Made by a program: the position numbers and the translations under genes. From Hyphomicrobiales bacterium (GTDB lineage Bacteria > Pseudomonadota > Alphaproteobacteria > Rhizobiales > Rhizobiaceae), in NCBI GenBank assembly GCA_900471815.1, contig UICE01000004.1, forward strand, positions 372,001 to 436,000: 64,000 nt of DNA. The letters run 5' to 3'. The notes below the pieces were generated by a model. That model was not told the origin of the DNA. It was given only the letters and a program-made list of their open reading frames with translations, and made no database searches. Below are positions 1 through 64,000 of this stretch, piece after piece (the stretch's first letter is position 1; each line of letters opens with the position of its first letter).

Positions 1-1
1 G

Positions 2-247
2 CCGGTTGAGTTCATTGCTGCCGCGAGAACAGATGCTGCGCGGCTGTTGCTGGAGGATACACAGCAACCTCTGCAGAGGATTGCTCGTCAATGCGGCTTC
101 GGTGACGTCAACGCTATGCGTAGAGCCTTCATGAAGACCATCGCCGTTAGCCCGAACGAATATCGTTTGCGTTTTCAAACCACGAAGCCAGCTGCTGCAC
201 GTCGCCAAATCTCCAAATTTCCAGAAAGTTTAGATGTTGGTGAGTGA
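2..247 (+). CDS. AraC-family transcriptional regulator, C-terminal fragment (cut by window edge)
   Basis: The reading frame is open from base 2 and the gene must begin before the window. The 81 visible residues are the second helix-turn-helix half of an AraC/XylS DNA-binding domain: the run IARQCGFGDVNAMRRAF followed by SPNEYRLRF is the classic second HTH and its C-terminal helix. The arrangement at the very C-terminus fits GlxA-type regulators, which carry a DJ-1/PfpI-like domain in front, but that part is outside the window. The downstream DapA-family gene is on the opposite strand and converges with it, so they do not share a transcript. The target is unknown. Confidence 0.85.
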   Translation, partial: PVEFIAAARTDAARLLLEDTQQPLQRIARQCGFGDVNAMRRAFMKTIAVSPNEYRLRFQTTKPAAARRQISKFPESLDVGE

Positions 248-290
248 CGTCTAAGTAGGAAGGGAAATGCCCAAAACCCTGTCCGGCATG

Positions 291-1199
291 CTAAATGTTC
301 TGCTGGCCCAACATTTCGAGCGCCGACAACGCCAGCCTGACGTCATCTCGAGCGTCATTCGGCAATGGTAAAACCGGACGCGGCGGCTGGGCGTTGGCGA
401 GCCCAAGGAATTCAGCGATAACGAACATAACGCGGAAGCTACCGTAGCGTTTGAACAAGGTCCAGAGCGGTTCAAAAGCTCTATCCAATCGCACCGCCTC
501 GACGCTGTCGCCAACCTGCGCAGCACGCGTCAGCGTCAGCGCTGGGCCTGCCAACAGACCTGCTGCAACGCTGTACCAAGTGTCACATCCTGCAAGCAAG
601 GCATTGGCGGCGCCCCAATCGCCGCTGTATCCGACTGTGAACGTGTCGGGAGTAATCTGACGCAGACGTGCGAGTTCCCGGGCATAATCTTCGTTTGCTG
701 CCAGAGGCATTTTCACGGCGACGATGTTAGGCACCACTGACAGCCGGGCGATCAATGCATTGCTGAAAGTGAAGCGTGTAGTGCTTGGATTGTTGTAGAT
801 GCATAAGGGCAGTTCCCCCGCCTCGGCCACAGCTACGAAATGCTGAAATACCTCGTCGTCGTTTAAGGGAACGTATGACATGGGTGCTAGTAGCAAACCG
901 TTGGCACCAGCGGACTTGGCATCGCGGGCTAACGCCTGAGCTTCGTCGGTTCGCAATGCTCCTATACCCGCCACAAGGGGAGTCTTGCCGCCAATACATT
1001 CAACGGCAATCTGCACGGCACGCTTTCGCTCTTCCCTTGTCAGATATGCATAGCCACCCGTGCTACCGAGCAGCCCAATGGAATCTGCTCCCGCGTGATG
1101 AATGCGCTCAAGAATGCGAGCCAGCGCCTCAGCATCGATGCGTCCGTTAGCGTCGGTTGGGGTAACGGGGAAAGCTGAAAGGCCACGGAATAAAGTCAT
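291..1199 (-). CDS. DapA-family (dihydrodipicolinate synthase/N-acetylneuraminate lyase-like) aldolase
   Basis: A 302-residue TIM-barrel protein of the usual family length (about 290-310). The conserved YNNPSTT segment (family YNxP, holding the catalytic Tyr) and the Schiff-base lysine in VAVKMP are present, as is the N-terminal GSTGG substrate loop, which is GTTGE in true DapA; the change argues for a catabolic pyruvate- or 2-oxoacid-dependent aldolase or dehydratase rather than lysine synthesis. Three start codons follow each other; ATG at 1199 sits 6 bases after an AAGGA ribosome-binding site and is preferred. It lies downstream of the LysE exporter gene on the same strand with an 17-base gap, so they are probably co-transcribed. 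Substrate unknown. Confidence 0.85.
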   Translation of the reverse strand: MTLFRGLSAFPVTPTDANGRIDAEALARILERIHHAGADSIGLLGSTGGYAYLTREERKRAVQIAVECIGGKTPLVAGIGALRTDEAQALARDAKSAGANGLLLAPMSYVPLNDDEVFQHFVAVAEAGELPLCIYNNPSTTRFTFSNALIARLSVVPNIVAVKMPLAANEDYARELARLRQITPDTFTVGYSGDWGAANALLAGCDTWYSVAAGLLAGPALTLTRAAQVGDSVEAVRLDRAFEPLWTLFKRYGSFRVMFVIAEFLGLANAQPPRPVLPLPNDARDDVRLALSALEMLGQQNI

Positions 1200-1216
1200 C
1201 ATCAATCCTTTCGAAA

Positions 1217-1855
1217 CTAGATGCGGGAGAGCAGCAGGCGCAGTCCGGCGAACGCAAAAAACAGCGACAGCAGACCTTCAATCCAACGGCGGCAGCGTCT
1301 GTACAACGTCACCATGGGCAGTGTTGAGAAGACAATGGCGTAGCCACAGAAAATGACGACGCTCAAGGCTGCGCAGCCACATAATATAACGGCGATGCTT
1401 TGCCATGATGAATTCGGGCCGATGCCCAAAGTGACCAATGCGATCCAAGCCAAGACGGATTTTGGATTCGCCAAATGCATCAAAAGGCCCCTTCGATAGA
1501 GCGCCCTCCAGGAAAGAGCGACATCGTCACCCGACGCGCGCGCCGCGAGCTTCTCGTTCGATGTGAGAGCCGACCGTCCCGCCCTGAAGGCAAGAAACAG
1601 CAGGTAGAGGCCCCCGAAAACTTGGAGAACGAGGAGTGCCTGGGCGTACTTGGCCAATAACGCGGAGACGCCCGTCGAGGCCATCAGACCCCAGAAAATT
1701 GAGCCGCTGACGACGCCTGAGGCGAGCACCAGCGCAGCACCTCTGCCGCGAGCCATCGCCACGCCCATGATACGCATATTGCTCGGGCCAGGGCTTCCCG
1801 CGGCGATGACATATGTTGCGTAGACCGTGAGTAACTGATGGGGATCGACATTCAT
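1217..1855 (-). CDS. LysE-family amino-acid exporter (RhtB-like)
   Basis: A 212-residue inner-membrane protein with about six hydrophobic segments and the family N-terminal motif ending in GPSNMRIMG (family consensus GPxxxxxxxxG). LysE/RhtB proteins export basic or neutral amino acids or their analogues. Its start is about 290 bases from the divergent MocR-type regulator, a common arrangement in which the regulator senses an amino acid or PLP and controls the exporter. The DapA-family gene follows directly, so the pair may remove and degrade one compound. The exact substrate cannot be told from sequence. Confidence 0.88.
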   Translation of the reverse strand: MNVDPHQLLTVYATYVIAAGSPGPSNMRIMGVAMARGRGAALVLASGVVSGSIFWGLMASTGVSALLAKYAQALLVLQVFGGLYLLFLAFRAGRSALTSNEKLAARASGDDVALSWRALYRRGLLMHLANPKSVLAWIALVTLGIGPNSSWQSIAVILCGCAALSVVIFCGYAIVFSTLPMVTLYRRCRRWIEGLLSLFFAFAGLRLLLSRI

Positions 1856-2147
1856 TTGCTTACTCTTGAAATTTCAACTCAAATCGATGGTTCAGTCACT
1901 CGACCAAGGCATCCGACGCCTCCCGCGGGCGTTCGTCCGGCATGGTTTCCAGCGCCTCCGATATGAATCACTTTTGGCCTTTTGCCGTCTTCGGACGGGT
2001 TCGAGTTCCCTGTGAACCAAGCACACTCCATCAATTCAAGAAGAAGCAATCCATAGTCGATGTGACCAGTGACGATCGTTTCCTTGACTGCAAGCCACTA
2101 TTGCAGTTCACTGGAACAAATTAAATGGCCACTTTTGGAGATTTTCA

Positions 2148-3635
2148 TTGGTCCAGTACAAGGAGGGGTCTCGCAGGACCGGAGCGACGCGTCGAATCTA
2201 CAATTCCCTGCTCAAGCAGATCGAGGCCGGAGTGTACGGGGTCGGTGACGCTCTGCCCTCAAGTCGCTCGCTTGCGGAAGAACTGGGTGTTTCGAGGACG
2301 ACGGTGACCGCCGCTTTTGATCAGCTCGTTTCTGAGGGTTACGTCCGTGTACGGCAGGGTCGAAAAGCGTCGGTTGCCTCCGGAGGGCGGCCGAGCCACG
2401 TCGACCAGCACGATCGTCCGATGATCGCTGCTCACCAACTTTCAGCCTATGCAACTCGTGCAATGGCCCTGCCGTCGAACAGTACCGCCGGGAGGCCGCC
2501 ACTCAAGTTCGATTTTCGCTACGGGGATGTCGCAGCGGCGGACTTTCCAAAGGCCTCCTGGCGAAAAGCGTTAAATGCCACCTTCCTCATGCATCGCGAC
2601 AGATTGGGATACGATGATCCGGCAGGAAGCCGCTCCTTGCGGGAGACCTTGCAGGGCTACGTCTGGCGCTCCCGGGGCATCAGTTGCGATCTCGACCAGA
2701 TCATGGTCGTGAACGGAGCGCAACAGGCGCTGGACCTCTGCGCGCGGGTCCTCGTCAATCCCGGCGACAGGGTCGTGGTCGAAGACCCGTGCTATGTCAT
2801 GGCAAAGAACGTCATGCTAGCAGTCGGAGCAAACAGCGTTGCTGTCCCCTGCGGCGCTCATGGCATGGACACCACGAAGCTTCCGGAGGCTGGCGACATT
2901 GCGGTGGCGTACGTCACTCCAAGCCACCAGTTCCCCCTGGGAGGGGTGTTGCCTGCCGCGGGTCGCCAGGCATTGATGGAGTGGGCCAAGTTGGCAAATA
3001 CTTATGTCATCGAGGATGACTACGACAGCGAGTATCGGTACGACGTTGCCCCCATACCGCCTCTCTATCTGTCTGGACAAGGCCGCGTCATCTATGTCGG
3101 TACGATCTCGAAAACCCTGGCACCGACGCTGAGGCTTGGATACATCGTGCTGCCGTATCCCCTTGTCGATGCCTTTATCGACTGCAAACGAATTGCCGAC
3201 CGGCACACGTCCACGTTCGAGCAAGAAGCGCTCGCCGCGCTGATCGAGACCGGTGCATACGAGCGGCATGTTCGCAAAATGCGCAGGCTCAACGCAGCGC
3301 GACGTGCGATATTCCTAGCGTCAATGACCAGCAGTTTTATGGACGATATCGAGATCGTCGGCACGACTGCCGGACTACACGTAGTCGTGTGGTTTAATAC
3401 AATATCCTCTGCCCAAGAGGCGCATTTCGCGGATTTCGCTCGACACCACGACGTTGGAATCTATCCAATCACAGGCATGTTTTTATCCTCTACCAATGAA
3501 CAAGCCGGTTATATCTTTGGCTATGCTTCCATGTCTGTTGATCAACTCGCCATAGGAGTGGAAAAGTTACATCGCGCATACCTCAGTTTCATCGGCGGAG
3601 CGGCACCTCAAAAGGGGCTGGGGCGACAACGGTAA
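2148..3635 (+). CDS. MocR/PdxR-type regulator (GntR winged helix fused to aminotransferase-like domain)
   Basis: 495 residues. Residues about 15-80 form a GntR winged helix (ALPSSRSLAEELGVSRTTV). After a linker, residues about 125-480 form a fold-type I aminotransferase domain with the PLP lysine in TISKTLAPTLRLGY and the cofactor aspartate in IEDDYDSEYRY. Such proteins bind PLP and often an amino acid and regulate a neighbouring operon; here the divergent lysE-dapA-like pair is the obvious target. The start is a TTG at 2148 with GGAG seven bases upstream; no in-frame ATG fits better, so this is moderately secure. It is not likely to be an active transaminase, although that is not excluded. 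Confidence 0.88.
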   Translation: MVQYKEGSRRTGATRRIYNSLLKQIEAGVYGVGDALPSSRSLAEELGVSRTTVTAAFDQLVSEGYVRVRQGRKASVASGGRPSHVDQHDRPMIAAHQLSAYATRAMALPSNSTAGRPPLKFDFRYGDVAAADFPKASWRKALNATFLMHRDRLGYDDPAGSRSLRETLQGYVWRSRGISCDLDQIMVVNGAQQALDLCARVLVNPGDRVVVEDPCYVMAKNVMLAVGANSVAVPCGAHGMDTTKLPEAGDIAVAYVTPSHQFPLGGVLPAAGRQALMEWAKLANTYVIEDDYDSEYRYDVAPIPPLYLSGQGRVIYVGTISKTLAPTLRLGYIVLPYPLVDAFIDCKRIADRHTSTFEQEALAALIETGAYERHVRKMRRLNAARRAIFLASMTSSFMDDIEIVGTTAGLHVVVWFNTISSAQEAHFADFARHHDVGIYPITGMFLSSTNEQAGYIFGYASMSVDQLAIGVEKLHRAYLSFIGGAAPQKGLGRQR

Positions 3636-3999
3636 GTTGCCATCGCCACACAGTAGTCCGCGAATAGAGTGTGCCGGGCAAAATTTGCTGTCACTCGGGA
3701 AGCGATAGGCGGTCAAAACGAACTGCGTCGATTATCTGATTATACTGATCGCGCTTGGTTGGAAATCGTGGGAGACTACTGTGACGTCGCGGCTCAACGC
3801 GTTGATAGCGAGCGTTCGCAAGCGCGAGGTCGACTGTAGTCCTGGTCTGCAAATTTGACGGTTTTGCCCGCTCCACACGTCTCCTTTGACCGCACTCCAA
3901 GGAATTTGATCACCTTCGTGCGCTTCTTCAGCGTCCAGGATCGCCGTCAACGCCGATATCCCGGAGTCGGCCGCGAAGCTCGCCCTTCGATGCGTATAG
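3636..3999. other. 364-base gap without a recognisable gene
   Basis: Between two convergent genes. Only short ORFs of up to about 72 codons on the minus strand are open here, none with a convincing ribosome-binding site or recognised motif. No obvious terminator hairpin with a T-run was seen. It may be the remains of a lost gene. Confidence 0.5.
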
Positions 4000-4896
4000 C
4001 TACTTGCCGTTGGAATTCAAGAAGACCACCGTGGCTGAGACAAGCTTGTCCACGGTTTTGGCACTCTGCTCGACGCCGAATCCATGGTCGACAGGTTCAG
4101 CCCACAGTTCTTCCGGACCATCGTGATAAGATAGCAGTGACTTGGCGAGAACGGGCTGAGGAAAGACGATGCTATCACGTGTGCCAACCGCCAGGAACAG
4201 CGGACCCTTGTAGCGCGAGATCTCGCCGGCAGGCTGTACCGCGTATAGACTCTCGAAGAAGCGACCTTTTAACGGAATTTCCTTACCATCGCCGACGCGC
4301 TTGGCCGGATAGACCTCATGGCCAGCGGTCACAGCTTCTGCCATTTGCTTTTCGCCAAAGATAGAGGTGAACGCTGCTGGAAGATTGATGCCGGGATTCC
4401 AAAGTACGACGGCCTTCAATGGCGTTTTTGTCCGACCTGCGACCGCGGTCGAGACCGCCCCGCCTAAGCTCATTCCCATCAGCGAAATACGCTTGCCATC
4501 GACACTCTTGTTCGCCGATAGGAAGTCGAGCGCGGCTTGCGCGTCCGTTATCTCGGTTTCGACGGTTATGTCTTCGAATTTGCCATCACTCTCGCCGCTG
4601 CCTCGAAAATCAATCCGAAGCGAAGCGATACCATTTTTTGCCAGCGCCAGCGCTGCGCGCCCGAACAGGCCTTCTTTCACCGCCTCCGAACTCCATTCGT
4701 TGCGGCTGCCGGTGAAGCCATGAAGCATCAGGACGACGGGAGGCTTGGCAACATCATCCGGCGTCACCAACGCGGCTACGATCGTCTGACCCTCTACCTT
4801 AAGTTTGACGATGGTCTCCTTGGCTTGTGCCGAAACTAAAAAGGTTGTCATCAGTATTCCCAGTGACGCGGCAACGGTTCGGTATAGCTGTTTCAT
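4000..4896 (-). CDS. Exported alpha/beta hydrolase (esterase/peptidase-like)
   Basis: 298 residues starting with a signal peptide (basic MKQLYR, hydrophobic stretch, cleavage after SAQA at about residue 25), so it should act in the periplasm. The alpha/beta-hydrolase fold shows the oxyanion HGFTGS near residue 60, nucleophile elbow GMSLGG, acid in GTRDSIV and the final catalytic histidine in PVDHGF. The order and spacing resemble the dienelactone hydrolase/acyl-aminoacyl peptidase branch. Start ATG at 4896 has a GGGAGAG sequence upstream. It stands alone between convergent and co-directional neighbours; a link with the tautomerase and transporter upstream on the same strand is possible but unproven. 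Confidence 0.85.
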   Translation of the reverse strand: MKQLYRTVAASLGILMTTFLVSAQAKETIVKLKVEGQTIVAALVTPDDVAKPPVVLMLHGFTGSRNEWSSEAVKEGLFGRAALALAKNGIASLRIDFRGSGESDGKFEDITVETEITDAQAALDFLSANKSVDGKRISLMGMSLGGAVSTAVAGRTKTPLKAVVLWNPGINLPAAFTSIFGEKQMAEAVTAGHEVYPAKRVGDGKEIPLKGRFFESLYAVQPAGEISRYKGPLFLAVGTRDSIVFPQPVLAKSLLSYHDGPEELWAEPVDHGFGVEQSAKTVDKLVSATVVFLNSNGK

Positions 4897-5007
4897 AGCT
4901 GCTCTCTCCCTTGTTTAAATTTGCAGTCGGCCGATCAAGTTGATGGCGCGGCCGTATCGGGGCGGCATGGGACGTTAATATCCCCGTCACCGCCGCCGGA
5001 GCCTGAT

Positions 5008-5400
5008 TCAGCGAAGTTCGCCGGTTACGAATTGAGCTCGACCAAGCCCGAATGACCAATCCGCGTCGCCATTCTCCACGATGCTGACGACAACATCTGC
5101 GGGGTCGATCGCACAGGCATCCGAAAGGCGTGAGGCAACGAGGCGATAGAAAGCTTGTTTGTCGTCAGCAGACCGTGCTCGCGAGATCACCTCGATGATG
5201 ACCAGCCTGTCACTGCGGGAAAGTCCAAGTCCTGTATCTTCTGCACGCACATGCGATTTTTCGTGTTCGGTCAGGATCTGGTAGCGATCGGCCGGCGGTA
5301 CATGGAAAGCCCCGACCACCGCCTCATGGATGCAGTCGAGAATCTTGTTGCGCTCTTCGGGCGACCGGCCCTTTAGAAGGTTGACTTTAATCAGCGGCAT
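5008..5400 (-). CDS. Tautomerase-family protein (4-oxalocrotonate tautomerase-like)
   Basis: 130 residues beginning MPLIKV; the family uses Pro2 (Pro1 after Met removal) as catalytic base, and that proline is present. The length fits the two-repeat or long tautomerase branch rather than the 62-residue 4-oxalocrotonate tautomerases. The protein follows the MHS transporter and nitronate monooxygenase on the same strand (gaps of about 70 and 60 bases), which suggests one catabolic transcript. The reaction could be isomerisation of an unsaturated keto acid formed from the imported compound; this is inference. Confidence 0.75.
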   Translation of the reverse strand: MPLIKVNLLKGRSPEERNKILDCIHEAVVGAFHVPPADRYQILTEHEKSHVRAEDTGLGLSRSDRLVIIEVISRARSADDKQAFYRLVASRLSDACAIDPADVVVSIVENGDADWSFGLGRAQFVTGELR

Positions 5401-5469
5401 AGTCGTCCTCGGAATTGGAAAAAGGAAATAGGGGTAGGGGAACGCACACTCGGCGTCCCCTGGGAACGT

Positions 5470-6825
5470 TCAGTTTGCCTTCGCGAGAAGGCCTGTTGCG
5501 ACAGACTCTTGATCATCAGCCAGAGCGCGGGGGAAGCAGAACACATTTACGACCGCACTCATGACCGCGATCGCGATCGGATAGGCCAGTCCCGCATAGA
5601 TATTGCCCGTGTAGGCAACCAACGACAGGCTGATCAGGGGAACAAAGCCGCCGAACACGCCCGTTCCAATATGGTAGGGAAGCGAGAGGGACGTATACCG
5701 TAGTTTTGCCGGGAAGAGGTCAACAAGGAAAGCTGCCATCGGTCCATAAACCAGCCCGACGAACACGAGTTGGGCAACGATGAGCGCTGTGACCAAAACG
5801 AAATTCTGGGCAGCGACGGCGGCCGCGATGCCCTGATAAATCGGAACATAAAACACCGCTGCGAGAACGAAGCCTGTCACGATCAACTTGCGGCGGCCAA
5901 TCCGATCTGACAAGGCACCGAAGAAGACAATCAGCGGCGTTCCGATTACCAACGCGGCGGCAAGGCAAAGGTTCGCTGTTAGGAAGTCCAACTTCAGTAC
6001 GCTCTGCAAGAAATACAGCGCGTAAAACTGCCCTGTATACCAAACGCATCCAAGGCCTGCGGTTGCTCCGAACAGTGCAAATGCTGCATAGCGCAGACCA
6101 TGCCCGGTGCCGAAACTCTCACGGATCGGACTTTTTGCTGTATTTCCACCTTTGCGAAGCTCCTCAAAAACTGGAGATTCGCTCAACTTGAGGCGCAGAT
6201 AAAGGGAGAGGATGATCAAAACCGATGATAACAGGAACGGAATTCTCCATCCCCACTGTTTGAACAGCTCTTCGCCTAGCGACAGCCGGCAAGTAAGCAC
6301 GACGACAATCGCTAGAAAAAAGCCGACCGTGGCAGTAGTTTGGATGAAGCTTGTGAAGAACCCACGCCGGTTCGCCGGTGCATGCTCTGCAACATAAACG
6401 GTGGCTCCGCCGTATTCACCGCCGATCGCCAGGCCCTGGATCAAGCGAAGGACCACAAGAGCGATCGGGGCAAAATACCCGGCGGTCTCGAACGTCGGTA
6501 AGATGCCGACGAGCGCGGTCGCAACACCCATGAGAATGAGGGTCATCAAGAACGTACTCTTGCGCCCGAAGCGATCGCCAATGCTACCGAACAATAGGGC
6601 TCCCAACGGGCGTACGACGAAGCCCGTGGCAAAGGTTGCGACGCTTATAAGAACGGCTGCCGTCGGTTCGTTGGCCGGGTAGAAGAGTGTCGAGAAAAAG
6701 ATGGCCAAGCTGCCGTAGAGATAGAAGTCATACCATTCTATGACAGTCCCTGCGCTCGATGCGAGAACGACGGTCCAGATGCCTGGTTTGCGAACGGATT
6801 CATCCGCTTCCTGTAGATGTTGCAT
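5470..6825 (-). CDS. MFS transporter, metabolite:H+ symporter (MHS) family
   Basis: 451 residues with twelve hydrophobic segments and the MHS hallmark start GTVIEWYDFYLYG, then a GDRFGRK loop between helices 2 and 3 and SDRIGRR between helices 8 and 9. The family (ProP, ShiA, KgtP, citrate and dicarboxylate carriers) imports organic acids or osmolytes with protons across the inner membrane. Its place between a nitronate monooxygenase and a tautomerase suggests import of a nitro- or carboxylate substrate for both. A GGGG ribosome-binding site precedes ATG 6825. Confidence 0.9.
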   Translation of the reverse strand: MQHLQEADESVRKPGIWTVVLASSAGTVIEWYDFYLYGSLAIFFSTLFYPANEPTAAVLISVATFATGFVVRPLGALLFGSIGDRFGRKSTFLMTLILMGVATALVGILPTFETAGYFAPIALVVLRLIQGLAIGGEYGGATVYVAEHAPANRRGFFTSFIQTTATVGFFLAIVVVLTCRLSLGEELFKQWGWRIPFLLSSVLIILSLYLRLKLSESPVFEELRKGGNTAKSPIRESFGTGHGLRYAAFALFGATAGLGCVWYTGQFYALYFLQSVLKLDFLTANLCLAAALVIGTPLIVFFGALSDRIGRRKLIVTGFVLAAVFYVPIYQGIAAAVAAQNFVLVTALIVAQLVFVGLVYGPMAAFLVDLFPAKLRYTSLSLPYHIGTGVFGGFVPLISLSLVAYTGNIYAGLAYPIAIAVMSAVVNVFCFPRALADDQESVATGLLAKAN

Positions 6826-6884
6826 ACTGCAGTCCCCTTTTATGTTTTTGAAAGCAGTCGGTCCTGTCTCAGAACCGTTGTAAG

Positions 6885-7871
6885 TTAGCTCGCGATGCGC
6901 TGATCGATGGCGTAGAGGCCAAGTCGCTCGCTTGCTTCGCGGGCCGTCCGGTGGACGATGTCCTTGGCCGACGGTAGGTCGTTAATGAGGCCTACCGCCT
7001 CACCGACAGTCACATTGGCGGTGTCGTAGTCGCCAGAGACCCAAGCTGTCTCGACCTTCGACAGTTCCTCCGAGTGCAAAGCGCGCAGCTCTTCTTCTCG
7101 GCCATGCCATTTGTGGATGAAGCCGTTCTTGAGCAATCGGCCAGTATAACCAGCGGGCCAAGCTTTCTGACGCACTATATCGTAGACAGAAGTGCGGATT
7201 GTCTCGTCGCCAGAGGCAGCGACAACCTTGTCTTTGGCAGCCGGGTGGATGAGCGACTCGCGGGTAGCCCAGAATCTGGTTCCCATTAGGACGCCGTCTG
7301 CTCCAAGCATCAGTGATGCGGCAAGTCCCCTACCATCGGCAATGCCGCCTGCCGCAACGACAATGACAGACGGAGAAATCTTTGCTACCAGATCCACAAC
7401 CGCGGGGACGAAAGGCATGGTTGAACGGGCGACCAGGCCATGGCCGCCCGCCTCGGTCCCCTGAACAATAAGAACGTCAGCACCAACATCGATTGCACGC
7501 CGGGCATGTTCAAGCGTGTGTATCATGCAAATCAGCGGAACACCCGCTTGCTTAACCCGTATTGCGAGCATGGCCGGATCGGAAAAGGACAGCATCATCG
7601 CGGACGGGCGTTCTGCAAGGGCGCGGTCAAACAAATCAAGGTCAGACTCGGCCGCCCATGTTATGAACCCGCAGCCAACGCGTTCATTGGTGATCAGCGA
7701 CGACTCTGTTTCATACCATTGGCGATCAGCATATCCTCCACCCAAAAGGCCCAGACCACCTGCGTCAGCGACCGCAGAAGCAAGCGTGCCACCTGCTGCT
7801 GGAGTCATTGGTGCGAGAATAATAGGATGTTCGATATTGAAAAACTCTGTCAGACGCGTTGGTATAGTCAT
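6885..7871 (-). CDS. Nitronate monooxygenase / 2-nitropropane dioxygenase family, first copy
   Basis: A 328-residue FMN-dependent TIM-barrel oxidase. The family block QGTEAGGHGL near the middle carries the catalytic histidine, and GADGVLMGTRF is the FMN phosphate-binding loop. These enzymes oxidise nitronates such as propionate 3-nitronate to aldehydes and nitrite. An open frame runs upstream to 7946, but ATG 7871 with GGGAG seven bases before it is the better start. It is divergent from a LysR regulator 117 bases away. A second, different family member sits at 13558-14613. Confidence 0.88.
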   Translation of the reverse strand: MTIPTRLTEFFNIEHPIILAPMTPAAGGTLASAVADAGGLGLLGGGYADRQWYETESSLITNERVGCGFITWAAESDLDLFDRALAERPSAMMLSFSDPAMLAIRVKQAGVPLICMIHTLEHARRAIDVGADVLIVQGTEAGGHGLVARSTMPFVPAVVDLVAKISPSVIVVAAGGIADGRGLAASLMLGADGVLMGTRFWATRESLIHPAAKDKVVAASGDETIRTSVYDIVRQKAWPAGYTGRLLKNGFIHKWHGREEELRALHSEELSKVETAWVSGDYDTANVTVGEAVGLINDLPSAKDIVHRTAREASERLGLYAIDQRIAS

Positions 7872-7962
7872 CGTACTGCTCCCAGTTAGAAGAATGTTCC
7901 CGGTTAATTTTTCTGTGAAGCTATTGTGACACTTGACGTATGACAAACGATTAGATCAGATG

Positions 7963-7977
7963 TTTTCCATCAGAAAA
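7963..7977. promoter_or_regulatory. Possible LysR operator (TTTTC-N5-GAAAA)
   Basis: A perfect inverted repeat TTTTC CATCA GAAAA in the 117-base space between the divergent nitronate monooxygenase and LysR genes, overlapping the region of the LysR ribosome-binding site. LysR proteins often repress their own gene from such a spot. The site is short, so chance is possible. Confidence 0.3.
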
Positions 7978-7988
7978 GGAGATGGCTG

Positions 7989-8915
7989 ATGAACAGCGTC
8001 GATCTCAAGTTTTTTCAGGCGGTGGTGAGAGCAAATAGTATTGGAGGGGCAGCCGGTGTGCTGCACACGGTGCAATCCAACGTCACCGCGCGAATAAAAT
8101 CGCTTGAGGAGGAAATCGGTACTCCGCTTTTTCATCGCTCCAGACGAGGGGTTACATTGACGGCTACCGGTATTCAGCTCGTTCCTTTTGCTGAACGCGT
8201 CGGAGAGCTTCTGGACGAAGCCAAGCGCGTCGTAACGGACCGTGATACGCCAAGCGGTTTGCTCAGGATTGGCTCGATGGAAACCACTGCCGCGCTACGC
8301 CTACCTCCTATCCTGATCCGCTACGCGGCGGAATATCCAGAGGTTGACGTCTTGGTGGAAGCTGCCCCAACGGAACAACTCGTCGGCGAAGTGATCGCTC
8401 GCAAACTGGACGGGGCTTTCGTCTCTGGCCCAATCGCTCATCCTGAACTAAAAACCCTATCGATAGTGGAAGAAGAGCTCGTTGTTATCTCTTCACTGCG
8501 ATTTCGAGAGCTTTCGGATCTGAAAACGTTGACTGAATCACCCGCCCTGAAAGTCCTCGCCTTTCGATCGGGCTGTGCCTATCGCCGGCGTATGGACACT
8601 TTTTTGGCCACGTGTGGCGCAACGAATGTCCGCTGGATGGAACTTGGAACAATGGACGGGATTATCGGCTGCGTCGCAGCCGGGGTAGGGGTGGCCATGC
8701 TACCTCGAGGGGTCGTTCAGCATGCGGCTGCCGATGGCCGGGTGGTGATCCACCAACTTCCTGACGACCTCCGGTCAGCAACGACCGTGTTTGTGACGCG
8801 GAGCGGGGAGCACCTCTCGGCTGCACTCCAAGCTTTCATGACGGTGGCGTCTGAGGCGCATTCAAGGCCTCAGCTGACTGGACTAGAGGTGGTCCGACAA
8901 CTGCAGCGGGCTTAG
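7989..8915 (+). CDS. LysR-family transcriptional regulator
   Basis: 308 residues. The N-terminal winged helix (MNSVDLKFFQAVVRANSIGGAA...) covers residues 1-60 with the typical SLEEEIGTPLFHRSRRG segment, followed by a periplasmic-binding-like effector domain from about residue 90. It is divergent from the nitronate monooxygenase-MHS-tautomerase genes, which are its likely targets. It resembles in its first 60 residues the second LysR protein at 11311-12213, so the two modules may be related by duplication. Start ATG 7989 follows an AAGGAGA ribosome-binding site. Confidence 0.92.
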   Translation: MNSVDLKFFQAVVRANSIGGAAGVLHTVQSNVTARIKSLEEEIGTPLFHRSRRGVTLTATGIQLVPFAERVGELLDEAKRVVTDRDTPSGLLRIGSMETTAALRLPPILIRYAAEYPEVDVLVEAAPTEQLVGEVIARKLDGAFVSGPIAHPELKTLSIVEEELVVISSLRFRELSDLKTLTESPALKVLAFRSGCAYRRRMDTFLATCGATNVRWMELGTMDGIIGCVAAGVGVAMLPRGVVQHAAADGRVVIHQLPDDLRSATTVFVTRSGEHLSAALQAFMTVASEAHSRPQLTGLEVVRQLQRA

Positions 8916-8924
8916 GGAACTGGC

Positions 8925-9190
8925 TTCAGGCGATCGGCAGACATTCGCCTGATGATTGACCTCACCGTCACGGCCAGCGTGGCAATTGCGAGCGCCATCC
9001 AGATCGCGGCGCTTCGGCCTAGATGAGAATGCCGACGTTGGCGGCTGGAAAGAGCGCCGGCACACCGTAACGATGCCTGCGCTCGTGGATGAGCCAGTTC
9101 GAAACAGCCATCATCGCAATATGACGCTCGAATCAGTGGAAGCGCCAAAACCCTCCAAATGAGGTGACACAAGCCATTGGGGATGAAATG
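8925..9190 (-). pseudogene. Decayed fragment of a YbfB/YjiJ-type MFS gene
   Basis: Read on the minus strand, the bases near 9045-9115 translate to NWLIHERRHRYGVPALFPAA, which lines up with SHWLIHDRRLHGGAPALYSG in the intact MFS protein at 10173-11327. DNA similarity continues on both sides (for example the GAGAATGCCGA stretch near 9025 and AGCGCCAAAA near 9148), but with internal deletions and frame changes, so no full protein can be made. It lies between an intact LysR gene and an alpha/beta hydrolase gene, just as the intact copy lies between a LysR and that hydrolase. This looks like the remnant of an ancestral tandem duplication of a LysR-MFS unit. Confidence 0.75.
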
Positions 9191-9235
9191 GACGCCCAAG
9201 AGGGCGGCCCGCTGTTTAGTGATGACAAGTATTTC

Positions 9236-10132
9236 TTAGGTTTTCTGCCTCAGCGTCCTGGCAAGAAAGTCGCGCGTCAGGTCGGCAATCTCGTCTGTAG
9301 CTTCATCTAGCGCAAAATGACCGGCATCAAGTAGATGAAGTTCGGCGTCAGGCACATCACGCAGATAGGCTTGCGCACCGGGAACGATAAAGGACGGATC
9401 GAATCGTCCCCAGAGGATCAGAGTAGAGGGTTTGTAATCGCGCAGCCATGTCTGCCACAGGGGATACGACTCGACATTGGTGCGGTAGTCATAGAAGAGC
9501 GCCGCCTGAATTTCCCGCTGGCCAGGGCGCGAGATCATTGTGTGTTCGTCGATCCACGCATCGGGATTGTAGCGCTCTGGGTTAGGGGTATTGCCAAGAT
9601 GGCGCTGCCTTGCGCCATCCAACGAAATGAAACCTTCAAGCTGTTCGGGATGAGCGCTGGGATCCTGCCAATATTTGGCGATGTTGGTCCATTTCGGGCC
9701 GAGCCCCTCGCGGTAGGCATTGGCGTTCTGGATAATGAGTGCTTGGACCTTGTCGGGATAGGCGAGAGCCATGCGAAACCCGACCGGGCCGCCGTAATCT
9801 TGCATGAACAACGTGTAGCGCTCGATCTTGAGTTGATCGAGGAAGGCGCTGATGGAGGCCGCCAGCGCTTCAAAGCTGTAGCTATAGCTATTGGTCGATG
9901 GAGCTTCGCTATGACCGAAGCCGGGATAGTCGGGTGCGATCACATGATACGTGTCCGTGAGCAGTGGGATCAGCGGATCGTACATACGGGAGGACGAAGG
10001 GAAACCATGAAGAAGCACGATGGTGGGTCCATCGGCGGGGCCAGCTTCCCGATAAAATATTTTTACCCCATCAACTTCGGCCTCGCGATAGGTGATTGAC
10101 GCTGAGGTAAATGGAACTGTTTTTGTCATCAT
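9236..10132 (-). CDS. Alpha/beta hydrolase, haloalkane dehalogenase/epoxide hydrolase-like
   Basis: 298 residues. Motifs in order: HGFPSSSRM (oxyanion hole), GFGHSEAP, nucleophile region MQDYGGPVGF where Asp takes the nucleophile place (family xDxGG, as in haloalkane dehalogenases and epoxide hydrolases), WGRFDPS with the acid, and DAGHFALDE with the catalytic His. The aspartate nucleophile separates it from ordinary esterases. The open frame continues upstream, but GGAGGAG lies just before ATG 10132, which also clears the end of the upstream MFS gene (10173). It probably forms an operon LysR-MFS-hydrolase. Cytoplasmic; substrate unknown. Confidence 0.87.
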   Translation of the reverse strand: MMTKTVPFTSASITYREAEVDGVKIFYREAGPADGPTIVLLHGFPSSSRMYDPLIPLLTDTYHVIAPDYPGFGHSEAPSTNSYSYSFEALAASISAFLDQLKIERYTLFMQDYGGPVGFRMALAYPDKVQALIIQNANAYREGLGPKWTNIAKYWQDPSAHPEQLEGFISLDGARQRHLGNTPNPERYNPDAWIDEHTMISRPGQREIQAALFYDYRTNVESYPLWQTWLRDYKPSTLILWGRFDPSFIVPGAQAYLRDVPDAELHLLDAGHFALDEATDEIADLTRDFLARTLRQKT

Positions 10133-10172
10133 ACGGTACTCCTCCACTGTGATTGTAAGGTGTTCTTGTTGA

Positions 10173-11327
10173 TCATTGCAGGCGTGCGTGATCCCGGCTG
10201 AAGCAAAGCACACCAGCTATCAGCAACGCCATGGCAGCAATGATAAGCGACGCATCGAAGGACGCAGTCCTGGTGTATAGTGCATTGGCCATGAGGGGGC
10301 CGATGATCTGCCCTACACCGTAAGATGCGGTCATGATCGCAAGCATGTTGAACTGAACTTTTGCTGCAACCTTACGAGCCGCCGGCATGGCAATGGTCAC
10401 CGTTCCCATGAAGGTGCCGCCGACCAGTAAGGCGCTCCCAATGTAGGAGACTGGTGTGTGGAGAACCGGGAGGACGACACCGATTGCCTGAACTACCAGA
10501 TTGGCCATCAGGCTCCGGTGTGTGCCCCACCTTTGATGTAGGGAATGCCACATGAAACACGAGGGCACGGCTCCGAGACCGAACACAGCCCAGATATGGA
10601 TAGGGTCGAACGATCCGAGCGCGCTGCGCACGAGGAGCGGCAGATAGGTTGCCGTTATGATATAGCCAAGGCCAGCAAGCCCATAAATGACGATGAGCCG
10701 GGTAGCGCCGAGTAACACAGGCTTTTCTTCCTCCGAGGAGGGTTGCGCCTGGATCTGATGAGGCTTTGAACTCTCGGCCTGGGCCTGCATAACAACAGAG
10801 ACGATTGTTGCGACGAGCGCAGCGGCAGCAAGCGCAAACCAGATCATATGGCTCGACAATGATGCCACATGACCGAGGGCAATCATCTCGGCCGAGAGGA
10901 GAATGCCGATACCGACGCCCGAATACAACGCCGGAGCGCCTCCGTGAAGCCTGCGATCATGGATGAGCCAATGCGAAGCGGCCACCATGGAAATAGCACT
11001 GAACAGGCCAGAAAAGCCCCGGATCGCCACGATAAGCCATTCTGGTAGGGGGAGCGCCAAAAAGCCGAGCGTGATAACCGTTGTAATGGTTGCGAAGGCG
11101 CACAGTTTGCGGCTTGGAATCCCTGAAAGCAGCGCGGTCAGTAGCGCACCGATCAGATATCCGGCGTAGTTGGCAGAGGCGGCATAAGAACCACCCTCAA
11201 CGGAAATCTGCTGGTCGGCGACCATGAGTGGGTAGAGACCGGTGAAGGCGAAGCGACCGAAGCCCATGCCGACGACAAGAACTAGGGCGGCGGCAATCGT
11301 CGCCCTAGTCTCAGGTTTGCTCCGCAT
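10173..11327 (-). CDS. YbfB/YjiJ-family MFS transporter
   Basis: 384 residues, about twelve membrane segments, starting with the family motif GMGFGRFAFTGLYPLM. It has the loop SHWLIHDRR typical of this branch. Function in the family is poorly known; export of small molecules is likely. ATG 11327 is preferred to GTG 11330 because of the AAGGATCAGGG just upstream. The gene start overlaps the end of the upstream LysR gene (11311) by 17 bases, showing translational coupling, and the hydrolase follows. A degraded relative lies at 8925-9190. Confidence 0.88.
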   Translation of the reverse strand: MRSKPETRATIAAALVLVVGMGFGRFAFTGLYPLMVADQQISVEGGSYAASANYAGYLIGALLTALLSGIPSRKLCAFATITTVITLGFLALPLPEWLIVAIRGFSGLFSAISMVAASHWLIHDRRLHGGAPALYSGVGIGILLSAEMIALGHVASLSSHMIWFALAAAALVATIVSVVMQAQAESSKPHQIQAQPSSEEEKPVLLGATRLIVIYGLAGLGYIITATYLPLLVRSALGSFDPIHIWAVFGLGAVPSCFMWHSLHQRWGTHRSLMANLVVQAIGVVLPVLHTPVSYIGSALLVGGTFMGTVTIAMPAARKVAAKVQFNMLAIMTASYGVGQIIGPLMANALYTRTASFDASLIIAAMALLIAGVLCFSRDHARLQ

Positions 11328-12213
11328 CACCCTGATCCTTGATGTCCGAGGCCTCTTCGAGGGTCTTGCGGAACTCGGTAAAGGCCGGTGTTATAAATCC
11401 CGGGCGGCAAGCCAGATAGGTGTCGACGGTCATCAGCGGGCGCTCTTCGACCGGGCCGAGGTGCCGCATGAGGTCGACAACGCTGCGTGGCATGATGCTG
11501 ACGCAAGAGCCTGCAGCGGTGCAAGCGAACATTGCGTGATAGGATCTAACTTCCTGAATTGTGAAACGCTCCTTGAGCGATCCGAAGGTGGTCAGCCATT
11601 CTTCCGCCAGCATCCGATATGTGCAGCCCGGCGCGAAAGCAGCCAACGCCTTCGGCTTGATGTCATCCGCATAGCGAACTTTGGGATGCCCGGGCGGCAG
11701 AAGCAGCACCAGTTGCTCTCGAAAGACCGGGACCTTGTCGAGTTCGTTTTGGCCAAGCCACCATTCCCCGGACGGAACGCCGATCAGGGCACAGTCGATA
11801 CGATGTGTCAGTAGCGCGTCGATGAGCTGACGGGTCGGCGCGGTCGACAGGTCAATCGTTACCTGAGGCCATTTCCTGTTGTAACTGGCAAGGGGAATTG
11901 GGAGTCGGCTCGCGACCGTGCTTTCCATCGAGCCGATACGTAAGGTGCCGGTCGGTTCGGATGGATTGACGACCTGCTGAGCTTCTTCAGCGAGATTCAG
12001 GATACGATCGGCGTAGTCAAGATAGCTCTGCCCCTCATTCGTGAGCGTCATACGTTTCTTGTCACGCTGAAACAGCGACACCCCGATCTCGGCCTCAAGC
12101 TGCTGAATGCGGGTGGTGACGTTGGAGGGCACACGGCCGAGCAGTTCGGCGGCTCGCGTAATGCTTTGCTCTCGGGCGACGGTGCGGAAGACCGCCAGTG
12201 CTGCGAGGTCCAT
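11311..12213 (-). CDS. LysR-family transcriptional regulator
   Basis: 300 residues with N-terminal winged helix (MDLAALAVFRTVAREQSITRAAELLG, then QLEAEIGVSLFQRDKKR) and the effector domain beyond residue 90. It is the first gene of a leftward LysR-MFS-hydrolase run and is divergent from hmp, 140 bases away. Two LysR-type sites (ATTCT-N7-AGAAT and ATTCT-N7-AGAAA) lie in that gap with centres 31 bases apart, so autoregulation and control of hmp in the other direction are both plausible. Confidence 0.92.
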   Translation of the reverse strand: MDLAALAVFRTVAREQSITRAAELLGRVPSNVTTRIQQLEAEIGVSLFQRDKKRMTLTNEGQSYLDYADRILNLAEEAQQVVNPSEPTGTLRIGSMESTVASRLPIPLASYNRKWPQVTIDLSTAPTRQLIDALLTHRIDCALIGVPSGEWWLGQNELDKVPVFREQLVLLLPPGHPKVRYADDIKPKALAAFAPGCTYRMLAEEWLTTFGSLKERFTIQEVRSYHAMFACTAAGSCVSIMPRSVVDLMRHLGPVEERPLMTVDTYLACRPGFITPAFTEFRKTLEEASDIKDQGDAEQT

Positions 12214-12218
12214 AACAA

Positions 12219-12266
12219 ATTCTCCATTGCAGAATTCTTTTAAATATGTATTCTCTATTTAAGAAA
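12219..12266. promoter_or_regulatory. Tandem LysR-type binding sites between lysR and hmp
   Basis: Site 1 at 12219-12235 is ATTCT CCATTGC AGAAT, a perfect inverted repeat of the LysR T-N11-A form. Site 2 at 12250-12266 is ATTCT CTATTTA AGAAA, one mismatch. Their centres are 31 bases apart, three helical turns, as expected for recognition and activation half-complexes of a LysR tetramer. Site 1 starts six bases from the LysR start codon. What the sequence shows is the repeats; that the neighbouring LysR binds them is inference. Confidence 0.55.
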
Positions 12267-12352
12267 GTATGTCAATCCACATTCCCACTTAGAGAATGAA
12301 GGCTCGATCTTCAGTCGATCTAAGAGTGATAAAAAGCCGACTGGAGTTTTCT

Positions 12353-13546
12353 ATGACCAAACCCCTCTCTTCCGAAACCGTCACCATCGTCAAAGCCACG
12401 GTTCCAGTGCTTACCGAATACGGTTCAGCCATTACCGCCGCAATGTACAAGCGTCTGTTCCAAGACCCGGAAATCGCCGCGCTGTTCAATCAGGCGAACC
12501 AGAAGAGCGGGACGCAGGTTCACGCACTGGCGGCGGCGATCCTCGCCTATGCGCAGAACATCGAGAATCTCGCAGAGCTCGGTCCTGCCGTAGAGCGGAT
12601 CGCCCAGAAGCACATCGGCTACGCCATCCTGCCCGAACACTACCCCTATGTGGCGACCGCGCTGCTTGGCGCGATCGGGGATGTCCTGGGAGATGCCGCA
12701 ACACCGGCTATCCTCACCGCTTGGAGTGAAGCGTACTGGTTTCTCGCTGATATTCTCAAGGGTCGCGAGGGCCAGATTCGCGAAGACCTCATGGCACAGG
12801 AAGGTGGCTGGACCGGGTGGCGCAGATTCGTGATTGCCGAGCGCCAGAAGGAGAGCGAAATCATCACCTCGTTCATTCTACGTCCCGAGGACGGCAGGCC
12901 AGTCCTGCGTCACAAGCCGGGCCAGTATCTGACCTTCCGCTTCGATGCTGCCGGTCGCCTCGGGCTGAAGCGTAATTACTCGATCTCCTGTGGACCGAAC
13001 AACGATCACTATCGCATTACAGTTAAGCGCGAGCCCGAAGGCGATGCTTCGGTCTTCCTGCATGATAAGGCGGTAATTGGTACCGTTCTGGAATGCACGC
13101 CCCCTGCTGGCGAGTTCTTTCTCCCGAAGAAACTAGAGCGTCCGGTGGTGCTGTTGTCGGGTGGCGTCGGACTGACTCCGATGGTGAGCATGCTGGAGAC
13201 GCTGGCAGACCAGCATGCCGGTCATCCAGTCTATTATGTCCACGGGACCGCGAGCCGCGATACCCACGCATTCGGTAACCACGTTAGGGAACTGGCGGCG
13301 CGACATGGCACCACGACTGTGACGACGTTCTACGATCAGTCCAGCGGAGAATCTGAAGTTCACAGCGGGTTCATCACCCTCGACTGGCTTTCACAGAACA
13401 CACCTTTTGCGGAAGCCGATTTCTATTTGTGTGGTCCGCGCCCGTTTCTTCGATTCTTCGTTTCAGGTCTGACCCAGGCCGGTGTATCGCCGGATCGCAT
13501 CCATTACGAATTCTTCGGACCCGCCGATGAAGTGCTGGCTGCATAG
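12353..13546 (+). CDS. hmp: Flavohaemoglobin, nitric oxide dioxygenase
   Basis: 397 residues, the length of E. coli Hmp. Residues 1-140 are the globin with the proximal histidine in QKHIGYAI; residues 150-255 the FAD domain with PGQYLTF and RNYSIS; residues 260-397 the NAD domain with GGVGLTPM and CGPRPF. It converts NO to nitrate with O2 and NADH in the cytoplasm. An open frame reaches 12296, but ATG 12353 has GGAG six bases before it and gives the normal family start. It is followed after 11 bases by a nitronate monooxygenase gene, probably on the same transcript. No clear NsrR operator was recognised; the LysR sites upstream are the better candidates. Confidence 0.95.
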
Positions 13547-13557
13547 GAAGAAATAAC

Positions 13558-14613
13558 ATGTTGGACAGGCTTGGAGTTACACTACCAATCATTCAGGCTC
13601 CGATGGCCGGGGTCTCGACCCCGACTCTTGCTGCCGAAGTGTCTAACGCCGGGGGACTTGGCTCCATCGGCGTGGGCGCGACTGACGCCCTCGGGGCGGG
13701 AAAGATGATCGAAGAGGTCCGTGCCAGGACCGATCGAGCCTTTAACGTCAATGTTTTCGTCCACGGCGCGGCGAAGTCCGATGCAGCGCGCGAAGCAGCG
13801 TGGCTCGAATGGTTGGCTCCGCTCTTTTCCGAGTTCGGGGCTGAGTCTCCGAAGGAACTTCGAACGATCTACAGGAGTTTCGCGGACGATGATGACCTGC
13901 TGGCTCTTCTGCTGGAGACCAAGCCTGCCGTTGTCAGCCTTCACTTCGGGCTGCCGTCTGATGAGAAGATCAGGGCGCTGAAAGCTGCCGGGATCACGCT
14001 TTTTGCGACCGCGACCAACCCTGATGAAGCCTTTAAGATTGAAGCTGCCGGCATTGATGCAATCGTGGCGCAGGGGATTGAGGCGGGCGGACATCGTGGC
14101 GTCTTTGACCCGGCCGCACCCGATGATGGTTTAGGCACCTTCGCACTCACACGGCTGCTCGTTCGACAGAGCGGGTTGCCGGTCATCTCCGCCGGCGGAA
14201 TCATGGACGGCGCAGGCATCGCGGCCGCGCTTGATCTTGGCGCTACAGCCGCTCAACTTGGTACGGCATTTGTGTCCTGTCCGGAATCTGCTGCGGATGT
14301 GGCCTATCGCAAAGCCCTGAACGGTCCTGGAAGCTATCATACCCGCCTGACCACCCTCATTTCCGGCCGTCCAGCCCGCGCACTCGCCAACCGCTTTACC
14401 GCGATGCAGGAGACGGTCCTCGATCGCCTGCCACCGGATTACCCGATCGCCTACGATGCCGGAAAGGCGCTGCATGCTGTGGCAAAAGCAAAAGGAGAGC
14501 ACGGTTTCGGCGCTCACTGGGCTGGCCAGGGCGCTCCGCTTTCACGTACGCTGCCGGTCGCTGAACTCATTGCTACGCTGGCAGATGAGCTGGCGAATGC
14601 GCGTCATCTATAG
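13558..14613 (+). CDS. Nitronate monooxygenase, second copy
   Basis: 351 residues, FMN TIM-barrel of the nitronate monooxygenase family. It starts with the canonical [14 protein letters not shown] and carries [10 protein letters not shown] with the catalytic histidine and AAQLGTAF at the FMN phosphate site. It is closer to the class I enzymes than the copy at 6885-7871. The enzyme oxidises propionate 3-nitronate and similar compounds, releasing nitrite. Co-transcription with hmp (11-base gap) joins nitronate oxidation to NO removal. Confidence 0.9.
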
Positions 14614-14723
14614 CCAAGCGCATCTGAACGGAGCATTCATTGGACCTACTATTACATTCAGAGGGTTAATGAGCGGAAACGAACTAGCATGATCAATTTT
14701 CGTGACTCCTTCGTGTGGTAACA

Positions 14724-15422
14724 TCAAATATCGGATGTGCGAATGACCGGCAGAAGCGGTAGTCCAGTATTGCTCGCCCGTTCAAGTTCATATCGTTTCC
14801 CAGTTATGGTCCAGAATTGGTTATAAAGATTGAGGGCCGGGACATATCGATTGTATTCGCTGAGCCGTGCACGAGCGTCTTTATCGATATCTTCCGGCAC
14901 GCACCAAAAAGTTTTTCTCAAACCCAAGGTGTGTTTGTTCACACCAACTGTCGTGCCTGTTCCGTCAGGCGTCATGAAATAAAGATCGCCGGAATAGTAT
15001 CTCTCTGTAGATTCGCGAAATAAACTTCCACCGTGTGCCTTCACCACAATGATTTGATAGCTACTTCTTCTTCTAGCTGGCGCTTTACTTTTGGTACTCA
15101 CTTCATCGCCTCTTAAACACCTATAAACTCTAGCGTAACTGGATTTATTGCCGGCGCAATTTATTATTTGCTCGACGAGTTGGGTTTTCAATCCGCCATG
15201 GCGATATCCGAGAGCTTCCTTGATTTTCAGTGAGAGCACCCAGGCTGTCTTATATTGCACACCAAGTTCAGGGGAGAATTGCAGCGCTGCCTTGCCCTCG
15301 AGCAAATTTATCGACATCCAGAATGCCACCAGCATCAATCTGCCAACCGATGAATAGTCGTTGCTCAGGTTCGTTCTCTCGCTATGACATGAGCGCAAAG
15401 TCGCCATCTTCGCTTGGTTCAA
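14724..15422 (-). CDS. Orphan ORF with IS1595-like helix-turn-helix segment, possible transposase remnant or chimera
   Basis: 232 codons; not recognised as a whole. Residues about 30-75 (LMLVAFWMSINLLEGKAALQF, then PELGVQYKTAWVLSLKIKEAL) match the form of the N-terminal helix-turn-helix of IS1595-type transposases, where a conserved LGV-KTAW-KIREA block follows a W-rich helix. The DDE catalytic part expected after it (EVDE...GG) is absent; the rest, rich in Arg and Tyr, matches nothing I know. No terminal inverted repeats were found. The ORF may be a broken element joined to another coding end, or a real unknown gene. Confidence 0.35.
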   Translation of the reverse strand: MNQAKMATLRSCHSERTNLSNDYSSVGRLMLVAFWMSINLLEGKAALQFSPELGVQYKTAWVLSLKIKEALGYRHGGLKTQLVEQIINCAGNKSSYARVYRCLRGDEVSTKSKAPARRRSSYQIIVVKAHGGSLFRESTERYYSGDLYFMTPDGTGTTVGVNKHTLGLRKTFWCVPEDIDKDARARLSEYNRYVPALNLYNQFWTITGKRYELERASNTGLPLLPVIRTSDI

Positions 15423-15935
15423 CGACGAGAACGTTGCGAACCTATGGTAAAAACCCGACGCGCTAGGCCTTCAAAGGTGATGTTGGAGAATGGTAACGCC
15501 TCAACGATCAGGGCTCGTGGTGCGAGGCGGCTATCAGCTCTGCTGCGGATAAACGATAGGATCCAGTTGACAGCAATCGACATGCAATAACGCAGGGACT
15601 TCGCTAAGCGCCGCAGTTGGGCCAAGAGAAGGGTAAAAAGGACATTCTCTCGGTGCCGATTCAGCGTTGGGCGACAATCCACAGCTCAGGATGCCTTATT
15701 GGTTAATTTGCGTTAACTATAAAGTTGTTGACGCGACTCGGATATTTTAGCACCCTAGTTACGGTTTTGAGGGGTTTGCGGCAAATTAAACGTTACCGAG
15801 CTCATGCGGTGTTAGTGCTGGCTTACAACGTTATATCTCTATCTGGCGTTACCCCTTTGGTTTTTATGTCGAATCGGCGCATGTTCTGCTTGCGCCGGGA
15901 ATGACCGAACGGACGTACAGGATATTACCTTGACT
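15423..15935. other. Gap upstream of repABC holding its control region
   Basis: From 15423 to about 15690 an 87-codon minus-strand ORF is open but has no recognised motif. From 15700 the DNA becomes AT-rich. A parS-like inverted repeat GTTAATTTGCGTTAAC lies at 15702-15717 (arms of five bases; the repABC parS consensus has GTT...AAC over 16 bases with GC in the centre, which this site lacks). The sequence AACGTT occurs twice, at 15789 and 15827. A TTGACG hexamer near 15727 may be a -35 element. These are candidate RepA/RepB operator or partition sites only. Confidence 0.3.
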
Positions 15936-17210
15936 ATGATGCATGCAGCACAGGCAAATCAACCCGACCCATCCTTGGTGGGCGATGCTTCTTTGCCTGT
16001 TGTTCTGCCAGCCGACAGGGCAATCGCTGCCGATGCGGAAATGCTTTCGGCGCAGCTTCAAGCAATGCGCAACCGGCTCTTTCCGCCGACAGCCATGAAG
16101 ACATTGCGCAAGTTCACCAGCGGCGAGGCGGCAAAGCTTATCGGCGTATCGGACGGGTATCTGCGCCAGCTTTCAATTGCAGGTGAAGGGCCGCAACCGG
16201 AGACGGGCAGCGGCGGCCGCAGGCTCTATACGCTTGCCGAGATCAATGCATTGCGCCGCCATCTGTCCGAAGCCGGGGGCGCCAAGGCAAAAACCTATCT
16301 GCCGCATCGCGATCCTGCCGCCAATGAGCACATGCAGGTCATTGCCGTTACCAATTTCAAGGGCGGTTCCGGCAAGACCACGACCAGTGCCCATCTGGCG
16401 CAGCATCTGGCAATGTCCGGTTTCCGTGTGCTTGCCGTCGATCTTGATCCGCAGGCATCAATGTCTGCATTGTTCGGTTATCAACCGGAGCTGGATCTGA
16501 CCGGCAATGATACGCTCTACGGAGCAATCCGCTATGATGGCGAGCGCCGTCCGCTGCGCGATATTATTTGCAAGACCTATTTTGATGGGCTTGATCTCAT
16601 TCCGGGCAATCTGGAATTGCAGGAATTTGAACACACCACGCCGCAAATGCTTGCCGACCGCCAACACGGCGCTGCCCAAACTGTCGAGCAGCAATTGTTC
16701 TTTGCCCGTGTTCAGGCAGCGCTTGATACAGTGTCAGACGATTATGACGTTGTGGTCATAGACTGTCCGCCGCAACTTGGTTTTCTGACGCTATCGGCGC
16801 TTTGCGCTGCAACGTCAGTGCTTGTTACCGTTCATCCGCAAATGCTGGATGTCGCCTCCATGAGCCAGTTCCTGTTCATGACAGCGGATTTGCTTGCGGT
16901 CGTGCGAGAGGCTGGCGGCGAGCTTAATTTCGATTTCATGCGCTATCTGATTACGCGCTTTGAGCCAAATGATGCGCCGCAGCAGCAGATTGCCGGTTTC
17001 CTGCGTTCGCTGTTCGGGGACCGCGTGCTCACCTCATCGGTGGTCAAGTCCACTGCGTTTTCCGATGCAGGTCTTACCAAGCAGACGCTCTACGAAGTAT
17101 CCCGCGACAGCTTCACCCGCGCAACCTATGACCGCGCAATTGAATCGCTGACTTCCGTCAACTCCGAAATCCAGGGCTTGATCTACAAGGCCTGGAAGAG
17201 GCCGGTATGA
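15936..17210 (+). CDS. repA: Plasmid/chromid partition ATPase RepA
   Basis: 424 residues, ParA type. An N-terminal helix-turn-helix (FTSGEAAKLIGVSDGYLRQL, about residues 50-70) is followed by the deviant Walker A motif FKGGSGKTTTS near 143, a VDLDPQAS A-prime motif and a DCPPQLG Walker B motif. RepA with RepB segregates the replicon and represses the operon. ATG 15936 or 15939 may be the start; a TTG at 15930 is also in frame. repB follows after 7 bases, so they are translationally linked. Length and order are standard for repABC replicons of Rhizobiales. Confidence 0.95.
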   Translation: MMHAAQANQPDPSLVGDASLPVVLPADRAIAADAEMLSAQLQAMRNRLFPPTAMKTLRKFTSGEAAKLIGVSDGYLRQLSIAGEGPQPETGSGGRRLYTLAEINALRRHLSEAGGAKAKTYLPHRDPAANEHMQVIAVTNFKGGSGKTTTSAHLAQHLAMSGFRVLAVDLDPQASMSALFGYQPELDLTGNDTLYGAIRYDGERRPLRDIICKTYFDGLDLIPGNLELQEFEHTTPQMLADRQHGAAQTVEQQLFFARVQAALDTVSDDYDVVVIDCPPQLGFLTLSALCAATSVLVTVHPQMLDVASMSQFLFMTADLLAVVREAGGELNFDFMRYLITRFEPNDAPQQQIAGFLRSLFGDRVLTSSVVKSTAFSDAGLTKQTLYEVSRDSFTRATYDRAIESLTSVNSEIQGLIYKAWKRPV

Positions 17211-17217
17211 GGGCGCG

Positions 17218-18288
17218 ATGATGACAGGCAATAATCGCAGGGATCAACTCAAGGCATTGTTCGGAACGGTGGAAAACATTCCCGTACCGGAACAGAAACC
17301 CGTTGAGCCTGTAGCGCAGCCGCTGATCGGCAATGAAGCGCTCAAGCCTCGTGCTGCATCGGGCGCGGTTAAGGCTATGGGGCTTTCGCTCGGCGGCATG
17401 TCCCGTGAAATTGAAGATGCGCGCCGCTTGAAGGAAAGTCTTGAAGGTGTCGAGCGCGTGGTTGAACTTGATCCTGCGCTGGTCGAAACCTCTTTTGTCG
17501 AAGACCGGCTCAGCCATGCGGCAGGGCTCGACGAAGATTTCGAAAATCTCGTTGAAAGCATCCGCCAGAATGGCCAGCAGGTGCCGGTTCTTGTGCGACC
17601 GCATCCGGATAAGCCGGGGCATTATCAGACCGCCTATGGGCATCGCCGCCTGCGTGCTGCCCAGCGCATTGGCAAGCCGGTCAATGCCATTGTGCGTGAA
17701 CTCAGCGATGTCCAGCTGGTATTGGCTCAGGGCAAGGAAAATACCGAGCGCCGCGACCTTTCCTTTATCGAGCGTGCCTTCTTTGCGCGAAATCTTGTTG
17801 AGCGCGGCTTTGAGCGCGGGCTTGTTCAAGACGCCCTGTCGATCGACAAGGCTGAAATGACCCGCTTTCTGCAGGTTGCGGCCGCAGTGCCTTATCCGAT
17901 CGTGCGGGCAATTGGCCCGGCCCCGAAGATTGGCCGTCCACGCTGGGTCAGGTTTGCAGAATTGCTCAAATCCAATGAAGCACAGGCTGTTGCGCTGAAC
18001 GAAATTACGCTTGAGCCTTTTGGAATCGCAGATAGCAATACACGGTTCAATCGTATTTTCGAGCGGTTGCTCAAGCGTGTTGAGCCGGTCGTGCTGGCTC
18101 CGCGCAATGCTGCGCCGAGCGTGGACAAAATAAACACGGGTGCCAAGAAAATTGCACTTTTGGATTCAAGTGGAGGCAGGCAGGTCCTGACCTTCGCCGA
18201 CCATATACCGCAAGGGTTTGCGGCATTTGTATCGGAAGAGCTTGAGGCATTGCTCGCCCGTTACAACAGCCGGACGAATGACAAATAA
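17218..18288 (+). CDS. repB: Plasmid/chromid partition protein RepB (ParB type)
   Basis: 356 residues. The ParB N-terminal domain holds the VLVRPHPDKPG segment and the GHRRLRAAQ motif (about residues 130-150), followed by the helix-turn-helix region containing SIDKAEMTRFL. RepB binds parS and works with RepA in partition. The start has a GAGG overlapping the end of repA. The gene is followed by the 252-base repB-repC spacer with the antisense RNA. Confidence 0.95.
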   Translation: MMTGNNRRDQLKALFGTVENIPVPEQKPVEPVAQPLIGNEALKPRAASGAVKAMGLSLGGMSREIEDARRLKESLEGVERVVELDPALVETSFVEDRLSHAAGLDEDFENLVESIRQNGQQVPVLVRPHPDKPGHYQTAYGHRRLRAAQRIGKPVNAIVRELSDVQLVLAQGKENTERRDLSFIERAFFARNLVERGFERGLVQDALSIDKAEMTRFLQVAAAVPYPIVRAIGPAPKIGRPRWVRFAELLKSNEAQAVALNEITLEPFGIADSNTRFNRIFERLLKRVEPVVLAPRNAAPSVDKINTGAKKIALLDSSGGRQVLTFADHIPQGFAAFVSEELEALLARYNSRTNDK

Positions 18289-18400
18289 CGTGGGACTTAT
18301 CCACGGGGTCAAAAAGCCGGATAGTGTGTGTAAGTGTTAGTACAAGCCGGTTCGTCAGGAGCCGTATAAAGGGACTGAAAGAGAAGGAAGCAACGGCAAG

Positions 18401-18450
18401 AAAAAAGGCCCCCAGAACGTCACCGCCCCGGAAGCCCTCTTCAATGTAGC
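18401..18450 (-). ncRNA. Countertranscribed RNA (ctRNA) of the repABC operon
   Basis: Reading leftward from about 18450, the RNA would fold GGCUUCC (18436-18430) onto GGGGGCC (18413-18407), a seven-pair stem with two G-U pairs, followed by six U (18406-18401), that is an intrinsic terminator. On the plus strand the same arms contain two C-A mismatches, so the hairpin is a minus-strand signal. A TTGACA hexamer (18485-18480 on the minus strand) lies upstream, with the AT-rich TCTAAAAT about 20 bases on; the spacing is longer than ideal. In repABC replicons this RNA controls repC expression and incompatibility. Confidence 0.8.
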
Positions 18451-18453
18451 AAT

Positions 18454-18485
18454 TTTAGAGAATCACTTCCACCCTGACTTGTCAA
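18454..18485 (-). promoter_or_regulatory. Promoter of the ctRNA
   Basis: A perfect TTGACA -35 hexamer reads leftward at 18485-18480. The best -10 candidates (TCTAAA or TAAAAT within TCTCTAAAAT) are 20-23 bases away, wider than the usual 17, so the precise -10 is unsure. Confidence 0.5.
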
Positions 18486-18518
18486 GAGTCGGACGCGTTC
18501 CGGCATACCTTTTCATTG

Positions 18519-18531
18519 CCTCAAATTGAGG
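18519..18531 (+). promoter_or_regulatory. Inverted repeat covering the repC ribosome-binding site
   Basis: CCTCAA A TTGAGG is a perfect inverted repeat whose right arm contains the repC Shine-Dalgarno sequence GAGG, nine bases before the ATG. Folding would hide the site; in known repABC systems the repC leader folds this way when the ctRNA is bound. The four-to-six pair hairpin is short and would be weak alone. Confidence 0.5.
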
Positions 18532-18540
18532 TGAAGAAAC

Positions 18541-19848
18541 ATGACCGATCGTTTTGCAACGTCGCCATTTGGCGGACGATCGCTGTCGCACGCCATTTTT
18601 GCAGTGCAGGAAAAGACAGCGCGAGCGAGAGAAAAACTGAACGAAACCGGCGGAAGTCAGCCGGAAAAATGGGCGCTTTTACGCTCATTAACCGAGGCGC
18701 GCGCAGCGTTTTTCCTTTCAGACCGTACGATTGCCGTTCTGGAAGCGCTGCTCAGTTTCTACCCGGAAACCATGCTTGATGGCGCAGCGCCATTGATCGT
18801 CTTTCCGTCCAATGCAGAGCTGTCGCTACGCACACGCGGCATGTCTTCCGCGACAATTCGCCGGCATCTGGCGGCATTGGTCGAGACGGGACTGATTATC
18901 CGCCGCGATAGCCCAAACGGCAAACGTTATGCCCGGCGTGGCGAAACCGGCGAGATCGAGCACGCGTTCGGCTTTGATCTGTCACCTTTGGCGCTGCGTG
19001 CCGACGAAATCGAAGCCCATGCGGTTCAGGCACGCGATCTGGCGCGGGCAATCCACCGCGTTCGCAGCGAGATCACCATTCATCTGCGAGATATCTCCAA
19101 AACCATCCATGCGGGTCTTGGCGAGGAGCGGGCAGGCGACTGGATGGGATATGCGGATGAGCTTGCAGCTTTGTCCGGACGGGTAAGCAGGCATTTGCCG
19201 CTCGAGACGCTACAGATACGCTGTGACAGCCTGGCAAAGCTTCGCACGAAGGTCGAAAATGCCTATCTGGATACATTATCAGACAAAGAAATGAGCGGCA
19301 CTGACTCTTCTTTTGAGCGCCATATTCAGAATTCAAATATAGACCCCAATTTTGAAAGGGCCCAAGAAAAGGGCCAGAGGCAAAACGGTGAGCCCGTACC
19401 GGTAGACAATATGCCTGGACGAACAGTCGCAATGACGAAGATGCGGCAAAGGCTTGATAGCGCCCGTCGAACTGTAAAAGCCACCGGACCCGTGGATGAT
19501 TGGCCGAAGCTGGAAACAAAATCGATCCCCATGCCGCTGGATGCTGTGCTGTCCGCCTGTCCGCAAATTCGCGATTATGCCCGAAACGGCATTGAGGACT
19601 GGCGCGATCTGATGCAAACGGCAGGATTGGTCCGCTCGATGCTTGGCGTTTCGCCCGATGCCTGGGAAAGGGCGCGTGACGCCATGGGCGATATCAATGC
19701 TTCCATCACGATTGCTGCCATTTTGGAACGTGTGGGTGAAATCCGCTCCCCCGGCGGTTATTTGAGAGCTTTGACCGACCGGGCCGAGATTGGGCAGTAT
19801 TCGGTCATTCCGGTGATCAAGGCATTGAATGGCGAGGGACGAGCTTGA
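18541..19848 (+). CDS. repC: Replication initiator RepC
   Basis: 435 residues of the RepC family. The N-terminal part has the conserved GGRSLSHA start and a winged helix with SSATIRRHLAALVETGLI (about residues 100-120); the C-terminal domain contains the conserved WERARDAMGDINASITIAAILERVGEIRSPGGYLR region (shortened here: residues about 375-410). RepC opens the origin, which in this family lies inside repC. An AT-rich tract at about 19270-19370, unlike the flanking coding sequence, is the probable site. Its expression should be limited by the ctRNA. Confidence 0.95.
   Translation: MTDRFATSPFGGRSLSHAIFAVQEKTARAREKLNETGGSQPEKWALLRSLTEARAAFFLSDRTIAVLEALLSFYPETMLDGAAPLIVFPSNAELSLRTRGMSSATIRRHLAALVETGLIIRRDSPNGKRYARRGETGEIEHAFGFDLSPLALRADEIEAHAVQARDLARAIHRVRSEITIHLRDISKTIHAGLGEERAGDWMGYADELAALSGRVSRHLPLETLQIRCDSLAKLRTKVENAYLDTLSDKEMSGTDSSFERHIQNSNIDPNFERAQEKGQRQNGEPVPVDNMPGRTVAMTKMRQRLDSARRTVKATGPVDDWPKLETKSIPMPLDAVLSACPQIRDYARNGIEDWRDLMQTAGLVRSMLGVSPDAWERARDAMGDINASITIAAILERVGEIRSPGGYLRALTDRAEIGQYSVIPVIKALNGEGRA
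19270..19370 (+). other. AT-rich tract inside repC, candidate oriV
   Basis: The tract includes TTCAGAATTCAAATATAGAC and nearby A/T runs, markedly richer in A and T than the rest of repC. In experimentally studied repABC replicons oriV lies in such a tract in the middle of repC. The assignment here is by position and composition only. Confidence 0.5.
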
Positions 19849-19924
19849 AAAAAAGCCGGGTCACAGTGATCCTATCTGGAATTGCTATCGTCGGGGCGCG
19901 GATGCGCCCCGCCAACTTAACCGG

Positions 19925-21064
19925 TCAGCCGGCAATCCGGCAGTCAAAAAGCACCGGTCGTCTCACCGAAAGCATTTCTCCAATTGCGTGGTCAAGATTG
20001 TCACGCTCGTCGCATCGGATACCGACGGCACCGAAAGCTTCCGCGAGCTTTACGAAATCCGGCAGGGCGTTCGAGTAGGAACCGTGCTTTTGCGATTTTC
20101 CGCCTAAGCTCAAGTTCGGGTTGTTCAATATGAAAACCTTTATCGGTGCATCATACTGGATTGCCGTGGAAAGCTCCTTCATCGTCGCTTGGACAGATGA
20201 CTCATCTGCAATATCAATGACGAGACTTTCAGGATGGGCGATTTGCATGCCTATTGCAGCCGGCAAGCCATAACCGGCCGTGCCGAACCCGCTTGATACT
20301 AGGGGCGAATTGAAGTGTTCAGCGAACTGATAGTGCTTCGTATCGGTAGCAATATAGGGCGCATGATCGCGGGTCAGCATGTAAAGCCGTTTGAGTGCGT
20401 AGTGCAGCCCGGTGTTTTCTTCGCGCTCGCGTTGCAAAGGAATGTTTGCCTTTATCTGCCGGTCGTCTTCGGCAAGTTGCGGATTATCATCGACATGCGG
20501 GTCGGCAGAAGGAGCCACATAATAAGTGCTTTGAAGAAGCATATCCTTTGGCATGTCGATTAGAACCGGACCGGGTCGGCCTGAGCGGGCCAGATGAAAT
20601 GCCTTATGAATTGTGGCGGCGAGTTCCTTCACATCTTTGACCAGCCAGCTATGTTTGGTGCAGGGCCGTGTAATCCCAACAGTGTCGCATTCCTGAAAAG
20701 CGTCAGATCCGATCAGGTCGGTTGCCACTTGTCCTGTCAGACAGATGATTGGCACGGAGTCGGCCATGGCATTTTGTAGTGATGTCACCGCATTCGTCGC
20801 GCCGGGGCCGGACGTTACCAGCATGACACCGACTTTGCCGGTGGAACGGGCATAGCCTTCGGCGGCGTGGCCCGCGCCCTGTTCGTGGCGAACCAATATG
20901 TGCTTTATTTCGTTCTGTTGGAATATCTCGTCATAGATCGGTAGCACCGCGGCGCCCGGATAACCGAAAATGTGCTCAACGCCATTTTCGCGCAACGCCT
21001 GCAGGACAATTTCTGCTCCGGTCATTTCAGGACGTGCGGGTTCGTTAGTATACATGCCTTTCAT
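19925..21064 (-). CDS. Acetolactate synthase-like protein lacking the central domain, probably not an active synthase
   Basis: 379 residues against about 570-600 for acetolactate synthase large subunits. Residues 1-180 match the PYR domain, including the catalytic-type glutamate in RHEQGAGHAAEGYA. The central FAD-binding domain (about 170 residues) is replaced by a short charged linker, after which LKRLYMLTRD and SSGFGTAGYGLPAAIG resume the PP domain. There the thiamine diphosphate motif GDxSxxxN reads ADESSVQAT: Gly is Ala and the metal-binding Asn is Ala, and the MVRQWQ segment is missing. The frame is unbroken. ATG 21064 with AAAGGAA upstream is chosen. A branched-chain amino acid attenuator precedes it. 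Confidence 0.85.
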   Translation of the reverse strand: MKGMYTNEPARPEMTGAEIVLQALRENGVEHIFGYPGAAVLPIYDEIFQQNEIKHILVRHEQGAGHAAEGYARSTGKVGVMLVTSGPGATNAVTSLQNAMADSVPIICLTGQVATDLIGSDAFQECDTVGITRPCTKHSWLVKDVKELAATIHKAFHLARSGRPGPVLIDMPKDMLLQSTYYVAPSADPHVDDNPQLAEDDRQIKANIPLQREREENTGLHYALKRLYMLTRDHAPYIATDTKHYQFAEHFNSPLVSSGFGTAGYGLPAAIGMQIAHPESLVIDIADESSVQATMKELSTAIQYDAPIKVFILNNPNLSLGGKSQKHGSYSNALPDFVKLAEAFGAVGIRCDERDNLDHAIGEMLSVRRPVLFDCRIAG

Positions 21065-21134
21065 GGCAGTTCCTTTGTGCAATGATTGAAGTGGATGGTT
21101 GTGACGGAGCAGGGCGGAACTAAATTCCGGGCAT

Positions 21135-21157
21135 AAAAAAAGCTCCGTCAGGAGCTT
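21135..21157 (-). terminator. Attenuator terminator before the acetolactate synthase-like gene
   Basis: On the minus strand AAGCTCC TGAC GGAGCTT forms a seven-pair hairpin directly followed by seven T, about 70 bases before the gene start and 33 bases after the leader peptide stop. This is an intrinsic terminator in a leader, as in ilv attenuators. Confidence 0.8.
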
Positions 21158-21163
21158 GTTTGC

Positions 21164-21212
21164 CGCGCATGGGTGCTAATGCCGGATGGTCAAACCATCC
21201 TGCCCATGCGCG
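21164..21212 (-). promoter_or_regulatory. Alternative RNA structures of the attenuator
   Basis: CGCGCATGGG (21164-21173) and CCCATGCGCG (21203-21212) are perfect ten-base complements, enclosing a second perfect hairpin GGATGGT CAA ACCATCC (21184-21200) that includes the leader stop codon. Pausing of a ribosome in the leader peptide would cover the outer arm near 21203-21212 and change which hairpins form upstream of the terminator. The exact antiterminator pairing was not established. Confidence 0.6.
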
Positions 21213-21246
21213 ATCCCACCACCAGAATAACCATTGCAGCTTTCAT
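21190..21246 (-). CDS. Leader peptide with Val/Ile/Leu run (attenuation control peptide)
   Basis: A 19-codon ORF, below usual gene-finder limits, encodes MKAAMVILVVGSRMGRMV. The block Val-Ile-Leu-Val-Val is what is expected of a leader peptide for branched-chain amino acid biosynthesis, where shortage of the charged tRNAs stalls the ribosome. It is placed 182 bases before the acetolactate synthase-like gene, on the same strand, and is followed by nested hairpins and an intrinsic terminator. The ribosome-binding site is weak (TCGGG). Confidence 0.75.
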   Translation of the reverse strand: MKAAMVILVVGSRMGRMV

Positions 21247-21350
21247 AACCCGATTCAGTAACTGGAATTGTTTGCGTGGTCAATACAATACACAGCGCAA
21301 GAAAAAGGGCGCCGAAGCGCCCCAATTCCTCAATCCGTTGAATGTTCCGA

Positions 21351-22142
21351 TCAACGCGATGTGAGATCGTCCGGCAGTTCGCGGTGCTGGTATTTGCGGA
21401 ATACTTCGCGCAGCGTGCCATTGTCGAAATTGGTTTTCACCCAGGTGTTGAGCCAATCCTGCAATGGCTTTTCGCCCTTGGGCAAAGCTATGCCGAGATT
21501 GGTTTCAGCCTGCGTGAACTTTACTTCCAGCGGTTCCTTGCCTGCGCGCTTGGCATTGATGCCGCCGAGAACTGCCGACTGGCTGGAAATGATGTCGAGC
21601 TGCCCGGTGACTGCAGCAGTAATGAGCGTTGCATCATCTTCGAAGCGGACGATTTGTGCGCCCGGTGCATTCTTGGTGATATCCATGTCATTGGTCGTTG
21701 CGCGGGTCACGCCAATCCGCTTGCCCGCAAGGTCGGCATAGCTCTTGATCTCGATTTCCTTGGGCGCAATGACAATGATGCTCAGCGTTGCATAGGGCAC
21801 CGTATAGTCGACGGCCTTTTTACGCTCTTCTGTGATGCCAAGTGCGGAAACCAGAATGTCCGCCTTGCCGGTCTGGATCGTAGGAACGCGTGCGGCATTG
21901 GTAATTTCGATCAGGTCAAGATCGACGCCGAGATCCTTGGCGATGAGCTTGGCGGTTTCGACGTCCGAGCCGGTCGGCTTCAAATTCTCGTCGACATAGG
22001 AATATTGCGGAATTCCCATGGCAACAGCAATGCGCACCTTGCCGGCTTTCTTGATGTTTTCAAGTGAATCCGCATGAGCGGCTGACGCCAGCATGAGCAG
22101 GGCCGCACTCGCGGCAATGCCGAATTTCGTAAGCAATCTCAT
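21351..22142 (-). CDS. Polar amino acid-type ABC transporter, periplasmic binding protein
   Basis: 263 residues: signal peptide (MRLLTKFGIAASAALLMLASAAHA), then the family-3 solute-binding fold with VRIAVAMGIPQYSYVDENLKPTGSDVE and the YADLAGKRIGV motif in the second lobe. It is the last gene of a leftward run KduI-KduD-permease-permease-ATPase-binding protein. Family members bind polar amino acids, opines or related small acids. The company of KduI and KduD suggests a uronate- or sugar acid-related ligand, which would be unusual for the family; that is inference. Confidence 0.9.
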   Translation of the reverse strand: MRLLTKFGIAASAALLMLASAAHADSLENIKKAGKVRIAVAMGIPQYSYVDENLKPTGSDVETAKLIAKDLGVDLDLIEITNAARVPTIQTGKADILVSALGITEERKKAVDYTVPYATLSIIVIAPKEIEIKSYADLAGKRIGVTRATTNDMDITKNAPGAQIVRFEDDATLITAAVTGQLDIISSQSAVLGGINAKRAGKEPLEVKFTQAETNLGIALPKGEKPLQDWLNTWVKTNFDNGTLREVFRKYQHRELPDDLTSR

Positions 22143-22180
22143 TATTCTCTCTCCCTTTTGTGATTATGAGGTTGGTTCTG

Positions 22181-22909
22181 TCACAGGTCGTTGGCCAGAA
22201 AATCCTTCAATTCCTGGGTTTGCGGATGAACGAGCATTTCGCCGGTGCCGGTTTCCCAGACCCGCCCGGTATTCATGTAAATGACGCGGTTTGCGACCTT
22301 GCGGGCAAATGCCATTTCATGGGTGACGACGATCATGGTCATGCCGCCTTTGGCGAGATCTTCCATGACGCGCAAAACTTCGCCGGTCAGCTGCGGATCA
22401 AGCGCTGACGTTACCTCGTCGAAAAGCATGACCTTTGGCTGCATGGCGAGCGAGCGGGCAATCGCCACACGCTGCTGCTGGCCCCCCGACAATTGTTCGG
22501 GATAGGCATCGATCTTCTGCAACAGGCCAACCTTTGAGAGCACGGCCTTGGCGGTTTCCATTGCTTCGCTGCGGCCAATGCTTTTAACGCGCCGCAGCGC
22601 CAGCATGATGTTTTCGGCAACATTCATATGTGGAAACAGATTGTAGCTTTGGAAAACCATGCCGACATCCTGCCGCAGCGCGCGGATATCGAGACTGGGT
22701 GAATGCACCTGATGACCGCAAACTTCGATTGTTCCACCCTGAATGGTTTCGAGCCTGTTTATGCAACGCAAGGCCGTGCTCTTGCCCGAACCCGATTGTC
22801 CAATCAAAGCCACGACTTCACCGGCTTCGATCTCGAAGGAAACGCCCTTGAGTACCTCGACAGTGCCGAAGCGTTTGATGACTTCGTTGAGCTTAACGAC
22901 GGCCGACAT
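22181..22909 (-). CDS. Polar amino acid-type ABC transporter, ATPase
   Basis: 242 residues with Walker A GQSGSGKST, Q-loop FQSYNLFPHM, signature LSGGQQQRV, Walker B VMLFDEVTSALD and switch histidine VVTHEM. This is a typical GlnQ/HisP-like subunit. Its start overlaps the end of the upstream permease gene by 17 bases. Confidence 0.95.
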   Translation of the reverse strand: MSAVVKLNEVIKRFGTVEVLKGVSFEIEAGEVVALIGQSGSGKSTALRCINRLETIQGGTIEVCGHQVHSPSLDIRALRQDVGMVFQSYNLFPHMNVAENIMLALRRVKSIGRSEAMETAKAVLSKVGLLQKIDAYPEQLSGGQQQRVAIARSLAMQPKVMLFDEVTSALDPQLTGEVLRVMEDLAKGGMTMIVVTHEMAFARKVANRVIYMNTGRVWETGTGEMLVHPQTQELKDFLANDL

Positions 22910-23546
22910 TTAATTTCCTCTCAAGCGAACGGCTCCAGACCGAAAGCGGGTAGCAGACGCAAAAATAAAAGGCGGCAGCGATACCGAAGACGAGAAACGG
23001 CTGGAAAAGCGAATTGTTGATGACTTGCGCTGCGCGGGTCAGCTCGACGAAGCCGACAACCGAGGCAAGCGATGTGTTCTTGATAAGTTGCACCATGAAA
23101 CCAACGGTGGGCGGTGTCGCTATGCGCAGCGCCTGCGGCAGGATCACGTCTTTCAGCGTCTGCCAGCGGGTGAGGGCAAGACATTCAGCCGCCTCAAACT
23201 GCGTGCGGGGCACGGATTCAACGCAACCGCGCCAGATTTCGCCGAGATAAGCGCTGGAATAGATCATCATGCCGAGACTGGCAGCCACGAGCGGCGGAAC
23301 CTCGATGCCGATAACGCCAAGGCCAAAATAAATGACGAACATCAGGATCAGCAGTGGCATGCCCTGGATGAACTGGACATAGAGCAGTGAAACCCGCCGC
23401 AGCCAGCGCATGGTTGACGTGCGCGCCAGCATGACGAAGAACCCGGCAACGCCGCCGAGAAGGAAGGCAAGCGCGGAAAGTATGACAGTCCAAAGCAGGC
23501 CGTTGAGCAGATAAACGAGATGATTTGTGGTGAAACCGCCGGTCAT
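22893..23546 (-). CDS. Polar amino acid-type ABC transporter, permease
   Basis: 217 residues, HisM/GlnP-type inner-membrane subunit with the cytoplasmic EAA-like loop EAAECLALTRWQTLKDVILPQA. ATG 23546 after a GAGGA sequence is chosen over the longer frame (to 23600), which would overlap the preceding permease gene. It pairs with the permease at 23557-24240. Confidence 0.93.
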   Translation of the reverse strand: MTGGFTTNHLVYLLNGLLWTVILSALAFLLGGVAGFFVMLARTSTMRWLRRVSLLYVQFIQGMPLLILMFVIYFGLGVIGIEVPPLVAASLGMMIYSSAYLGEIWRGCVESVPRTQFEAAECLALTRWQTLKDVILPQALRIATPPTVGFMVQLIKNTSLASVVGFVELTRAAQVINNSLFQPFLVFGIAAAFYFCVCYPLSVWSRSLERKLNVGRR

Positions 23547-23556
23547 GTTCTCATCC

Positions 23557-24240
23557 TCACAAGGGTGTGCCGAGACGGCGGCGGCGCGGGAAAATTCCAA
23601 GCGCGATGAGATGGAAGCCAGCCCGCAAAAGATAAGTGATTGCGAGATAGAGCAGGGCGATGACGATGTAGGTTTCGAATGAACGGAAGGTGTAGGACTG
23701 GATATTATTGGCGACGCCGGTCAATTCCTCCGCCGAAATCTGCGAGGTGATCGATGTGGAGAGCATCATCAAAATGAACTGGCTGGTCAGCGCCGGATAG
23801 ACCCGCTCGATCGCTGGCATGAGGATAATGTCGCGGTAGATCTGGAAACGTGAAAGCCCGAGCGCTTCTGCTGCTTCGATCTGGCTTGGATGCACAGCTT
23901 CCATGCCTGCGCGAACGATTTCAGCCGTATAGGCCCCCACATTAATGACCATTGCAAATACGGCGGCAAAAAAGACCGGCATGGTTATGCCAATGGAAGA
24001 AAGGCCGAAGAAAATGAAGAATATCTGTACGATAAAGGGCGTATTGCGAACGACCTCGATATAGATGCCGACAATGAGGCGAAGCCAGGCATAGGCGCTG
24101 CGCCGGGCGACCGCGCAAAGCACGCCTATGACCAATCCGATCGCCACCGCAACGACAGTCATTTGGACTGTTGTGAGCGCTCCGGCAAGGAAGTCCTTCC
24201 AATAGGGCAGGAGAGCAGCGAAATCGAATTGGTAATTCAT
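23557..24240 (-). CDS. Polar amino acid-type ABC transporter, permease
   Basis: 227 residues with about five membrane segments and the EAA loop EAAEALGLSRFQIYRDIILMPA. It is the first transporter gene after kduD, 43 bases downstream of it, and is followed by the second permease after 10 bases, so all four subunits appear to be in one transcript with kduID. Confidence 0.93.
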   Translation of the reverse strand: MNYQFDFAALLPYWKDFLAGALTTVQMTVVAVAIGLVIGVLCAVARRSAYAWLRLIVGIYIEVVRNTPFIVQIFFIFFGLSSIGITMPVFFAAVFAMVINVGAYTAEIVRAGMEAVHPSQIEAAEALGLSRFQIYRDIILMPAIERVYPALTSQFILMMLSTSITSQISAEELTGVANNIQSYTFRSFETYIVIALLYLAITYLLRAGFHLIALGIFPRRRRLGTPL

Positions 24241-24283
24241 GGCTTACCTATCGTAAGCGAAGGCTTACGCTCTTTACAGTTTG

Positions 24284-25039
24284 TCATCGAGCCAGCCAGC
24301 CGCCATCGACAGGCAGAACTGTTCCATGCACATAGTCAGAGGCCTTGGAGGCGAGGAAGACTGCGGCGCCGCCTATGTCGGAAGGCTCGCCCCAACGGGC
24401 GGCTGGAATACGCGCCAGAATTTGCGCACTGCGGTCCTGATCTTCGCGCAAGGCAGTTGTGTTATTGGTCACGAAATAGCCGGGAGCGATGGCGTTTACG
24501 TTTACGCCTTTGGCGGCCCATTCGCAGGCAAGCAGCCGGGTAATGCCGGCAAGTCCGCTTTTCGATGCCGTATAGGAAGGAATCCGAATGCCGCCTTGAA
24601 ACGACAAAAGCGAAGCAATGTTGATAATCTTGCCTTGCCCTTTACCGATCATGTGCCGTCCGGCGGCTTGCGACAGGAAGAATGCCGATTTGAGATTGGT
24701 GTCAATCACCGCATCCCAATCCTCTTCGGTGAAATCCACGGCGTCATTGCGCCGGATAATGCCCGCATTATTGACGAGGATATCCAGACGTTCGAAGGAT
24801 TGAAGCGTTTCGTCGATGATCCTGCCAACAGGTTCAATCGTCCCGAGATCGGCCTTGATCTCGATGAATTGCCTGCCTGCCGCTTCTATCAAATGACGCG
24901 TGTCATCCATGGACGAACGTCCGACGGCAGCGATGGAAGCGCCTGCCTGTGCGAGGGCCAGGGCGATACCCTGGCCGATGCCGGTATTGGCTCCGGTAAC
25001 AATCGCTACCTTGCCTTGAAGATCGAAAAGATTGTTCAT
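24284..25039 (-). CDS. kduD: 2-deoxy-D-gluconate 3-dehydrogenase / KduD-type SDR
   Basis: 251-residue classical short-chain dehydrogenase: TGANTGIGQG for NAD(P) binding, NNAG, then catalytic Ser (NIASLLSFQGG) and YTASK with Tyr and Lys. The start FDLQGKVAIVTGANTGIG and the length are those of KduD, which reduces 2,5-diketo-3-deoxygluconate to 2-keto-3-deoxygluconate. It overlaps kduI by four bases, which supports the name, as KduI makes its substrate. Downstream 2-keto-3-deoxygluconate kinase and aldolase are not next to it, though the DgoK/DgoA-like pair at 54.8-56.4 kb acts on the epimer. Confidence 0.9.
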   Translation of the reverse strand: MNNLFDLQGKVAIVTGANTGIGQGIALALAQAGASIAAVGRSSMDDTRHLIEAAGRQFIEIKADLGTIEPVGRIIDETLQSFERLDILVNNAGIIRRNDAVDFTEEDWDAVIDTNLKSAFFLSQAAGRHMIGKGQGKIINIASLLSFQGGIRIPSYTASKSGLAGITRLLACEWAAKGVNVNAIAPGYFVTNNTTALREDQDRSAQILARIPAARWGEPSDIGGAAVFLASKASDYVHGTVLPVDGGWLAR

Positions 25040-25872
25040 CGCAGCACACTCATCGGTACGTGGTCCATGTCGGTAAAGCTCTTATTGTCGCCGCCCATTG
25101 CCCAGATGAAGGCATAATTGGCCGTGCCCACGCCGGAATGGATCGACCAGCCGGGGGAAAGGATCGCCTGTTCATTTGCCACTATCATGTGGCGTGTCTG
25201 GGTCGGCTCGCCCATCATGTGAAAAATGCGGGTGTCGGTGGCAAGGTCGAAATAAAGATAGGCCTCCGAGCGGCGGTCATGCGTATGGCAGGGCATTGTG
25301 TTCCACATATTGCCGGGTTCGAGCTGTGTCATGCCCATGACAAGCTGGCAGCTCTCGCAAATATCCGGGTGGATATATTGGTAAAGCGTACGCTTATTGG
25401 CGGTCAGCTGATCGCCCAGTATCAGCTTGTTGGCTTGTTCAGGCTTGATAAGCACATTTGGATGCGAAGCGTGAGCAGGCGTTGAAAGTAGATAGAACTT
25501 AGCCGGATTTGCCGCATCCACGCTCTCGAAAATCACATTGACGACGCCTTTGCCGACATAGAGACAGTCGCGGGCGGCAAGTTCGTGCACAGTGCCGTCA
25601 AGCGACACGCGGCCAGCGCCGCCAATGTTGAATATGCCAAGTTCGCGTTGCGCAAGAAAGAATTCCTGACCCACGGGAGTGGGCGCTGTCAGCGGCAGAG
25701 GCTTGGAGAGGGGCACCGCCCCGCCAATGATCAACCGGTCAATATGACTATAGGTGAGGGTAATCTCATCGGCCTCGAACATGTTTTCCATCAGGAAATG
25801 ACGACGCAGTTCGTCCGTGTCAAAATTGCGTACCGCATCCGGATGGCAAACCTGTCTCACTTCGATCTTCAT
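25036..25872 (-). CDS. kduI: 4-deoxy-L-threo-5-hexosulose-uronate ketol-isomerase
   Basis: 278 residues, exactly the family length. A cupin enzyme with the zinc-binding segment PCHTHDRRSEAYLYF and the family stretch WNTMP just before it. It isomerises 5-keto-4-deoxyuronate, the unsaturated sugar from pectin, alginate-like or glycosaminoglycan lyases, for KduD. The start ATG 25872 overlaps no other gene; the ATGA overlap with kduD shows coupling. Confidence 0.95.
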   Translation of the reverse strand: MKIEVRQVCHPDAVRNFDTDELRRHFLMENMFEADEITLTYSHIDRLIIGGAVPLSKPLPLTAPTPVGQEFFLAQRELGIFNIGGAGRVSLDGTVHELAARDCLYVGKGVVNVIFESVDAANPAKFYLLSTPAHASHPNVLIKPEQANKLILGDQLTANKRTLYQYIHPDICESCQLVMGMTQLEPGNMWNTMPCHTHDRRSEAYLYFDLATDTRIFHMMGEPTQTRHMIVANEQAILSPGWSIHSGVGTANYAFIWAMGGDNKSFTDMDHVPMSVLR

Positions 25873-25919
25873 TTCAGAACCTTTGCATGTCGGTGTTTTG
25901 CCGCTTTAAAAGCGGTCAG

Positions 25920-26759
25920 TCAGTCATCATCGATGAAAAATGCCGGGTCGACATTCGTCGTGTCTTTCACCTCGTTCAGCATCTGCCCGAGGTGAAAGCC
26001 CATGGCTTCTGTTGCGTGCGCTATATCGTGGCGGCGGATGCCATCGAGAATTGCTTCATGCTCGACAATGACGCGGGTAAGACGCCCGCTGAGCGGTAGT
26101 GTCAGCCGCCGATAGCGGTCGATCTGCATCTTTACCTGCTGGATCACGTTCCATATGCCGGGAAATCCGGCAATTGAATTGATCGACAGATGAAAATCCG
26201 TATCAGCGCTGTGAAAGCGTTCATTGTCGCCAGATGCTTCGGCGGCCACGAGATCGGCAATGCTTCGTTCCAGCCGGGCAATATCGGCAGGTCCCGCCTG
26301 TTCGGCAGCCAGCTTCACGGTCGTCTCTTCAAGGGATTTGCGGATGAGGATTGCTTCATAGAGCGCGCGTCGCGGAATGCGCGAAACGAAAGTTCCCGAT
26401 TGTGGAAAAATATCGATCAGCCCGTCATCGGCAAGTCGCAAAACCGCTTGGTGAACAGGCGTGCGGCTCACGCCAAACTGCGCGGCAATTTCCTTCTCAA
26501 GAATGGGCTCCATCGGTCTGCGGCGCAGCGAAATAATGTCGTCAAGCAGTTGCTTGTAAATATGGGTTGCAGCTCGGGGGGTGGCTGCCCGCTGCTGAGC
26601 ATAGTCCGTGCTGGATGTCGCGAGCGGGTGGGCCCGGTCACGCTTGCGCTCCGATGATGCGACGGGGTTATCGGTCACTGAAAGCCGCAATCGCCCGCAA
26701 GGCGGGTCGTTAACAGGGGAAACCGGAACTTTTGATACTGCAAGAAAACCTCCTCCCAA
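25920..26759 (-). CDS. GntR-family regulator (FadR subfamily, FCD domain)
   Basis: Up to 279 residues. The winged helix lies at about residues 65-135 (ILEKEIAAQFGVSRTPVHQAVL) and the FCD effector domain follows with metal-binding-type residues such as DTDFHLSIN and HEAILDGI. The N-terminal 55 residues are unusual, and the first codon (TTG 26759) contains the purine-rich GGGAGGAGG that looks like a ribosome-binding site, so the real start is probably farther in; I could not fix it. It is 47 bases upstream of kduI on the same strand and likely controls the kdu-transporter operon. Confidence 0.85.
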   Translation of the reverse strand: MGGGFLAVSKVPVSPVNDPPCGRLRLSVTDNPVASSERKRDRAHPLATSSTDYAQQRAATPRAATHIYKQLLDDIISLRRRPMEPILEKEIAAQFGVSRTPVHQAVLRLADDGLIDIFPQSGTFVSRIPRRALYEAILIRKSLEETTVKLAAEQAGPADIARLERSIADLVAAEASGDNERFHSADTDFHLSINSIAGFPGIWNVIQQVKMQIDRYRRLTLPLSGRLTRVIVEHEAILDGIRRHDIAHATEAMGFHLGQMLNEVKDTTNVDPAFFIDDD

Positions 26760-27133
26760 AGGATTTGAAATATAAATATTCTAATATTTTAGTTTTGGCA
26801 AGCGCTTGCTTTCCGCTGAAGCGGGCCGAAGGATCACTGCCGGGAAAGCTGTTGCAATTATGCGTTGCACAGTTTACGCATATACACCGAAGCGAGATTG
26901 TATCCGGTTGTATTGCCGATGAAGTACAACCTCTCGTCGAGACTGAATTCTGATTTTATAGTAGCGTGCACGATATTTCGATAAGAACGGGCTGTTCTTT
27001 GACGACTGATTAAAAGCTTTGTGAAATTATGTGCCGTTAGGCGCGTCACCAGGTAATATTTACGATATAAAAATTGCCCGTAAACCATTTCATTTTGGGT
27101 ATTGTGCGTTTTTTGGAAAGTTTCACGAATATT
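26760..27133. other. 374-base intergenic control region between gntR and the GGDEF-EAL gene
   Basis: The only clear signal is an inverted repeat AAATATT CT AATATTT at 26774-26789, 15 bases upstream of the open frame of the GntR gene, a fair candidate for its operator or promoter. The remainder is AT-rich and holds small ORFs (60-76 codons) with no recognised motif. Confidence 0.4.
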
Positions 27134-29614
27134 ATGGAAACGGATTCAGGCAAATCACTGGACACATCCCGTCAACGCATTTTTGGCGTCCCCGTGGTCG
27201 CCGTTATTGGCCTTCCGCTTTTGGCCCTGCTGATTGTGCTGTTTTTGGGTTTTAGCCTGATCTTGCAGACGCAACGTACCGATCTGACAAAGACTTATGC
27301 TGACAGGACGGCGGAGTTTCTGGCCAGAGATATCGCCAATCAACTCGGCCATCTTGTTACGCCGCTTGAGGAATATGCCGATGCTCTTGCAGCGCGGGTA
27401 AAAGCTGCTGGATGCAGCAATGCTGAATGTGTTTTTTCTTTTATCGAGGCGGATAGGGCCACTCCAGAGCGGGTTCCTATCCAGGTGTCGGTTCTCCGTT
27501 TCGGTGCAAGCAATGGTCATCTGTTAAGCGTTTTCAAGATCAAGGAGACCGACCGGGATTTTAAGGGGCAAGGCAAGACGCAATCGGACAACCCATCGCG
27601 TCTTCTTGTGACAAGGCCGGACAGGCCCATGCAAGAACGTGACTTCAATCTGTTTGAGCGAGGCTGGTATCGCGGCGGTATTGTCGGCAGGACACCGACC
27701 TGGAGTGCTCCCTATGTGGTGAATAATACCAGTGATCTGTGCGCTTCCACGCAAGGCAGCGTATGGACCATGACCCGGGTTCTGCCGATTTTTGGTCCGG
27801 ATCGGAAGCCTTTAGGGGTCCTTGCACTCGACATGTGCGTCAATCGCATCAGCGCATTCCTGAGCAGCGCGACAGGCAATACTGTCCAGGAAATTAGCGT
27901 TTTCACGCCTTCCGGAGAGGAGCTTTCGGTTTCGGGCGGTCAATTCACGATCGGGCGGGACACAAGCAAAATCTCCGCCGACCTGGGAAACGCCGTATCT
28001 CTGGATAAGTTTGATCTTAAAGGCTGGCGCGTCGTCGTTACACTTGGTGACGAATTATCGGCGAAGGCGGATTGGGATTGGTATTATACGGCCGTCTGCT
28101 TGATCGGGCTTGCAATAAGTATTGCGCTGACTGCCTGGGCCGCGAGCTTTGTCGTCAATCCATTGATGCGGCTTTCAAGGGCTGTGACAGATGTCGGCAA
28201 TCTCAATCTGGACACGCCCATCTCCGTTCCCACCAATATTAGAGAAGTCGGCCTGCTGGCCTCGGTGATTGAAAGAATGCGTCTTGTTCTGCAACGCAAT
28301 CAGACGCGCCTCGAATTTCTGGCCTATCATGATCCGGCCAGCGGTTTTCTCAATCAGGCCGGTTTGGTCAAAGAGTATGATTTGCTGGTTGGCAAGGAAG
28401 GCCAGATTGATCTGATCCTCATAAAAATATGCAATTACCATCAGATCGCCAGCATTTTTGGCGATGAGGTTCTGGCACGAATGATCAGCAGCAAGATCGA
28501 CAAGCTTCAAGCCACGCTTGCAGGGGGCGTCGTGGGCTGCCTCAACAATAATCTGATAGCCTATATCTATCCCAGCGACGAGGGGGTGGATATTCCTCTC
28601 ATGCGCAAGATGCTTGCGGAAATGCGGTTGCCTTATGAAAATGAGGGGATACGTATTTCACCGGTTATTGCCTGCTCCGTCGCCCAGAAACAGGGGCAAA
28701 TTGAGCCATTCGGCTCTTTGCTGCGCCGCGCCAATGGTGCCATGTATCACGCGGAAGACACCAAGAGCGAAGATGCTGTCTGGCACAATTCCGCTCTCAT
28801 TCAGGATCTGCGGGCAGCTTTGGATTTTGGCGGTGATATTACGCGGGCCATCGGGCGCGGCGAATTTTCAGTGAGATATCGCCCTGTCGTGGATTTGCGG
28901 ACAGGCCGGATTTGCGAAGCGCATACAAGTGTTATCTGGCATCATCCGGAATTCGGAGACATCAAATCGCATAAGTTCATTCCAATCTTTGAACAAAATG
29001 GCTCCATTCTTCATCTCGGCCTTTTTATCATGTCACGAGCATTTGAATTCCTGCACAATTTCAAAAAATACTACCCCGACAATAAATTACTGATCGGGAT
29101 CAAGCTTTCTTTCCCCCAGCTCATGGACCCGCTGTTCATTGAACGCATCAGGGAGCTGCAGGCCGAATGGGGCGTCAATACTTCGGAAGTAAATTTCATT
29201 ATTTCGCAGAATATTGCGATGCTTGACGATCAGCAGATCTTCCGTGTCATGCGCAGGCTGCGGGATATCGGTTTCCGGCTGATAGTCGACCAGTTTGCCA
29301 TGTCTCATTCTACGGTAAATGGAGCCATGGCGCTCCAATATGATGGAATGATGATTGGGTCGGAGGCCTATCGGAACATTGACCAGCCAGGCCCCGAGCG
29401 GGTCATTCTGTCAGCAGTATGCGAACTGGCAGGAAAACTGGATATGGAAAGAATAGCCGTTGGAATTGATACGCATGCCATCATCGAGCCATTGGTAAAA
29501 TGCGGCTGCAATTTTGGCCGGGGTCCATGGTTTGGCCATTCGGGCTCGGAACAGGAGTTTCTGTCGCGCTATGACGAGAACGCCGCCATGTTCTCCAATG
29601 AGCCCGCTCACTGA
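27134..29614 (+). CDS. Membrane GGDEF-EAL domain protein with degenerate motifs
   Basis: 826 residues: TM1 at about 17-42, a large periplasmic sensor region of about 270 residues with Cache-like features, TM2 at about 316-338, HAMP-like linker, a GGDEF-type domain (about 400-560) and an EAL-type domain (about 575-815). The GGDEF site reads GCLNNN and the EAL motif reads EAH; in EAL the metal- or substrate-binding Asn is IKLS, the DDFG motif is VDQFAMS and the LKID lysine region reads MMIGSE. So neither c-di-GMP synthesis nor hydrolysis is likely. It may sense a ligand outside and bind nucleotide or a partner inside. ATG 27134 is preferred to TTG 27074. Confidence 0.85.
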   Translation: METDSGKSLDTSRQRIFGVPVVAVIGLPLLALLIVLFLGFSLILQTQRTDLTKTYADRTAEFLARDIANQLGHLVTPLEEYADALAARVKAAGCSNAECVFSFIEADRATPERVPIQVSVLRFGASNGHLLSVFKIKETDRDFKGQGKTQSDNPSRLLVTRPDRPMQERDFNLFERGWYRGGIVGRTPTWSAPYVVNNTSDLCASTQGSVWTMTRVLPIFGPDRKPLGVLALDMCVNRISAFLSSATGNTVQEISVFTPSGEELSVSGGQFTIGRDTSKISADLGNAVSLDKFDLKGWRVVVTLGDELSAKADWDWYYTAVCLIGLAISIALTAWAASFVVNPLMRLSRAVTDVGNLNLDTPISVPTNIREVGLLASVIERMRLVLQRNQTRLEFLAYHDPASGFLNQAGLVKEYDLLVGKEGQIDLILIKICNYHQIASIFGDEVLARMISSKIDKLQATLAGGVVGCLNNNLIAYIYPSDEGVDIPLMRKMLAEMRLPYENEGIRISPVIACSVAQKQGQIEPFGSLLRRANGAMYHAEDTKSEDAVWHNSALIQDLRAALDFGGDITRAIGRGEFSVRYRPVVDLRTGRICEAHTSVIWHHPEFGDIKSHKFIPIFEQNGSILHLGLFIMSRAFEFLHNFKKYYPDNKLLIGIKLSFPQLMDPLFIERIRELQAEWGVNTSEVNFIISQNIAMLDDQQIFRVMRRLRDIGFRLIVDQFAMSHSTVNGAMALQYDGMMIGSEAYRNIDQPGPERVILSAVCELAGKLDMERIAVGIDTHAIIEPLVKCGCNFGRGPWFGHSGSEQEFLSRYDENAAMFSNEPAH

Positions 29615-29638
29615 GCAGATGACGTCTGCACCGAGTTT

Positions 29639-29750
29639 GTGCGTGGTTCGATGAGGCTCACAATGAGGAAGCTGAGATGATTTTAAACGGTGAAGATTAT
29701 CTGTGCAGTTTACCAACTTTCCTCATGGTGAGCCTCATCGAACCACGCAC
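29639..29750. repeat. Palindromic intergenic repeat, copy 1 (Bru-RS-like)
   Basis: Arms GTGCGTGGTTCGATGAGGCT and its complement AGCCTCATCGAACCACGCAC are nearly perfect inverted repeats of about 32 bases around a variable centre. Located after the GGDEF-EAL gene. Related copies at 31790, 35240, 37552, 39233 and 40361. Confidence 0.85.
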
Positions 29751-29815
29751 TATATAGTTGCAAGTTTAATTGCCGAGCTAGGCGATGGGCCAAATGCAAT
29801 AAGCCTACCCATCCC

Positions 29816-30880
29816 CTAATCAACACGCCCGCGAGCGGCCACCGGGGCGATCTCAGTGACCGTATCGCCCGAAATAAGCACGACACTATCGAAGAGATTG
29901 GACACGACACAGGCATGATTGGGGATGATGCGGATGCGCTCGCCTACCTTGGGCTTGTGCTCACATGCAGACAGGTCGATTGTGCCATGCTCTTCGCTAA
30001 GCGAGGAAATGACCGCATCTGGATATTCCACCACCCTGCCAAATCCGCTTAAACCCAATGTATCGCTTGTCAGCGACTTCGAGCCCGCGTCGATGATGGC
30101 GCGATTTTCGGTCGGGCGGCTTACGACAGTTGCAAGCACGGTGAGAGCGCAATCATCAAGGGTGCCGGCACCTTTGGCGACCTGAAAGAGATCCATATAG
30201 ATATAAGTGCCAGGACGGTGTTCCGTTGCGCTCGCCACTTCGTGAGCCCGCCACATATCGGGGGTTCCGCCATTGGAAATGGTGTGCGGGTCCAGCCCCG
30301 CTGCGATCGCCAGTTTTTCCGCCTCTGCGAGAAATGCCTGCGTGGTTTCGATACCGCCAGTTTTCGGATATGTCATGAAGCCGGCAAAGTTAAGCCCTTC
30401 CGACGCGTCGATCAGCTTGGCAAGCGCGACCGCTTCCTGCGGGGATTGAACGCCGCAGCGGCCCATGCCCGTATCGCATTCGACCAGAACGGTCAGTGGC
30501 TTCTTGCGCCCGGCAAAAGCCTCGGCATAACCGCGTATGGCCGTTTCATTATCTGCGGTTACGCTGATCGTGATGCGCTCATTAAGCTTGGTAAGACGCT
30601 CAAGCTTTGCCTTGCCGATAATATTGTAGGGGATGAAAATATCGCTCATTCCCGCATCGGCCATCACTTCAGCCTCGCCGAGTTTTTGGCAAGTAATCCC
30701 GATAGCGCCAAGCTCTATGGCTCGTTTGGCAAAACGCGGCAATTTATGTGTCTTGATATGCGGACGCACGGTCAAGGCATGATTGTCGGCATAGGTCTGG
30801 AATTTTTGCAGATTTGCCTCTGCGCGGTCCGTGTCGATGAGAACAGCGGGTGTATCAATATCGGTCAGCTTCAATCTCAA
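29816..30880 (-). CDS. D-threonine aldolase / D-serine dehydratase-like PLP enzyme
   Basis: 354 residues of the alanine-racemase-like fold-type III group. The PLP lysine is in RPHIKTHKLP near residue 42, and the C-terminal domain contains CEHKPKVGERIRIIPNHACVV with the His/Cys metal-ligand positions of D-threonine aldolase and DSD1. The enzyme should cleave or dehydrate a D-3-hydroxyamino acid. It overlaps the RpiR regulator gene by four bases (ATGA). Its neighbours (ABC transporter, RidA, M81 peptidase) suggest a pathway for a D-amino acid-containing compound; RidA would deal with the enamine that such enzymes release. Confidence 0.88.
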   Translation of the reverse strand: MRLKLTDIDTPAVLIDTDRAEANLQKFQTYADNHALTVRPHIKTHKLPRFAKRAIELGAIGITCQKLGEAEVMADAGMSDIFIPYNIIGKAKLERLTKLNERITISVTADNETAIRGYAEAFAGRKKPLTVLVECDTGMGRCGVQSPQEAVALAKLIDASEGLNFAGFMTYPKTGGIETTQAFLAEAEKLAIAAGLDPHTISNGGTPDMWRAHEVASATEHRPGTYIYMDLFQVAKGAGTLDDCALTVLATVVSRPTENRAIIDAGSKSLTSDTLGLSGFGRVVEYPDAVISSLSEEHGTIDLSACEHKPKVGERIRIIPNHACVVSNLFDSVVLISGDTVTEIAPVAARGRVD

Positions 30881-31755
30881 TCTCCGAGCGGCAGTGTGGT
30901 CGCGTTATTGGCGTGCATGGCTTGCAGGTTCTTGATGCGGCGCATCCGCTCGACGGCAGGGGCACCGATTTTTTCGGCAACGGTCATTGCCAGCATATCG
31001 GTAAGCGCGAGCAGGGCATAGCGGGCGGGGGAGGGCCGGTAAACATTGGTGCCTTCGTCAATGTGAAAAGGCATGACAAGTTCTGCGGCCGCCGCAAGCT
31101 TCGTGCCGGGTGCCGTGAAGGCAATTGTTTTGGCGCCATAGCGCCGCGCGATCATGACGGCCTCGATCAAGGGCTTGATTTCCCCTGAAAGCGAATAGGC
31201 AATGATAACAGTATCCTTGTTGCTGGTTGCCGCTGTCATCTGCTGCATTTCGCCATCAATATGCGATGAGGCGGCAATGCCCAGGCGGAACAGGCGATTT
31301 TCCATTTCGGTAGCTGCCATTGAGGACGACCCGCCGGAGCCATAGGCGCGAACCATTCCCGCTTGCGCAATGAGCGAGGCCGCAAGTTCAAGATCGTCTC
31401 TGTTGATCAGATTGCACACGGTTTCGACAGCATCGACGGCGCTGCGCGCGATGACCGACGTCACACTGCCGTTTTCATCCTGCGCGGGTCCCGGCGCGAT
31501 AAACCGCCCGGCAATAGCAAGCGATTGCGCCAGCCTTACCTTGAAATCCCGCGTGCCCTCAAAACCGAGCATACGGCAGAAACGCGTGATTGTCGGCTCG
31601 CTCACCCCAGCCTTTTCGGCCAGCTTGTTGATAGGCGCATGAGTGGCGAAATCCGCATCGGACAGGATCGCAGCTGCGACCTGGCTGTCGGAATGTTTGC
31701 CTGTATCGGCAACCTCCCTCAGCCTTGCAACAATGTCGAAATGCGGTGGTGCCAT
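30877..31755 (-). CDS. RpiR-family transcriptional regulator
   Basis: 292 residues: an HTH_6 domain (APINKLAEKAGVSEPTITRFCRMLGF) followed by a SIS sugar-phosphate-binding domain (about residues 120-270, GSGGSSMAATEMENRL, SLSGEIKPLI). Such proteins sense phosphosugars. The start ATG 31755 is preferred to a TTG at 31782. It lies leftward of the divergent transporter regulon and is the best candidate for its control. A palindrome TGAAAGTTTCA just after the binding-protein promoter may be its operator. Confidence 0.9.
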   Translation of the reverse strand: MAPPHFDIVARLREVADTGKHSDSQVAAAILSDADFATHAPINKLAEKAGVSEPTITRFCRMLGFEGTRDFKVRLAQSLAIAGRFIAPGPAQDENGSVTSVIARSAVDAVETVCNLINRDDLELAASLIAQAGMVRAYGSGGSSSMAATEMENRLFRLGIAASSHIDGEMQQMTAATSNKDTVIIAYSLSGEIKPLIEAVMIARRYGAKTIAFTAPGTKLAAAAELVMPFHIDEGTNVYRPSPARYALLALTDMLAMTVAEKIGAPAVERMRRIKNLQAMHANNATTLPLGD

Positions 31756-31789
31756 CTGTTGCTTTATCCATCTCGGTTGCAATAACGAT

Positions 31790-31926
31790 GTGCGTGGTTT
31801 GACAAGCTCACCATGAGGGAGGAATTTAGTGGCAAAACAAAAGCCAGTAACCTCACAACTTTATGCAAGCAACCCACCTTCCTTATGGTTGGCTATCCTG
31901 AGCTTGTCGAAGGGCGAACCAAGCAC
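31790..31926. repeat. Palindromic intergenic repeat, copy 2
   Basis: Arms start TGTGCGTGGTTTGACAAGCT and end AGCTTGTCGAAGGGCGAACC..., with an inner CACCATGAGG/CCTTATGGTT part. It sits between the RpiR and ATPase genes, splitting this leftward run. Confidence 0.8.
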
Positions 31927-31929
31927 ATG

Positions 31930-32997
31930 TCAAATTCTGTTTCCGGTTTTAGCGTCAAAGACATGCACCTTTGCCGGGTCAACCGTCAATGATAATTGAG
32001 TGCCGGGCTCCGGCGCCAAACGATCACGGAACACGCAGCGCACGGCAACACCGGAAATCGTGCCGAACAAATGGGTCTCGGAACCTGTCGGCTCAATCAC
32101 CTCGACGTGATAGGCAAATCCATTGCCATCGGGTGCGAGGCGATAGTGTTCGGGGCGTATGCCGATCTCGACCGGCTGGCCCGAAGCGGCAGTGGTATCG
32201 CCGACCGGAATGATGGTGCCATTGTCGGTGCGAACCTTTGGCGCGCCATCGCCACGTTCCAATGTTCCAGGAATGAAGGTCATGGCGGGCGAGCCAAGGA
32301 AACCTGCAACGAATTTGTTGACCGGCTTGTCGTAAAGCTCAAGCGGCGAGCCCGCCTGCTCAATACGTCCGGCATTCATGACGACGATCCGGTCCGCCAT
32401 GGTCATGGCTTCGATCTGGTCATGGGTAACATAGACCATTGTGGTCTTTAACTGCTGGTGAAGCGCCTTCAGCTCCGTGCGCATCTGCACGCGCAGCTTG
32501 GCATCAAGATTGGAAAGCGGCTCGTCAAATAAGAACAGGTCCGGCTCGCGCACGATTGTACGCCCCATTGCAACCCGCTGGCGCTGCCCGCCGGAAAGTT
32601 GGCGCGGCACGCGGTCCAGATAGTCATGCAGATTGAGCGTTTCCGCAGCCTTGCCGACCTTCGCGTCAATGGCTGCAGCCGACTCGCGCCGGATTTTCGG
32701 ACCAAAGCCGATATTCTTGCGCACACTCATATGCGGAAACAAAGCATAGCTCTGAAACACCATCGAAATATTGCGCTGCTGCGGCGGCAGACCATTGGAC
32801 AGGCGATCACCAATCCATAACTCACCGGAAGAAATATCCTCCAATCCGGCAATCATGCGCAGGAGCGTGGATTTCCCGCAGCCGGAAGGTCCGATCAGCA
32901 CCAGAAATTCGCCGTCCCGCACTTCAAGGTCGATCCCATGCAGTATATTCATTGCGCCATAGGATTTGGCGAGTTGCTTGATCTGTAGTCCGGCCAT
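31930..32997 (-). CDS. Sugar ABC transporter ATPase, UgpC/MalK type
   Basis: 355 residues with Walker [11 protein letters not shown]-loop [10 protein letters not shown], signature LSGGQRQRV, Walker [13 protein letters not shown], switch TMVYVTHDQ and a C-terminal TOBE/OB regulatory domain (about residues 240-355). It energises the MalE-F-G-type subunits encoded at 33973-37161 on the other strand. The start ATG 32997 is one base after the stop of the SDR gene, showing coupling; the open frame to 33024 is not needed. Confidence 0.95.
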
Positions 32998-32998
32998 G

Positions 32999-33790
32999 TC
33001 ACTTGTCTCCGGCGAGCACGTCATTGATGAAATGGAGATTGCCTGCTGTCAGGCCAGCATCAACAGTCAGCGTTGCACCGGTAATTCCCGACGCGGAGGC
33101 GCAACTGAGGAAGAAGGCTGCTTGCGCCACTTCGCCAGGCGTCACAAGACGTCCGAGCGGATAATGCGGCAGAACCTTTGCCAGAAGCTCCGGCTGTTTT
33201 TCCAGACGATGATCCCATGCCGGGGTGCGCACGGAACCCGGACATACGGCATTGGACCTTATACCAAACCGGCCGCGCTCAACTGCAAGCGCCTTCATAT
33301 AGGCGATCATGCCAGCCTTAGCGGCCGAATAGGCGGGATTGCCGAAATGGCTGAGCGCATTGACCGATGAGATGAATACGATGCTGCCGCCGCCTTTTGC
33401 GGCCATAGCCTCGGCAATCGGGTCCGTGACATGAAATGCGCCATTTAGATTGGTCGCAATTTCGCGCTCCCAAACATCGCCATCGACCTGATCGAGAATC
33501 TCGCCGCGGGAAAAACCGGCATTATTGATCAATACGTCCGGTGTGCCGTGATCGGCAATAAAGTTTCGAATTGCGCTGCCGGTCTGCGCCTTGTCATTGA
33601 TGTTGAAGACAAGCCCATTTGCCAGCGGCAGCCCGGTCAATAAGCTCTCATCTTGATCGGCGCCTGAAACAATGGCCCCTGCCGCATTGAACGTGTCGAT
33701 CAATGCTTGCCCGATGCCGCCACCCGCGCCGGTTATAAACACCTGTTTGCCATACAAACCAAGGGCTCTGTGCAATGTCTCTGAAGTCAT
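32999..33790 (-). CDS. Short-chain dehydrogenase/reductase
   Basis: 263 residues: ITGAGGGIGQ NAD(P) site, NNAG, catalytic Ser in VFISSVNALS and YSAAK. It is the first gene leftward from the divergent promoter region and is directly coupled to the ATPase gene. It probably oxidises a hydroxyl of the imported compound; the substrate is not known. Confidence 0.88.
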   Translation of the reverse strand: MTSETLHRALGLYGKQVFITGAGGGIGQALIDTFNAAGAIVSGADQDESLLTGLPLANGLVFNINDKAQTGSAIRNFIADHGTPDVLINNAGFSRGEILDQVDGDVWEREIATNLNGAFHVTDPIAEAMAAKGGGSIVFISSVNALSHFGNPAYSAAKAGMIAYMKALAVERGRFGIRSNAVCPGSVRTPAWDHRLEKQPELLAKVLPHYPLGRLVTPGEVAQAAFFLSCASASGITGATLTVDAGLTAGNLHFINDVLAGDK

Positions 33791-33879
33791 ATCGTGACCT
33801 TGTTTTGAAATGTTCCCCTAGCTTATTAATGACGGCATATGAAAAAAAGCAACATAAAACTGTCATAACCCCTCAATTT

Positions 33880-33910
33880 TTGACTTGCATGAAAATAAAT
33901 TACATAGAAT
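33880..33910 (+). promoter_or_regulatory. Likely promoter of the sugar-binding protein operon
   Basis: TTGACT (33880-33885) and TAGAAT (33905-33910) match -35 and -10 consensus at five of six positions each, with a 19-base spacer. Coding start follows at 33973. Confidence 0.5.
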
Positions 33911-33915
33911 GATGG

Positions 33916-33926
33916 TGAAAGTTTCA
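33916..33926. promoter_or_regulatory. Candidate operator TGAAAGTTTCA
   Basis: A perfect 11-base palindrome just downstream of the -10 element, near the expected transcription start, where a repressor would block initiation. The linked RpiR protein is the candidate binder. Confidence 0.4.
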
Positions 33927-33972
33927 AAATTACGCCGATGGGAGAATGCGGCGTGTAACAAAGGGGAACATC

Positions 33973-35196
33973 ATGATGATCAGAAAACTAAGCCTACTTG
34001 CAGGCCTTAGCCTTCTCGCCTTTTCGGGTGGAGCATTTGCCGACACCGTCCGCGTCACCATTGCTGAATACAGCAAAGGCACAGGCCCCTATTTCGAAGA
34101 AGCGGCCAAAGCCTTCGAAGCGGCCAATCCAGATACGAAAATCCAGATCGAAGTTGTGCCTTGGGACAGCCTCCAGCAGAAACTGACGACCGATATTTCG
34201 GCCGGTGCCAATGCCGACCTTTCCATTATCGGCACGCGCTGGCTGCTGGATTATGTCAAGGAAGGCATTATCGCCCCGCTTGACGGCAATATTACGCCGG
34301 ATTTCAAGGCGCGCTTCATCGATACATTCCTCACGCCATCGGTCATGGACGGTAAGGTTTATGGCCTGCCGATCGCAGCTTCAGCGCGCGCCATGTATTA
34401 TAACAAGGATATCTTCGCCAAGGCTGGCATTGATACCCCGCCTGCAACCTGGGCAGACTTCAAGACGAGCGCCGAAAAGATCAAGGCGCTTGGCACCGAG
34501 ACCTATGGTTTCGGCTTGCAGGGCAAGGAAATCGAGACGGATGTCTATTTCTATTATGGGCTCTGGGCCAATGGCGGCGAGATCGTCAAGGATGGGAAAT
34601 CCGGTCTTGATTCAAAAGCAGCCATTGATACGGCGACGCTTTACAAGAGCTTTATCGATGGCGGTCTGACCCAGCCGGGTGTTACCTCCTATAGTCGCGA
34701 AGATGTGCAGAATCTGTTCAAGCAGGGCAAGGTTGCAACCGTCATCACCGCGCCATTCCTTTCCGGCCAGATCAAGACCGAAGCGCCAAATCTCAATTAT
34801 GGCGTAGCGCCCATTCCCGCCGGTCCTGATGGCGGCAAGGGTACCTATGGCGTGACGGATTCCATCGTCCTGTTCGAAAATTCAAAGAACAAGGAAGCAG
34901 CATGGAAATTCCTCGACTTCCTGTTCACAACGGAACAGCGCACAAAATTCGACAAGATCGAGGGCTTCCTTCCCGTCAATGCCGAAGAAGCCAAAGACCC
35001 GTATTTTGCCGATAATGCCGACCTGAAAGTGTTCACGAACCTTCTTCCGAATGCGCGTTTTGCTCCGGTCATTCCGGGCTGGGAAGACATTGCCCAGACA
35101 ACGTCCAACGCCATCCAGAAGATTTATCTGGGGCAGGGCGAGATCGAGCCAACGCTGAAAGAAGCCGCTGCCAAGATCAATGAGACGTTGAAGTAA
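33973..35196 (+). CDS. Sugar-type ABC transporter, extracellular binding protein (MalE/UgpB-like)
   Basis: 407 residues: signal peptide (MMIRKLSLLAGLSLLAFSGG..., cleavage after AFA near residue 23), then a family-1 solute-binding protein with KGTGPYFEEAAKAFEAANP and SIIGTRWLLDYVKEG. ATG 33973 (or 33976) follows AAGGGGA by a good distance; the longer frame from 33946 is rejected because it would spoil the signal peptide. A strong hairpin follows the gene, separating it from the permease genes, as is common for binding proteins made in excess. Confidence 0.93.
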   Translation: MMIRKLSLLAGLSLLAFSGGAFADTVRVTIAEYSKGTGPYFEEAAKAFEAANPDTKIQIEVVPWDSLQQKLTTDISAGANADLSIIGTRWLLDYVKEGIIAPLDGNITPDFKARFIDTFLTPSVMDGKVYGLPIAASARAMYYNKDIFAKAGIDTPPATWADFKTSAEKIKALGTETYGFGLQGKEIETDVYFYYGLWANGGEIVKDGKSGLDSKAAIDTATLYKSFIDGGLTQPGVTSYSREDVQNLFKQGKVATVITAPFLSGQIKTEAPNLNYGVAPIPAGPDGGKGTYGVTDSIVLFENSKNKEAAWKFLDFLFTTEQRTKFDKIEGFLPVNAEEAKDPYFADNADLKVFTNLLPNARFAPVIPGWEDIAQTTSNAIQKIYLGQGEIEPTLKEAAAKINETLK

Positions 35197-35200
35197 GCTT

Positions 35201-35235
35201 GTTACCCGCTCCGGATTGCAACTGGAGCGGGTAAC
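35201..35235 (+). terminator. Stem-loop after the binding-protein gene
   Basis: GTTACCCGCTCC and GGAGCGGGTAAC are perfect 12-base arms with an 11-base loop, starting four bases after the stop codon. No T-run follows, so it more likely protects the upstream mRNA end or partly terminates transcription. Confidence 0.7.
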
Positions 35236-35239
35236 ATTT

Positions 35240-35402
35240 GCAGTTGTGTTTCGCGTGGTTCGCCCTTTGACAAGCTCAGGGGGCTCGCCATGTGGAAGGT
35301 CGGAGTCGGCAGGGTTCTAGTCTTGAAACCTTGCAGGTAGGCTTTGCAATCAAATCACCTTCCTCATGGTGAGCCCCGTCGAACCACGCAAAACACAACT
35401 GC
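35240..35402. repeat. Palindromic intergenic repeat, copy 3
   Basis: The outermost arms GCAGTTGTGTTT.CGCGTGGTTCG are extended compared with other copies, giving a 163-base element with GTGAGCCCCGTCGAACCACG on the right. It lies between the binding protein and the first permease gene. Confidence 0.85.
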
Positions 35403-35470
35403 AATCAAATTCAGACTATGCGCCCAGCCCGAAAGTCGGCCAGGTTTTCTAACCAAAGGTAATTCCATCG

Positions 35471-36340
35471 ATGCAACGGGCTTCAGTCCCCTATTTTCTC
35501 ATCTTGCCGAGCTTTCTACTGGCGGCTGTCATCATCCTTTGGCCGCTAAAGGAGATCGTCTCGCTATCGCTGCATGATGTGAATCGCTTTGGCATGTTGA
35601 AGGATTTCATCGGTCTTGAGCATTATCGCAGCCTGTTTGCCAATCCGGATTTCATTGCCGCGACATGGCGCACCCTGTTCTGGACCGCTGCCGTTGTCAT
35701 TGGCACACTGATTGTTTCCGTTCCCATCGCGCTTATCCTCAATGAGGATTTTTATGGCCGCGGCATTGCGCGCATTCTCATCATGCTGCCCTGGGCCATA
35801 TCCTTGACCATGACTGCAATTGTCTGGCGCTGGGCGTTGAATGGCGAAAGCGGCATGCTTAATTCGGCGCTGCGTGATCTCGGGATCATCAACACCAATA
35901 TTCAGTGGCTGGCGGAAGCCTCGACCGCTTTTCCCATGCAGATACTCATCGGCATTCTGGTCTCGGTGCCCTTTACGGTCACAATCTTCCTTGGCGGCCT
36001 TTCTTCCGTGCCGGAAGATCTCTATGAGGCGGCGGCGACTGAGGGTGCGGGACGCTGGGACCAGTTTCGCCTGATCACGCTGCCTCTGCTCAAGCCCTTC
36101 ATCAATATCGCCTTCGTACTGAACACGATCTATGTGTTCAATTCCTTCCCCATCATCTGGGCGACGACGCAGGGCGGTCCGGCCAATTCCACCGATATTC
36201 TGGTCACCTATCTTTATAAAACCGCCTTCCGCATGGGCAGGCTGGGCGAAGCCGCCGCCGTTTCGCTGATCATGTTCGCCATTCTCATTATTTTCACTAT
36301 TCTTTATGTGCGCCTCGCCATGCGGGAGGAAAAGCAATGA
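35471..36340 (+). CDS. Sugar-type ABC transporter permease (MalF-like)
   Basis: 289 residues with six membrane segments and the EAA loop [20 protein letters not shown] typical of MalF/UgpA permeases. It overlaps the next permease gene by four bases (ATGA). A palindromic repeat copy lies upstream. Confidence 0.93.
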
Positions 36341-37161
36341 GCAAGAAACTGAAACGCTCCATCCTGTTCTGGCTTTTCCTGTCGCCTATTGTCGTGGTGA
36401 TCCTGTTTCCCTATGCGGTGATGGCCATAAGCTCGCTGAAATCCGCAACGGAAGTGCTCAATCCGACCTGGTGGCCGGACGAGTTGCATTGGCAAAATTT
36501 CCCGGAAATGTGGCGCACCTCCGGCATTGCATCGGCACTGGCCAATTCGCTTTACGTGTCCGGCCTGTCCACCGCCCTGACGATCCTTGTCTCCATTCCT
36601 GCCGCCTATGCGCTCAGCCGCTATCAATTTGCCGGGCGCAATGCCTTCCGCCAGTTTTTGCTCATCTCGCAAATGCTCTCGCCCATTGTTCTGGTCATCG
36701 GGCTTTTCCGCCTTGTTGCCGGGGCGGGTATGATTGATAGCCTCAATGTGCTCGTCATCATCTATACGGCCTTCAACATCGCCTTTTGCGTGTGGATGCT
36801 GCAAAGCTATTTCTCCACCATCCCGCGCGATCTGGAAGAGGCCGCGTGGATGGAAGGTGCAAGCCGCACGCGCACGCTCTTCACCGTATTTCTGCCGCTG
36901 GCGGTTCCTGCCATGGTGGTTACGGCGATTTTCACCTTCATCAATGCATGGAATGAGTTTGTCATTGCGCTGACCATGCTGCGCACGGAAGGCAGCTATA
37001 CTTTGCCGATCCGCGTCTTTTCGCTGGTTGCGGGGCGCTATACGGTCGATTGGCACTATGTTATGGCCGCCGCTTTCGTCGCGTCGGTGCCGGTCGCCAT
37101 ACTTTTCGCCTGGCTGCAACGCTATCTGGTGCGCGGACTTTCCATCGGCGCAGTGAAATAA
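36337..37161 (+). CDS. Sugar-type ABC transporter permease (MalG-like)
   Basis: 274 residues, six membrane segments, EAA loop [20 protein letters not shown] and the C-terminal region typical of MalG/UgpE. It is translationally coupled to the preceding permease and followed after 21 bases by the RidA gene. Confidence 0.93.
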
Positions 37162-37182
37162 TTCAACAACAGGAAACAGATC

Positions 37183-37548
37183 ATGACAAAACAGCATTTC
37201 GGCCAGTCGCATGTGCCATTATCGCCAGCGGTTCGGGCAGGGGATTTCATCTATATTTCCGGTCAGGTGCCGGTCGGCGCGGATGGAACAGTCATTATCG
37301 GCGGTATCGAAGCCCAGACCAAGCAGGTCATGGAAAACATCAAGGCCGCGCTCGCCCTTGCGGGGGCAGAGCTTTCCGATGTGGTCAAGACATTCGTCAT
37401 TTTAGAAGATGCGCGCGAATTTGCTGCCTTCAACAAGACCTATGCCACCTATTTTCCGCAGAACCCGCCCGCGCGCACAACCATTGAATCGCGGCTGATG
37501 ATCGATATCAAAATCGAGATTGAAGCGGTGGCCTATAAGCCTGCATGA
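37183..37548 (+). CDS. RidA/YjgF/YER057c-family enamine/imine deaminase
   Basis: 121 residues of the RidA fold: SPAVRAGDFIYISGQVPVG at the N-terminus, QTKQVMENIKAALALAGA, and the conserved arginine in PPARTTIES near residue 104 that binds the carboxylate of 2-imino acids. RidA proteins hydrolyse reactive enamines from PLP-dependent dehydratases; the D-threonine aldolase/D-serine dehydratase-like enzyme of the same regulon is a likely source. Co-transcribed with the transporter. Confidence 0.92.
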   Translation: MTKQHFGQSHVPLSPAVRAGDFIYISGQVPVGADGTVIIGGIEAQTKQVMENIKAALALAGAELSDVVKTFVILEDAREFAAFNKTYATYFPQNPPARTTIESRLMIDIKIEIEAVAYKPA

Positions 37549-37551
37549 ATA

Positions 37552-37681
37552 TTGTGCGCCCTTCGACAAGCTCAGGATGAGGGAGGTGAGTTGATTGCAG
37601 GGTGCTTGATCGTCAAGCGTTGAAGATGAGCTTTGCAACCCGCTACCTCCCTCATGGTGAGCCCCGTCGAACCATGCACAA
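37552..37681. repeat. Palindromic intergenic repeat, copy 4
   Basis: Left arm GTGCGCCCTTCGACAAGCTC with GATGAGGGAGGTGAG, right arm CTACCTCCCTCATGGTGAGC ending CGTCGAACCATGCAC. It lies between the RidA and M81 genes and starts directly after the RidA stop codon. Confidence 0.85.
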
Positions 37682-37716
37682 CTCAACTGCCATAACCACC
37701 CAACCGAAAGCATAAA

Positions 37717-39189
37717 ATGCGTATATTCACCGCATCCTTCGCTACCGAGACCAACACCTCCTCGCCAGTGCCGACAGATCGCGCCAGCTTTGAGATGGCA
37801 TTCTATGCCGGTCCCGGCCAGCACCCGGATACGCCGACATTGTGCTCGGCGCCCATGGTGGTCCTGCGCCGCCGCGCGCGGGAAGAAGGTTTCGAGCTTA
37901 TCGAAGGGACAGCAACATGGGCCGAGCCCGGCGGCCTGTTGCAGCGCAAGGCCTATGAAGATCTGCGCGACGAGATTCTCGACCAGCTCACGGCGGCAAT
38001 GCCGGTTGATGGCGTTATTCTTGGCCTGCATGGTGCCATGGTCGCGCAGGGTTATGATGATTGCGAAGGCGATCTTCTGGAGCGCATCCGCGCCATTGTC
38101 GGCCCGGATATTCTTATTGCTTCGGAACTCGATCCCCATAGCCATCTGACGAAAAAGCGCGTCGCCAATGCGGATATATTGGCGGCATTTCTCGAATTTC
38201 CCCATACTGATTTCTACGAGCGCGGCGAACATGTGGTTGACCTGGCCCTGCGTACACTGCGCGGCGAGATCAAGCCGGTCATTTCAACCTTCGATTGCCG
38301 CATGATCGGCGTCTATCCCACAAGCCGCGAGCCGATGCGGTCCTATGTGGATCGCATGAAAGCGCTGCACGGCAAGGATGGCATTCTGTCGGTTTCGCTG
38401 ATCCATGGTTTCATGGCGGGCGATGTGCCGGAGCTGGGAACACAGCTCATGGTTGTGACGGATAATGAAAAGGCCAAGGGCGATGCTTTGGCGGAAAAGC
38501 TGGGCATGGAGCTTTTTGCCCTGCGTGGCACAACGGCTATGCCGATGCTCGACACGGAAGCGGGGCTCGATGCGACCATGGCGATTGTCGCGCAGCGCCC
38601 GGGCAAGCCTGTGGTTGTCGCCGATGTCTGGGATAATCCCGGCGGCGGTGTAGCGGGCGATGGCACGCTGATCCTCAATCGCATTATCGAACGCGGTATT
38701 GGCAATGTGGCTGTTGCGACGATCTGGGACCCTATCGCTGTCACCTTTTGCCTCGCCGCAGGCGAGGGCGCGCTGATACAGCTGCGCTTTGGTGGCAAGG
38801 CCGGTCCTGATGGCGGCGCGCCTATTGATGCGCGTGTCGAGGTGCTACGGGCTGTCGAGGAAGGCTGGCAAAGCTTTGGTAAGAGCCGGGTTACGCTTGG
38901 GCCCGCAGCGCTGATCCGCCTTGAAGGCACGGATATCGACGTTATCCTCAACACGAACCGCACCCAGACTTTTGAGCCAGATATTTTCTCCAATATTGGC
39001 ATTGATCCCTTGTCGAAAGATATATTGCTGGTCAAATCTACCAATCATTTCCACGCGGGGTTCGAGCCGGTGGCGTCGGAGATCATCTATATTGATGCGG
39101 GCGCGCCTTATCCCTCAAACCCGAAAAAAACAGATTACCGCAAGCTCTCGCGTGAAATCTGGCCAAGAGTGGAAAATCCTTTCGGTTAG
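37717..39189 (+). CDS. M81-family metallopeptidase (microcystinase C/MlrC-like)
   Basis: 490 residues. N-terminal M81 domain with RIFTASFATETNTSSP at the start (His is usual in xxHETNTFSP; here ATETN), LGLHGAMVAQGYDDCEGDLL, ASELDPHSHLT and LEFPHTDFYERG with putative zinc ligands; C-terminal MlrC domain with VVADVWDNPGGGVAGDGT. MlrC cleaves linear peptides with the unusual residue Adda; other members are found in catabolic clusters with no known role. Context suggests hydrolysis of an amide in the imported compound. Confidence 0.88.
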   Translation: MRIFTASFATETNTSSPVPTDRASFEMAFYAGPGQHPDTPTLCSAPMVVLRRRAREEGFELIEGTATWAEPGGLLQRKAYEDLRDEILDQLTAAMPVDGVILGLHGAMVAQGYDDCEGDLLERIRAIVGPDILIASELDPHSHLTKKRVANADILAAFLEFPHTDFYERGEHVVDLALRTLRGEIKPVISTFDCRMIGVYPTSREPMRSYVDRMKALHGKDGILSVSLIHGFMAGDVPELGTQLMVVTDNEKAKGDALAEKLGMELFALRGTTAMPMLDTEAGLDATMAIVAQRPGKPVVVADVWDNPGGGVAGDGTLILNRIIERGIGNVAVATIWDPIAVTFCLAAGEGALIQLRFGGKAGPDGGAPIDARVEVLRAVEEGWQSFGKSRVTLGPAALIRLEGTDIDVILNTNRTQTFEPDIFSNIGIDPLSKDILLVKSTNHFHAGFEPVASEIIYIDAGAPYPSNPKKTDYRKLSREIWPRVENPFG

Positions 39190-39232
39190 TATTTCGGTCA
39201 TCTCAAGGCACATGCTTGCGTGGCTTTTGATT

Positions 39233-39375
39233 GTGCGTGGTTCGCCCTTCGGCTCGCTCAGGAGGGCTCACCATGAGGAAGAGAGCTGAGTGCAGGGAGC
39301 CAGCTCTTGCAACGCTGAAGACTGTCATTGCAACCCACGCACTTTCCTCATGGTGAGCTTCGTCGAACCCCGCAC
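39233..39375. repeat. Palindromic intergenic repeat, copy 5
   Basis: Left arm GTGCGTGGTTCGCCCTTCGG and GGGCTCACCATGAGGAAGAG, right arm CTTTCCTCATGGTGAGCTTC ending CGTCGAACCCCGCAC. Follows the M81 gene and precedes the NemR-like gene. Confidence 0.85.
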
Positions 39376-39451
39376 TATACTATTTGCAGCGGGCCCTACC
39401 GGAGCGTTAGACCGAGCTAGTCAAAGGGCAAAAAACGCCCCTTGCAATTAC

Positions 39452-39466
39452 TAGACGACTGGTCTA
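39452..39466. promoter_or_regulatory. NemR-like operator TAGACGACTGGTCTA
   Basis: TAGAC and GTCTA are perfect inverted arms around GACTG, located 11 bases before the regulator start codon; this closely resembles the TAGACC...GGTCTA box of E. coli NemR. A 14-base exact second copy lies at 40095-40108. Confidence 0.7.
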
Positions 39467-39476
39467 TTATAACCTT

Positions 39477-40070
39477 ATGAGCAAGATCGACACACGAGCA
39501 GTTTTGATTGATGAGGGCCTGAAGGCGCTTCTTTCCCACGGCTATGATGGCGCGGGAATCGGCCCGATCCTCAAGTCGGCGGGCGTGCCCAAGGGTTCGT
39601 TCTATCACTTCTTCGAAAGCAAGGAAGAGTTTGCTTCGGCGGTGCTTGCAAACTATTGCACCAACAACCAGAAGGTACGCACGCGTCTTCTGCTGGAAAA
39701 TAGGTCGAAAGCACCGCTCCAACGTCTGCGTGATTATTTCGATTATTACGAGACAGTCTATAGCAGCGGCGATCCAACTTGCGGTTGTCTTCTTGGCAAT
39801 CTTGCCCAGTCCATTGCGGCCCATAGCGAAGTGCTCCAGCGTGAGCTGAATCGCTCATTCACCGCTTGGCAGGAAGATTTTAAAACGGTGTTGCGTGAGG
39901 CACGTGATGCCGGAGAGTTGCCGGAACATCTTGATCCGGATGAGACGGCCGCCTTTCTGATTGATGCCTATGAGGGCGCGCTGATCAGAATGAAGGCGGA
40001 AGGAAGCATCAAACCATTACAGCGGTTCCGCGCGATGACGCTCGACGGCCTGCTGACCCGCACATCATAG
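39477..40070 (+). CDS. TetR-family regulator, NemR-like
   Basis: 197 residues, length of NemR (199). The HTH has GIGPILKSAGVPKGSFYHFFESKEEF, the strongest similarity to NemR (VPKGSFYHYF). Two cysteines, Cys102 and Cys104 in PTCGCLLGN, are at the position of the redox-active Cys106 of NemR (GCLT), which reacts with electrophiles and hypochlorite. So it is probably a repressor released by reactive electrophiles. The operator in its own promoter suggests autoregulation, and the DUF1127 gene follows after 11 bases. The NemR partners nemA and gloA are not in the window. Confidence 0.88.
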   Translation: MSKIDTRAVLIDEGLKALLSHGYDGAGIGPILKSAGVPKGSFYHFFESKEEFASAVLANYCTNNQKVRTRLLLENRSKAPLQRLRDYFDYYETVYSSGDPTCGCLLGNLAQSIAAHSEVLQRELNRSFTAWQEDFKTVLREARDAGELPEHLDPDETAAFLIDAYEGALIRMKAEGSIKPLQRFRAMTLDGLLTRTS

Positions 40071-40081
40071 GAGTATTTATT

Positions 40082-40342
40082 ATGGCTTATATAGAGACGA
40101 CTGGTCTACTAGAAATTGACCGCAACTATCGCACTGGCCGCAGCTATTCGTTGCGAAACTCCAATAAGGCCGGTTTGCTTGAGCGGTTTGTCGAAAGAGT
40201 CCGCACGAGTTTTGCTTCCGGTGGCGTGGTTAGCGCGGAAGATGCGCCTCTGGCCCGCCTCAGCGATCGCATGCTCGATGATATTGGCCTGACAAGAGCC
40301 GAGGCCTTGGAGCTGGATCGGCGGGCGAAAGAATTGAAGTGA
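40082..40342 (+). CDS. DUF1127-family small protein
   Basis: 86 residues. The C-terminal part (LARLSDRMLDDIGLTRAEALELDR) is the DUF1127 signature, common in small alphaproteobacterial proteins, some of which bind RNA and affect phosphate or stress responses. The start follows an AGGAG by nine bases. Within codons 5-9 is the exact NemR-like 14-base operator. It is likely co-transcribed with the TetR gene. Confidence 0.9.
   Translation: MAYIETTGLLEIDRNYRTGRSYSLRNSNKAGLLERFVERVRTSFASGGVVSAEDAPLARLSDRMLDDIGLTRAEALELDRRAKELK
40095..40108. promoter_or_regulatory. Second copy of the NemR-like box inside the DUF1127 coding region
   Basis: AGACGACTGGTCTA is identical to 14 of the 15 bases of the box at 39452-39466 (only the first T is changed to G). 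It lies 14 bases into the coding region. It may be an additional operator or DNA-bridging site. Confidence 0.55.
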
Positions 40343-40360
40343 TTTTCGGCATGCATTTGG

Positions 40361-40410
40361 GTGATGCGTGGTTCACCCTTCGACAAGCCCGTCGAACCAC
40401 GCACTATATT
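40361..40410. repeat. Palindromic intergenic repeat, short copy 6
   Basis: GATGCGTGGTTCACCCTTCG and CGTCGAACCACGCACTATAT with almost no centre, apparently the two outer arms left after internal deletion. It follows the DUF1127 gene. Confidence 0.75.
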
Positions 40411-40467
40411 AATGCGAATAGTTAACCTTGCACATAAGCCAACGGGGGAGCGCCAAGGGATGGCAAC

Positions 40468-41403
40468 CTAGCCCAGCTCACTCCGCCAGGGCGGGTTTGC
40501 GCCTGCACGGGAAACAGTCACTGCGGCGGCCTTGGCACCAAGTGTCAGCGCAGCGCTGATCTGTTGTTGCGTCAGTGCGGGCAGGGCCGTTTTCGTCAAA
40601 AGTCCGGCTTCCTGCAATGAAGCCAGCACACCGGCGGTAAATGTATCGCCAGCGCCCACCGTATCGACAACCTCAACACGCTGCGCATCGACATGCACGG
40701 TCTGATCCTGTGTATAGCCGGTAACGCCATCAGCGCCATGGGTAACGAGAATGAGCTTCGGTCCCTGTTGATCTGCCGCAACGATCCAGCGTTTTGCGAT
40801 TTCGTCCATCGTTCCGGCTTCACCGAACCATCGCATATCCTCATCGGAAATCTTGACAATATCGGTCATGGCGATCATGCGGCGCATGCGGGCGAGATGC
40901 TTTTCCTTGTCAGGAATGAAACCGGGTCGGATATTCGGGTCGAGCACGATGACGCGTTTTTCATGTTCGCGCGCCATCAGCGCTTCATAGGTCGCGCCGC
41001 AAGGTTCCGGAATGAGACTGATCGCCCCAAATTGCACTGTGGTGACATTATCGTCCAGCACCGGCAAATGGTCTGTTGTCAGGGACCGCCCCGCGCTGTT
41101 TTCATCATAGAAAATATAGCTGGCCTGTCCGTCAACAAGCCGCACGAAAGCCAATGTGGTCGGCTGCGGCGAAATATGCGCATAGCGTGTGCCAACATGG
41201 TTTTGTGCCAGGCTGTCCCGCAACATCTGGCCGAAGAAATCGGAGGAAATGCCCGAAAAGAATTCGGTTGGCACCCCAAGCCGTCCGAGGGCAATCGCCG
41301 TATTGAAAACAGCGCCGCCGACATACGGAGCAAAAGCAGCTTCTCCGGCGCCGGTCTGGCGCGGCAGCATGTCGATCAGGGCTTCACCACAACATAAAAT
41401 CAT
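40468..41403 (-). CDS. PfkB-family sugar kinase (fructokinase-like)
   Basis: 311 residues of the ribokinase fold. N-terminal CCGEALIDMLP and GGAVFNTAIALGRLG, central DPNIRPGF, and the C-terminal ATP signature DTVGAGDTFTAGVLA with the catalytic Asp. The first block fits fructokinases of Rhizobiales. It lies with FucU and a ROK regulator leftward of the Frc-type transporter, so it probably phosphorylates the imported ketose. Confidence 0.9.
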   Translation of the reverse strand: MILCCGEALIDMLPRQTGAGEAAFAPYVGGAVFNTAIALGRLGVPTEFFSGISSDFFGQMLRDSLAQNHVGTRYAHISPQPTTLAFVRLVDGQASYIFYDENSAGRSLTTDHLPVLDDNVTTVQFGAISLIPEPCGATYEALMAREHEKRVIVLDPNIRPGFIPDKEKHLARMRRMIAMTDIVKISDEDMRWFGEAGTMDEIAKRWIVAADQQGPKLILVTHGADGVTGYTQDQTVHVDAQRVEVVDTVGAGDTFTAGVLASLQEAGLLTKTALPALTQQQISAALTLGAKAAAVTVSRAGANPPWRSELG

Positions 41404-41420
41404 AGAATATCTCTCTGGAT

Positions 41421-41858
41421 TCAGGACTTATCTGGATAAATCACACCCTTGCGGATGATGATATTGGCATAAAGTCGAGGTTCACTTGTCGCAACAATCG
41501 TGTGCGCCTTTTTGATGCGCGCATAGAGTGCCTCGCCATTGAGCGCAACCAATTCAAACCCCGGCGCGCGTCTGGAGCAGACAGCCTGCATTTCGTGGTG
41601 AACGGGGTCGGCGCGGTCCGGATCGCCCATTACGGAAGCGCGGAACAATGCCTGTGGTACGAAGTCATCGACAGGCAGCACTTGCAAGATTGCATCGAGA
41701 AGCGGAATCAGCGGCAGGCCATCGGCGCGGATCAGTCGCCGTGCATCTTCCTGCGCCGGATAATTGCCGTCGACGAGTGCAATCTCGTCGCCATGTCCCA
41801 TGGCGCGCAGTGTCGCCAGCAGTTCCGGCCCCAGCATTGGGGAAATTCCAATCAACAT
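41421..41858 (-). CDS. RbsD/FucU-family sugar mutarotase, FucU-like
   Basis: 145 residues starting MLIGISPMLGPELLATLRAMGHGDEIALVDGNYPA, near the family start of FucU (HGD with the catalytic His; shorter text given as GHGDEIALVDGNYPA). FucU interconverts alpha and beta anomers of fucose and related sugars. It precedes the kinase by 18 bases. Role inferred: supply of the right anomer to the kinase or isomerase. Confidence 0.9.
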   Translation of the reverse strand: MLIGISPMLGPELLATLRAMGHGDEIALVDGNYPAQEDARRLIRADGLPLIPLLDAILQVLPVDDFVPQALFRASVMGDPDRADPVHHEMQAVCSRRAPGFELVALNGEALYARIKKAHTIVATSEPRLYANIIIRKGVIYPDKS

Positions 41859-41923
41859 GGGACATCACCAGAGAGAATAGCAATCGGCATCCCATTTTTC
41901 TTAAAGCCATAATTTTGCATGCA

Positions 41924-43144
41924 CTAAATTTCTTTCCTGAAAATCTTCTGACCCAGAAGGAAACGGTCAGCCAGTGGCAGGCTGGCGGCTCCCAGTGAAC
42001 GGGCATGGATCCCAACAGTTCCTGCAAGAATTGAGGGAAGCGATAGTCCCTCCAGCCGGAACGTATTTATATGTTTTTGAACGGCCTCCACGACCCGGGC
42101 GCGAACATCTTCAGGTATCCAGCCATCGATAATTGCGGCTTCAAAATCCACAACCGAGGCCGATGCGACGACAGCCTGCGCAATCGCTTTGCCGGCTGTG
42201 TCGATCCACTCGTCGAGTTCAGGGCCCATCTGTCCCCAATCGTCAGGCGAAGCCCAGAGCGGCGAGGGGTCACGGCCAAGCGTGGTGACGACGCGCTCAA
42301 GACCGGTGATTGAAGCCATATCGATGAGCTGGCGGGCCGTGCCGTCATTCCCGAATACCGGCATTGAGCCAAGCGCGCCGGCATTCCCGCTGCGCCCGGG
42401 ATAAAGACTGCCATTGATCACGATACCGCCGCCGATAAACGAACCGATATAGAAATAGACGAAATCATTGATATCTTTGGTTTGGCCAAAGACAAGCTCT
42501 GCGCCGCAGGCGGCGGTCATGTCATTTTGCAAATAGGCGGGGAAGGAGCAGAGTTCCTGGATTCGGGCACGGATATCGCAGTCGCGCCACTGGTCCAGCA
42601 CCTCCTGCGGCGCGCCGACGGCATCGGCCCATTTCCACAGCTCAAACGGCGCGGCAATACCGATCCCGGCGACCCTTTCGCGCTGCTTGGGTGTCAGTTC
42701 GGCCAGCATGTCCCGCATGCCTTCTGCAGCAATACGAAAGATCGGCGTCGGTGCCAGATAATCATAGGGCGTATGGCGCATGGAGCGGATGCGCCCGAGA
42801 AAATCGATCAGCACAAGGTCGGCGCTGCGCCGCCCGATCTTGAAGCCAAAGAAGAATGCGCCTTCAGGATTAAGCGCCATGGGGATCATGGGTTGACCGA
42901 TCCGCCCGCGCAAAGGCTCTTCGCGGATCAGCAGTTCATCGGCTTCCAGCATGCGCATGATGATTGAGCTTGTCTGGGCGGAGAGCCCGCTCATCCGCGC
43001 AATCGCCGTCTTGGCAAGGCTGCCATGCTGGCGAAGCAGCGACAGCACCACACGCTCATTGTGATCGCGCATGCCGCTCTGGTTCGTACCGTGATGATGC
43101 GACGGCCGCGCGGCGGCACTTCGCTCCGATACTCGAATAGCCAA
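41924..43144 (-). CDS. ROK-family transcriptional regulator
   Basis: 406 residues from a TTG start at 43144, which lies seven bases after GGGAGGAA; the frame is open to 43198 but without a ribosome-binding site. Residues about 25-85 form the winged helix (KTAIARMSGLSAQTSSIIMRMLE); the ROK sugar-kinase-like domain follows, with IGSFIGGGIVINGSLYPG and ALGSMPV. The usual zinc-site pattern (CGxxGCxE) is not evident and the ATP site is unlikely to be active. A 17-base palindrome lies 58 bases upstream. It should control the divergent frcB operon and the leftward genes. Confidence 0.9.
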   Translation of the reverse strand: MAIRVSERSAAARPSHHHGTNQSGMRDHNERVVLSLLRQHGSLAKTAIARMSGLSAQTSSIIMRMLEADELLIREEPLRGRIGQPMIPMALNPEGAFFFGFKIGRRSADLVLIDFLGRIRSMRHTPYDYLAPTPIFRIAAEGMRDMLAELTPKQRERVAGIGIAAPFELWKWADAVGAPQEVLDQWRDCDIRARIQELCSFPAYLQNDMTAACGAELVFGQTKDINDFVYFYIGSFIGGGIVINGSLYPGRSGNAGALGSMPVFGNDGTARQLIDMASITGLERVVTTLGRDPSPLWASPDDWGQMGPELDEWIDTAGKAIAQAVVASASVVDFEAAIIDGWIPEDVRARVVEAVQKHINTFRLEGLSLPSILAGTVGIHARSLGAASLPLADRFLLGQKIFRKEI

Positions 43145-43201
43145 CGAAATTCCTCCCGATTTCCCTGGGACAATGGAACGGGGACCGGCTTCTGTCAATA
43201 T

Positions 43202-43218
43202 TAAATCACAGTGATTTA
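43202..43218. promoter_or_regulatory. ROK regulator operator candidate TAAATCAC A GTGATTTA
   Basis: A perfect 17-base palindrome in the divergent region between the ROK regulator and the FrcB gene, further flanked by TGTCAA (43193) and TTGACA (43225). The TTGACA could serve as -35 for the rightward operon. The AT-rich symmetric form resembles NagC/XylR-type sites. Confidence 0.6.
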
Positions 43219-43376
43219 TTAATGTTGACAGGTTGGGACGAGTGGTATTTGCTTATAGGGCACTTGGCCGGGAGGATAACTGTCCGAGATGTTTAGAAAA
43301 TTGAACAGGGACCTGTCGAACACGGTCTCAATGCGGACGAGTATGCGCTTGCCGCGTCCATAGGAGGAAGTCACAC

Positions 43377-44411
43377 ATGGCTAAGAATCTATATTTGAAA
43401 TCCACGGTATTTGGAGCGGCTGTCGTTGCTCTGGCCGCTTTGGCCGCGCCTGCACAGGCTGCGGATGTCAGCGCATGCCTGATCACCAAGACAGACACCA
43501 ATCCGTTTTTCGTCAAGATGAAGGAAGGTGCGCAGGCCAAAGCCAAGGAACTCGGCGTTGAGCTGAAGGCCTATGCGGGCAAGATCGACGGCGACAGCGA
43601 AAGCCAGGTCGCGGCAATCGAGACCTGCATCGCCGATGGTGCCAAGGGTATTTTGATCACAGCATCCGACACAGCCGGTATTGTTTCCTCGGTCAAGCAG
43701 GCACGTGATGCCGGTCTTCTGGTTATCGCGCTCGACACGCCGCTTGATCCTGTCGATGCTGCCGATGCGACCTTCGCAACGGATAATCTTCTGGCCGGTG
43801 AACTGGTCGGCAAGTGGGCTGCCGGTACTTTGGGTGACAAGGCGAAGGATGCCAAGATTGCTTTCCTCAACCTCACCCCATCGCAGCCATCGGTTGACGT
43901 TCTGCGCGATCAGGGTTTCATGAAGGGCTTTGGCATTGATGTTGCCGATATCAACAAGATCGGCGACGAAACTGACCCGCGCATTGTTGGCCACGACATC
44001 ACCAATGGCAATGAAGAAGGCGGCCGCAAGGCAATGGAAAGCCTTCTGCAGAAAGACCCAAGCATCAATGTCGTGCACACGATCAACGAGCCTGCAGCTG
44101 CCGGTGCCTATGAGGCTCTGAAAGCGGTCGGCAAGGAAAAGGACGTTCTGCTCGTTTCCATCGATGGTGGTTGCCCGGGCGTCAAGAATGTTGAAGCCGG
44201 TGTTATCGGCGCGACGTCGCAGCAATACCCGCTTGCCATGGCAGCGCTCGGCATTGAGGCCATCAAGAAGTTTGCCGATACCGGCGAAAAGCCAAAGCCA
44301 ACGGAAGGCAAGACATTCTTCGATACCGGCGTCGCGCTGGTCACTGACAAGCCGGTCAAGGGTGTTGAGTCGATCAGCGTCAAGGACGGCCTGGCCAAGT
44401 GCTGGGGCTGA
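43377..44411 (+). CDS. frcB: Sugar ABC transporter periplasmic binding protein, FrcB-like
   Basis: 344 residues with signal peptide ([21 protein letters not shown]..., cleavage after AQA near 24). Type I periplasmic-binding fold: [20 protein letters not shown], the hinge ALDTPLDP, and [12 protein letters not shown]. These fit fructose/ribose-type binding proteins. AGGAGG lies nine bases before ATG. Followed by the permease and ATPase, then isomerase and kinase, an order known from Sinorhizobium frcBCAK. Confidence 0.88.
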
Positions 44412-44423
44412 TCTGAGCGGTCT

Positions 44424-44536
44424 TACCCTCCCCCTTGTGGGGAGGGACGGAGCGTAGCGACGGGCAGGGGTTCTTCTCACTTTGTAAGACCCCTCCCTGC
44501 TGCTTCGCAGCTTCCCTCCCACAAGGAGGAGGGTTA
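44424..44536. repeat. Second type of palindromic intergenic repeat
   Basis: Arms TACCCTCCCCCTTGTGGGGA and complement-like TCCCTCCCACAAGGAGGAGG around a spacer that contains GGAGCGTAGCGACGGGCAGG. Sequence and length differ from the Bru-RS-like copies. It lies between frcB and frcC, where an mRNA-stabilising or terminator role is possible. Confidence 0.75.
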
Positions 44537-44598
44537 GCATCGCGCCCAGCCTTTTGTTTTCAACAGAATTCATTACCCTGTTCTAGGGAGGTCACATT

Positions 44599-45684
44599 AT
44601 GACAGAAACAGAGCGAACGCCTCATAAGGGGCAGGAGTTCGAAAGCGTGCTGACGCAAAGCGCGACGACCGTCGCCAGCTTTGACAGCGATGACAAGAGC
44701 GCGCTGGAAAAGATACGGCATTTCCTGCATTCAAGTCCGGCAGCCGTCCCCCTTATTGTTCTGGTCCTGTCGCTGGTCATTTTCGCCGCGCTGGTCGGAT
44801 CGCGTTTCTTCACGCCATTCGCGTTGACGCTGATCCTGCAGCAGGTGGCCATTGTCGGCATCGTCGGAGCGGCGCAGACCCTCGTCGTTCTTACCGCCGG
44901 TATCGACCTTTCCGTCGGCGCCATCATGGTTCTGTCTTCGGTGGTCATGGGGCAGTTTACCTTCCGCTACGGCCTGCCTGTCGAGGTGGCTGTCGCTTGC
45001 GGGCTGGCGCTCGGTGCCTTTTGCGGCTTCATCAACGGCATGCTGATTGCCTATGTGAAACTTCCGCCATTCATCGTCACCCTTGGCACGTGGCAGATAT
45101 TTCTTGCCACGACCTATATCTATTCCAATAATGAGACGATCCGCGCCCAGGAGATCGAGCAGAACGCTCCCTTGCTGCAATTCTTCGGCGACAAGATCAA
45201 TCTGGGTGGCGGGGCCATGTTCACCTATGGCGTGTTCGCCATGATCCTGCTGATCATGCTGCTTTGGTATGTGCTCAACTATACTGCCTGGGGCCGTCAT
45301 CTTTATGCGATCGGCGACGATCCGGAGGCGGCGCAGCTTTCGGGCGTGCGCACCAAGCGCGTGCTTGTCTCGGTCTATGTTCTTGCGGGCCTCATTTGCG
45401 GGCTGGCCGGTTGGGCCCAGATTGGCCGTAATGGCTCGGTTTCGCCGCAGATTGGCCAGTTCGCCAATATTGAATCCATAACGGCTGTGGTTATCGGCGG
45501 CATGTCGCTGTTCGGTGGGCGCGGCTCCATTCTCGGCATGCTCTTCGGTGCGCTCATCGTCGGCGTTTTCTCTTTCGGCATGCGCATGTATGGCACGGAT
45601 GTGCAGTGGACCTATCTCATGATTGGCGTGCTGATTATCGCAGCTGTGGCAATCGACCAGTGGATCAGAAAGGCGGCAAGCTGA
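44599..45684 (+). CDS. frcC: Sugar ABC transporter permease, FrcC-like
   Basis: 361 residues, a RbsC/FrcC-type permease with about eight to ten membrane segments and a long hydrophilic N-terminus of 50 residues. Motifs: VLTAGIDLSVGAIMVLSSVV, and GRNGSVSPQIGQFANIESITAVVIGG. Start ATG 44599 follows GGGAGG. Stop overlaps the ATPase start (TGATG). Confidence 0.9.
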   Translation: MTETERTPHKGQEFESVLTQSATTVASFDSDDKSALEKIRHFLHSSPAAVPLIVLVLSLVIFAALVGSRFFTPFALTLILQQVAIVGIVGAAQTLVVLTAGIDLSVGAIMVLSSVVMGQFTFRYGLPVEVAVACGLALGAFCGFINGMLIAYVKLPPFIVTLGTWQIFLATTYIYSNNETIRAQEIEQNAPLLQFFGDKINLGGGAMFTYGVFAMILLIMLLWYVLNYTAWGRHLYAIGDDPEAAQLSGVRTKRVLVSVYVLAGLICGLAGWAQIGRNGSVSPQIGQFANIESITAVVIGGMSLFGGRGSILGMLFGALIVGVFSFGMRMYGTDVQWTYLMIGVLIIAAVAIDQWIRKAAS

Positions 45685-46475
45685 TGAGCACGACACAAAC
45701 CTCCGCGACCCCGCTGCTCACAGCACGCGGTCTGGTCAAGCGCTATGGCCGTGTCACGGCGCTGGATCATGCCGATTTCGACCTTTACCCCGGCGAAGTT
45801 CTGGCGGTTATCGGCGATAATGGTGCCGGAAAATCCTCGCTGATCAAGGCGATTTCCGGTGCCGTGCATCCCGATGAGGGCGAGATCAAACTGGATGGCA
45901 AGGTCATCAATTTTCGCTCGCCCATGGAAGCGCGCGATGCGGGTATCGAGACAGTCTACCAGAACCTCGCTCTGTCTCCCGCGCTTTCCATTGCCGACAA
46001 TATGTTCCTTGGCCGTGAATTGCGTAAACCTGGCATTGCGGGAAGCCTGTTCCGCATGCTCGACCGCAAGGCGATGGAAAAGATGGCGCGTGACAAGCTC
46101 ACGGAGCTTGGCCTCATGACCATCCAGAACATCAGCCAGACGGTGGAAACCCTGTCGGGTGGCCAACGTCAGGGCGTCGCCGTGGCGCGTGCGGCGGCTT
46201 TCGGCTCCAAAGTCATCATCATGGATGAGCCGACAGCTGCACTCGGCGTCAAGGAATCGCGCCGCGTTCTGGAGCTCATTCAGGATGTGAAAAAACGCGG
46301 GCTGCCAATTGTGCTGATCTCGCATAATATGCCACATGTTTTCGAAGTGGCAGACCGTATCCACATCCACCGCCTGGGAAAACGCTTAACAGTGATCAAC
46401 CCCAAGGAATATACGATGTCGGACGCCGTCGCCTTTATGACCGGAGCGAAAACGCCGCCAGCACAGGTAAACTGA
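45684..46475 (+). CDS. frcA: Sugar ABC transporter ATPase, FrcA-like single-domain type
   Basis: 263 residues, one nucleotide-binding domain as in FrcA rather than the doubled RbsA. Walker A GDNGAGKSS, Q-loop YQNLALSPAL, signature LSGGQRQGV, Walker B VIIMDEPTAALG and switch SHNM. The ATG at 45684 overlaps the permease stop; the longer frame from 45606 would run inside the permease gene and is rejected. Confidence 0.9.
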   Translation: MSTTQTSATPLLTARGLVKRYGRVTALDHADFDLYPGEVLAVIGDNGAGKSSLIKAISGAVHPDEGEIKLDGKVINFRSPMEARDAGIETVYQNLALSPALSIADNMFLGRELRKPGIAGSLFRMLDRKAMEKMARDKLTELGLMTIQNISQTVETLSGGQRQGVAVARAAAFGSKVIIMDEPTAALGVKESRRVLELIQDVKKRGLPIVLISHNMPHVFEVADRIHIHRLGKRLTVINPKEYTMSDAVAFMTGAKTPPAQVN

Positions 46476-46488
46476 ACGAATATTACAA

Positions 46489-46518
46489 GTATATCTCCCC
46501 CGCAAAGGGGAGATATAC
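46489..46518 (+). terminator. Stem-loop between frcA and the isomerase gene
   Basis: GTATATCTCCCC and GGGGAGATATAC are perfect 12-base arms with a six-base loop, 14 bases after the frcA stop. There is no T-run, so partial termination or mRNA stabilisation is more likely. Confidence 0.6.
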
Positions 46519-46559
46519 AGCTGCCAATCGACCCACTATACCCATAGGAATTTTTGAGA

Positions 46560-47249
46560 ATGAAGCGTTCTGAAATCAATGCGATCATCCGCGAGAGCGA
46601 CAAGTTCATTCGCTCGTTCGGCTATGTCATGCCGCCCTTCGCCTATTGGTCGCCGGAAGAATTGAAGGCTCGCACATCAAGCGATGCCAAGGCAATTCTC
46701 GATGCGCGTCTTGGTTGGGATATCACCGATTACGGTCAGGGCAAGTTCGATGAACTTGGTCTGTTTCTCTTCACCACCCGGAACGGCAATCAGGAAGATC
46801 TGAAAAAGGGTGGCGGCATGCTTTATGCCGAAAAGATCATGATCAGCCGCGAGAAGCAGCTGTCACCCATGCATCGCCACATCGTCAAGGCGGAAGATAT
46901 CATCAATCGCGGCGGCGGCACGCTGGTGCTGGAACTTTTCAACTCCAATGAAGATGGCAGCGTAGACGAAAAGACCGATGTGGAAGTTGCCACTGATGGC
47001 CGTATCGTGCGCCAGAAGGCAGGCGGCCTTTTGAAGCTGCAACCGGGTGAGAGCGTGACGCTGTTGCCGGGCAATTGGCACGCTTTCTGGGGCGAGGGCG
47101 GCGATGTGCTGATCGGTGAAGTTTCGACGGTCAATGACGATCTGACCGACAATATTTTCCGTGAGCCGATCGGCCGTTTCTCCAATATTGAAGAGGATGA
47201 AGCGCCGCTGCATTTGCTCGTTTCCGATTACGACAAATGGCTGGCCTGA
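46560..47249 (+). CDS. D-lyxose/D-mannose ketol-isomerase-like cupin enzyme
   Basis: 229 residues, a cupin of the D-lyxose isomerase family. The metal site is in SPMHRHIVKAEDIINRGGG (His-x-His ... Glu) with the later histidine in LLPGNWHAFWGEGG. The family interconverts D-lyxose and D-xylulose, or D-mannose and D-fructose. With a fructose-type transporter and fructokinase this would feed aldoses (mannose or lyxose) into the ketose route. The start is ATG 46560 although TTG 46554 is possible. Confidence 0.87.
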   Translation: MKRSEINAIIRESDKFIRSFGYVMPPFAYWSPEELKARTSSDAKAILDARLGWDITDYGQGKFDELGLFLFTTRNGNQEDLKKGGGMLYAEKIMISREKQLSPMHRHIVKAEDIINRGGGTLVLELFNSNEDGSVDEKTDVEVATDGRIVRQKAGGLLKLQPGESVTLLPGNWHAFWGEGGDVLIGEVSTVNDDLTDNIFREPIGRFSNIEEDEAPLHLLVSDYDKWLA

Positions 47250-47896
47250 CCCTTTTGGACGACAGGCAGGAAGCCGTAACCAGTGAAGATCTGGTCTCGG
47301 CTATTCTCGCCCGTGCCGCCGATACGAAACGGCTTGTCGTGGCGATTGCTGGCCCTCCGGGTGCCGGCAAATCCACCGTTTCAGCGACGCTTTGCGCCGC
47401 CATCAATGCGCGCGATCCGGATGCGGCGGTGGTCGTGCCGATGGATGGGTTTCATCTTGATAATGCCATTCTCGATGCGCGGGACATGCGCAAGCGCAAG
47501 GGGTCTCCACCCACATTTGATTGTGCTGGCTTTGAGGTCATGCTGAGGCGGCTTCGCGAGGGCGGCGAGGATATCGTTATCCCGCTTTTCGACCGCAAGC
47601 TTGATCTGGCGCGGGCGGGAGCAGATATCGTAAAGGCGGATCAGCGGATTTTGCTTGTTGAAGGCAATTATCTCCTGCTCGATCAGGCACCCTGGAACCG
47701 TCTGGAACCGCTGTTCGACATGACGGTATTCTTGCAGGTGGACCGGCTTGAGCTTGAAAACCGGTTGGTGCAGCGCTGGCTCGGTTTCGGCTATAATGTC
47801 GGCTCGGCACAGGCGAGGGCATTGTCCAATGATATGCCCAATGCCGATCTCGTGCTTGAGCACTCAAGGCCTGCGGATTTCATCTTGAAGAATTAG
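47237..47896 (+). CDS. frcK: FrcK-like nucleoside/sugar kinase (P-loop)
   Basis: 219 residues with Walker A GPPGAGKST near residue 40, the PMDGFHLDN motif and LVEGNYLLLD, all typical of the PanK/uridine kinase-like family that includes FrcK of the fructose transport operon. It overlaps the isomerase gene by 13 bases. Its real substrate is not known. Confidence 0.85.
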   Translation: MAGLTLLDDRQEAVTSEDLVSAILARAADTKRLVVAIAGPPGAGKSTVSATLCAAINARDPDAAVVVPMDGFHLDNAILDARDMRKRKGSPPTFDCAGFEVMLRRLREGGEDIVIPLFDRKLDLARAGADIVKADQRILLVEGNYLLLDQAPWNRLEPLFDMTVFLQVDRLELENRLVQRWLGFGYNVGSAQARALSNDMPNADLVLEHSRPADFILKN

Positions 47897-48003
47897 AGCT
47901 TGGTGGCTCTCCCGATTGAAAGAAAATTTCAGAATCGGGCCACTTGCATTCCGGCATGCCGCGCCATAGTCCTCAAGGGATCAATGAGGCGCGGGGTGCG
48001 ATT

Positions 48004-49053
48004 GTGAATTTCAGAGCTATTTTCCTGGCGGCCAGCCTTGTGCTGTCCGTTCCGTCCTTGGCTTGGTCTGATGCGGCCCAGACCGCCTTTGACAATGAAG
48101 ATTATGTCACTGCATTGAAGCTTTGGGAGCCGCTCGCCGATAAGGGTGAAGCTGCAGCACAATATGGCGTCGCCAGCATTTTTCTCAACGGCTATACCGG
48201 CGTGGAGGATTATGCAAAGGCCCGCGATCTGCTCAACAAATCGGCGGATCAAAATTATGCGCTGGCGCAAAATGCCATAGGCGATGTTTATCGCTTGGGG
48301 CTTGGCACGGAGGAAAATCTGGCGGAAGCCGCGCTCTGGTATCGCAAGGCGGCAGAGCAGGGATTGGCGCGGGCCGAACGCAATCTCGGCTTTCTCTATT
48401 CAAACGGCATTGGCGTTGAAGAAGATGATGCGCAGGCACTCATTTGGCTGACCAAAGGTGCCGATCAGGGCGATGCACTGGCCCAATATTACCTCGCCAA
48501 TGTCTATGCCAATGGCTATGGCGTTGAGGTGAACAAGGCTGCTGCTGCTGCCCTCTACCGGAAATCTGCGGATCAGGGCAATGCGGATGCGCAGAACTAT
48601 CTGGGTTATGCCTATGAGAGTGGCGAAGGCGTCGAGCAGAGCGATAAGGAGGCAGTTGTCTGGTATATGAAGGCAGCGGAGCAGGGTTCATACCGCTCGC
48701 AGATGAGCCTTGGAAACATGTATCTTGAAGGGCGGGGCGGTTTGCCCAAGGACCCGAAAAAGGCTGTTGAATTTTATCAGCTTTCAGCCGATCAGGGCTA
48801 CTCGGTCGCGCTCGACAATCTTGGCCTGCAATATGCGGCAGGCGTTGGCGTGGACAAGGATTATAAAAAGGCCATGGAACTGTTTCAGCTGGCTGCAGAA
48901 CAAGGTTATGCCGCCTCGCAATATAATATCGGCGTCTTTTATAATATGGGACGCGGCGTTAAAAAGGATATGAAGAAGGCTCTCCATTGGTGGAAGCTGG
49001 CGGCTGATCAGGGCAATGACCTTGCCAAGGAAGCGCTCGAAGCCAACCAGTAA
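48004..49053 (+). CDS. Exported Sel1-repeat (TPR-like) protein
   Basis: 349 residues from a GTG start at 48004 with GGGG upstream; this start gives a signal peptide (VNFRAIFLAASLVLSVPSLAWSDA). About eight Sel1-like repeats of 36 residues follow (for example GLGTEENLAEAALWYRKAAEQG), filling the protein to its C-terminus. Such proteins are scaffolds in the periplasm or act in envelope processes. An ATG farther upstream at 47944 would bury the signal peptide and is rejected. A perfect terminator hairpin overlaps the stop codon. Confidence 0.85.
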   Translation: MNFRAIFLAASLVLSVPSLAWSDAAQTAFDNEDYVTALKLWEPLADKGEAAAQYGVASIFLNGYTGVEDYAKARDLLNKSADQNYALAQNAIGDVYRLGLGTEENLAEAALWYRKAAEQGLARAERNLGFLYSNGIGVEEDDAQALIWLTKGADQGDALAQYYLANVYANGYGVEVNKAAAAALYRKSADQGNADAQNYLGYAYESGEGVEQSDKEAVVWYMKAAEQGSYRSQMSLGNMYLEGRGGLPKDPKKAVEFYQLSADQGYSVALDNLGLQYAAGVGVDKDYKKAMELFQLAAEQGYAASQYNIGVFYNMGRGVKKDMKKALHWWKLAADQGNDLAKEALEANQ

Positions 49054-49090
49054 AGAACGCTAGCTGCAGGCTCGTTTGGAAGCGTTCTTT
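49052..49090 (+). terminator. Terminator hairpin overlapping the Sel1 gene stop codon
   Basis: AAAGAACGCT and AGCGTTCTTT are perfect ten-base arms separated by 19 bases; the second arm ends in TTT and GTTT follows. The stop codon TAA touches the first arm. Confidence 0.6.
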
Positions 49091-49119
49091 GTTTAGTCCA
49101 GCTATCAATTTCAAATGCG

Positions 49120-49149
49120 AAACCCTCCCCGCATGCGGGGAGGGTTTTT
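49120..49149 (+). terminator. Bidirectional intrinsic terminator between convergent genes
   Basis: A perfect 28-base palindrome (positions 49120-49147; centre GCATGC flanked by CCCC/GGGG) is followed rightward by TTTTT. It ends the rightward Sel1 transcript strongly; leftward it is followed by TTTCGC, a weaker terminator for the autotransporter gene. Confidence 0.85.
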
Positions 49150-49165
49150 AATTTGTTGTGCAGTC

Positions 49166-52100
49166 TCAGAACTTGACTGTCAGGTCGGCTTTGACGGCAT
49201 TGTCGCGTGTGTCGCCGGAGAACTGGCCGGTATAGGCGAGGCCGAGCGTTGTACGTTTGCCGATGCCGACATCAAACCCGGCTTCGACAGCAAAGGCATT
49301 CTTGGCAATGGGCAGGCCCTCGATGGAGAAGGGCGCGCCGCCAGCAAAGGCCAGCTCACGTTCAGGCGTTACATCACCGAAGGCGTGGTTCCAGCCAACC
49401 ATGCCGCGTGCCGTCAGCACGGTTGTTTCGCTAAGCGCAAAATTGCGCGAAAGGCGAAGCCCGAGCGTTGTCGTGGTAACATCGCTGGAGCCGGACAGAC
49501 CGGTCAATGCGCCATCGCCGCCATCTTCCTGGAAACTATCGGTTTTCAGATGGGTGTAGCGGGCAGCAGCAAAGGGTTCGAGCGCCGCATATTGCGTCTC
49601 GACCTTGTAGCCGAGTTCACCGAAGACCTGAACGGTTTGGGCATCATAGGATGCATTCTGGCCGTTGGTAACACCGCCAAGCACCACATCGCGATCCGTG
49701 TCGATCTCATGATGACCAAGATTGACACCCAGGCGAAGCCCGAGCGCATCCCACTGCGTACCGGCATAGACACCGACCTGATAGCTGTCCACATCGGCCT
49801 TGGCCCCACCGCTATGCAACGAGGTATTGCCATAGCTTGCCAAGAGGCCGAAGCGCCATGTTTCGGCAATCACGCCATCAAGGCCGGTGACGAACCCGCC
49901 CGTATCGCGGCTGTAGCCGGAGGCATTGCCGTCGCTGTCGGCATGCGCCCAGGCGCCATAGGCCTGACCCCAAAGGGTAGGGGAGAGATCGGCCGGAGCA
50001 ATGGCGGCAAAGGCTTCGCTGCCCGTTGCTTTTTCGCCCGGACCATAGGCGAGAGGGGTGATCGTTGCCTGCGGGGTGACAGCCACGCCGTCAAAGGCCG
50101 CGCGAAGACGTTCTGTTGCCGCCTGACTGATAAAGTGCCCATCCTCAATCAGAACGCCGTCCAGCGTCGCATGGATTTCGCCGGTCAGCGATTGGTAGGT
50201 GCCTGCAACGGCGTCAAAAACCGTGCTGGTTTCGATTGTGTCGTAAAGAGAGCTTCCAGCGCCGCCAGTTTCAATGGATTTTGCAACCGCTCTTTGATTG
50301 CGCGTCTTGGCGAAATCGTCAAAGCCCAATGCGTTGCGTTTGAAGCTTGCCGCAATGCCGGTCGGAGCATAGGCGAGAACGCCATCATAGAACACATAGG
50401 CCGACTGAACACTTGCAAACTGGCCGTTTATACCGCCCGTCGATGTCAGGAAATTATAGCTGTTACTATTGAGGGCGGAGCGCACCTCCTGTGCGCTGGG
50501 TTTTGTCGTGGCTCCGGTCTCCGGCGTCAGGAGAACAACGCCGCCAAGCAGGGTCGTCGTGCCATTGACGACGAGCTTGTCAGCCTCACTGCCATTGACT
50601 TCAATATGCAGGGTTGAACCCGTGTTGAAGGTCGCATCGCCATTTGAGGTCAAGGTGCCTACCGAATTGCCGGGAGCGACCGTGCCGCCATTATTGGCTA
50701 TGAACCCGCCGACTGAGCCAATGCCGCCGAGCGTACCTCTATCGTTGATGACAGCCTTGGAAGTGATGGAACCATCAATTGCAAGCAAGCCGCCATTGAT
50801 GAGCGTATCACCCCTATAGGTACTGTCGCCTGTCAGCCGCAGCGTGCCCATGCCGGTTTTTGTCAATCCGCCAATATAATTGTTCGGGTCATTCAGTTTC
50901 TCAGTCAGTGTCGGAACGAGTGCTTCATAGGCAGTAAATTCTTTCAGCGCTCCGGCAATACGGTCATCGGTGATCGTGCCGCGAATTGTTTCGGCACTGG
51001 CTTCAGGCGTAGCCGAGAAATCGACAAATTGTGGCGCCCGCGGAATGCTTGTGTTTGGAGCTGTTGCCACGAATGCATTCCATAGGGCAGTTGCTGCAGG
51101 GTCCGCCAGCATCTTGGCATCCGCCGCCTCGAATGCTGCACTGGCAGCTTCGAGCTGCTCATCAGTTAAAGGCGGGTTTTGAGGAAGATTGATAATGTCG
51201 AGTTTCGCGTATCGGTCCCTGACAAGTTCGATGGCCGCAGGGAAGTTGGAATCCGGAAATTGCGTTATGACCTGCTGCCGGATTTTTTCCTTGCTGGCTT
51301 CGGTTATGCCATTCTGCCAGCCTTCTGTGATTTTCTTGGCTTCCCAATCGGCGATTGTTTGCTGGTCTTCAACGAACCGCTGGTCCAGCGCGTCCTGTGA
51401 GATATCATTGCTCCAGACTTCTTCATTGGTGCCGCGATAGGAGGCGGGCAGATTTGCCTCGACACGGCTCAGGAACTGGCCGGGGCCCTTTATTGCCTTG
51501 TCGAGATTGATCAGACCCCAGCCGAACACATTATCAACCCCGGCTTCGCCAAGATCGGTGGATGTCGTCTTGAGAATTTCGTTGACATCGCCATTGGAGA
51601 GATAGGGGAAGCGTTGCTTCAGCACCATGAAGGCACCGGTCGCGGCCGGGCCTGCCATGGAAGTACCGCTCAGTTCTTCATAGCCAGACGTGAATCTGCT
51701 GTCGTCCATTACATCGCCGGGATTAAGGCCGGTAATGTCGCCAACCGGCACACCACTATTGATGTTTGTGCCAGGAGCGGCGACGCAATGATATTTGGAA
51801 TAGCCGCAAATGCTGGAAAAGCCACTTCGTGAATAGCCATCCGGGTTTGTCTCGTCAGCAACGACACTCATTGTCGTCAGCCAATTTTTCTCCAGTTCAG
51901 GACGAAAAGTTGCAAGCCCTGCAAGGGCGTCTGGTTCCAGTCCACCATCATTGCCGGCTGAGAATTCGACGACGATGCCGCTTTCTGCAGCCTTGATCGC
52001 GCCGTTATAGGCACCACCTTCGGGGGTGCCGAGAATGGCCTTGATCTCCTGATATTGCCCATAGGCTTCCGCATAGGTCCAGGATGAGCTTGAAAGACCA

Positions 52101-52789
52101 ATGCCCCAGCTGTCGGTGATGATCGAGACGCCGCTATTGATCATGGCATCCCATGCCGCAGCATAAACTGCGCCATCATTGCCAAGTACAACGCCATCTT
52201 CTGGACCTGCGTCATAATTGCTGGCGGCAAAGATACTGGTATCGAAGGCCACGCCCATCATGGCTTTGCCATCGCGATTGGCGCCAGCGATACCGGCGAC
52301 GTGCGTACCATGGCTGGAAATGCCACCATAGCCGTCAATATACTGCCTGCCATCGGCAACGAAGTGGTCACCGGCTTTCACGGGAATATAGGGATCGGTG
52401 TAAAGCCTTGTGCCTTCGGTTTTGACAAAGTTCATTTTGCCGTTACCGGCAAATTCCGAGTGAGCGGCATAGACCGGCTGATCGATGACGCCAAGCTTGG
52501 TGCCCTTACCGGTGAAGCCCATTGCATAGGCTGCATCGGCATTGAATGCTTTCAGGACATCATTGCCGTTGAACTCGGCATCATCGCGCCAGCTCTTCTT
52601 TGCGGCTTCGAAATCATCGGTTCGCGTGCCGTCAGCATTGTAATATCTGGGCTGTTGCTGGGCAATTGCACCTGCCGTTGCCGCGGTGAGCAAGATGGTG
52701 GTGAAGACTGTTGTAGTAAGATGTTTGCGGAATGTTTTTAGACGGGTTTTACGGGCGGAAACAGCTGCGTCAGAAGCATAAAAAGACAT
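49166..52789 (-). CDS. Subtilisin-type (S8) serine protease autotransporter
   Basis: 1207 residues. A long signal peptide (about 40-45 residues, hydrophobic HLTTTVFTTILLTAATAGA) is followed by an S8 protease domain: Asp in GVIDQPVY near 104, His in SSHGTHVAG near 160, Ser in SGTSMAGPA near 376. Then a passenger stalk with an autotransporter-associated repeat (TKTGMGTLRLTGDSTYRGDT) and from about 920 the beta-barrel, ending ...KADLTVKF with terminal Phe. The protease is moved through the outer membrane and shown on, or cut from, the surface. ATG 52789 follows GGAGGAA by eight bases; the longer frame to 52816 is rejected. About 190 bases separate it from the IclR gene. Confidence 0.93.
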   Translation of the reverse strand: MSFYASDAAVSARKTRLKTFRKHLTTTVFTTILLTAATAGAIAQQQPRYYNADGTRTDDFEAAKKSWRDDAEFNGNDVLKAFNADAAYAMGFTGKGTKLGVIDQPVYAAHSEFAGNGKMNFVKTEGTRLYTDPYIPVKAGDHFVADGRQYIDGYGGISSHGTHVAGIAGANRDGKAMMGVAFDTSIFAASNYDAGPEDGVVLGNDGAVYAAAWDAMINSGVSIITDSWGIGLSSSSWTYAEAYGQYQEIKAILGTPEGGAYNGAIKAAESGIVVEFSAGNDGGLEPDALAGLATFRPELEKNWLTTMSVVADETNPDGYSRSGFSSICGYSKYHCVAAPGTNINSGVPVGDITGLNPGDVMDDSRFTSGYEELSGTSMAGPAATGAFMVLKQRFPYLSNGDVNEILKTTSTDLGEAGVDNVFGWGLINLDKAIKGPGQFLSRVEANLPASYRGTNEEVWSNDISQDALDQRFVEDQQTIADWEAKKITEGWQNGITEASKEKIRQQVITQFPDSNFPAAIELVRDRYAKLDIINLPQNPPLTDEQLEAASAAFEAADAKMLADPAATALWNAFVATAPNTSIPRAPQFVDFSATPEASAETIRGTITDDRIAGALKEFTAYEALVPTLTEKLNDPNNYIGGLTKTGMGTLRLTGDSTYRGDTLINGGLLAIDGSITSKAVINDRGTLGGIGSVGGFIANNGGTVAPGNSVGTLTSNGDATFNTGSTLHIEVNGSEADKLVVNGTTTLLGGVVLLTPETGATTKPSAQEVRSALNSNSYNFLTSTGGINGQFASVQSAYVFYDGVLAYAPTGIAASFKRNALGFDDFAKTRNQRAVAKSIETGGAGSSLYDTIETSTVFDAVAGTYQSLTGEIHATLDGVLIEDGHFISQAATERLRAAFDGVAVTPQATITPLAYGPGEKATGSEAFAAIAPADLSPTLWGQAYGAWAHADSDGNASGYSRDTGGFVTGLDGVIAETWRFGLLASYGNTSLHSGGAKADVDSYQVGVYAGTQWDALGLRLGVNLGHHEIDTDRDVVLGGVTNGQNASYDAQTVQVFGELGYKVETQYAALEPFAAARYTHLKTDSFQEDGGDGALTGLSGSSDVTTTTLGLRLSRNFALSETTVLTARGMVGWNHAFGDVTPERELAFAGGAPFSIEGLPIAKNAFAVEAGFDVGIGKRTTLGLAYTGQFSGDTRDNAVKADLTVKF

Positions 52790-52979
52790 ATAATATTCCT
52801 CCGATTCTCGGATCACCTAATCCGAAAGTACTAGGAGGTTGAAATTTATCGGCATCTTACGTCAAGTGGGAAAAAGGCCAATTGTGTTAACTTTGTGGTA
52901 ACTTTTTGATTTCAATGACAGAAATTTGACAAAGCCGTGTGTGCAGCTTTAAAAAAATTAATTCAATTTTTTCAGTATA

Positions 52980-53801
52980 TTAGCTGCGCGGAGACAATTG
53001 GATTGCCATACTCTGCATGATGGCCGACGCGGTATCGCGGGTTATTTCCGTCCAGGAGGCCAGCATTTCCGGCGTTACCCGGTAGGCAGGACCTGTCACG
53101 GAAACGCTGGCGGTAAACAGCGCATCGGTACGGGAAAAAATCGGTGCCGCAACGCAGGTAATCCCCAGTTCATGCTCTTCCCGGTCATAGGCATTTCCGG
53201 TGCTTCGTATGGTGCTGATCTCGGATAGGAGGGCTGCGGCATCGGCCAAAGTGTTGGGGGTGTATGGCCGGAATTCGATGCGCTCGACCCGCTCGTGCAA
53301 TTCCTCGTCTGGAAGGGCCGAAAGCGCAGCTTTGCCGACCCCGGTGCAAAAGGCGGGCGCGGTGTTGCCGATCTGTGAAACCATGCGGATATTCTGGCGG
53401 CTCTCGATTTTGTCCAGATAGATCACTTCTATATCGCGCAGCACGCCAAGATGCACTGTCTCGCCTGTCGCCTCATGCAACTTCTGGATGTGAGGGGCGG
53501 CGACATTGCGAAATTCATTGCCAGCCCACGCTTTGGATGCAAATTGCAACAATCGCAATCCTAGCGTGTAACAATTATCCCTGTTAACCGCGATAAGCCC
53601 CTCGTCGATGAGATTGGAAATTTGCCGGTGGAGGGTGCCGCGCGGTTGGTCGGAAAGTTTCAGCACATCCGTGAAACGCAGCGCCTCGGAAGAGTTGGCT
53701 ATGATGTCAAGAACGCTGATGGCTTTGCCGAGCGTGCCGGTATCTTGACTGCCACCGGATCTTTTTACCCTATCGGTCGCCACTCTTTGCGGTTTGCTCA
53801 T
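52980..53801 (-). CDS. IclR-family transcriptional regulator
   Basis: 273 residues from ATG 53801, which has AGGA seven bases before it; the frame is open to 53954 but the extra 51 residues look non-coding. Winged helix at about residues 20-85 (FTDVLKLSDQPRGTLHRQISNLIDEGL), then the IclR effector domain with FCTGVGKAALSALPDEEL and EHELGITCVAAPIFSR. It is divergent from the galactose-type operon, 248 bases away, and a palindrome TTCCAT ATA ATGGAA lies in the gap, so it is the likely repressor (DgoR/KdgR-like role). Confidence 0.92.
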   Translation of the reverse strand: MSKPQRVATDRVKRSGGSQDTGTLGKAISVLDIIANSSEALRFTDVLKLSDQPRGTLHRQISNLIDEGLIAVNRDNCYTLGLRLLQFASKAWAGNEFRNVAAPHIQKLHEATGETVHLGVLRDIEVIYLDKIESRQNIRMVSQIGNTAPAFCTGVGKAALSALPDEELHERVERIEFRPYTPNTLADAAALLSEISTIRSTGNAYDREEHELGITCVAAPIFSRTDALFTASVSVTGPAYRVTPEMLASWTEITRDTASAIMQSMAIQLSPRS

Positions 53802-54006
53802 GTTTTTCCTGTTCTTGGAGTGTCTGGGGCGATTTGCTCCCGCTTTTGCTGTAACTTGAGCAATATTTGCCGAAGAATCCCCGATTTTTGCTGAAAATTT
53901 ACAATCGCAAATAGAAATTTGGTTGTGCGAAGTTGAACCATTGACCAGACTCATTTTCCTTGACTTCTTGCAGCATAGGATGACAATTCAGCATAGTCAA
54001 ACATAG

Positions 54007-54021
54007 TTCCATATAATGGAA
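54007..54021. promoter_or_regulatory. IclR-type operator TTCCAT-ATA-ATGGAA
   Basis: A perfect 15-base inverted repeat of the TTCC...GGAA form used by many IclR regulators. It overlaps the first possible ATG (54016) of the SDR gene, which suggests that translation begins later, at 54049. Confidence 0.6.
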
Positions 54022-54048
54022 TTAACTCAGCCTTATGAGAATCCTGCC

Positions 54049-54816
54049 ATGATGCCTTCCGCTATTTTTCCCGACCTGAAAGATCGATCTGTGCTTATCA
54101 CCGGCGGGGGTTCCGGCATTGGCGCTTCATTGACTGAAGGCTTTGTGCGTCAGGGTTCGCGCGTTGCCTTCATCGACATTGCCGACGAGCCTTCCAATGC
54201 GCTGGTGGAACAGATGGAAAGCCAATACGGAAACCGCCCGCTTTATATCAAGGCTGATCTTTCAGACGTGGCGGCTCTGCGGGCTGCCGTGGCGCAAGCC
54301 ATTGAAAATATTGGACTAATCACCGTACTTGTCAACAATGCTGCTTGGGATGACCGGCACGATATTGATGAAGTGACGCCGGAATATTGGGATAAGAACC
54401 AATCTATTAACCTGCGTCCCCAGTTCTTCGCAGCGCAGGCCGTTGTACCATGCATGCGTCAGGCGGGTGGTGGTTCCATCATCAATTTCACCTCGACTTC
54501 GTTCATGATCAACCATGGCGAAATGCCTTCCTATACGGCCGCGAAAGCCGGAATCATCGGTCTTACCAAGGGGTTAGCGGGACGATTGGGGCCGGAGAAA
54601 ATCCGGGTGAATGCCATTGCCCCTGGCTGGGTCATTACGGAACGCCAGCGCCAATTGTGGGTATCGGGAGATCGCCTGAAACACCACATTGAACGGCAGG
54701 TTTTGCGGGAGGAAATTCAGCCCGGTGATATGGTCGGGCCTTGTCTTTTCCTCGCTTCCGATGCAGCGCGCATGCTGAGTGCCCAGACCCTGATCGTTGA
54801 TGGAGGCTATCTGTGA
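54049..54816 (+). CDS. SDR dehydrogenase, probable galactose/aldose 1-dehydrogenase
   Basis: 255 residues: TGGGSGIGASL NAD(P) site, NNAAWDDRH, catalytic Ser in NFTSTSFM and YTAAKAG. A classical SDR whose role as sugar dehydrogenase follows from the neighbours DgoK, DgoA and SMP-30 lactonase: oxidation of galactose or another aldose to the lactone. ATG 54016 is also in frame but overlaps the operator; 54049 or 54052 gives the usual SDR start. Overlaps dgoK by four bases. Confidence 0.85.
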   Translation: MMPSAIFPDLKDRSVLITGGGSGIGASLTEGFVRQGSRVAFIDIADEPSNALVEQMESQYGNRPLYIKADLSDVAALRAAVAQAIENIGLITVLVNNAAWDDRHDIDEVTPEYWDKNQSINLRPQFFAAQAVVPCMRQAGGGSIINFTSTSFMINHGEMPSYTAAKAGIIGLTKGLAGRLGPEKIRVNAIAPGWVITERQRQLWVSGDRLKHHIERQVLREEIQPGDMVGPCLFLASDAARMLSAQTLIVDGGYL

Positions 54817-55742
54817 GCCAGGTCCCGATCTATGCGCTAAGTGATTGGGGAACAACGCGTTTCAGGCTCTGGCTCGTCGATGGCGCGGGCAATGTTCTTG
54901 GCGAAAAACGTGCCGATGACGGGCTTGATGTATCGCGCGTTAAGGGGTTTGCCTCTGTGCTTGAGGGGCATCTTGCAAGCCTTTCAGCACCCTCAGATCT
55001 GCCGGTCGTCATATGCGGCATGGCAGGCTCGCGTCAGGGTTGGGTCGAGGCGAATTATGTGCCGGTTCCTGCCGATTTGAATGCCATTCTTGTTGGTGCC
55101 GTCAAACTGCCAGACATGGCGCGCGACGTTCGCATTATTCCCGGTCTCTGCCAGTTGGACGATACGCCAAATGTCATGCGCGGCGAGGAAACCCAGTTGC
55201 TCGGAGCCATTCTGGATAGAAATTTATCCAGTGGAATCATAGCGATGCCCGGAACGCATTCAAAATGGGTAGAGTTGGAACAGGGCAGGGCCAAGTCATT
55301 CGGCACCTATATGACCGGCGAGCTTTATGCGCTAGTCAGCCAGCAATCGATCCTGCGCCATTCCATTCAGGATGCAGCGGAATCCGCTTCGGCGGATCAT
55401 CCGGAATTTATTGCCGCGCTGAAATCCATGCTCGCCGGAAACTCTCTCCTGGGTCAGCTCTTTGGCATACGCGCCGCCATGCTTTTAAATGATTTGAAAC
55501 CGGAGGCAGCTGCTTCTCGGCTTTCGGGCCTGCTTATCGGTGCAGAAATAGCCGGGCAAAAAGCGATAACAAACAATAGGATAGTCTTGGTCGCGTCGGG
55601 TGCAATGGCCACTCTTTATGGCAAGGCGTTCGACGTCGCCAGACTGGATTTTGATCTGGTGGATGCAGATGAAGCCGTGCGTAAAGGATTGTTCGTTGCT
55701 GCCTCCGGTATTTGGCCAAACGTTAAAGGAAACTTCAAATGA
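54813..55742 (+). CDS. dgoK: 2-dehydro-3-deoxygalactonokinase
   Basis: 309 residues, family length. Start SDWGTTRFRLWLVD is the phosphate-binding block, followed by CGMAGSRQGW and MPGTHSKWV, all conserved in DgoK. It phosphorylates 2-keto-3-deoxygalactonate at C6. The GTG start overlaps the SDR stop, and its stop overlaps dgoA, so the genes are coupled. Confidence 0.93.
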   Translation: MSQVPIYALSDWGTTRFRLWLVDGAGNVLGEKRADDGLDVSRVKGFASVLEGHLASLSAPSDLPVVICGMAGSRQGWVEANYVPVPADLNAILVGAVKLPDMARDVRIIPGLCQLDDTPNVMRGEETQLLGAILDRNLSSGIIAMPGTHSKWVELEQGRAKSFGTYMTGELYALVSQQSILRHSIQDAAESASADHPEFIAALKSMLAGNSLLGQLFGIRAAMLLNDLKPEAAASRLSGLLIGAEIAGQKAITNNRIVLVASGAMATLYGKAFDVARLDFDLVDADEAVRKGLFVAASGIWPNVKGNFK

Positions 55743-56380
55743 CCCTTTCTTCCGCTCCATGGCCCAAGCTTAAACGCGACCTGATCGCGATCTTGCGGGG
55801 CGTCCGGCCAGATGAAGTTTTGGCAATTGGGGAGGCGCTTGTTGCTGCGGGAATCGATGTCATCGAAGTGCCGCTCAATTCCCCTGATCCGTTCCAATCC
55901 ATTGAACTGCTTGCAAAAAAACTGCCTTCGCACGTTCTTGTTGGCGCTGGGACAGTGCTCGATGCAAATGACGTTCAACGGCTTGGGGATGCCGGCGGGC
56001 GTCTTGTCATTTCGCCAAATATCGATCCTTCCGTGCTGGCAGCCGCTGCCAAAGCAGAGATGGTGTCCATGCCGGGCGTTTTCACGCCGACTGAAGCGCT
56101 TGCTGCTTTGAAAGCCGGTGCATCCGGCTTGAAGTTCTTTCCGGCAAGCGTGCTCGGTCCCGACGGCATAAAGGCGATCAGCGCAATTCTACCCAAGGGA
56201 ACCATTATCGGTGCTGTTGGCGGTGTCGATGAAAACGGCTTCGCGTCCTATGCGAAGGTTGGCGTTAGAACGTTCGGGCTAGGTTCCAGTCTTTACAAGA
56301 TTGGCGCGACAGCGGGAGAGGTGGGTGACCGCGCAAGAGCAACAATTGCCGCATATGATCGGGTTTTTGGGGAAGTTTGA
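55739..56380 (+). CDS. dgoA: 2-dehydro-3-deoxy-6-phosphogalactonate aldolase
   Basis: 213 residues, a KDPG-aldolase-type class I enzyme: AILRGVRPDE with the active Glu/Arg region, GAGTVLDANDVQR and the Schiff-base Lys in GLKFFPAS. The variant ILRGVRPD and IEVPLNSPDP are those of DgoA rather than Eda. Products are pyruvate and glyceraldehyde 3-phosphate. Start ATG overlaps dgoK by four bases. Confidence 0.92.
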   Translation: MTLSSAPWPKLKRDLIAILRGVRPDEVLAIGEALVAAGIDVIEVPLNSPDPFQSIELLAKKLPSHVLVGAGTVLDANDVQRLGDAGGRLVISPNIDPSVLAAAAKAEMVSMPGVFTPTEALAALKAGASGLKFFPASVLGPDGIKAISAILPKGTIIGAVGGVDENGFASYAKVGVRTFGLGSSLYKIGATAGEVGDRARATIAAYDRVFGEV

Positions 56381-56382
56381 CG

Positions 56383-57258
56383 ATGAATCAGCCAAAAATC
56401 AGCGTTTTTCACGATGTTCCATGTCAATTGGGCGAGGGGCCGGGTTGCGATCCACTAACGAAGAATGCCTGGTGGTTCGATATCGTCACGGGCCGTCTGT
56501 TCGAAAAACCCTTGGCTGGCGGCGACGTCGCAATCCATCAACTCGGGCAAATGGCGAGTGCGCTGGCGGTGGTCGACGCGCAGCATCAGTTGATTTCCAC
56601 GGAGACCGGGCTTGTGCTTCGTGACCGCCATACGGGCGTGCTGAAAATGCACCAGCCAATCGAGGCGGATAATCCGATTACGCGCTCAAACGATGCGCGC
56701 GTGCATCCAGCCGGTGCTTTCTGGATTGGCACAATGGGCAAGAAAGCAGAGCAGAGGGCGGGCTCGATCTATTGGTATCGAAAAGGCGAATTGCGTAAAA
56801 TATTCAACGACATAACAATTCCAAACTCGATCTGCTTCTCGCCCGATGGCAGTATTTCATACTTTGCAGATACAGATAAAAATATAATCTGGCGAGTCGA
56901 TACCGATCCTGAAACCGGGCTTCCCATTGGCGAGCCGACAGAGTTTTATAGACACCAGGAAAAGGGCGGCGTTGACGGTTCTGTAGTCGATGGCGATGGC
57001 AATCTGTGGAATGCCTGTTGGGGCCGTTCAGCCGTGGATGTCTATTCGCCATCCGGTAAGCGCATACATTCCATCACGATGCCCGTAAAGCAGCCTTCCT
57101 GTCCCGCATTTGTCAGCGAGGATACGGCGAGCATGATCGTTACAACGGCCTATCATGATATGAGCGAGGCTTATCACAAGACTGATCCTGATGCGGGCAA
57201 GACGTACCTTGTTGAGCTGGCTGGTAAAGGCCGCTTTGATCGACCTGTGCAATTGTAA
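56383..57258 (+). CDS. SMP-30/gluconolactonase-family lactonase
   Basis: 291 residues forming the six-blade propeller of SMP-30. Metal ligands are in CQLGEGPGCD (Glu), SNDARVHP (Asn/Asp) and GGVDGSVVD (Asp). It opens the aldonolactone made by the SDR dehydrogenase. ATG 56383 comes two bases after the dgoA stop; the TTG at 56377 is not needed. Last gene of the operon. Confidence 0.92.
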   Translation: MNQPKISVFHDVPCQLGEGPGCDPLTKNAWWFDIVTGRLFEKPLAGGDVAIHQLGQMASALAVVDAQHQLISTETGLVLRDRHTGVLKMHQPIEADNPITRSNDARVHPAGAFWIGTMGKKAEQRAGSIYWYRKGELRKIFNDITIPNSICFSPDGSISYFADTDKNIIWRVDTDPETGLPIGEPTEFYRHQEKGGVDGSVVDGDGNLWNACWGRSAVDVYSPSGKRIHSITMPVKQPSCPAFVSEDTASMIVTTAYHDMSEAYHKTDPDAGKTYLVELAGKGRFDRPVQL

Positions 57259-57380
57259 TTGCAACTCAGGAACCATTGCCGGGCATCATCGTTTCCTCCC
57301 TGTAACCAAATATCAACGACTACGAACGCAAGCCGCCTGGCTGCGAGTGGTGGTCTGTGTCTGTAATCAGGAGAATGAAC

Positions 57381-57884
57381 ATGGGATTTTTTTCCAAGGA
57401 TATCAAAACGATGGACGACCTGTTCGTCCATACGCTTCGGGATATTTACTATGCGGAAAACCAGATCGTAAAAGCTTTGCCCGAGATGATCGACAAGGCT
57501 ACTGATCAAACTCTCAAGGATGGATTTGAAAAACATCTGCAGGAAACACATCTGCAGATTGAGCGTCTGGAGCAGGTTTTTGCCCAGCATGGTGTTGAAG
57601 TCAGTGGTGTGAATTGCCCAGCCATTGATGGCATTCTGGAAGAGGCCGACGACATTGCAGGCGAGGTAGATGATGATCGCGTTCTCGATGCGGCGTTGAT
57701 CGCTGCCGCTCAGGCTGTCGAGCATTATGAAATTACACGCTATGGCACGCTCGTCGCATGGGCAAAGCAGCTTGGTCGCCATGATTGCGCCGCCCTGCTT
57801 CAGCAAAATCTCGATGAAGAGCTAAAGACGGATAAGGCTCTGACCGGCATGGCAGAAAATCGCATCAACGCTGCTGCAGCGTAA
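57381..57884 (+). CDS. DUF892/YciF-like ferritin-fold stress protein
   Basis: 167 residues. The N-terminal DDLFVHTLRDIYYAENQIVKALP is the signature of the YciE/YciF (DUF892) family, four-helix bundles of ferritin type seen in stress regulons. Glu and His residues such as HLQETHLQIERLEQ and AVEHYEITRYG could bind a di-metal site. ATG 57381 lies eight bases after GGAG. The 48-codon membrane peptide gene follows. Confidence 0.92.
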   Translation: MGFFSKDIKTMDDLFVHTLRDIYYAENQIVKALPEMIDKATDQTLKDGFEKHLQETHLQIERLEQVFAQHGVEVSGVNCPAIDGILEEADDIAGEVDDDRVLDAALIAAAQAVEHYEITRYGTLVAWAKQLGRHDCAALLQQNLDEELKTDKALTGMAENRINAAAA

Positions 57885-57982
57885 GTTTTGGCATCCGTAC
57901 GGCCAGTCTTTCAAGCCACCACTTGAAACGGCTGGCCGCACTATTTTTTGTTGGTCAGAACCATAAGATTTGAGGATTAACA

Positions 57983-58129
57983 ATGGCCAAGAGGATCGAA
58001 GCGCCAAGGATAAAGCAGGGCGAACAGGGTTACCCAATTCTGGTAGTGCTGGTCGTGTTGTTCGGGCTAGCAGCGCTTATCTGGCTGGGCGTTGAGGTCT
58101 ACAGTCAATATATTGCCAGTGGCAGATAG
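57983..58129 (+). CDS. Small single-span membrane protein (48 residues)
   Basis: A 48-codon ORF: charged N-terminus MAKRIEAPRIKQGEQG, one hydrophobic segment (about residues 19-36, LVVLVVLFGLAALIWLGV) and a short tail SQYIASGR. AGGA lies five to eight bases before ATG. It is unbroken and shows positive-inside charge, so it is a plausible real gene. It follows the DUF892 gene after 98 bases and precedes anmK. Function unknown. Confidence 0.55.
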   Translation: MAKRIEAPRIKQGEQGYPILVVLVVLFGLAALIWLGVEVYSQYIASGR

Positions 58130-58258
58130 CTGGAGCCGTTCGCAAATAGCTCCCTCTCTTGCCCAGATTACAATAGGAAACGGCGCTTGCGGATCATGCC
58201 GCCAACGGGTTAACAAGGCTGCGAAATACCGCAATCGCTCGGGAGCGCAGTCCGCCGT

Positions 58259-59419
58259 ATGAACCATCCTAAAACCTCCGATATGAAGTCAAGCTGGGCA
58301 GTCGGTCTCATGACCGGCACTGTGCTGGATGGTTTCATCGATATTGCAATGATACGCAGTGATGGCGAAACCATTGACGAGTTCGGCCCCTGGGAATTGG
58401 CACCTTATCCCACCGATATTCGCTCGCTTTTGGCGGAAACTTTGGACATTGCCCGTGAATGGCAATTCAAGGGCCCTGAGCCGGAAATCTTTCGCAAAGC
58501 GGAAATCGCGTTGACGGAAGCGCAATCGCTTGCCGTCAATCTATTCCTTGAAAAGCATGGCTTTCAGTCTTCCGATATTGCAGCTGTCGGCTTTCACGGT
58601 CAGACGGTTCTCCATGTGGCGCCTCAAGGCGGAAATCGCGGATTCACACGACAATTGGGCGATGGCGCAATCATGTCGCGGATTGTTGGAACGGATGTTG
58701 TGTTCGATTTCCGTTCTGCGGATGTAGAGGCAGGCGGGCAAGGAGCGCCGCTTTCGGCGATTTATCACAAGGCCATGTTGCAAAAGATTGGAGCTGGCGC
58801 CGATCATGCCATGCTCAATCTGGGCGGTGTCGCCAACATCACCTGGTGCAATTCAAGCGACATGATCGCCTTTGATACCGGTCCGGCCAATGCTCCGGTC
58901 AATGACTGGATTCGGGCGAAAACGGGCAAGGAAATGGACCGTGACGGCAAGATTGCCGCAAGTGGAAACGTTGATGAGGAGCGCATGCGCGTGCTTCTCA
59001 GCCATCCATTCCTCCATGCACCATATCCGAAATCGCTTGATCGGTTTGATTTCCCGGCATCCATGGCTGACGGTCTTGGTCTTGAAGATGGTGCAGCGAC
59101 CCTGACAGCTTTTACTGCTGGCGCGGTGGGAAAAGCGTTGGACCTTCTGCCGGAACGACCCAAGAAGATTGTCGTATGTGGCGGTGGGCGCAAGAACCCG
59201 GTCATGATGAAGGAAATTTCAAAGCGAGCTAATGTGGAGGTGATCATCGCTGACGATGTGGGCCTGCGCGGCGATGCGGTAGAAGCGGAATGCTTCGCTT
59301 ATCTGGCAATGCGTTCGCTTAAGGGACTGCCACTCAGTTTTCCGCACACAACAGGCGTTGCAAAACCACAGACCGGCGGCAGAATTGCACGCCGCCGCGA
59401 TTTAGAAATCTCAAGCTAA
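58259..59419 (+). CDS. anmK: Anhydro-N-acetylmuramic acid kinase
   Basis: 386 residues, family length. Key stretches: [10 protein letters not shown] (GLMSGTSLDG in most), [20 protein letters not shown] and [13 protein letters not shown]. The enzyme opens and phosphorylates 1,6-anhydroMurNAc from recycled peptidoglycan in the cytoplasm. In the first motif Ser and Ser are changed to Thr and Val, common in alphaproteobacterial forms. Start ATG 58259, or ATG 58283. Confidence 0.93.
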
Positions 59420-59620
59420 AACAGAGAAATTCGAATTGCTTCAGATCGCGCATTGCTGGATCTGGCTTGGTTCCATAAGATAGATTACGCGATAACTATG
59501 TGTATCCGGGGTGGGTTCAAGGATGAAGTGCGACACGTATTGAATGTCTGGTTTAGGAGGATGCAACGCGCCCGGCGGTGCATCCCAATCTAATGCGTAC
59601 TTCGCCAAAGTACCCTGCTA

Positions 59621-60922
59621 TCAGAAATGCTCGTTGCTATCTGCCCTCTTGCCGAGGATCAATGCAGCGATGAGGCCGAGCGCCACGCCGAACATGACAT
59701 AATAAGTCGGCGCCATGGGTGATCCGGTCTTCTGGATCAGCCAGGTCACGATGAACTGTGCAAAACCACCAATGAGCATCACGGCAATATTGTACGAGAT
59801 TGACAGGCCCAAAGACCGCACGCGTGTTGGAAAGAGCACGGCCATGACTGTGCTGAACACGGCAAAGAATGCTGCCGCGCAAAGACCGGTTGCCAGCTGT
59901 ACCACGATAAGCCTGCTGATCGTGGGAGCGGCTGTCAGCCATGAATAGAGCGGAAACAAGATGACGAGATAGACCGCAAGGGAGGTGATCAACAGCTTGC
60001 TTCGACCCACCCTATCGGAAAGGATACCCATCAAAGGTGTCAGGACAACAACCCACAATGCCCCAAGCATCTGAACCTCGAACGTTTCCTGAAGTGGCAG
60101 CTGAAGGATCTTCGTCGCGAAGGTCACGAGATAGGTGAAGGTTATATACACCGTAACAGTAGCAGCGGCGACAAGCCCGATGCCCAATACTGTTTCGCGC
60201 CATGAGCTTGCCAGCAATTCTCCGATACTGATGTGGGTGCCTTTAACGGTCTCTTCCCGTTTGGCATTGCGGAATACTTCTGTCTCATCAAGGCGTTGAC
60301 GGATATAGACGGCAACAGGAATGATGACCAGGCCAACGAAAAAGGGAATGCGCCAAGCCCATGCCTCGATCTGCTCCTGCGTAAAATAGACTGTCATTAA
60401 CGTGCCTGCAGCGGCGCCAATCAACAGTCCGATCATCTGGCCGGTCATTTGCCAGGAGCCATAAAAGCCACGCTTTTCGCGAGGGGCCATCTCGATGAGC
60501 AATGCTGTCGCCGTGCCGAATTCGCCGCCGGCCGAAAAGCCCTGTATCAGCCGGGCGATAAGGATCAGCAATGGAGCCAACACGCCCGCCGCCTGATAGG
60601 TCGGAGCGAATGTGATGATCGCCATGGAAACCGCCATGAGCGAAGTGATCAACACCATGGCAGCCTTGCGGCCATGCTTGTCGCCATAAAGACCAAGAAT
60701 AATGCCGCCGACGGGACGCATCAGAAACCCGACGCCAAAAATGGCCGTGGTCATCAGGATAGCATTCAGATCGCTGCTTGAGGCGGAGGGATCGACCGGA
60801 AAAAACAACCGCGCGATGATGGGTGTCATAAAGGCAAACACAAGAAAATCATACCATTCGAGCGCATTGCCGATAACAGCAGCAACAAGATTACGCACCG
60901 GCACTTTGTGAGGCTGCTGCAT
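59621..60922 (-). CDS. MFS transporter, metabolite:H+ symporter (MHS) family
   Basis: 433 residues, twelve membrane segments, beginning with the MHS motif GNALEWYDFLVFAFM, with GDKHGRK between helices 2 and 3 and SDRVGRS between 8 and 9. Proton-linked import of a carboxylate or other small metabolite. It is convergent with anmK and stands alone. It differs clearly from the MHS protein at 5470-6825. Confidence 0.92.
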   Translation of the reverse strand: MQQPHKVPVRNLVAAVIGNALEWYDFLVFAFMTPIIARLFFPVDPSASSSDLNAILMTTAIFGVGFLMRPVGGIILGLYGDKHGRKAAMVLITSLMAVSMAIITFAPTYQAAGVLAPLLILIARLIQGFSAGGEFGTATALLIEMAPREKRGFYGSWQMTGQMIGLLIGAAAGTLMTVYFTQEQIEAWAWRIPFFVGLVIIPVAVYIRQRLDETEVFRNAKREETVKGTHISIGELLASSWRETVLGIGLVAAATVTVYITFTYLVTFATKILQLPLQETFEVQMLGALWVVVLTPLMGILSDRVGRSKLLITSLAVYLVILFPLYSWLTAAPTISRLIVVQLATGLCAAAFFAVFSTVMAVLFPTRVRSLGLSISYNIAVMLIGGFAQFIVTWLIQKTGSPMAPTYYVMFGVALGLIAALILGKRADSNEHF

Positions 60923-61178
60923 GATTATTCCTTTATCAGTGGGGTTTTCTGTCAGAAGGTCATAGCCAGCCTGCCAGGAGACTCGCTTCAGCTACAGTTG
61001 AACCCCTCTCCCGGATTGGTCCAGTCCCTAGAAGTTGTTTTCCCCATGAACCAATGGTGCGCTGCAAAATGTCTTATGTTGCGCCGAGACAAGGCTCGCT
61101 GTTGCAAATTACTGAAACAGGCTTTTATCTTGGCCGCTCGCTGAAACCGGGTCTAACGCTATTCGAGAGGGTCCAATC

Positions 61179-61763
61179 ATGAAATATTTCTATTCTCCCG
61201 ACACTTGTGCTTTAGCCGGGCATATCGCCCTTGCGGAAGGCGGTCATACGCCGCAGCTGATCAAGGTCGATGTTTTCACGCGAACGATCAAGGAACCTGG
61301 CGATTACAATGAGGTAAATCCCAAGGGCTATGTACCCCTGCTGGAATCTGACGATGGCCGGCAACTTACGGAAAATGTTGCAATTCTCAACTGGATCTCA
61401 CGAAACTCGCCGCGATTTTCGGAAGGGTCAAAGCCTGATATCGACAGGCAAACTGAGATGCTGGCTTTCATATCAAGCGAAATTCAAAAGCCCTTCGTCT
61501 TTTCCTTTTTCCTGCCGGGTGACGAAGCAAAAAGCGACCTGACCAAAATGGTCGCCGGGCGGTTCGCCTATCTCACCGAGGTGCTCGATGAACCATTTCT
61601 GTTGGGCAGCGATTTCAGCGTGGCGGATGCATTTCTCTATGTCATGTTACGCTGGGCGCGCATGTCGAATATGGAAGTATCGCCGCGGCTCCTCGAATAT
61701 CGGGATAGGATCGAGCGTATGCACTCAGTACAACGAGCTTTGACTGAAGAAGGACTGGCCTAA
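61179..61763 (+). CDS. Glutathione S-transferase family protein
   Basis: 194 residues with the thioredoxin-like N-terminal domain (MKYFYSPDTCALAGHIALAEGG) and NPKGYVPLLESDDGRQLTENVAILNWI, where the cis-Pro and the Glu of the glutathione site lie, then the helical domain with LLGSDFSVADAFLYVMLRWA. Cys10 could be the active residue, as in beta-class bacterial enzymes. Glutathione-dependent detoxification is likely. The gene has no clear operon partner. Confidence 0.92.
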   Translation: MKYFYSPDTCALAGHIALAEGGHTPQLIKVDVFTRTIKEPGDYNEVNPKGYVPLLESDDGRQLTENVAILNWISRNSPRFSEGSKPDIDRQTEMLAFISSEIQKPFVFSFFLPGDEAKSDLTKMVAGRFAYLTEVLDEPFLLGSDFSVADAFLYVMLRWARMSNMEVSPRLLEYRDRIERMHSVQRALTEEGLA

Positions 61764-61921
61764 AAAATCCATTCAGGCTTCAGAGCCAAGGCACTTGGAC
61801 CTGGTTTAAAATCAAATGAAAGCCCCAGTAACATTCAAAGGTTGTTTTTGCGTGGTGTACAGGCCATGCTCCAACAATACCGAATGTAGATCAACTGTCG
61901 GTTCTATACGTTGAGAATGAA

Positions 61922-63007
61922 ATGGAATTAAGCATACTGGCGACGGGGATTGTGCGGATACTTGGTATAACCGCGCTCGTCATCCTTTCCTATTCGATGG
62001 TCATTCGTAATTTTCCGAATGGTTGGAAAAAGAGCGCTGCTATCGGCATCCTCTTTGCCACTGGTGCCATATTGTCGATGAACGATGCAGTGATGCCGGC
62101 ACCGGGTGTCTTCTTCGATGGCCGCACCGCTCTCCTGGCAATTGTTTATCCTTATGGGGGACTTATTGGCACCGTCATTGCTGCTTTATTGATCGCTGCC
62201 TATCGCATATGGCTCGGCGGCGTTGGTGTCGTGCCAGGGCTGTTGTCCATCTTGATGCTTTGCTGCGTGAGTTATGCTGCAGCGCGTGTTCCGGTCCGAA
62301 AAATTCCGGTTGGCTTTGGTCGCTCGACGCTCATCGGGCTGGCTGCATCGCTCTCGATTATTTCCGTTGTGCTGCTGCCAGGTGAAGTCGTTGCAACCAT
62401 TGTCGGCGCGCCATTGATCGCAGTCATATTGGCCAATATCGCCAATGTCGTCATTATCGTCAATTTCCTGGAAAGGGAAAAATCCCGCTTGAGGATCATC
62501 AGGGCGCTGGAGCATGAAGCTTCTGTGGATCCCCTGACAAAGCTCCAGAATCGCAGGGCCTTCGACAAGGCAGCTTTAAGAGCAATGAATGATAATCGAG
62601 CCAAAGCGGCCCATTGCTCCTTGATAATGATTGATATTGATCATTTCAAAACAATCAACGACAGGCTTGGACATTATACGGGTGACACGGTACTGGCTGA
62701 TGTGGCGGCAATCATCCAGAAGAATGTGCGCCTTGGTGATGTTGTGGTCCGCTATGGCGGCGAAGAAATCTTGCTACTGCTCGCCAATACAAAACAGGAT
62801 GCTGCCAATGCATTGGCAGAGCGCGTGCGCAGTGAGATTGAAAATACGGATTTTGTCTCGGGATCGGAAAGCGTCAATGTCACTGTGAGCGCCGGTGTTG
62901 CCAGCTTGGGCGAGAAATATGCAAGCATGGAGGCCTTGCTCAAGGCTGCTGACAAGGCACTTTACCATGCAAAACTAAGCGGCCGAAATCGCGTCGAGGT
63001 CGCTTAG
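61922..63007 (+). CDS. Membrane diguanylate cyclase (5TMR-LYT/GGDEF)
   Basis: 361 residues. Residues 1-180 have about six membrane segments with FDGRTALLAIVYPYGGLIG, a form of the 5TM-LYT sensor domain. The GGDEF domain (about 195-361) is complete: DPLTKLQNRRAFD, IDIDHFKTIND and the active loop RYGGEEI. The inhibitory RxxD site (RLGD) is five residues before GGEE, so feedback inhibition by c-di-GMP should work. Unlike the degenerate protein at 27134-29614 this one should be active. Confidence 0.95.
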   Translation: MELSILATGIVRILGITALVILSYSMVIRNFPNGWKKSAAIGILFATGAILSMNDAVMPAPGVFFDGRTALLAIVYPYGGLIGTVIAALLIAAYRIWLGGVGVVPGLLSILMLCCVSYAAARVPVRKIPVGFGRSTLIGLAASLSIISVVLLPGEVVATIVGAPLIAVILANIANVVIIVNFLEREKSRLRIIRALEHEASVDPLTKLQNRRAFDKAALRAMNDNRAKAAHCSLIMIDIDHFKTINDRLGHYTGDTVLADVAAIIQKNVRLGDVVVRYGGEEILLLLANTKQDAANALAERVRSEIENTDFVSGSESVNVTVSAGVASLGEKYASMEALLKAADKALYHAKLSGRNRVEVA

Positions 63008-63016
63008 ATCAGCTTT

Positions 63017-63790
63017 TTAAATACCCTCGCCATGCATATGACCATCGTGAGTCAGCGTGGCTATGAAGCGTTTTGTACGTTCATGCTTTGGCTGAGTGAA
63101 GATATCACGTGAAGTACCCGTTTCAACAATTACGCCGCCATCCAATACGATCACTTCATTGGCGATGCGTGAAGCCAGCCGCAAATCATGCGTGGCCATG
63201 ACCATTGTTGTGCCTTCCCGCGCCAATTGAGCCAGAACATCGACCACCTCGCCCGATAGTTCCGGGTCGAGCGCAGAGGTAGGTTCGTCGCACAAAAGGA
63301 CCTTGGGTGATGGAGCCAATGCACGGGCAATGGCGACACGCTGTTGCTGTCCGCCGGAAAGTGTTGAGGGCCAGACCTCCGATTTATGTGCAAGGCCAAC
63401 TTTTTCCAAGAGGGCCTTTGCGCGCTCCCTCGCCTTCTCTTTGGGCCATTTGAGAACGGTGGTCAGGCCCTCGGTCACGTTCTCAATCACGGTTCGATGG
63501 GGAAAGAGCTGGAAGTTCTGAAAGACCATGCCAGTGTGACGCCGGAGCAATTGAATTTGCTTCGTCGAAGGTTTGACGCCCGGCTGAAACTCAAGACGGT
63601 CTCCGGCGATTTCGACGCTGCCAGCGGTGGGAATTTCAAGCAGGTTAATGCAGCGAAGCAATGTGCTCTTGCCGCCACCGGAAGGGCCGACAAGTGCCAT
63701 TACCGCACCTTCTGCTACATCAAGAGAGACATTCTTCAGGACTTGAAGATCGCCAAAATTCTTCTCGATATTCTTGAGTTGGATCATCAT
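63017..63790 (-). CDS. Amino acid ABC transporter ATPase
   Basis: 257 residues: Walker [41 protein letters not shown] and ATHDLR. Typical of the GlnQ/TcyN group. It overlaps the upstream permease gene by four bases and ends 9 bases from the convergent diguanylate cyclase gene. Confidence 0.95.
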
Positions 63791-64000
63791 GATCGGGCCT
63801 CCAGAAAGCCACCATACCGGTTGAGCCGCGTTTCCAGTCTTGCCTGCAAGGATGAGAGAACCGAGCTTAAAATGAGGTAGATGATCGCCGCTTCAATGTA
63901 GAGAATAAGTGGCTCATAGGTCGTGGCGACAATCCTCTGTGCCGCCTGGAAAAGCTCGGGCACGGTGATGGCGGCAGCGAGAGAAGTGTCCTTTACCAGT
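63787..64000 (-). CDS. Amino acid ABC transporter permease, C-terminal part (cut by window edge)
   Basis: The last 71 codons are visible: VKDTSLAAAITVPELFQAAQ and a final membrane segment, ending with [13 protein letters not shown]. This is the C-terminal part of a HisM/GlnP-type permease. The start lies beyond the window. The ATGA overlap with the ATPase gene shows coupling. Confidence 0.92.
   Translation of the reverse strand, partial: LVKDTSLAAAITVPELFQAAQRIVATTYEPLILYIEAAIIYLILSSVLSSLQARLETRLNRYGGFLEARS

Follow-up and report, generated by a model that had tools for sequence, protein, structure and literature searches.

Attenuation of ilv genes in α-proteobacteria has been published: passages of PMC4117421 describe attenuation of Caulobacter ilvBN (Tarleton 1994), an α-proteobacterial ilvB leader peptide is mentioned in a passage of PMC1273637 with reference to Vitreschak 2004, and according to part of the review PMC6123439 these genes are preceded by putative leader peptides and terminators in Gram-negatives at large. 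In Sinorhizobium meliloti, the trp attenuator gives rise to a trans-acting sRNA, rnTrpL, and to a functional peptide, according to sections of PMC7143759 and PMC10117765.

The leader described here, located in a 64-kb window (the whole stretch of DNA that was analysed), resembles the α-proteobacterial ilv attenuators, as outlined in those passages on Caulobacter ilvBN, in having a short Val/Ile/Leu ORF, hairpins and a terminator before acetolactate synthase genes. It differs from them in that the gene under its control looks non-working, and in that no classical antiterminator was found in its RNA family, Atu_C8. With the S. meliloti trp attenuator (rnTrpL/peTrpL) it shares a leader peptide on a leaderless RNA (perhaps leaderless in the window) and a terminated leader that is an sRNA, as given in sections of PMC10117765 and PMC7143759; the amino acid and the operon are different, and trans action is reported for S. 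meliloti. The attenuator kind itself is already known, in agreement with the preliminary description of this DNA, which had stated that ilv operons use such leaders, and the window element is a new copy of it. What is unusual is that the attenuator, whole and strongly conserved, precedes a relative of acetolactate synthase that is itself conserved and apparently lacks catalytic activity, and that leaders of this family are also placed before transporters.

The cmscan analysis assigned the leader to Rfam family RF02502 (Atu_C8; gathering score 50), covering positions 1-122 of the 122 of the model with E = 7.5e-23 for the 64-kb window, and this is the sole match above a gathering score within the window. 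The regulatory codons of the leader ORF, Val-Ile-Leu-Val-Val, occupy codons 6-10, and its stop codon spans the loop of stem B. The T run of the terminator lies at 21141-21135, the first two T being part of the stem. Of 20000 mononucleotide shuffles of the leader, 48 contained a comparable ORF with at least five V/I/L codons in a row, the stems being uncounted; together with the full-length RF02502 match, this argues against a chance origin of the leader anatomy. The 18-residue ORF with its Val-Ile-Leu-Val-Val codons, the nested arms of 10 and 7 bases and the terminator with seven T were thus recovered base for base as first described, whereas the presence of this RNA family in Rfam had been missed.

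Upstream of the leader a −10 element was not recognisable, and the consensus promoter scan called no promoter there; as judged from the position of the −35-like element, the leader mRNA is possibly leaderless. The terminator-like hairpin located 3′ of the upstream gene would set the leader apart from the substrate-binding-protein operon. Coordinates of all these features are given in Table 1.

Table 1. Features of the locus, in positions of the window
Feature	Position	Strand	Remarks
repA, repB, repC	15930-19848	directly convergent with the shortened gene	likeness to annotated plasmids
Shortened acetolactate synthase paralogue, 379 aa	19925..21064	-	ATG 21064, stop 19927-19925
Atu_C8 (RF02502) RNA, ilv-type attenuator leader, second copy of the genome	21125..21244	-	cmscan 108.2 bits
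Intrinsic terminator, 7 bp stem, 4-base loop, seven T	21135..21157	-	hairpin 21157-21140
Stem A 3′ arm, 10 bases, RNA CCCATGCGCG	21164..21173	-	pairs with CGCGCATGGG
Stem B, inner 7 bp hairpin	21184..21200	-	arms 21200-21194 and 21190-21184
Leader peptide ORF MKAAMVILVVGSRMGRMV, 18 codons and stop TGA	21190..21246	-	ATG 21246-21244, TGA 21192-21190
Stem A 5′ arm, 10 bases, RNA CGCGCATGGG	21203..21212	-	nested outer arm
−35-like TTGACC	21278..21283	-	TTGAC there kept in all 21 aligned leaders
Terminator-like hairpin 3′ of upstream substrate-binding-protein gene	21306..21323	-	would separate leader and upstream operon

The domain analysis of the shortened paralogue revealed Pfam matches to TPP_enzyme_N (residues 14-130) and TPP_enzyme_C (245-375) with no match between them, so the claimed loss of the central domain of the enzyme is confirmed. 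The protein is made up of a PYR domain (about 14-180), a short, fast-evolving linker and a PP domain (about 231-379). Alignment with the full-length paralogue of the related genome G003 showed that about 222 residues are missing, the central domain being absent, and the C-terminal tail is also gone. The shortened protein scores 394.4 bits with TIGR00118 (cut-off 538.35) and 519.8 bits with NF006581 (cut-off 974), as compared to 753.5 and 1063.5 bits, respectively, for the G003 paralogue. Its best family matches are thus those of the acetolactate synthase large subunit, with which it shares the PYR and PP domains, and from which it differs in lying below both curated cut-offs, in the absence of the central domain and in a changed metal-binding motif. 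The latter is the metal/cofactor motif GD...NN of the PP domain: GDAS, present in all 17 full-length rows of the alignment, is replaced by DESS in the window and by DASS in the related genome G002, and the NN is kept. The HEQ of the PYR domain, with its catalytic glutamate, is retained as H60-E61-Q62 and is invariant over the 17 full-length rows. The shortened protein is not classed here as an acetolactate synthase and is apparently non-catalytic. No truncated acetolactate synthase pseudoenzyme was found described in the open-licence papers searched.

The first Atu_C8 copy of the same genome (C12:458437) precedes a full-length acetolactate synthase of 600 aa and ilvH. The canonical large subunit reaches 1216.3 bits with NF006581 (cut-off 974) and 800.1 bits with TIGR00118, and the small subunit 215.8 bits (cut-off 119). 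The preliminary description was right in seeing here a leader of the type of branched-chain amino acid attenuators, with a defective gene resembling acetolactate synthase behind it, and was incomplete in that the element is itself a paralogous copy, the working ilv operon with its own leader copy lying elsewhere.

Two Atu_C8 copies occur in 8 of the 20 genomes of the genus. The second precedes a full-length paralogue, ilvI2, in G003, G012, G015 and G016, the shortened gene in G000 (the window's genome) and G002, and an MFS transporter in G004 and G008. In G003, G015 and G016, ilvI2 lies beyond an ABC-kdu-GntR cluster at whose other end repC begins; the shortened gene of G000 and G002 is placed between repC and the cluster, and none of these neighbours was present in the stretch of G012 examined. 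It seems that the shortened gene has ended up next to the replication module of the replicon. A search of six loci found no ilvH near ilvI2 or the shortened gene. At loci L052, L060 and L062, ilvI2 is full-length and has its own Atu_C8 leader, with no ilvH nearby; ilvI2 of L052 is followed by a GntR/FCD regulator and a PLP enzyme of Cys/Met metabolism, the PLP enzyme being present in L060 and L062 as well.

The best-covered plasmid records are those of Phyllobacterium, at about 78% DNA identity, and the gene order of these plasmids is that of the window (repABC, amino acid ABC transporter, kduD, kduI and GntR regulator), which suggests a Phyllobacterium-like host, apparently a soil bacterium associated with plants. 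The Brucella/Ochrobactrum kinship assumed earlier did not hold, since the nearest plasmid records look Phyllobacterium, a genus assignment made from that level of identity. The interval between repC and the transporter in two annotated Phyllobacterium plasmids has no room for the shortened gene, or is taken by another gene. In plasmid p_1 of Phyllobacterium sp. 628, repC is annotated as two overlapping pieces (L069:4805-6152).

Selection on the shortened gene was elucidated by comparing G000 with G002, which carries the orthologue at the same place beside repC. Synonymous sites differ by 67% and non-synonymous sites by 16%, with a dN/dS of 0.111 (bootstrap 0.072-0.162; 190 usable of 200 resamplings), dS being near saturation. 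Among the parts of the gene, the PYR domain displays the lowest dN/dS (0.046), and the linker is saturated. There is no stop in either species over the 371 aligned codons. The two leaders are identical at 119 of 122 positions (97.5%), the spacer with the ribosome-binding region at 52 of 59 (88%), the gene at 804 of 1119 (71.8%) and the stretch 3′ of the gene at 32 of 72. Out of 208 columns invariant in the 17 full-length proteins, 25 are changed in both shortened proteins, 13 by identical and 12 by different changes, and the GD of the metal-binding motif is among these 25. These losses are heavier in the PP domain (19/88) than in the PYR domain (6/115). In the tree, the two shortened rows share a common branch with a support of 100/100, both being flagged as long branches whose joining may be an artefact; with this caution, the common derived changes and the common branch indicate that the loss of the motif predates the split of G000 and G002.

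The orthologue in a relative, the near-identity of the leaders, the dN/dS of 0.11 and the common derived residues together therefore suggest that the gene probably encodes a retained pseudoenzyme and is not a dying gene, the former being favoured by about four to one. We read the locus, with a probability of roughly 0.7, as a second copy of an ilv attenuator before a protein that is predicted to be non-catalytic but selected. A non-catalytic protein under leader control had been one of two proposals of the preliminary description, and of the readings considered it fits the dN/dS and the conservation of the leader best.

A decaying pseudogene with a leftover leader, i.e. a duplicated ilvI that lost its domains and whose low dN/dS is a memory of earlier selection, is considered unlikely. 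The deletion junctions of G000 and G002 are not identical, so that erosion continued after the split or happened partly in parallel, and this, like the saturated linker and the loss of both the cofactor motif and the C-terminal tail, would be in line with decay. The gene is also the fastest-evolving of the four usable neighbouring genes compared (dN/dS 0.115 vs repC 0.071, kduI 0.024 and substrate-binding protein 0.007; GntR was left out), and the canonical synthase pair, at 0.011, is far below it. Furthermore, the shortened gene was detected in only 2 of 394 genomes, including that of the window, at a strict E-value and with four candidates scored per genome, owing to which diverged copies could be missed. 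No match over 80% of its length was found in 72,556 plasmid records, and a search of named genomes gave only five full-length, distant acetolactate synthases. However, the motif loss is common to both species, and yet their frames are open and their leaders nearly unchanged. When neutral drift to this divergence was simulated (0.83 changes per site, half of dS), none of 1000 frames stayed open, and the low dN/dS of the PYR domain likewise argues against decay.

The other early proposal was that the leader itself is the useful product, the second Atu_C8 giving a trans-acting sRNA and/or the 18-residue peptide and the gene mattering little; to this we attach a small chance. The leader is indeed far better conserved in DNA than the gene, Rfam describes Atu_C8 as an sRNA, Atu_C8 leaders are also located before unrelated transporters, and rnTrpL with its functional peptide is a precedent, as far as the sections of PMC7143759 and PMC10117765 go. 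A cis attenuator would, however, show the same conservation of the leader, and the high identity extends to the spacer with the ribosome-binding region; the purifying selection on the PYR domain also speaks for the gene.

The comparison across relatives bears on the function of the family. RF02502 was detected in 290 of the 297 genomes sampled from the bacterial family of the host, above the cut-off in 283 of them, and in none of the 14 control genomes. Eighty leaders (21 + 59) were examined, and as two are identical, the covariation set comprises 79 distinct leaders. Of these leaders, 75 are followed by a full-length acetolactate synthase, 2 by the shortened gene and 3 by an MFS transporter. 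A V/I/L run was recorded by script in 79 of the 80 leaders, with a length of 3 in one, 4 in 27, 5 in 48, 6 in two and 7 in one, which makes at least four in 78; the 80th leader has its ORF from an earlier ATG. The conservation of the codon run and the compensatory changes in the stems, both put forward earlier as checks, are evident in this set. Stem A is paired in 95.7% of the cells as compared to 86.2% with shuffled partners, with double changes in 8 of 10 pairs; the corresponding values are 88.8 and 75.5% for stem B, with 6 of 7 pairs, and 96.9 and 95.7% for the terminator stem, with 4 of 7 pairs. An all-pairs covariation scan also ranked pairs of B and A at the top, the two strongest being in stem B.

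The position before a full-length synthase, the V/I/L runs and the covariation of the stems therefore identify Atu_C8 as an acetolactate synthase leader in almost all of the cases examined. The structure line of Rfam has the same two stems and the same terminator; the family is named there only "Rhizobiales sRNA", whereas most members read are ilv leaders. The window's copy departs from most members in being a second copy and in preceding the shortened gene. No link of Atu_C8 to ilv was found in the open-licence papers searched, and the comparison suggests what a family that Rfam lists simply as sRNA may do.

In a classical attenuator, stalling of the ribosome has to allow a structure with which the terminator is incompatible. 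Eight of the 80 leaders were folded under constraint, with a ribosome placed over the first regulatory codon, the last one or the stop codon, and in every position the terminator kept a probability of 0.72-1.00. Partial transcripts ending in the terminator loop were folded for 79 leaders, and the first 30 were read. A candidate antiterminator (CAGGA/UCCUG with GUUUG/CAAGC) occurred among these 30 only in the two shortened-gene leaders, and was rejected, its two helices being paired at 69.7 and 58.7% over the 79 leaders, no better than shuffles. The all-pairs scan yielded no other helix. As neither folds, partial transcripts, candidate pairing nor covariation scan gave a mutually exclusive antiterminator, we infer the read-through on starvation from the regulatory codons, from the presence of a terminator and from what is published on related leaders. 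This result would also suit a structured sRNA that is no attenuator and whose V/I/L ORF is incidental, an explanation that is scarcely credible in view of the V/I/L runs of at least four in 78 of 80 leaders, the full-length synthase behind 75 of them, and the Caulobacter ilv attenuation and α-proteobacterial ilvB leader peptide reported in passages of PMC4117421 and PMC1273637.

For an ilv attenuator before a selected pseudoenzyme, the following course can be proposed from the anatomy and from known attenuators. The promoter would give a short transcript starting at or just before the leader ATG. With charged Val/Ile/Leu tRNA in plenty, the 18-codon peptide would be finished and transcription would terminate at the T run to give an sRNA about 110 nt long. 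Under a shortage of charged tRNA, the ribosome would stall at codons 6-10, the A/B hairpins would be remodelled and the polymerase would read into the gene. The product made on starvation would then be a pseudoenzyme, a diverged paralogue of the large subunit that has lost its central domain as well as the PP metal-binding motif and retains a well-conserved PYR domain.

In acetolactate synthase two subunits build the active site together, one contributing its PYR domain and the other its PP domain, and lending of PYR to a partner would fit the heavier losses in the PP domain. It is tentatively suggested that the shortened protein might act via its PYR domain, for example by pairing with intact IlvI and altering its assembly, activity or feedback. 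A more elaborate and rather doubtful version is that the starvation-induced pseudoenzyme pairs with IlvI such that its PYR domain completes one active site, the other being shut down by its dead PP domain, so that the enzyme is retuned as the pathway switches on, and that Atu_C8, being portable and placed before an MFS gene in other genera, defines a small starvation regulon and not a single operon. The locus would represent a small case of a metabolic pseudoenzyme under the amino-acid control of its parent enzyme. A whole attenuator can evidently be duplicated and kept before other genes, viz. a pseudoenzyme, an MFS transporter or an ABC exporter.

Two Atu_C8 matches were recorded in 13 of the 297 genomes. 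Behind one of the two matches there is a second synthase or the shortened gene in four of them (G000, G002, G015 and G072), an MFS transporter in seven (G170, G224, G235, G247, G262, G290 and G324, the last at 30.5 bits, under the cut-off) and an ABC exporter in one (G309). The gene behind the second leader of G309 encodes ABC_membrane and ABC_tran domains (L147:1141-2760). A match in G221 (L152, 29.6 bits) was taken as chance, its ORF holding only Ile-Ile-Ile with no long ORF behind it.

Together with G004 and G008, this makes nine genomes, from six genera, in which the leader precedes an MFS gene; the match in one of the nine is below the Rfam cut-off. The arrangement possibly reflects a branched-chain amino acid starvation regulon beyond ilv. 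Nothing on an Atu_C8 leader before an MFS gene was found in the open-licence papers searched. The loci concerned (L055, L057, L091, L145, L146, L148, L149, L150 and L151) encode V/I/L-rich peptides. When five of the MFS proteins were scanned with the NCBIfam models, Bcr/CflA efflux (TIGR00710) came closest, with scores above the cut-off in two of the five. Among 17 relatives of the MFS protein in the 297 genomes, six have Atu_C8 above the cut-off and two more (G324 and G213) have a similar arm pair and T run, the other nine being without. The MFS relative of G182, which has no ilv-type leader, carries a TPP riboswitch upstream (RF00059, 74.4 bits, L160:1241-1356); acetolactate synthase is a TPP enzyme.
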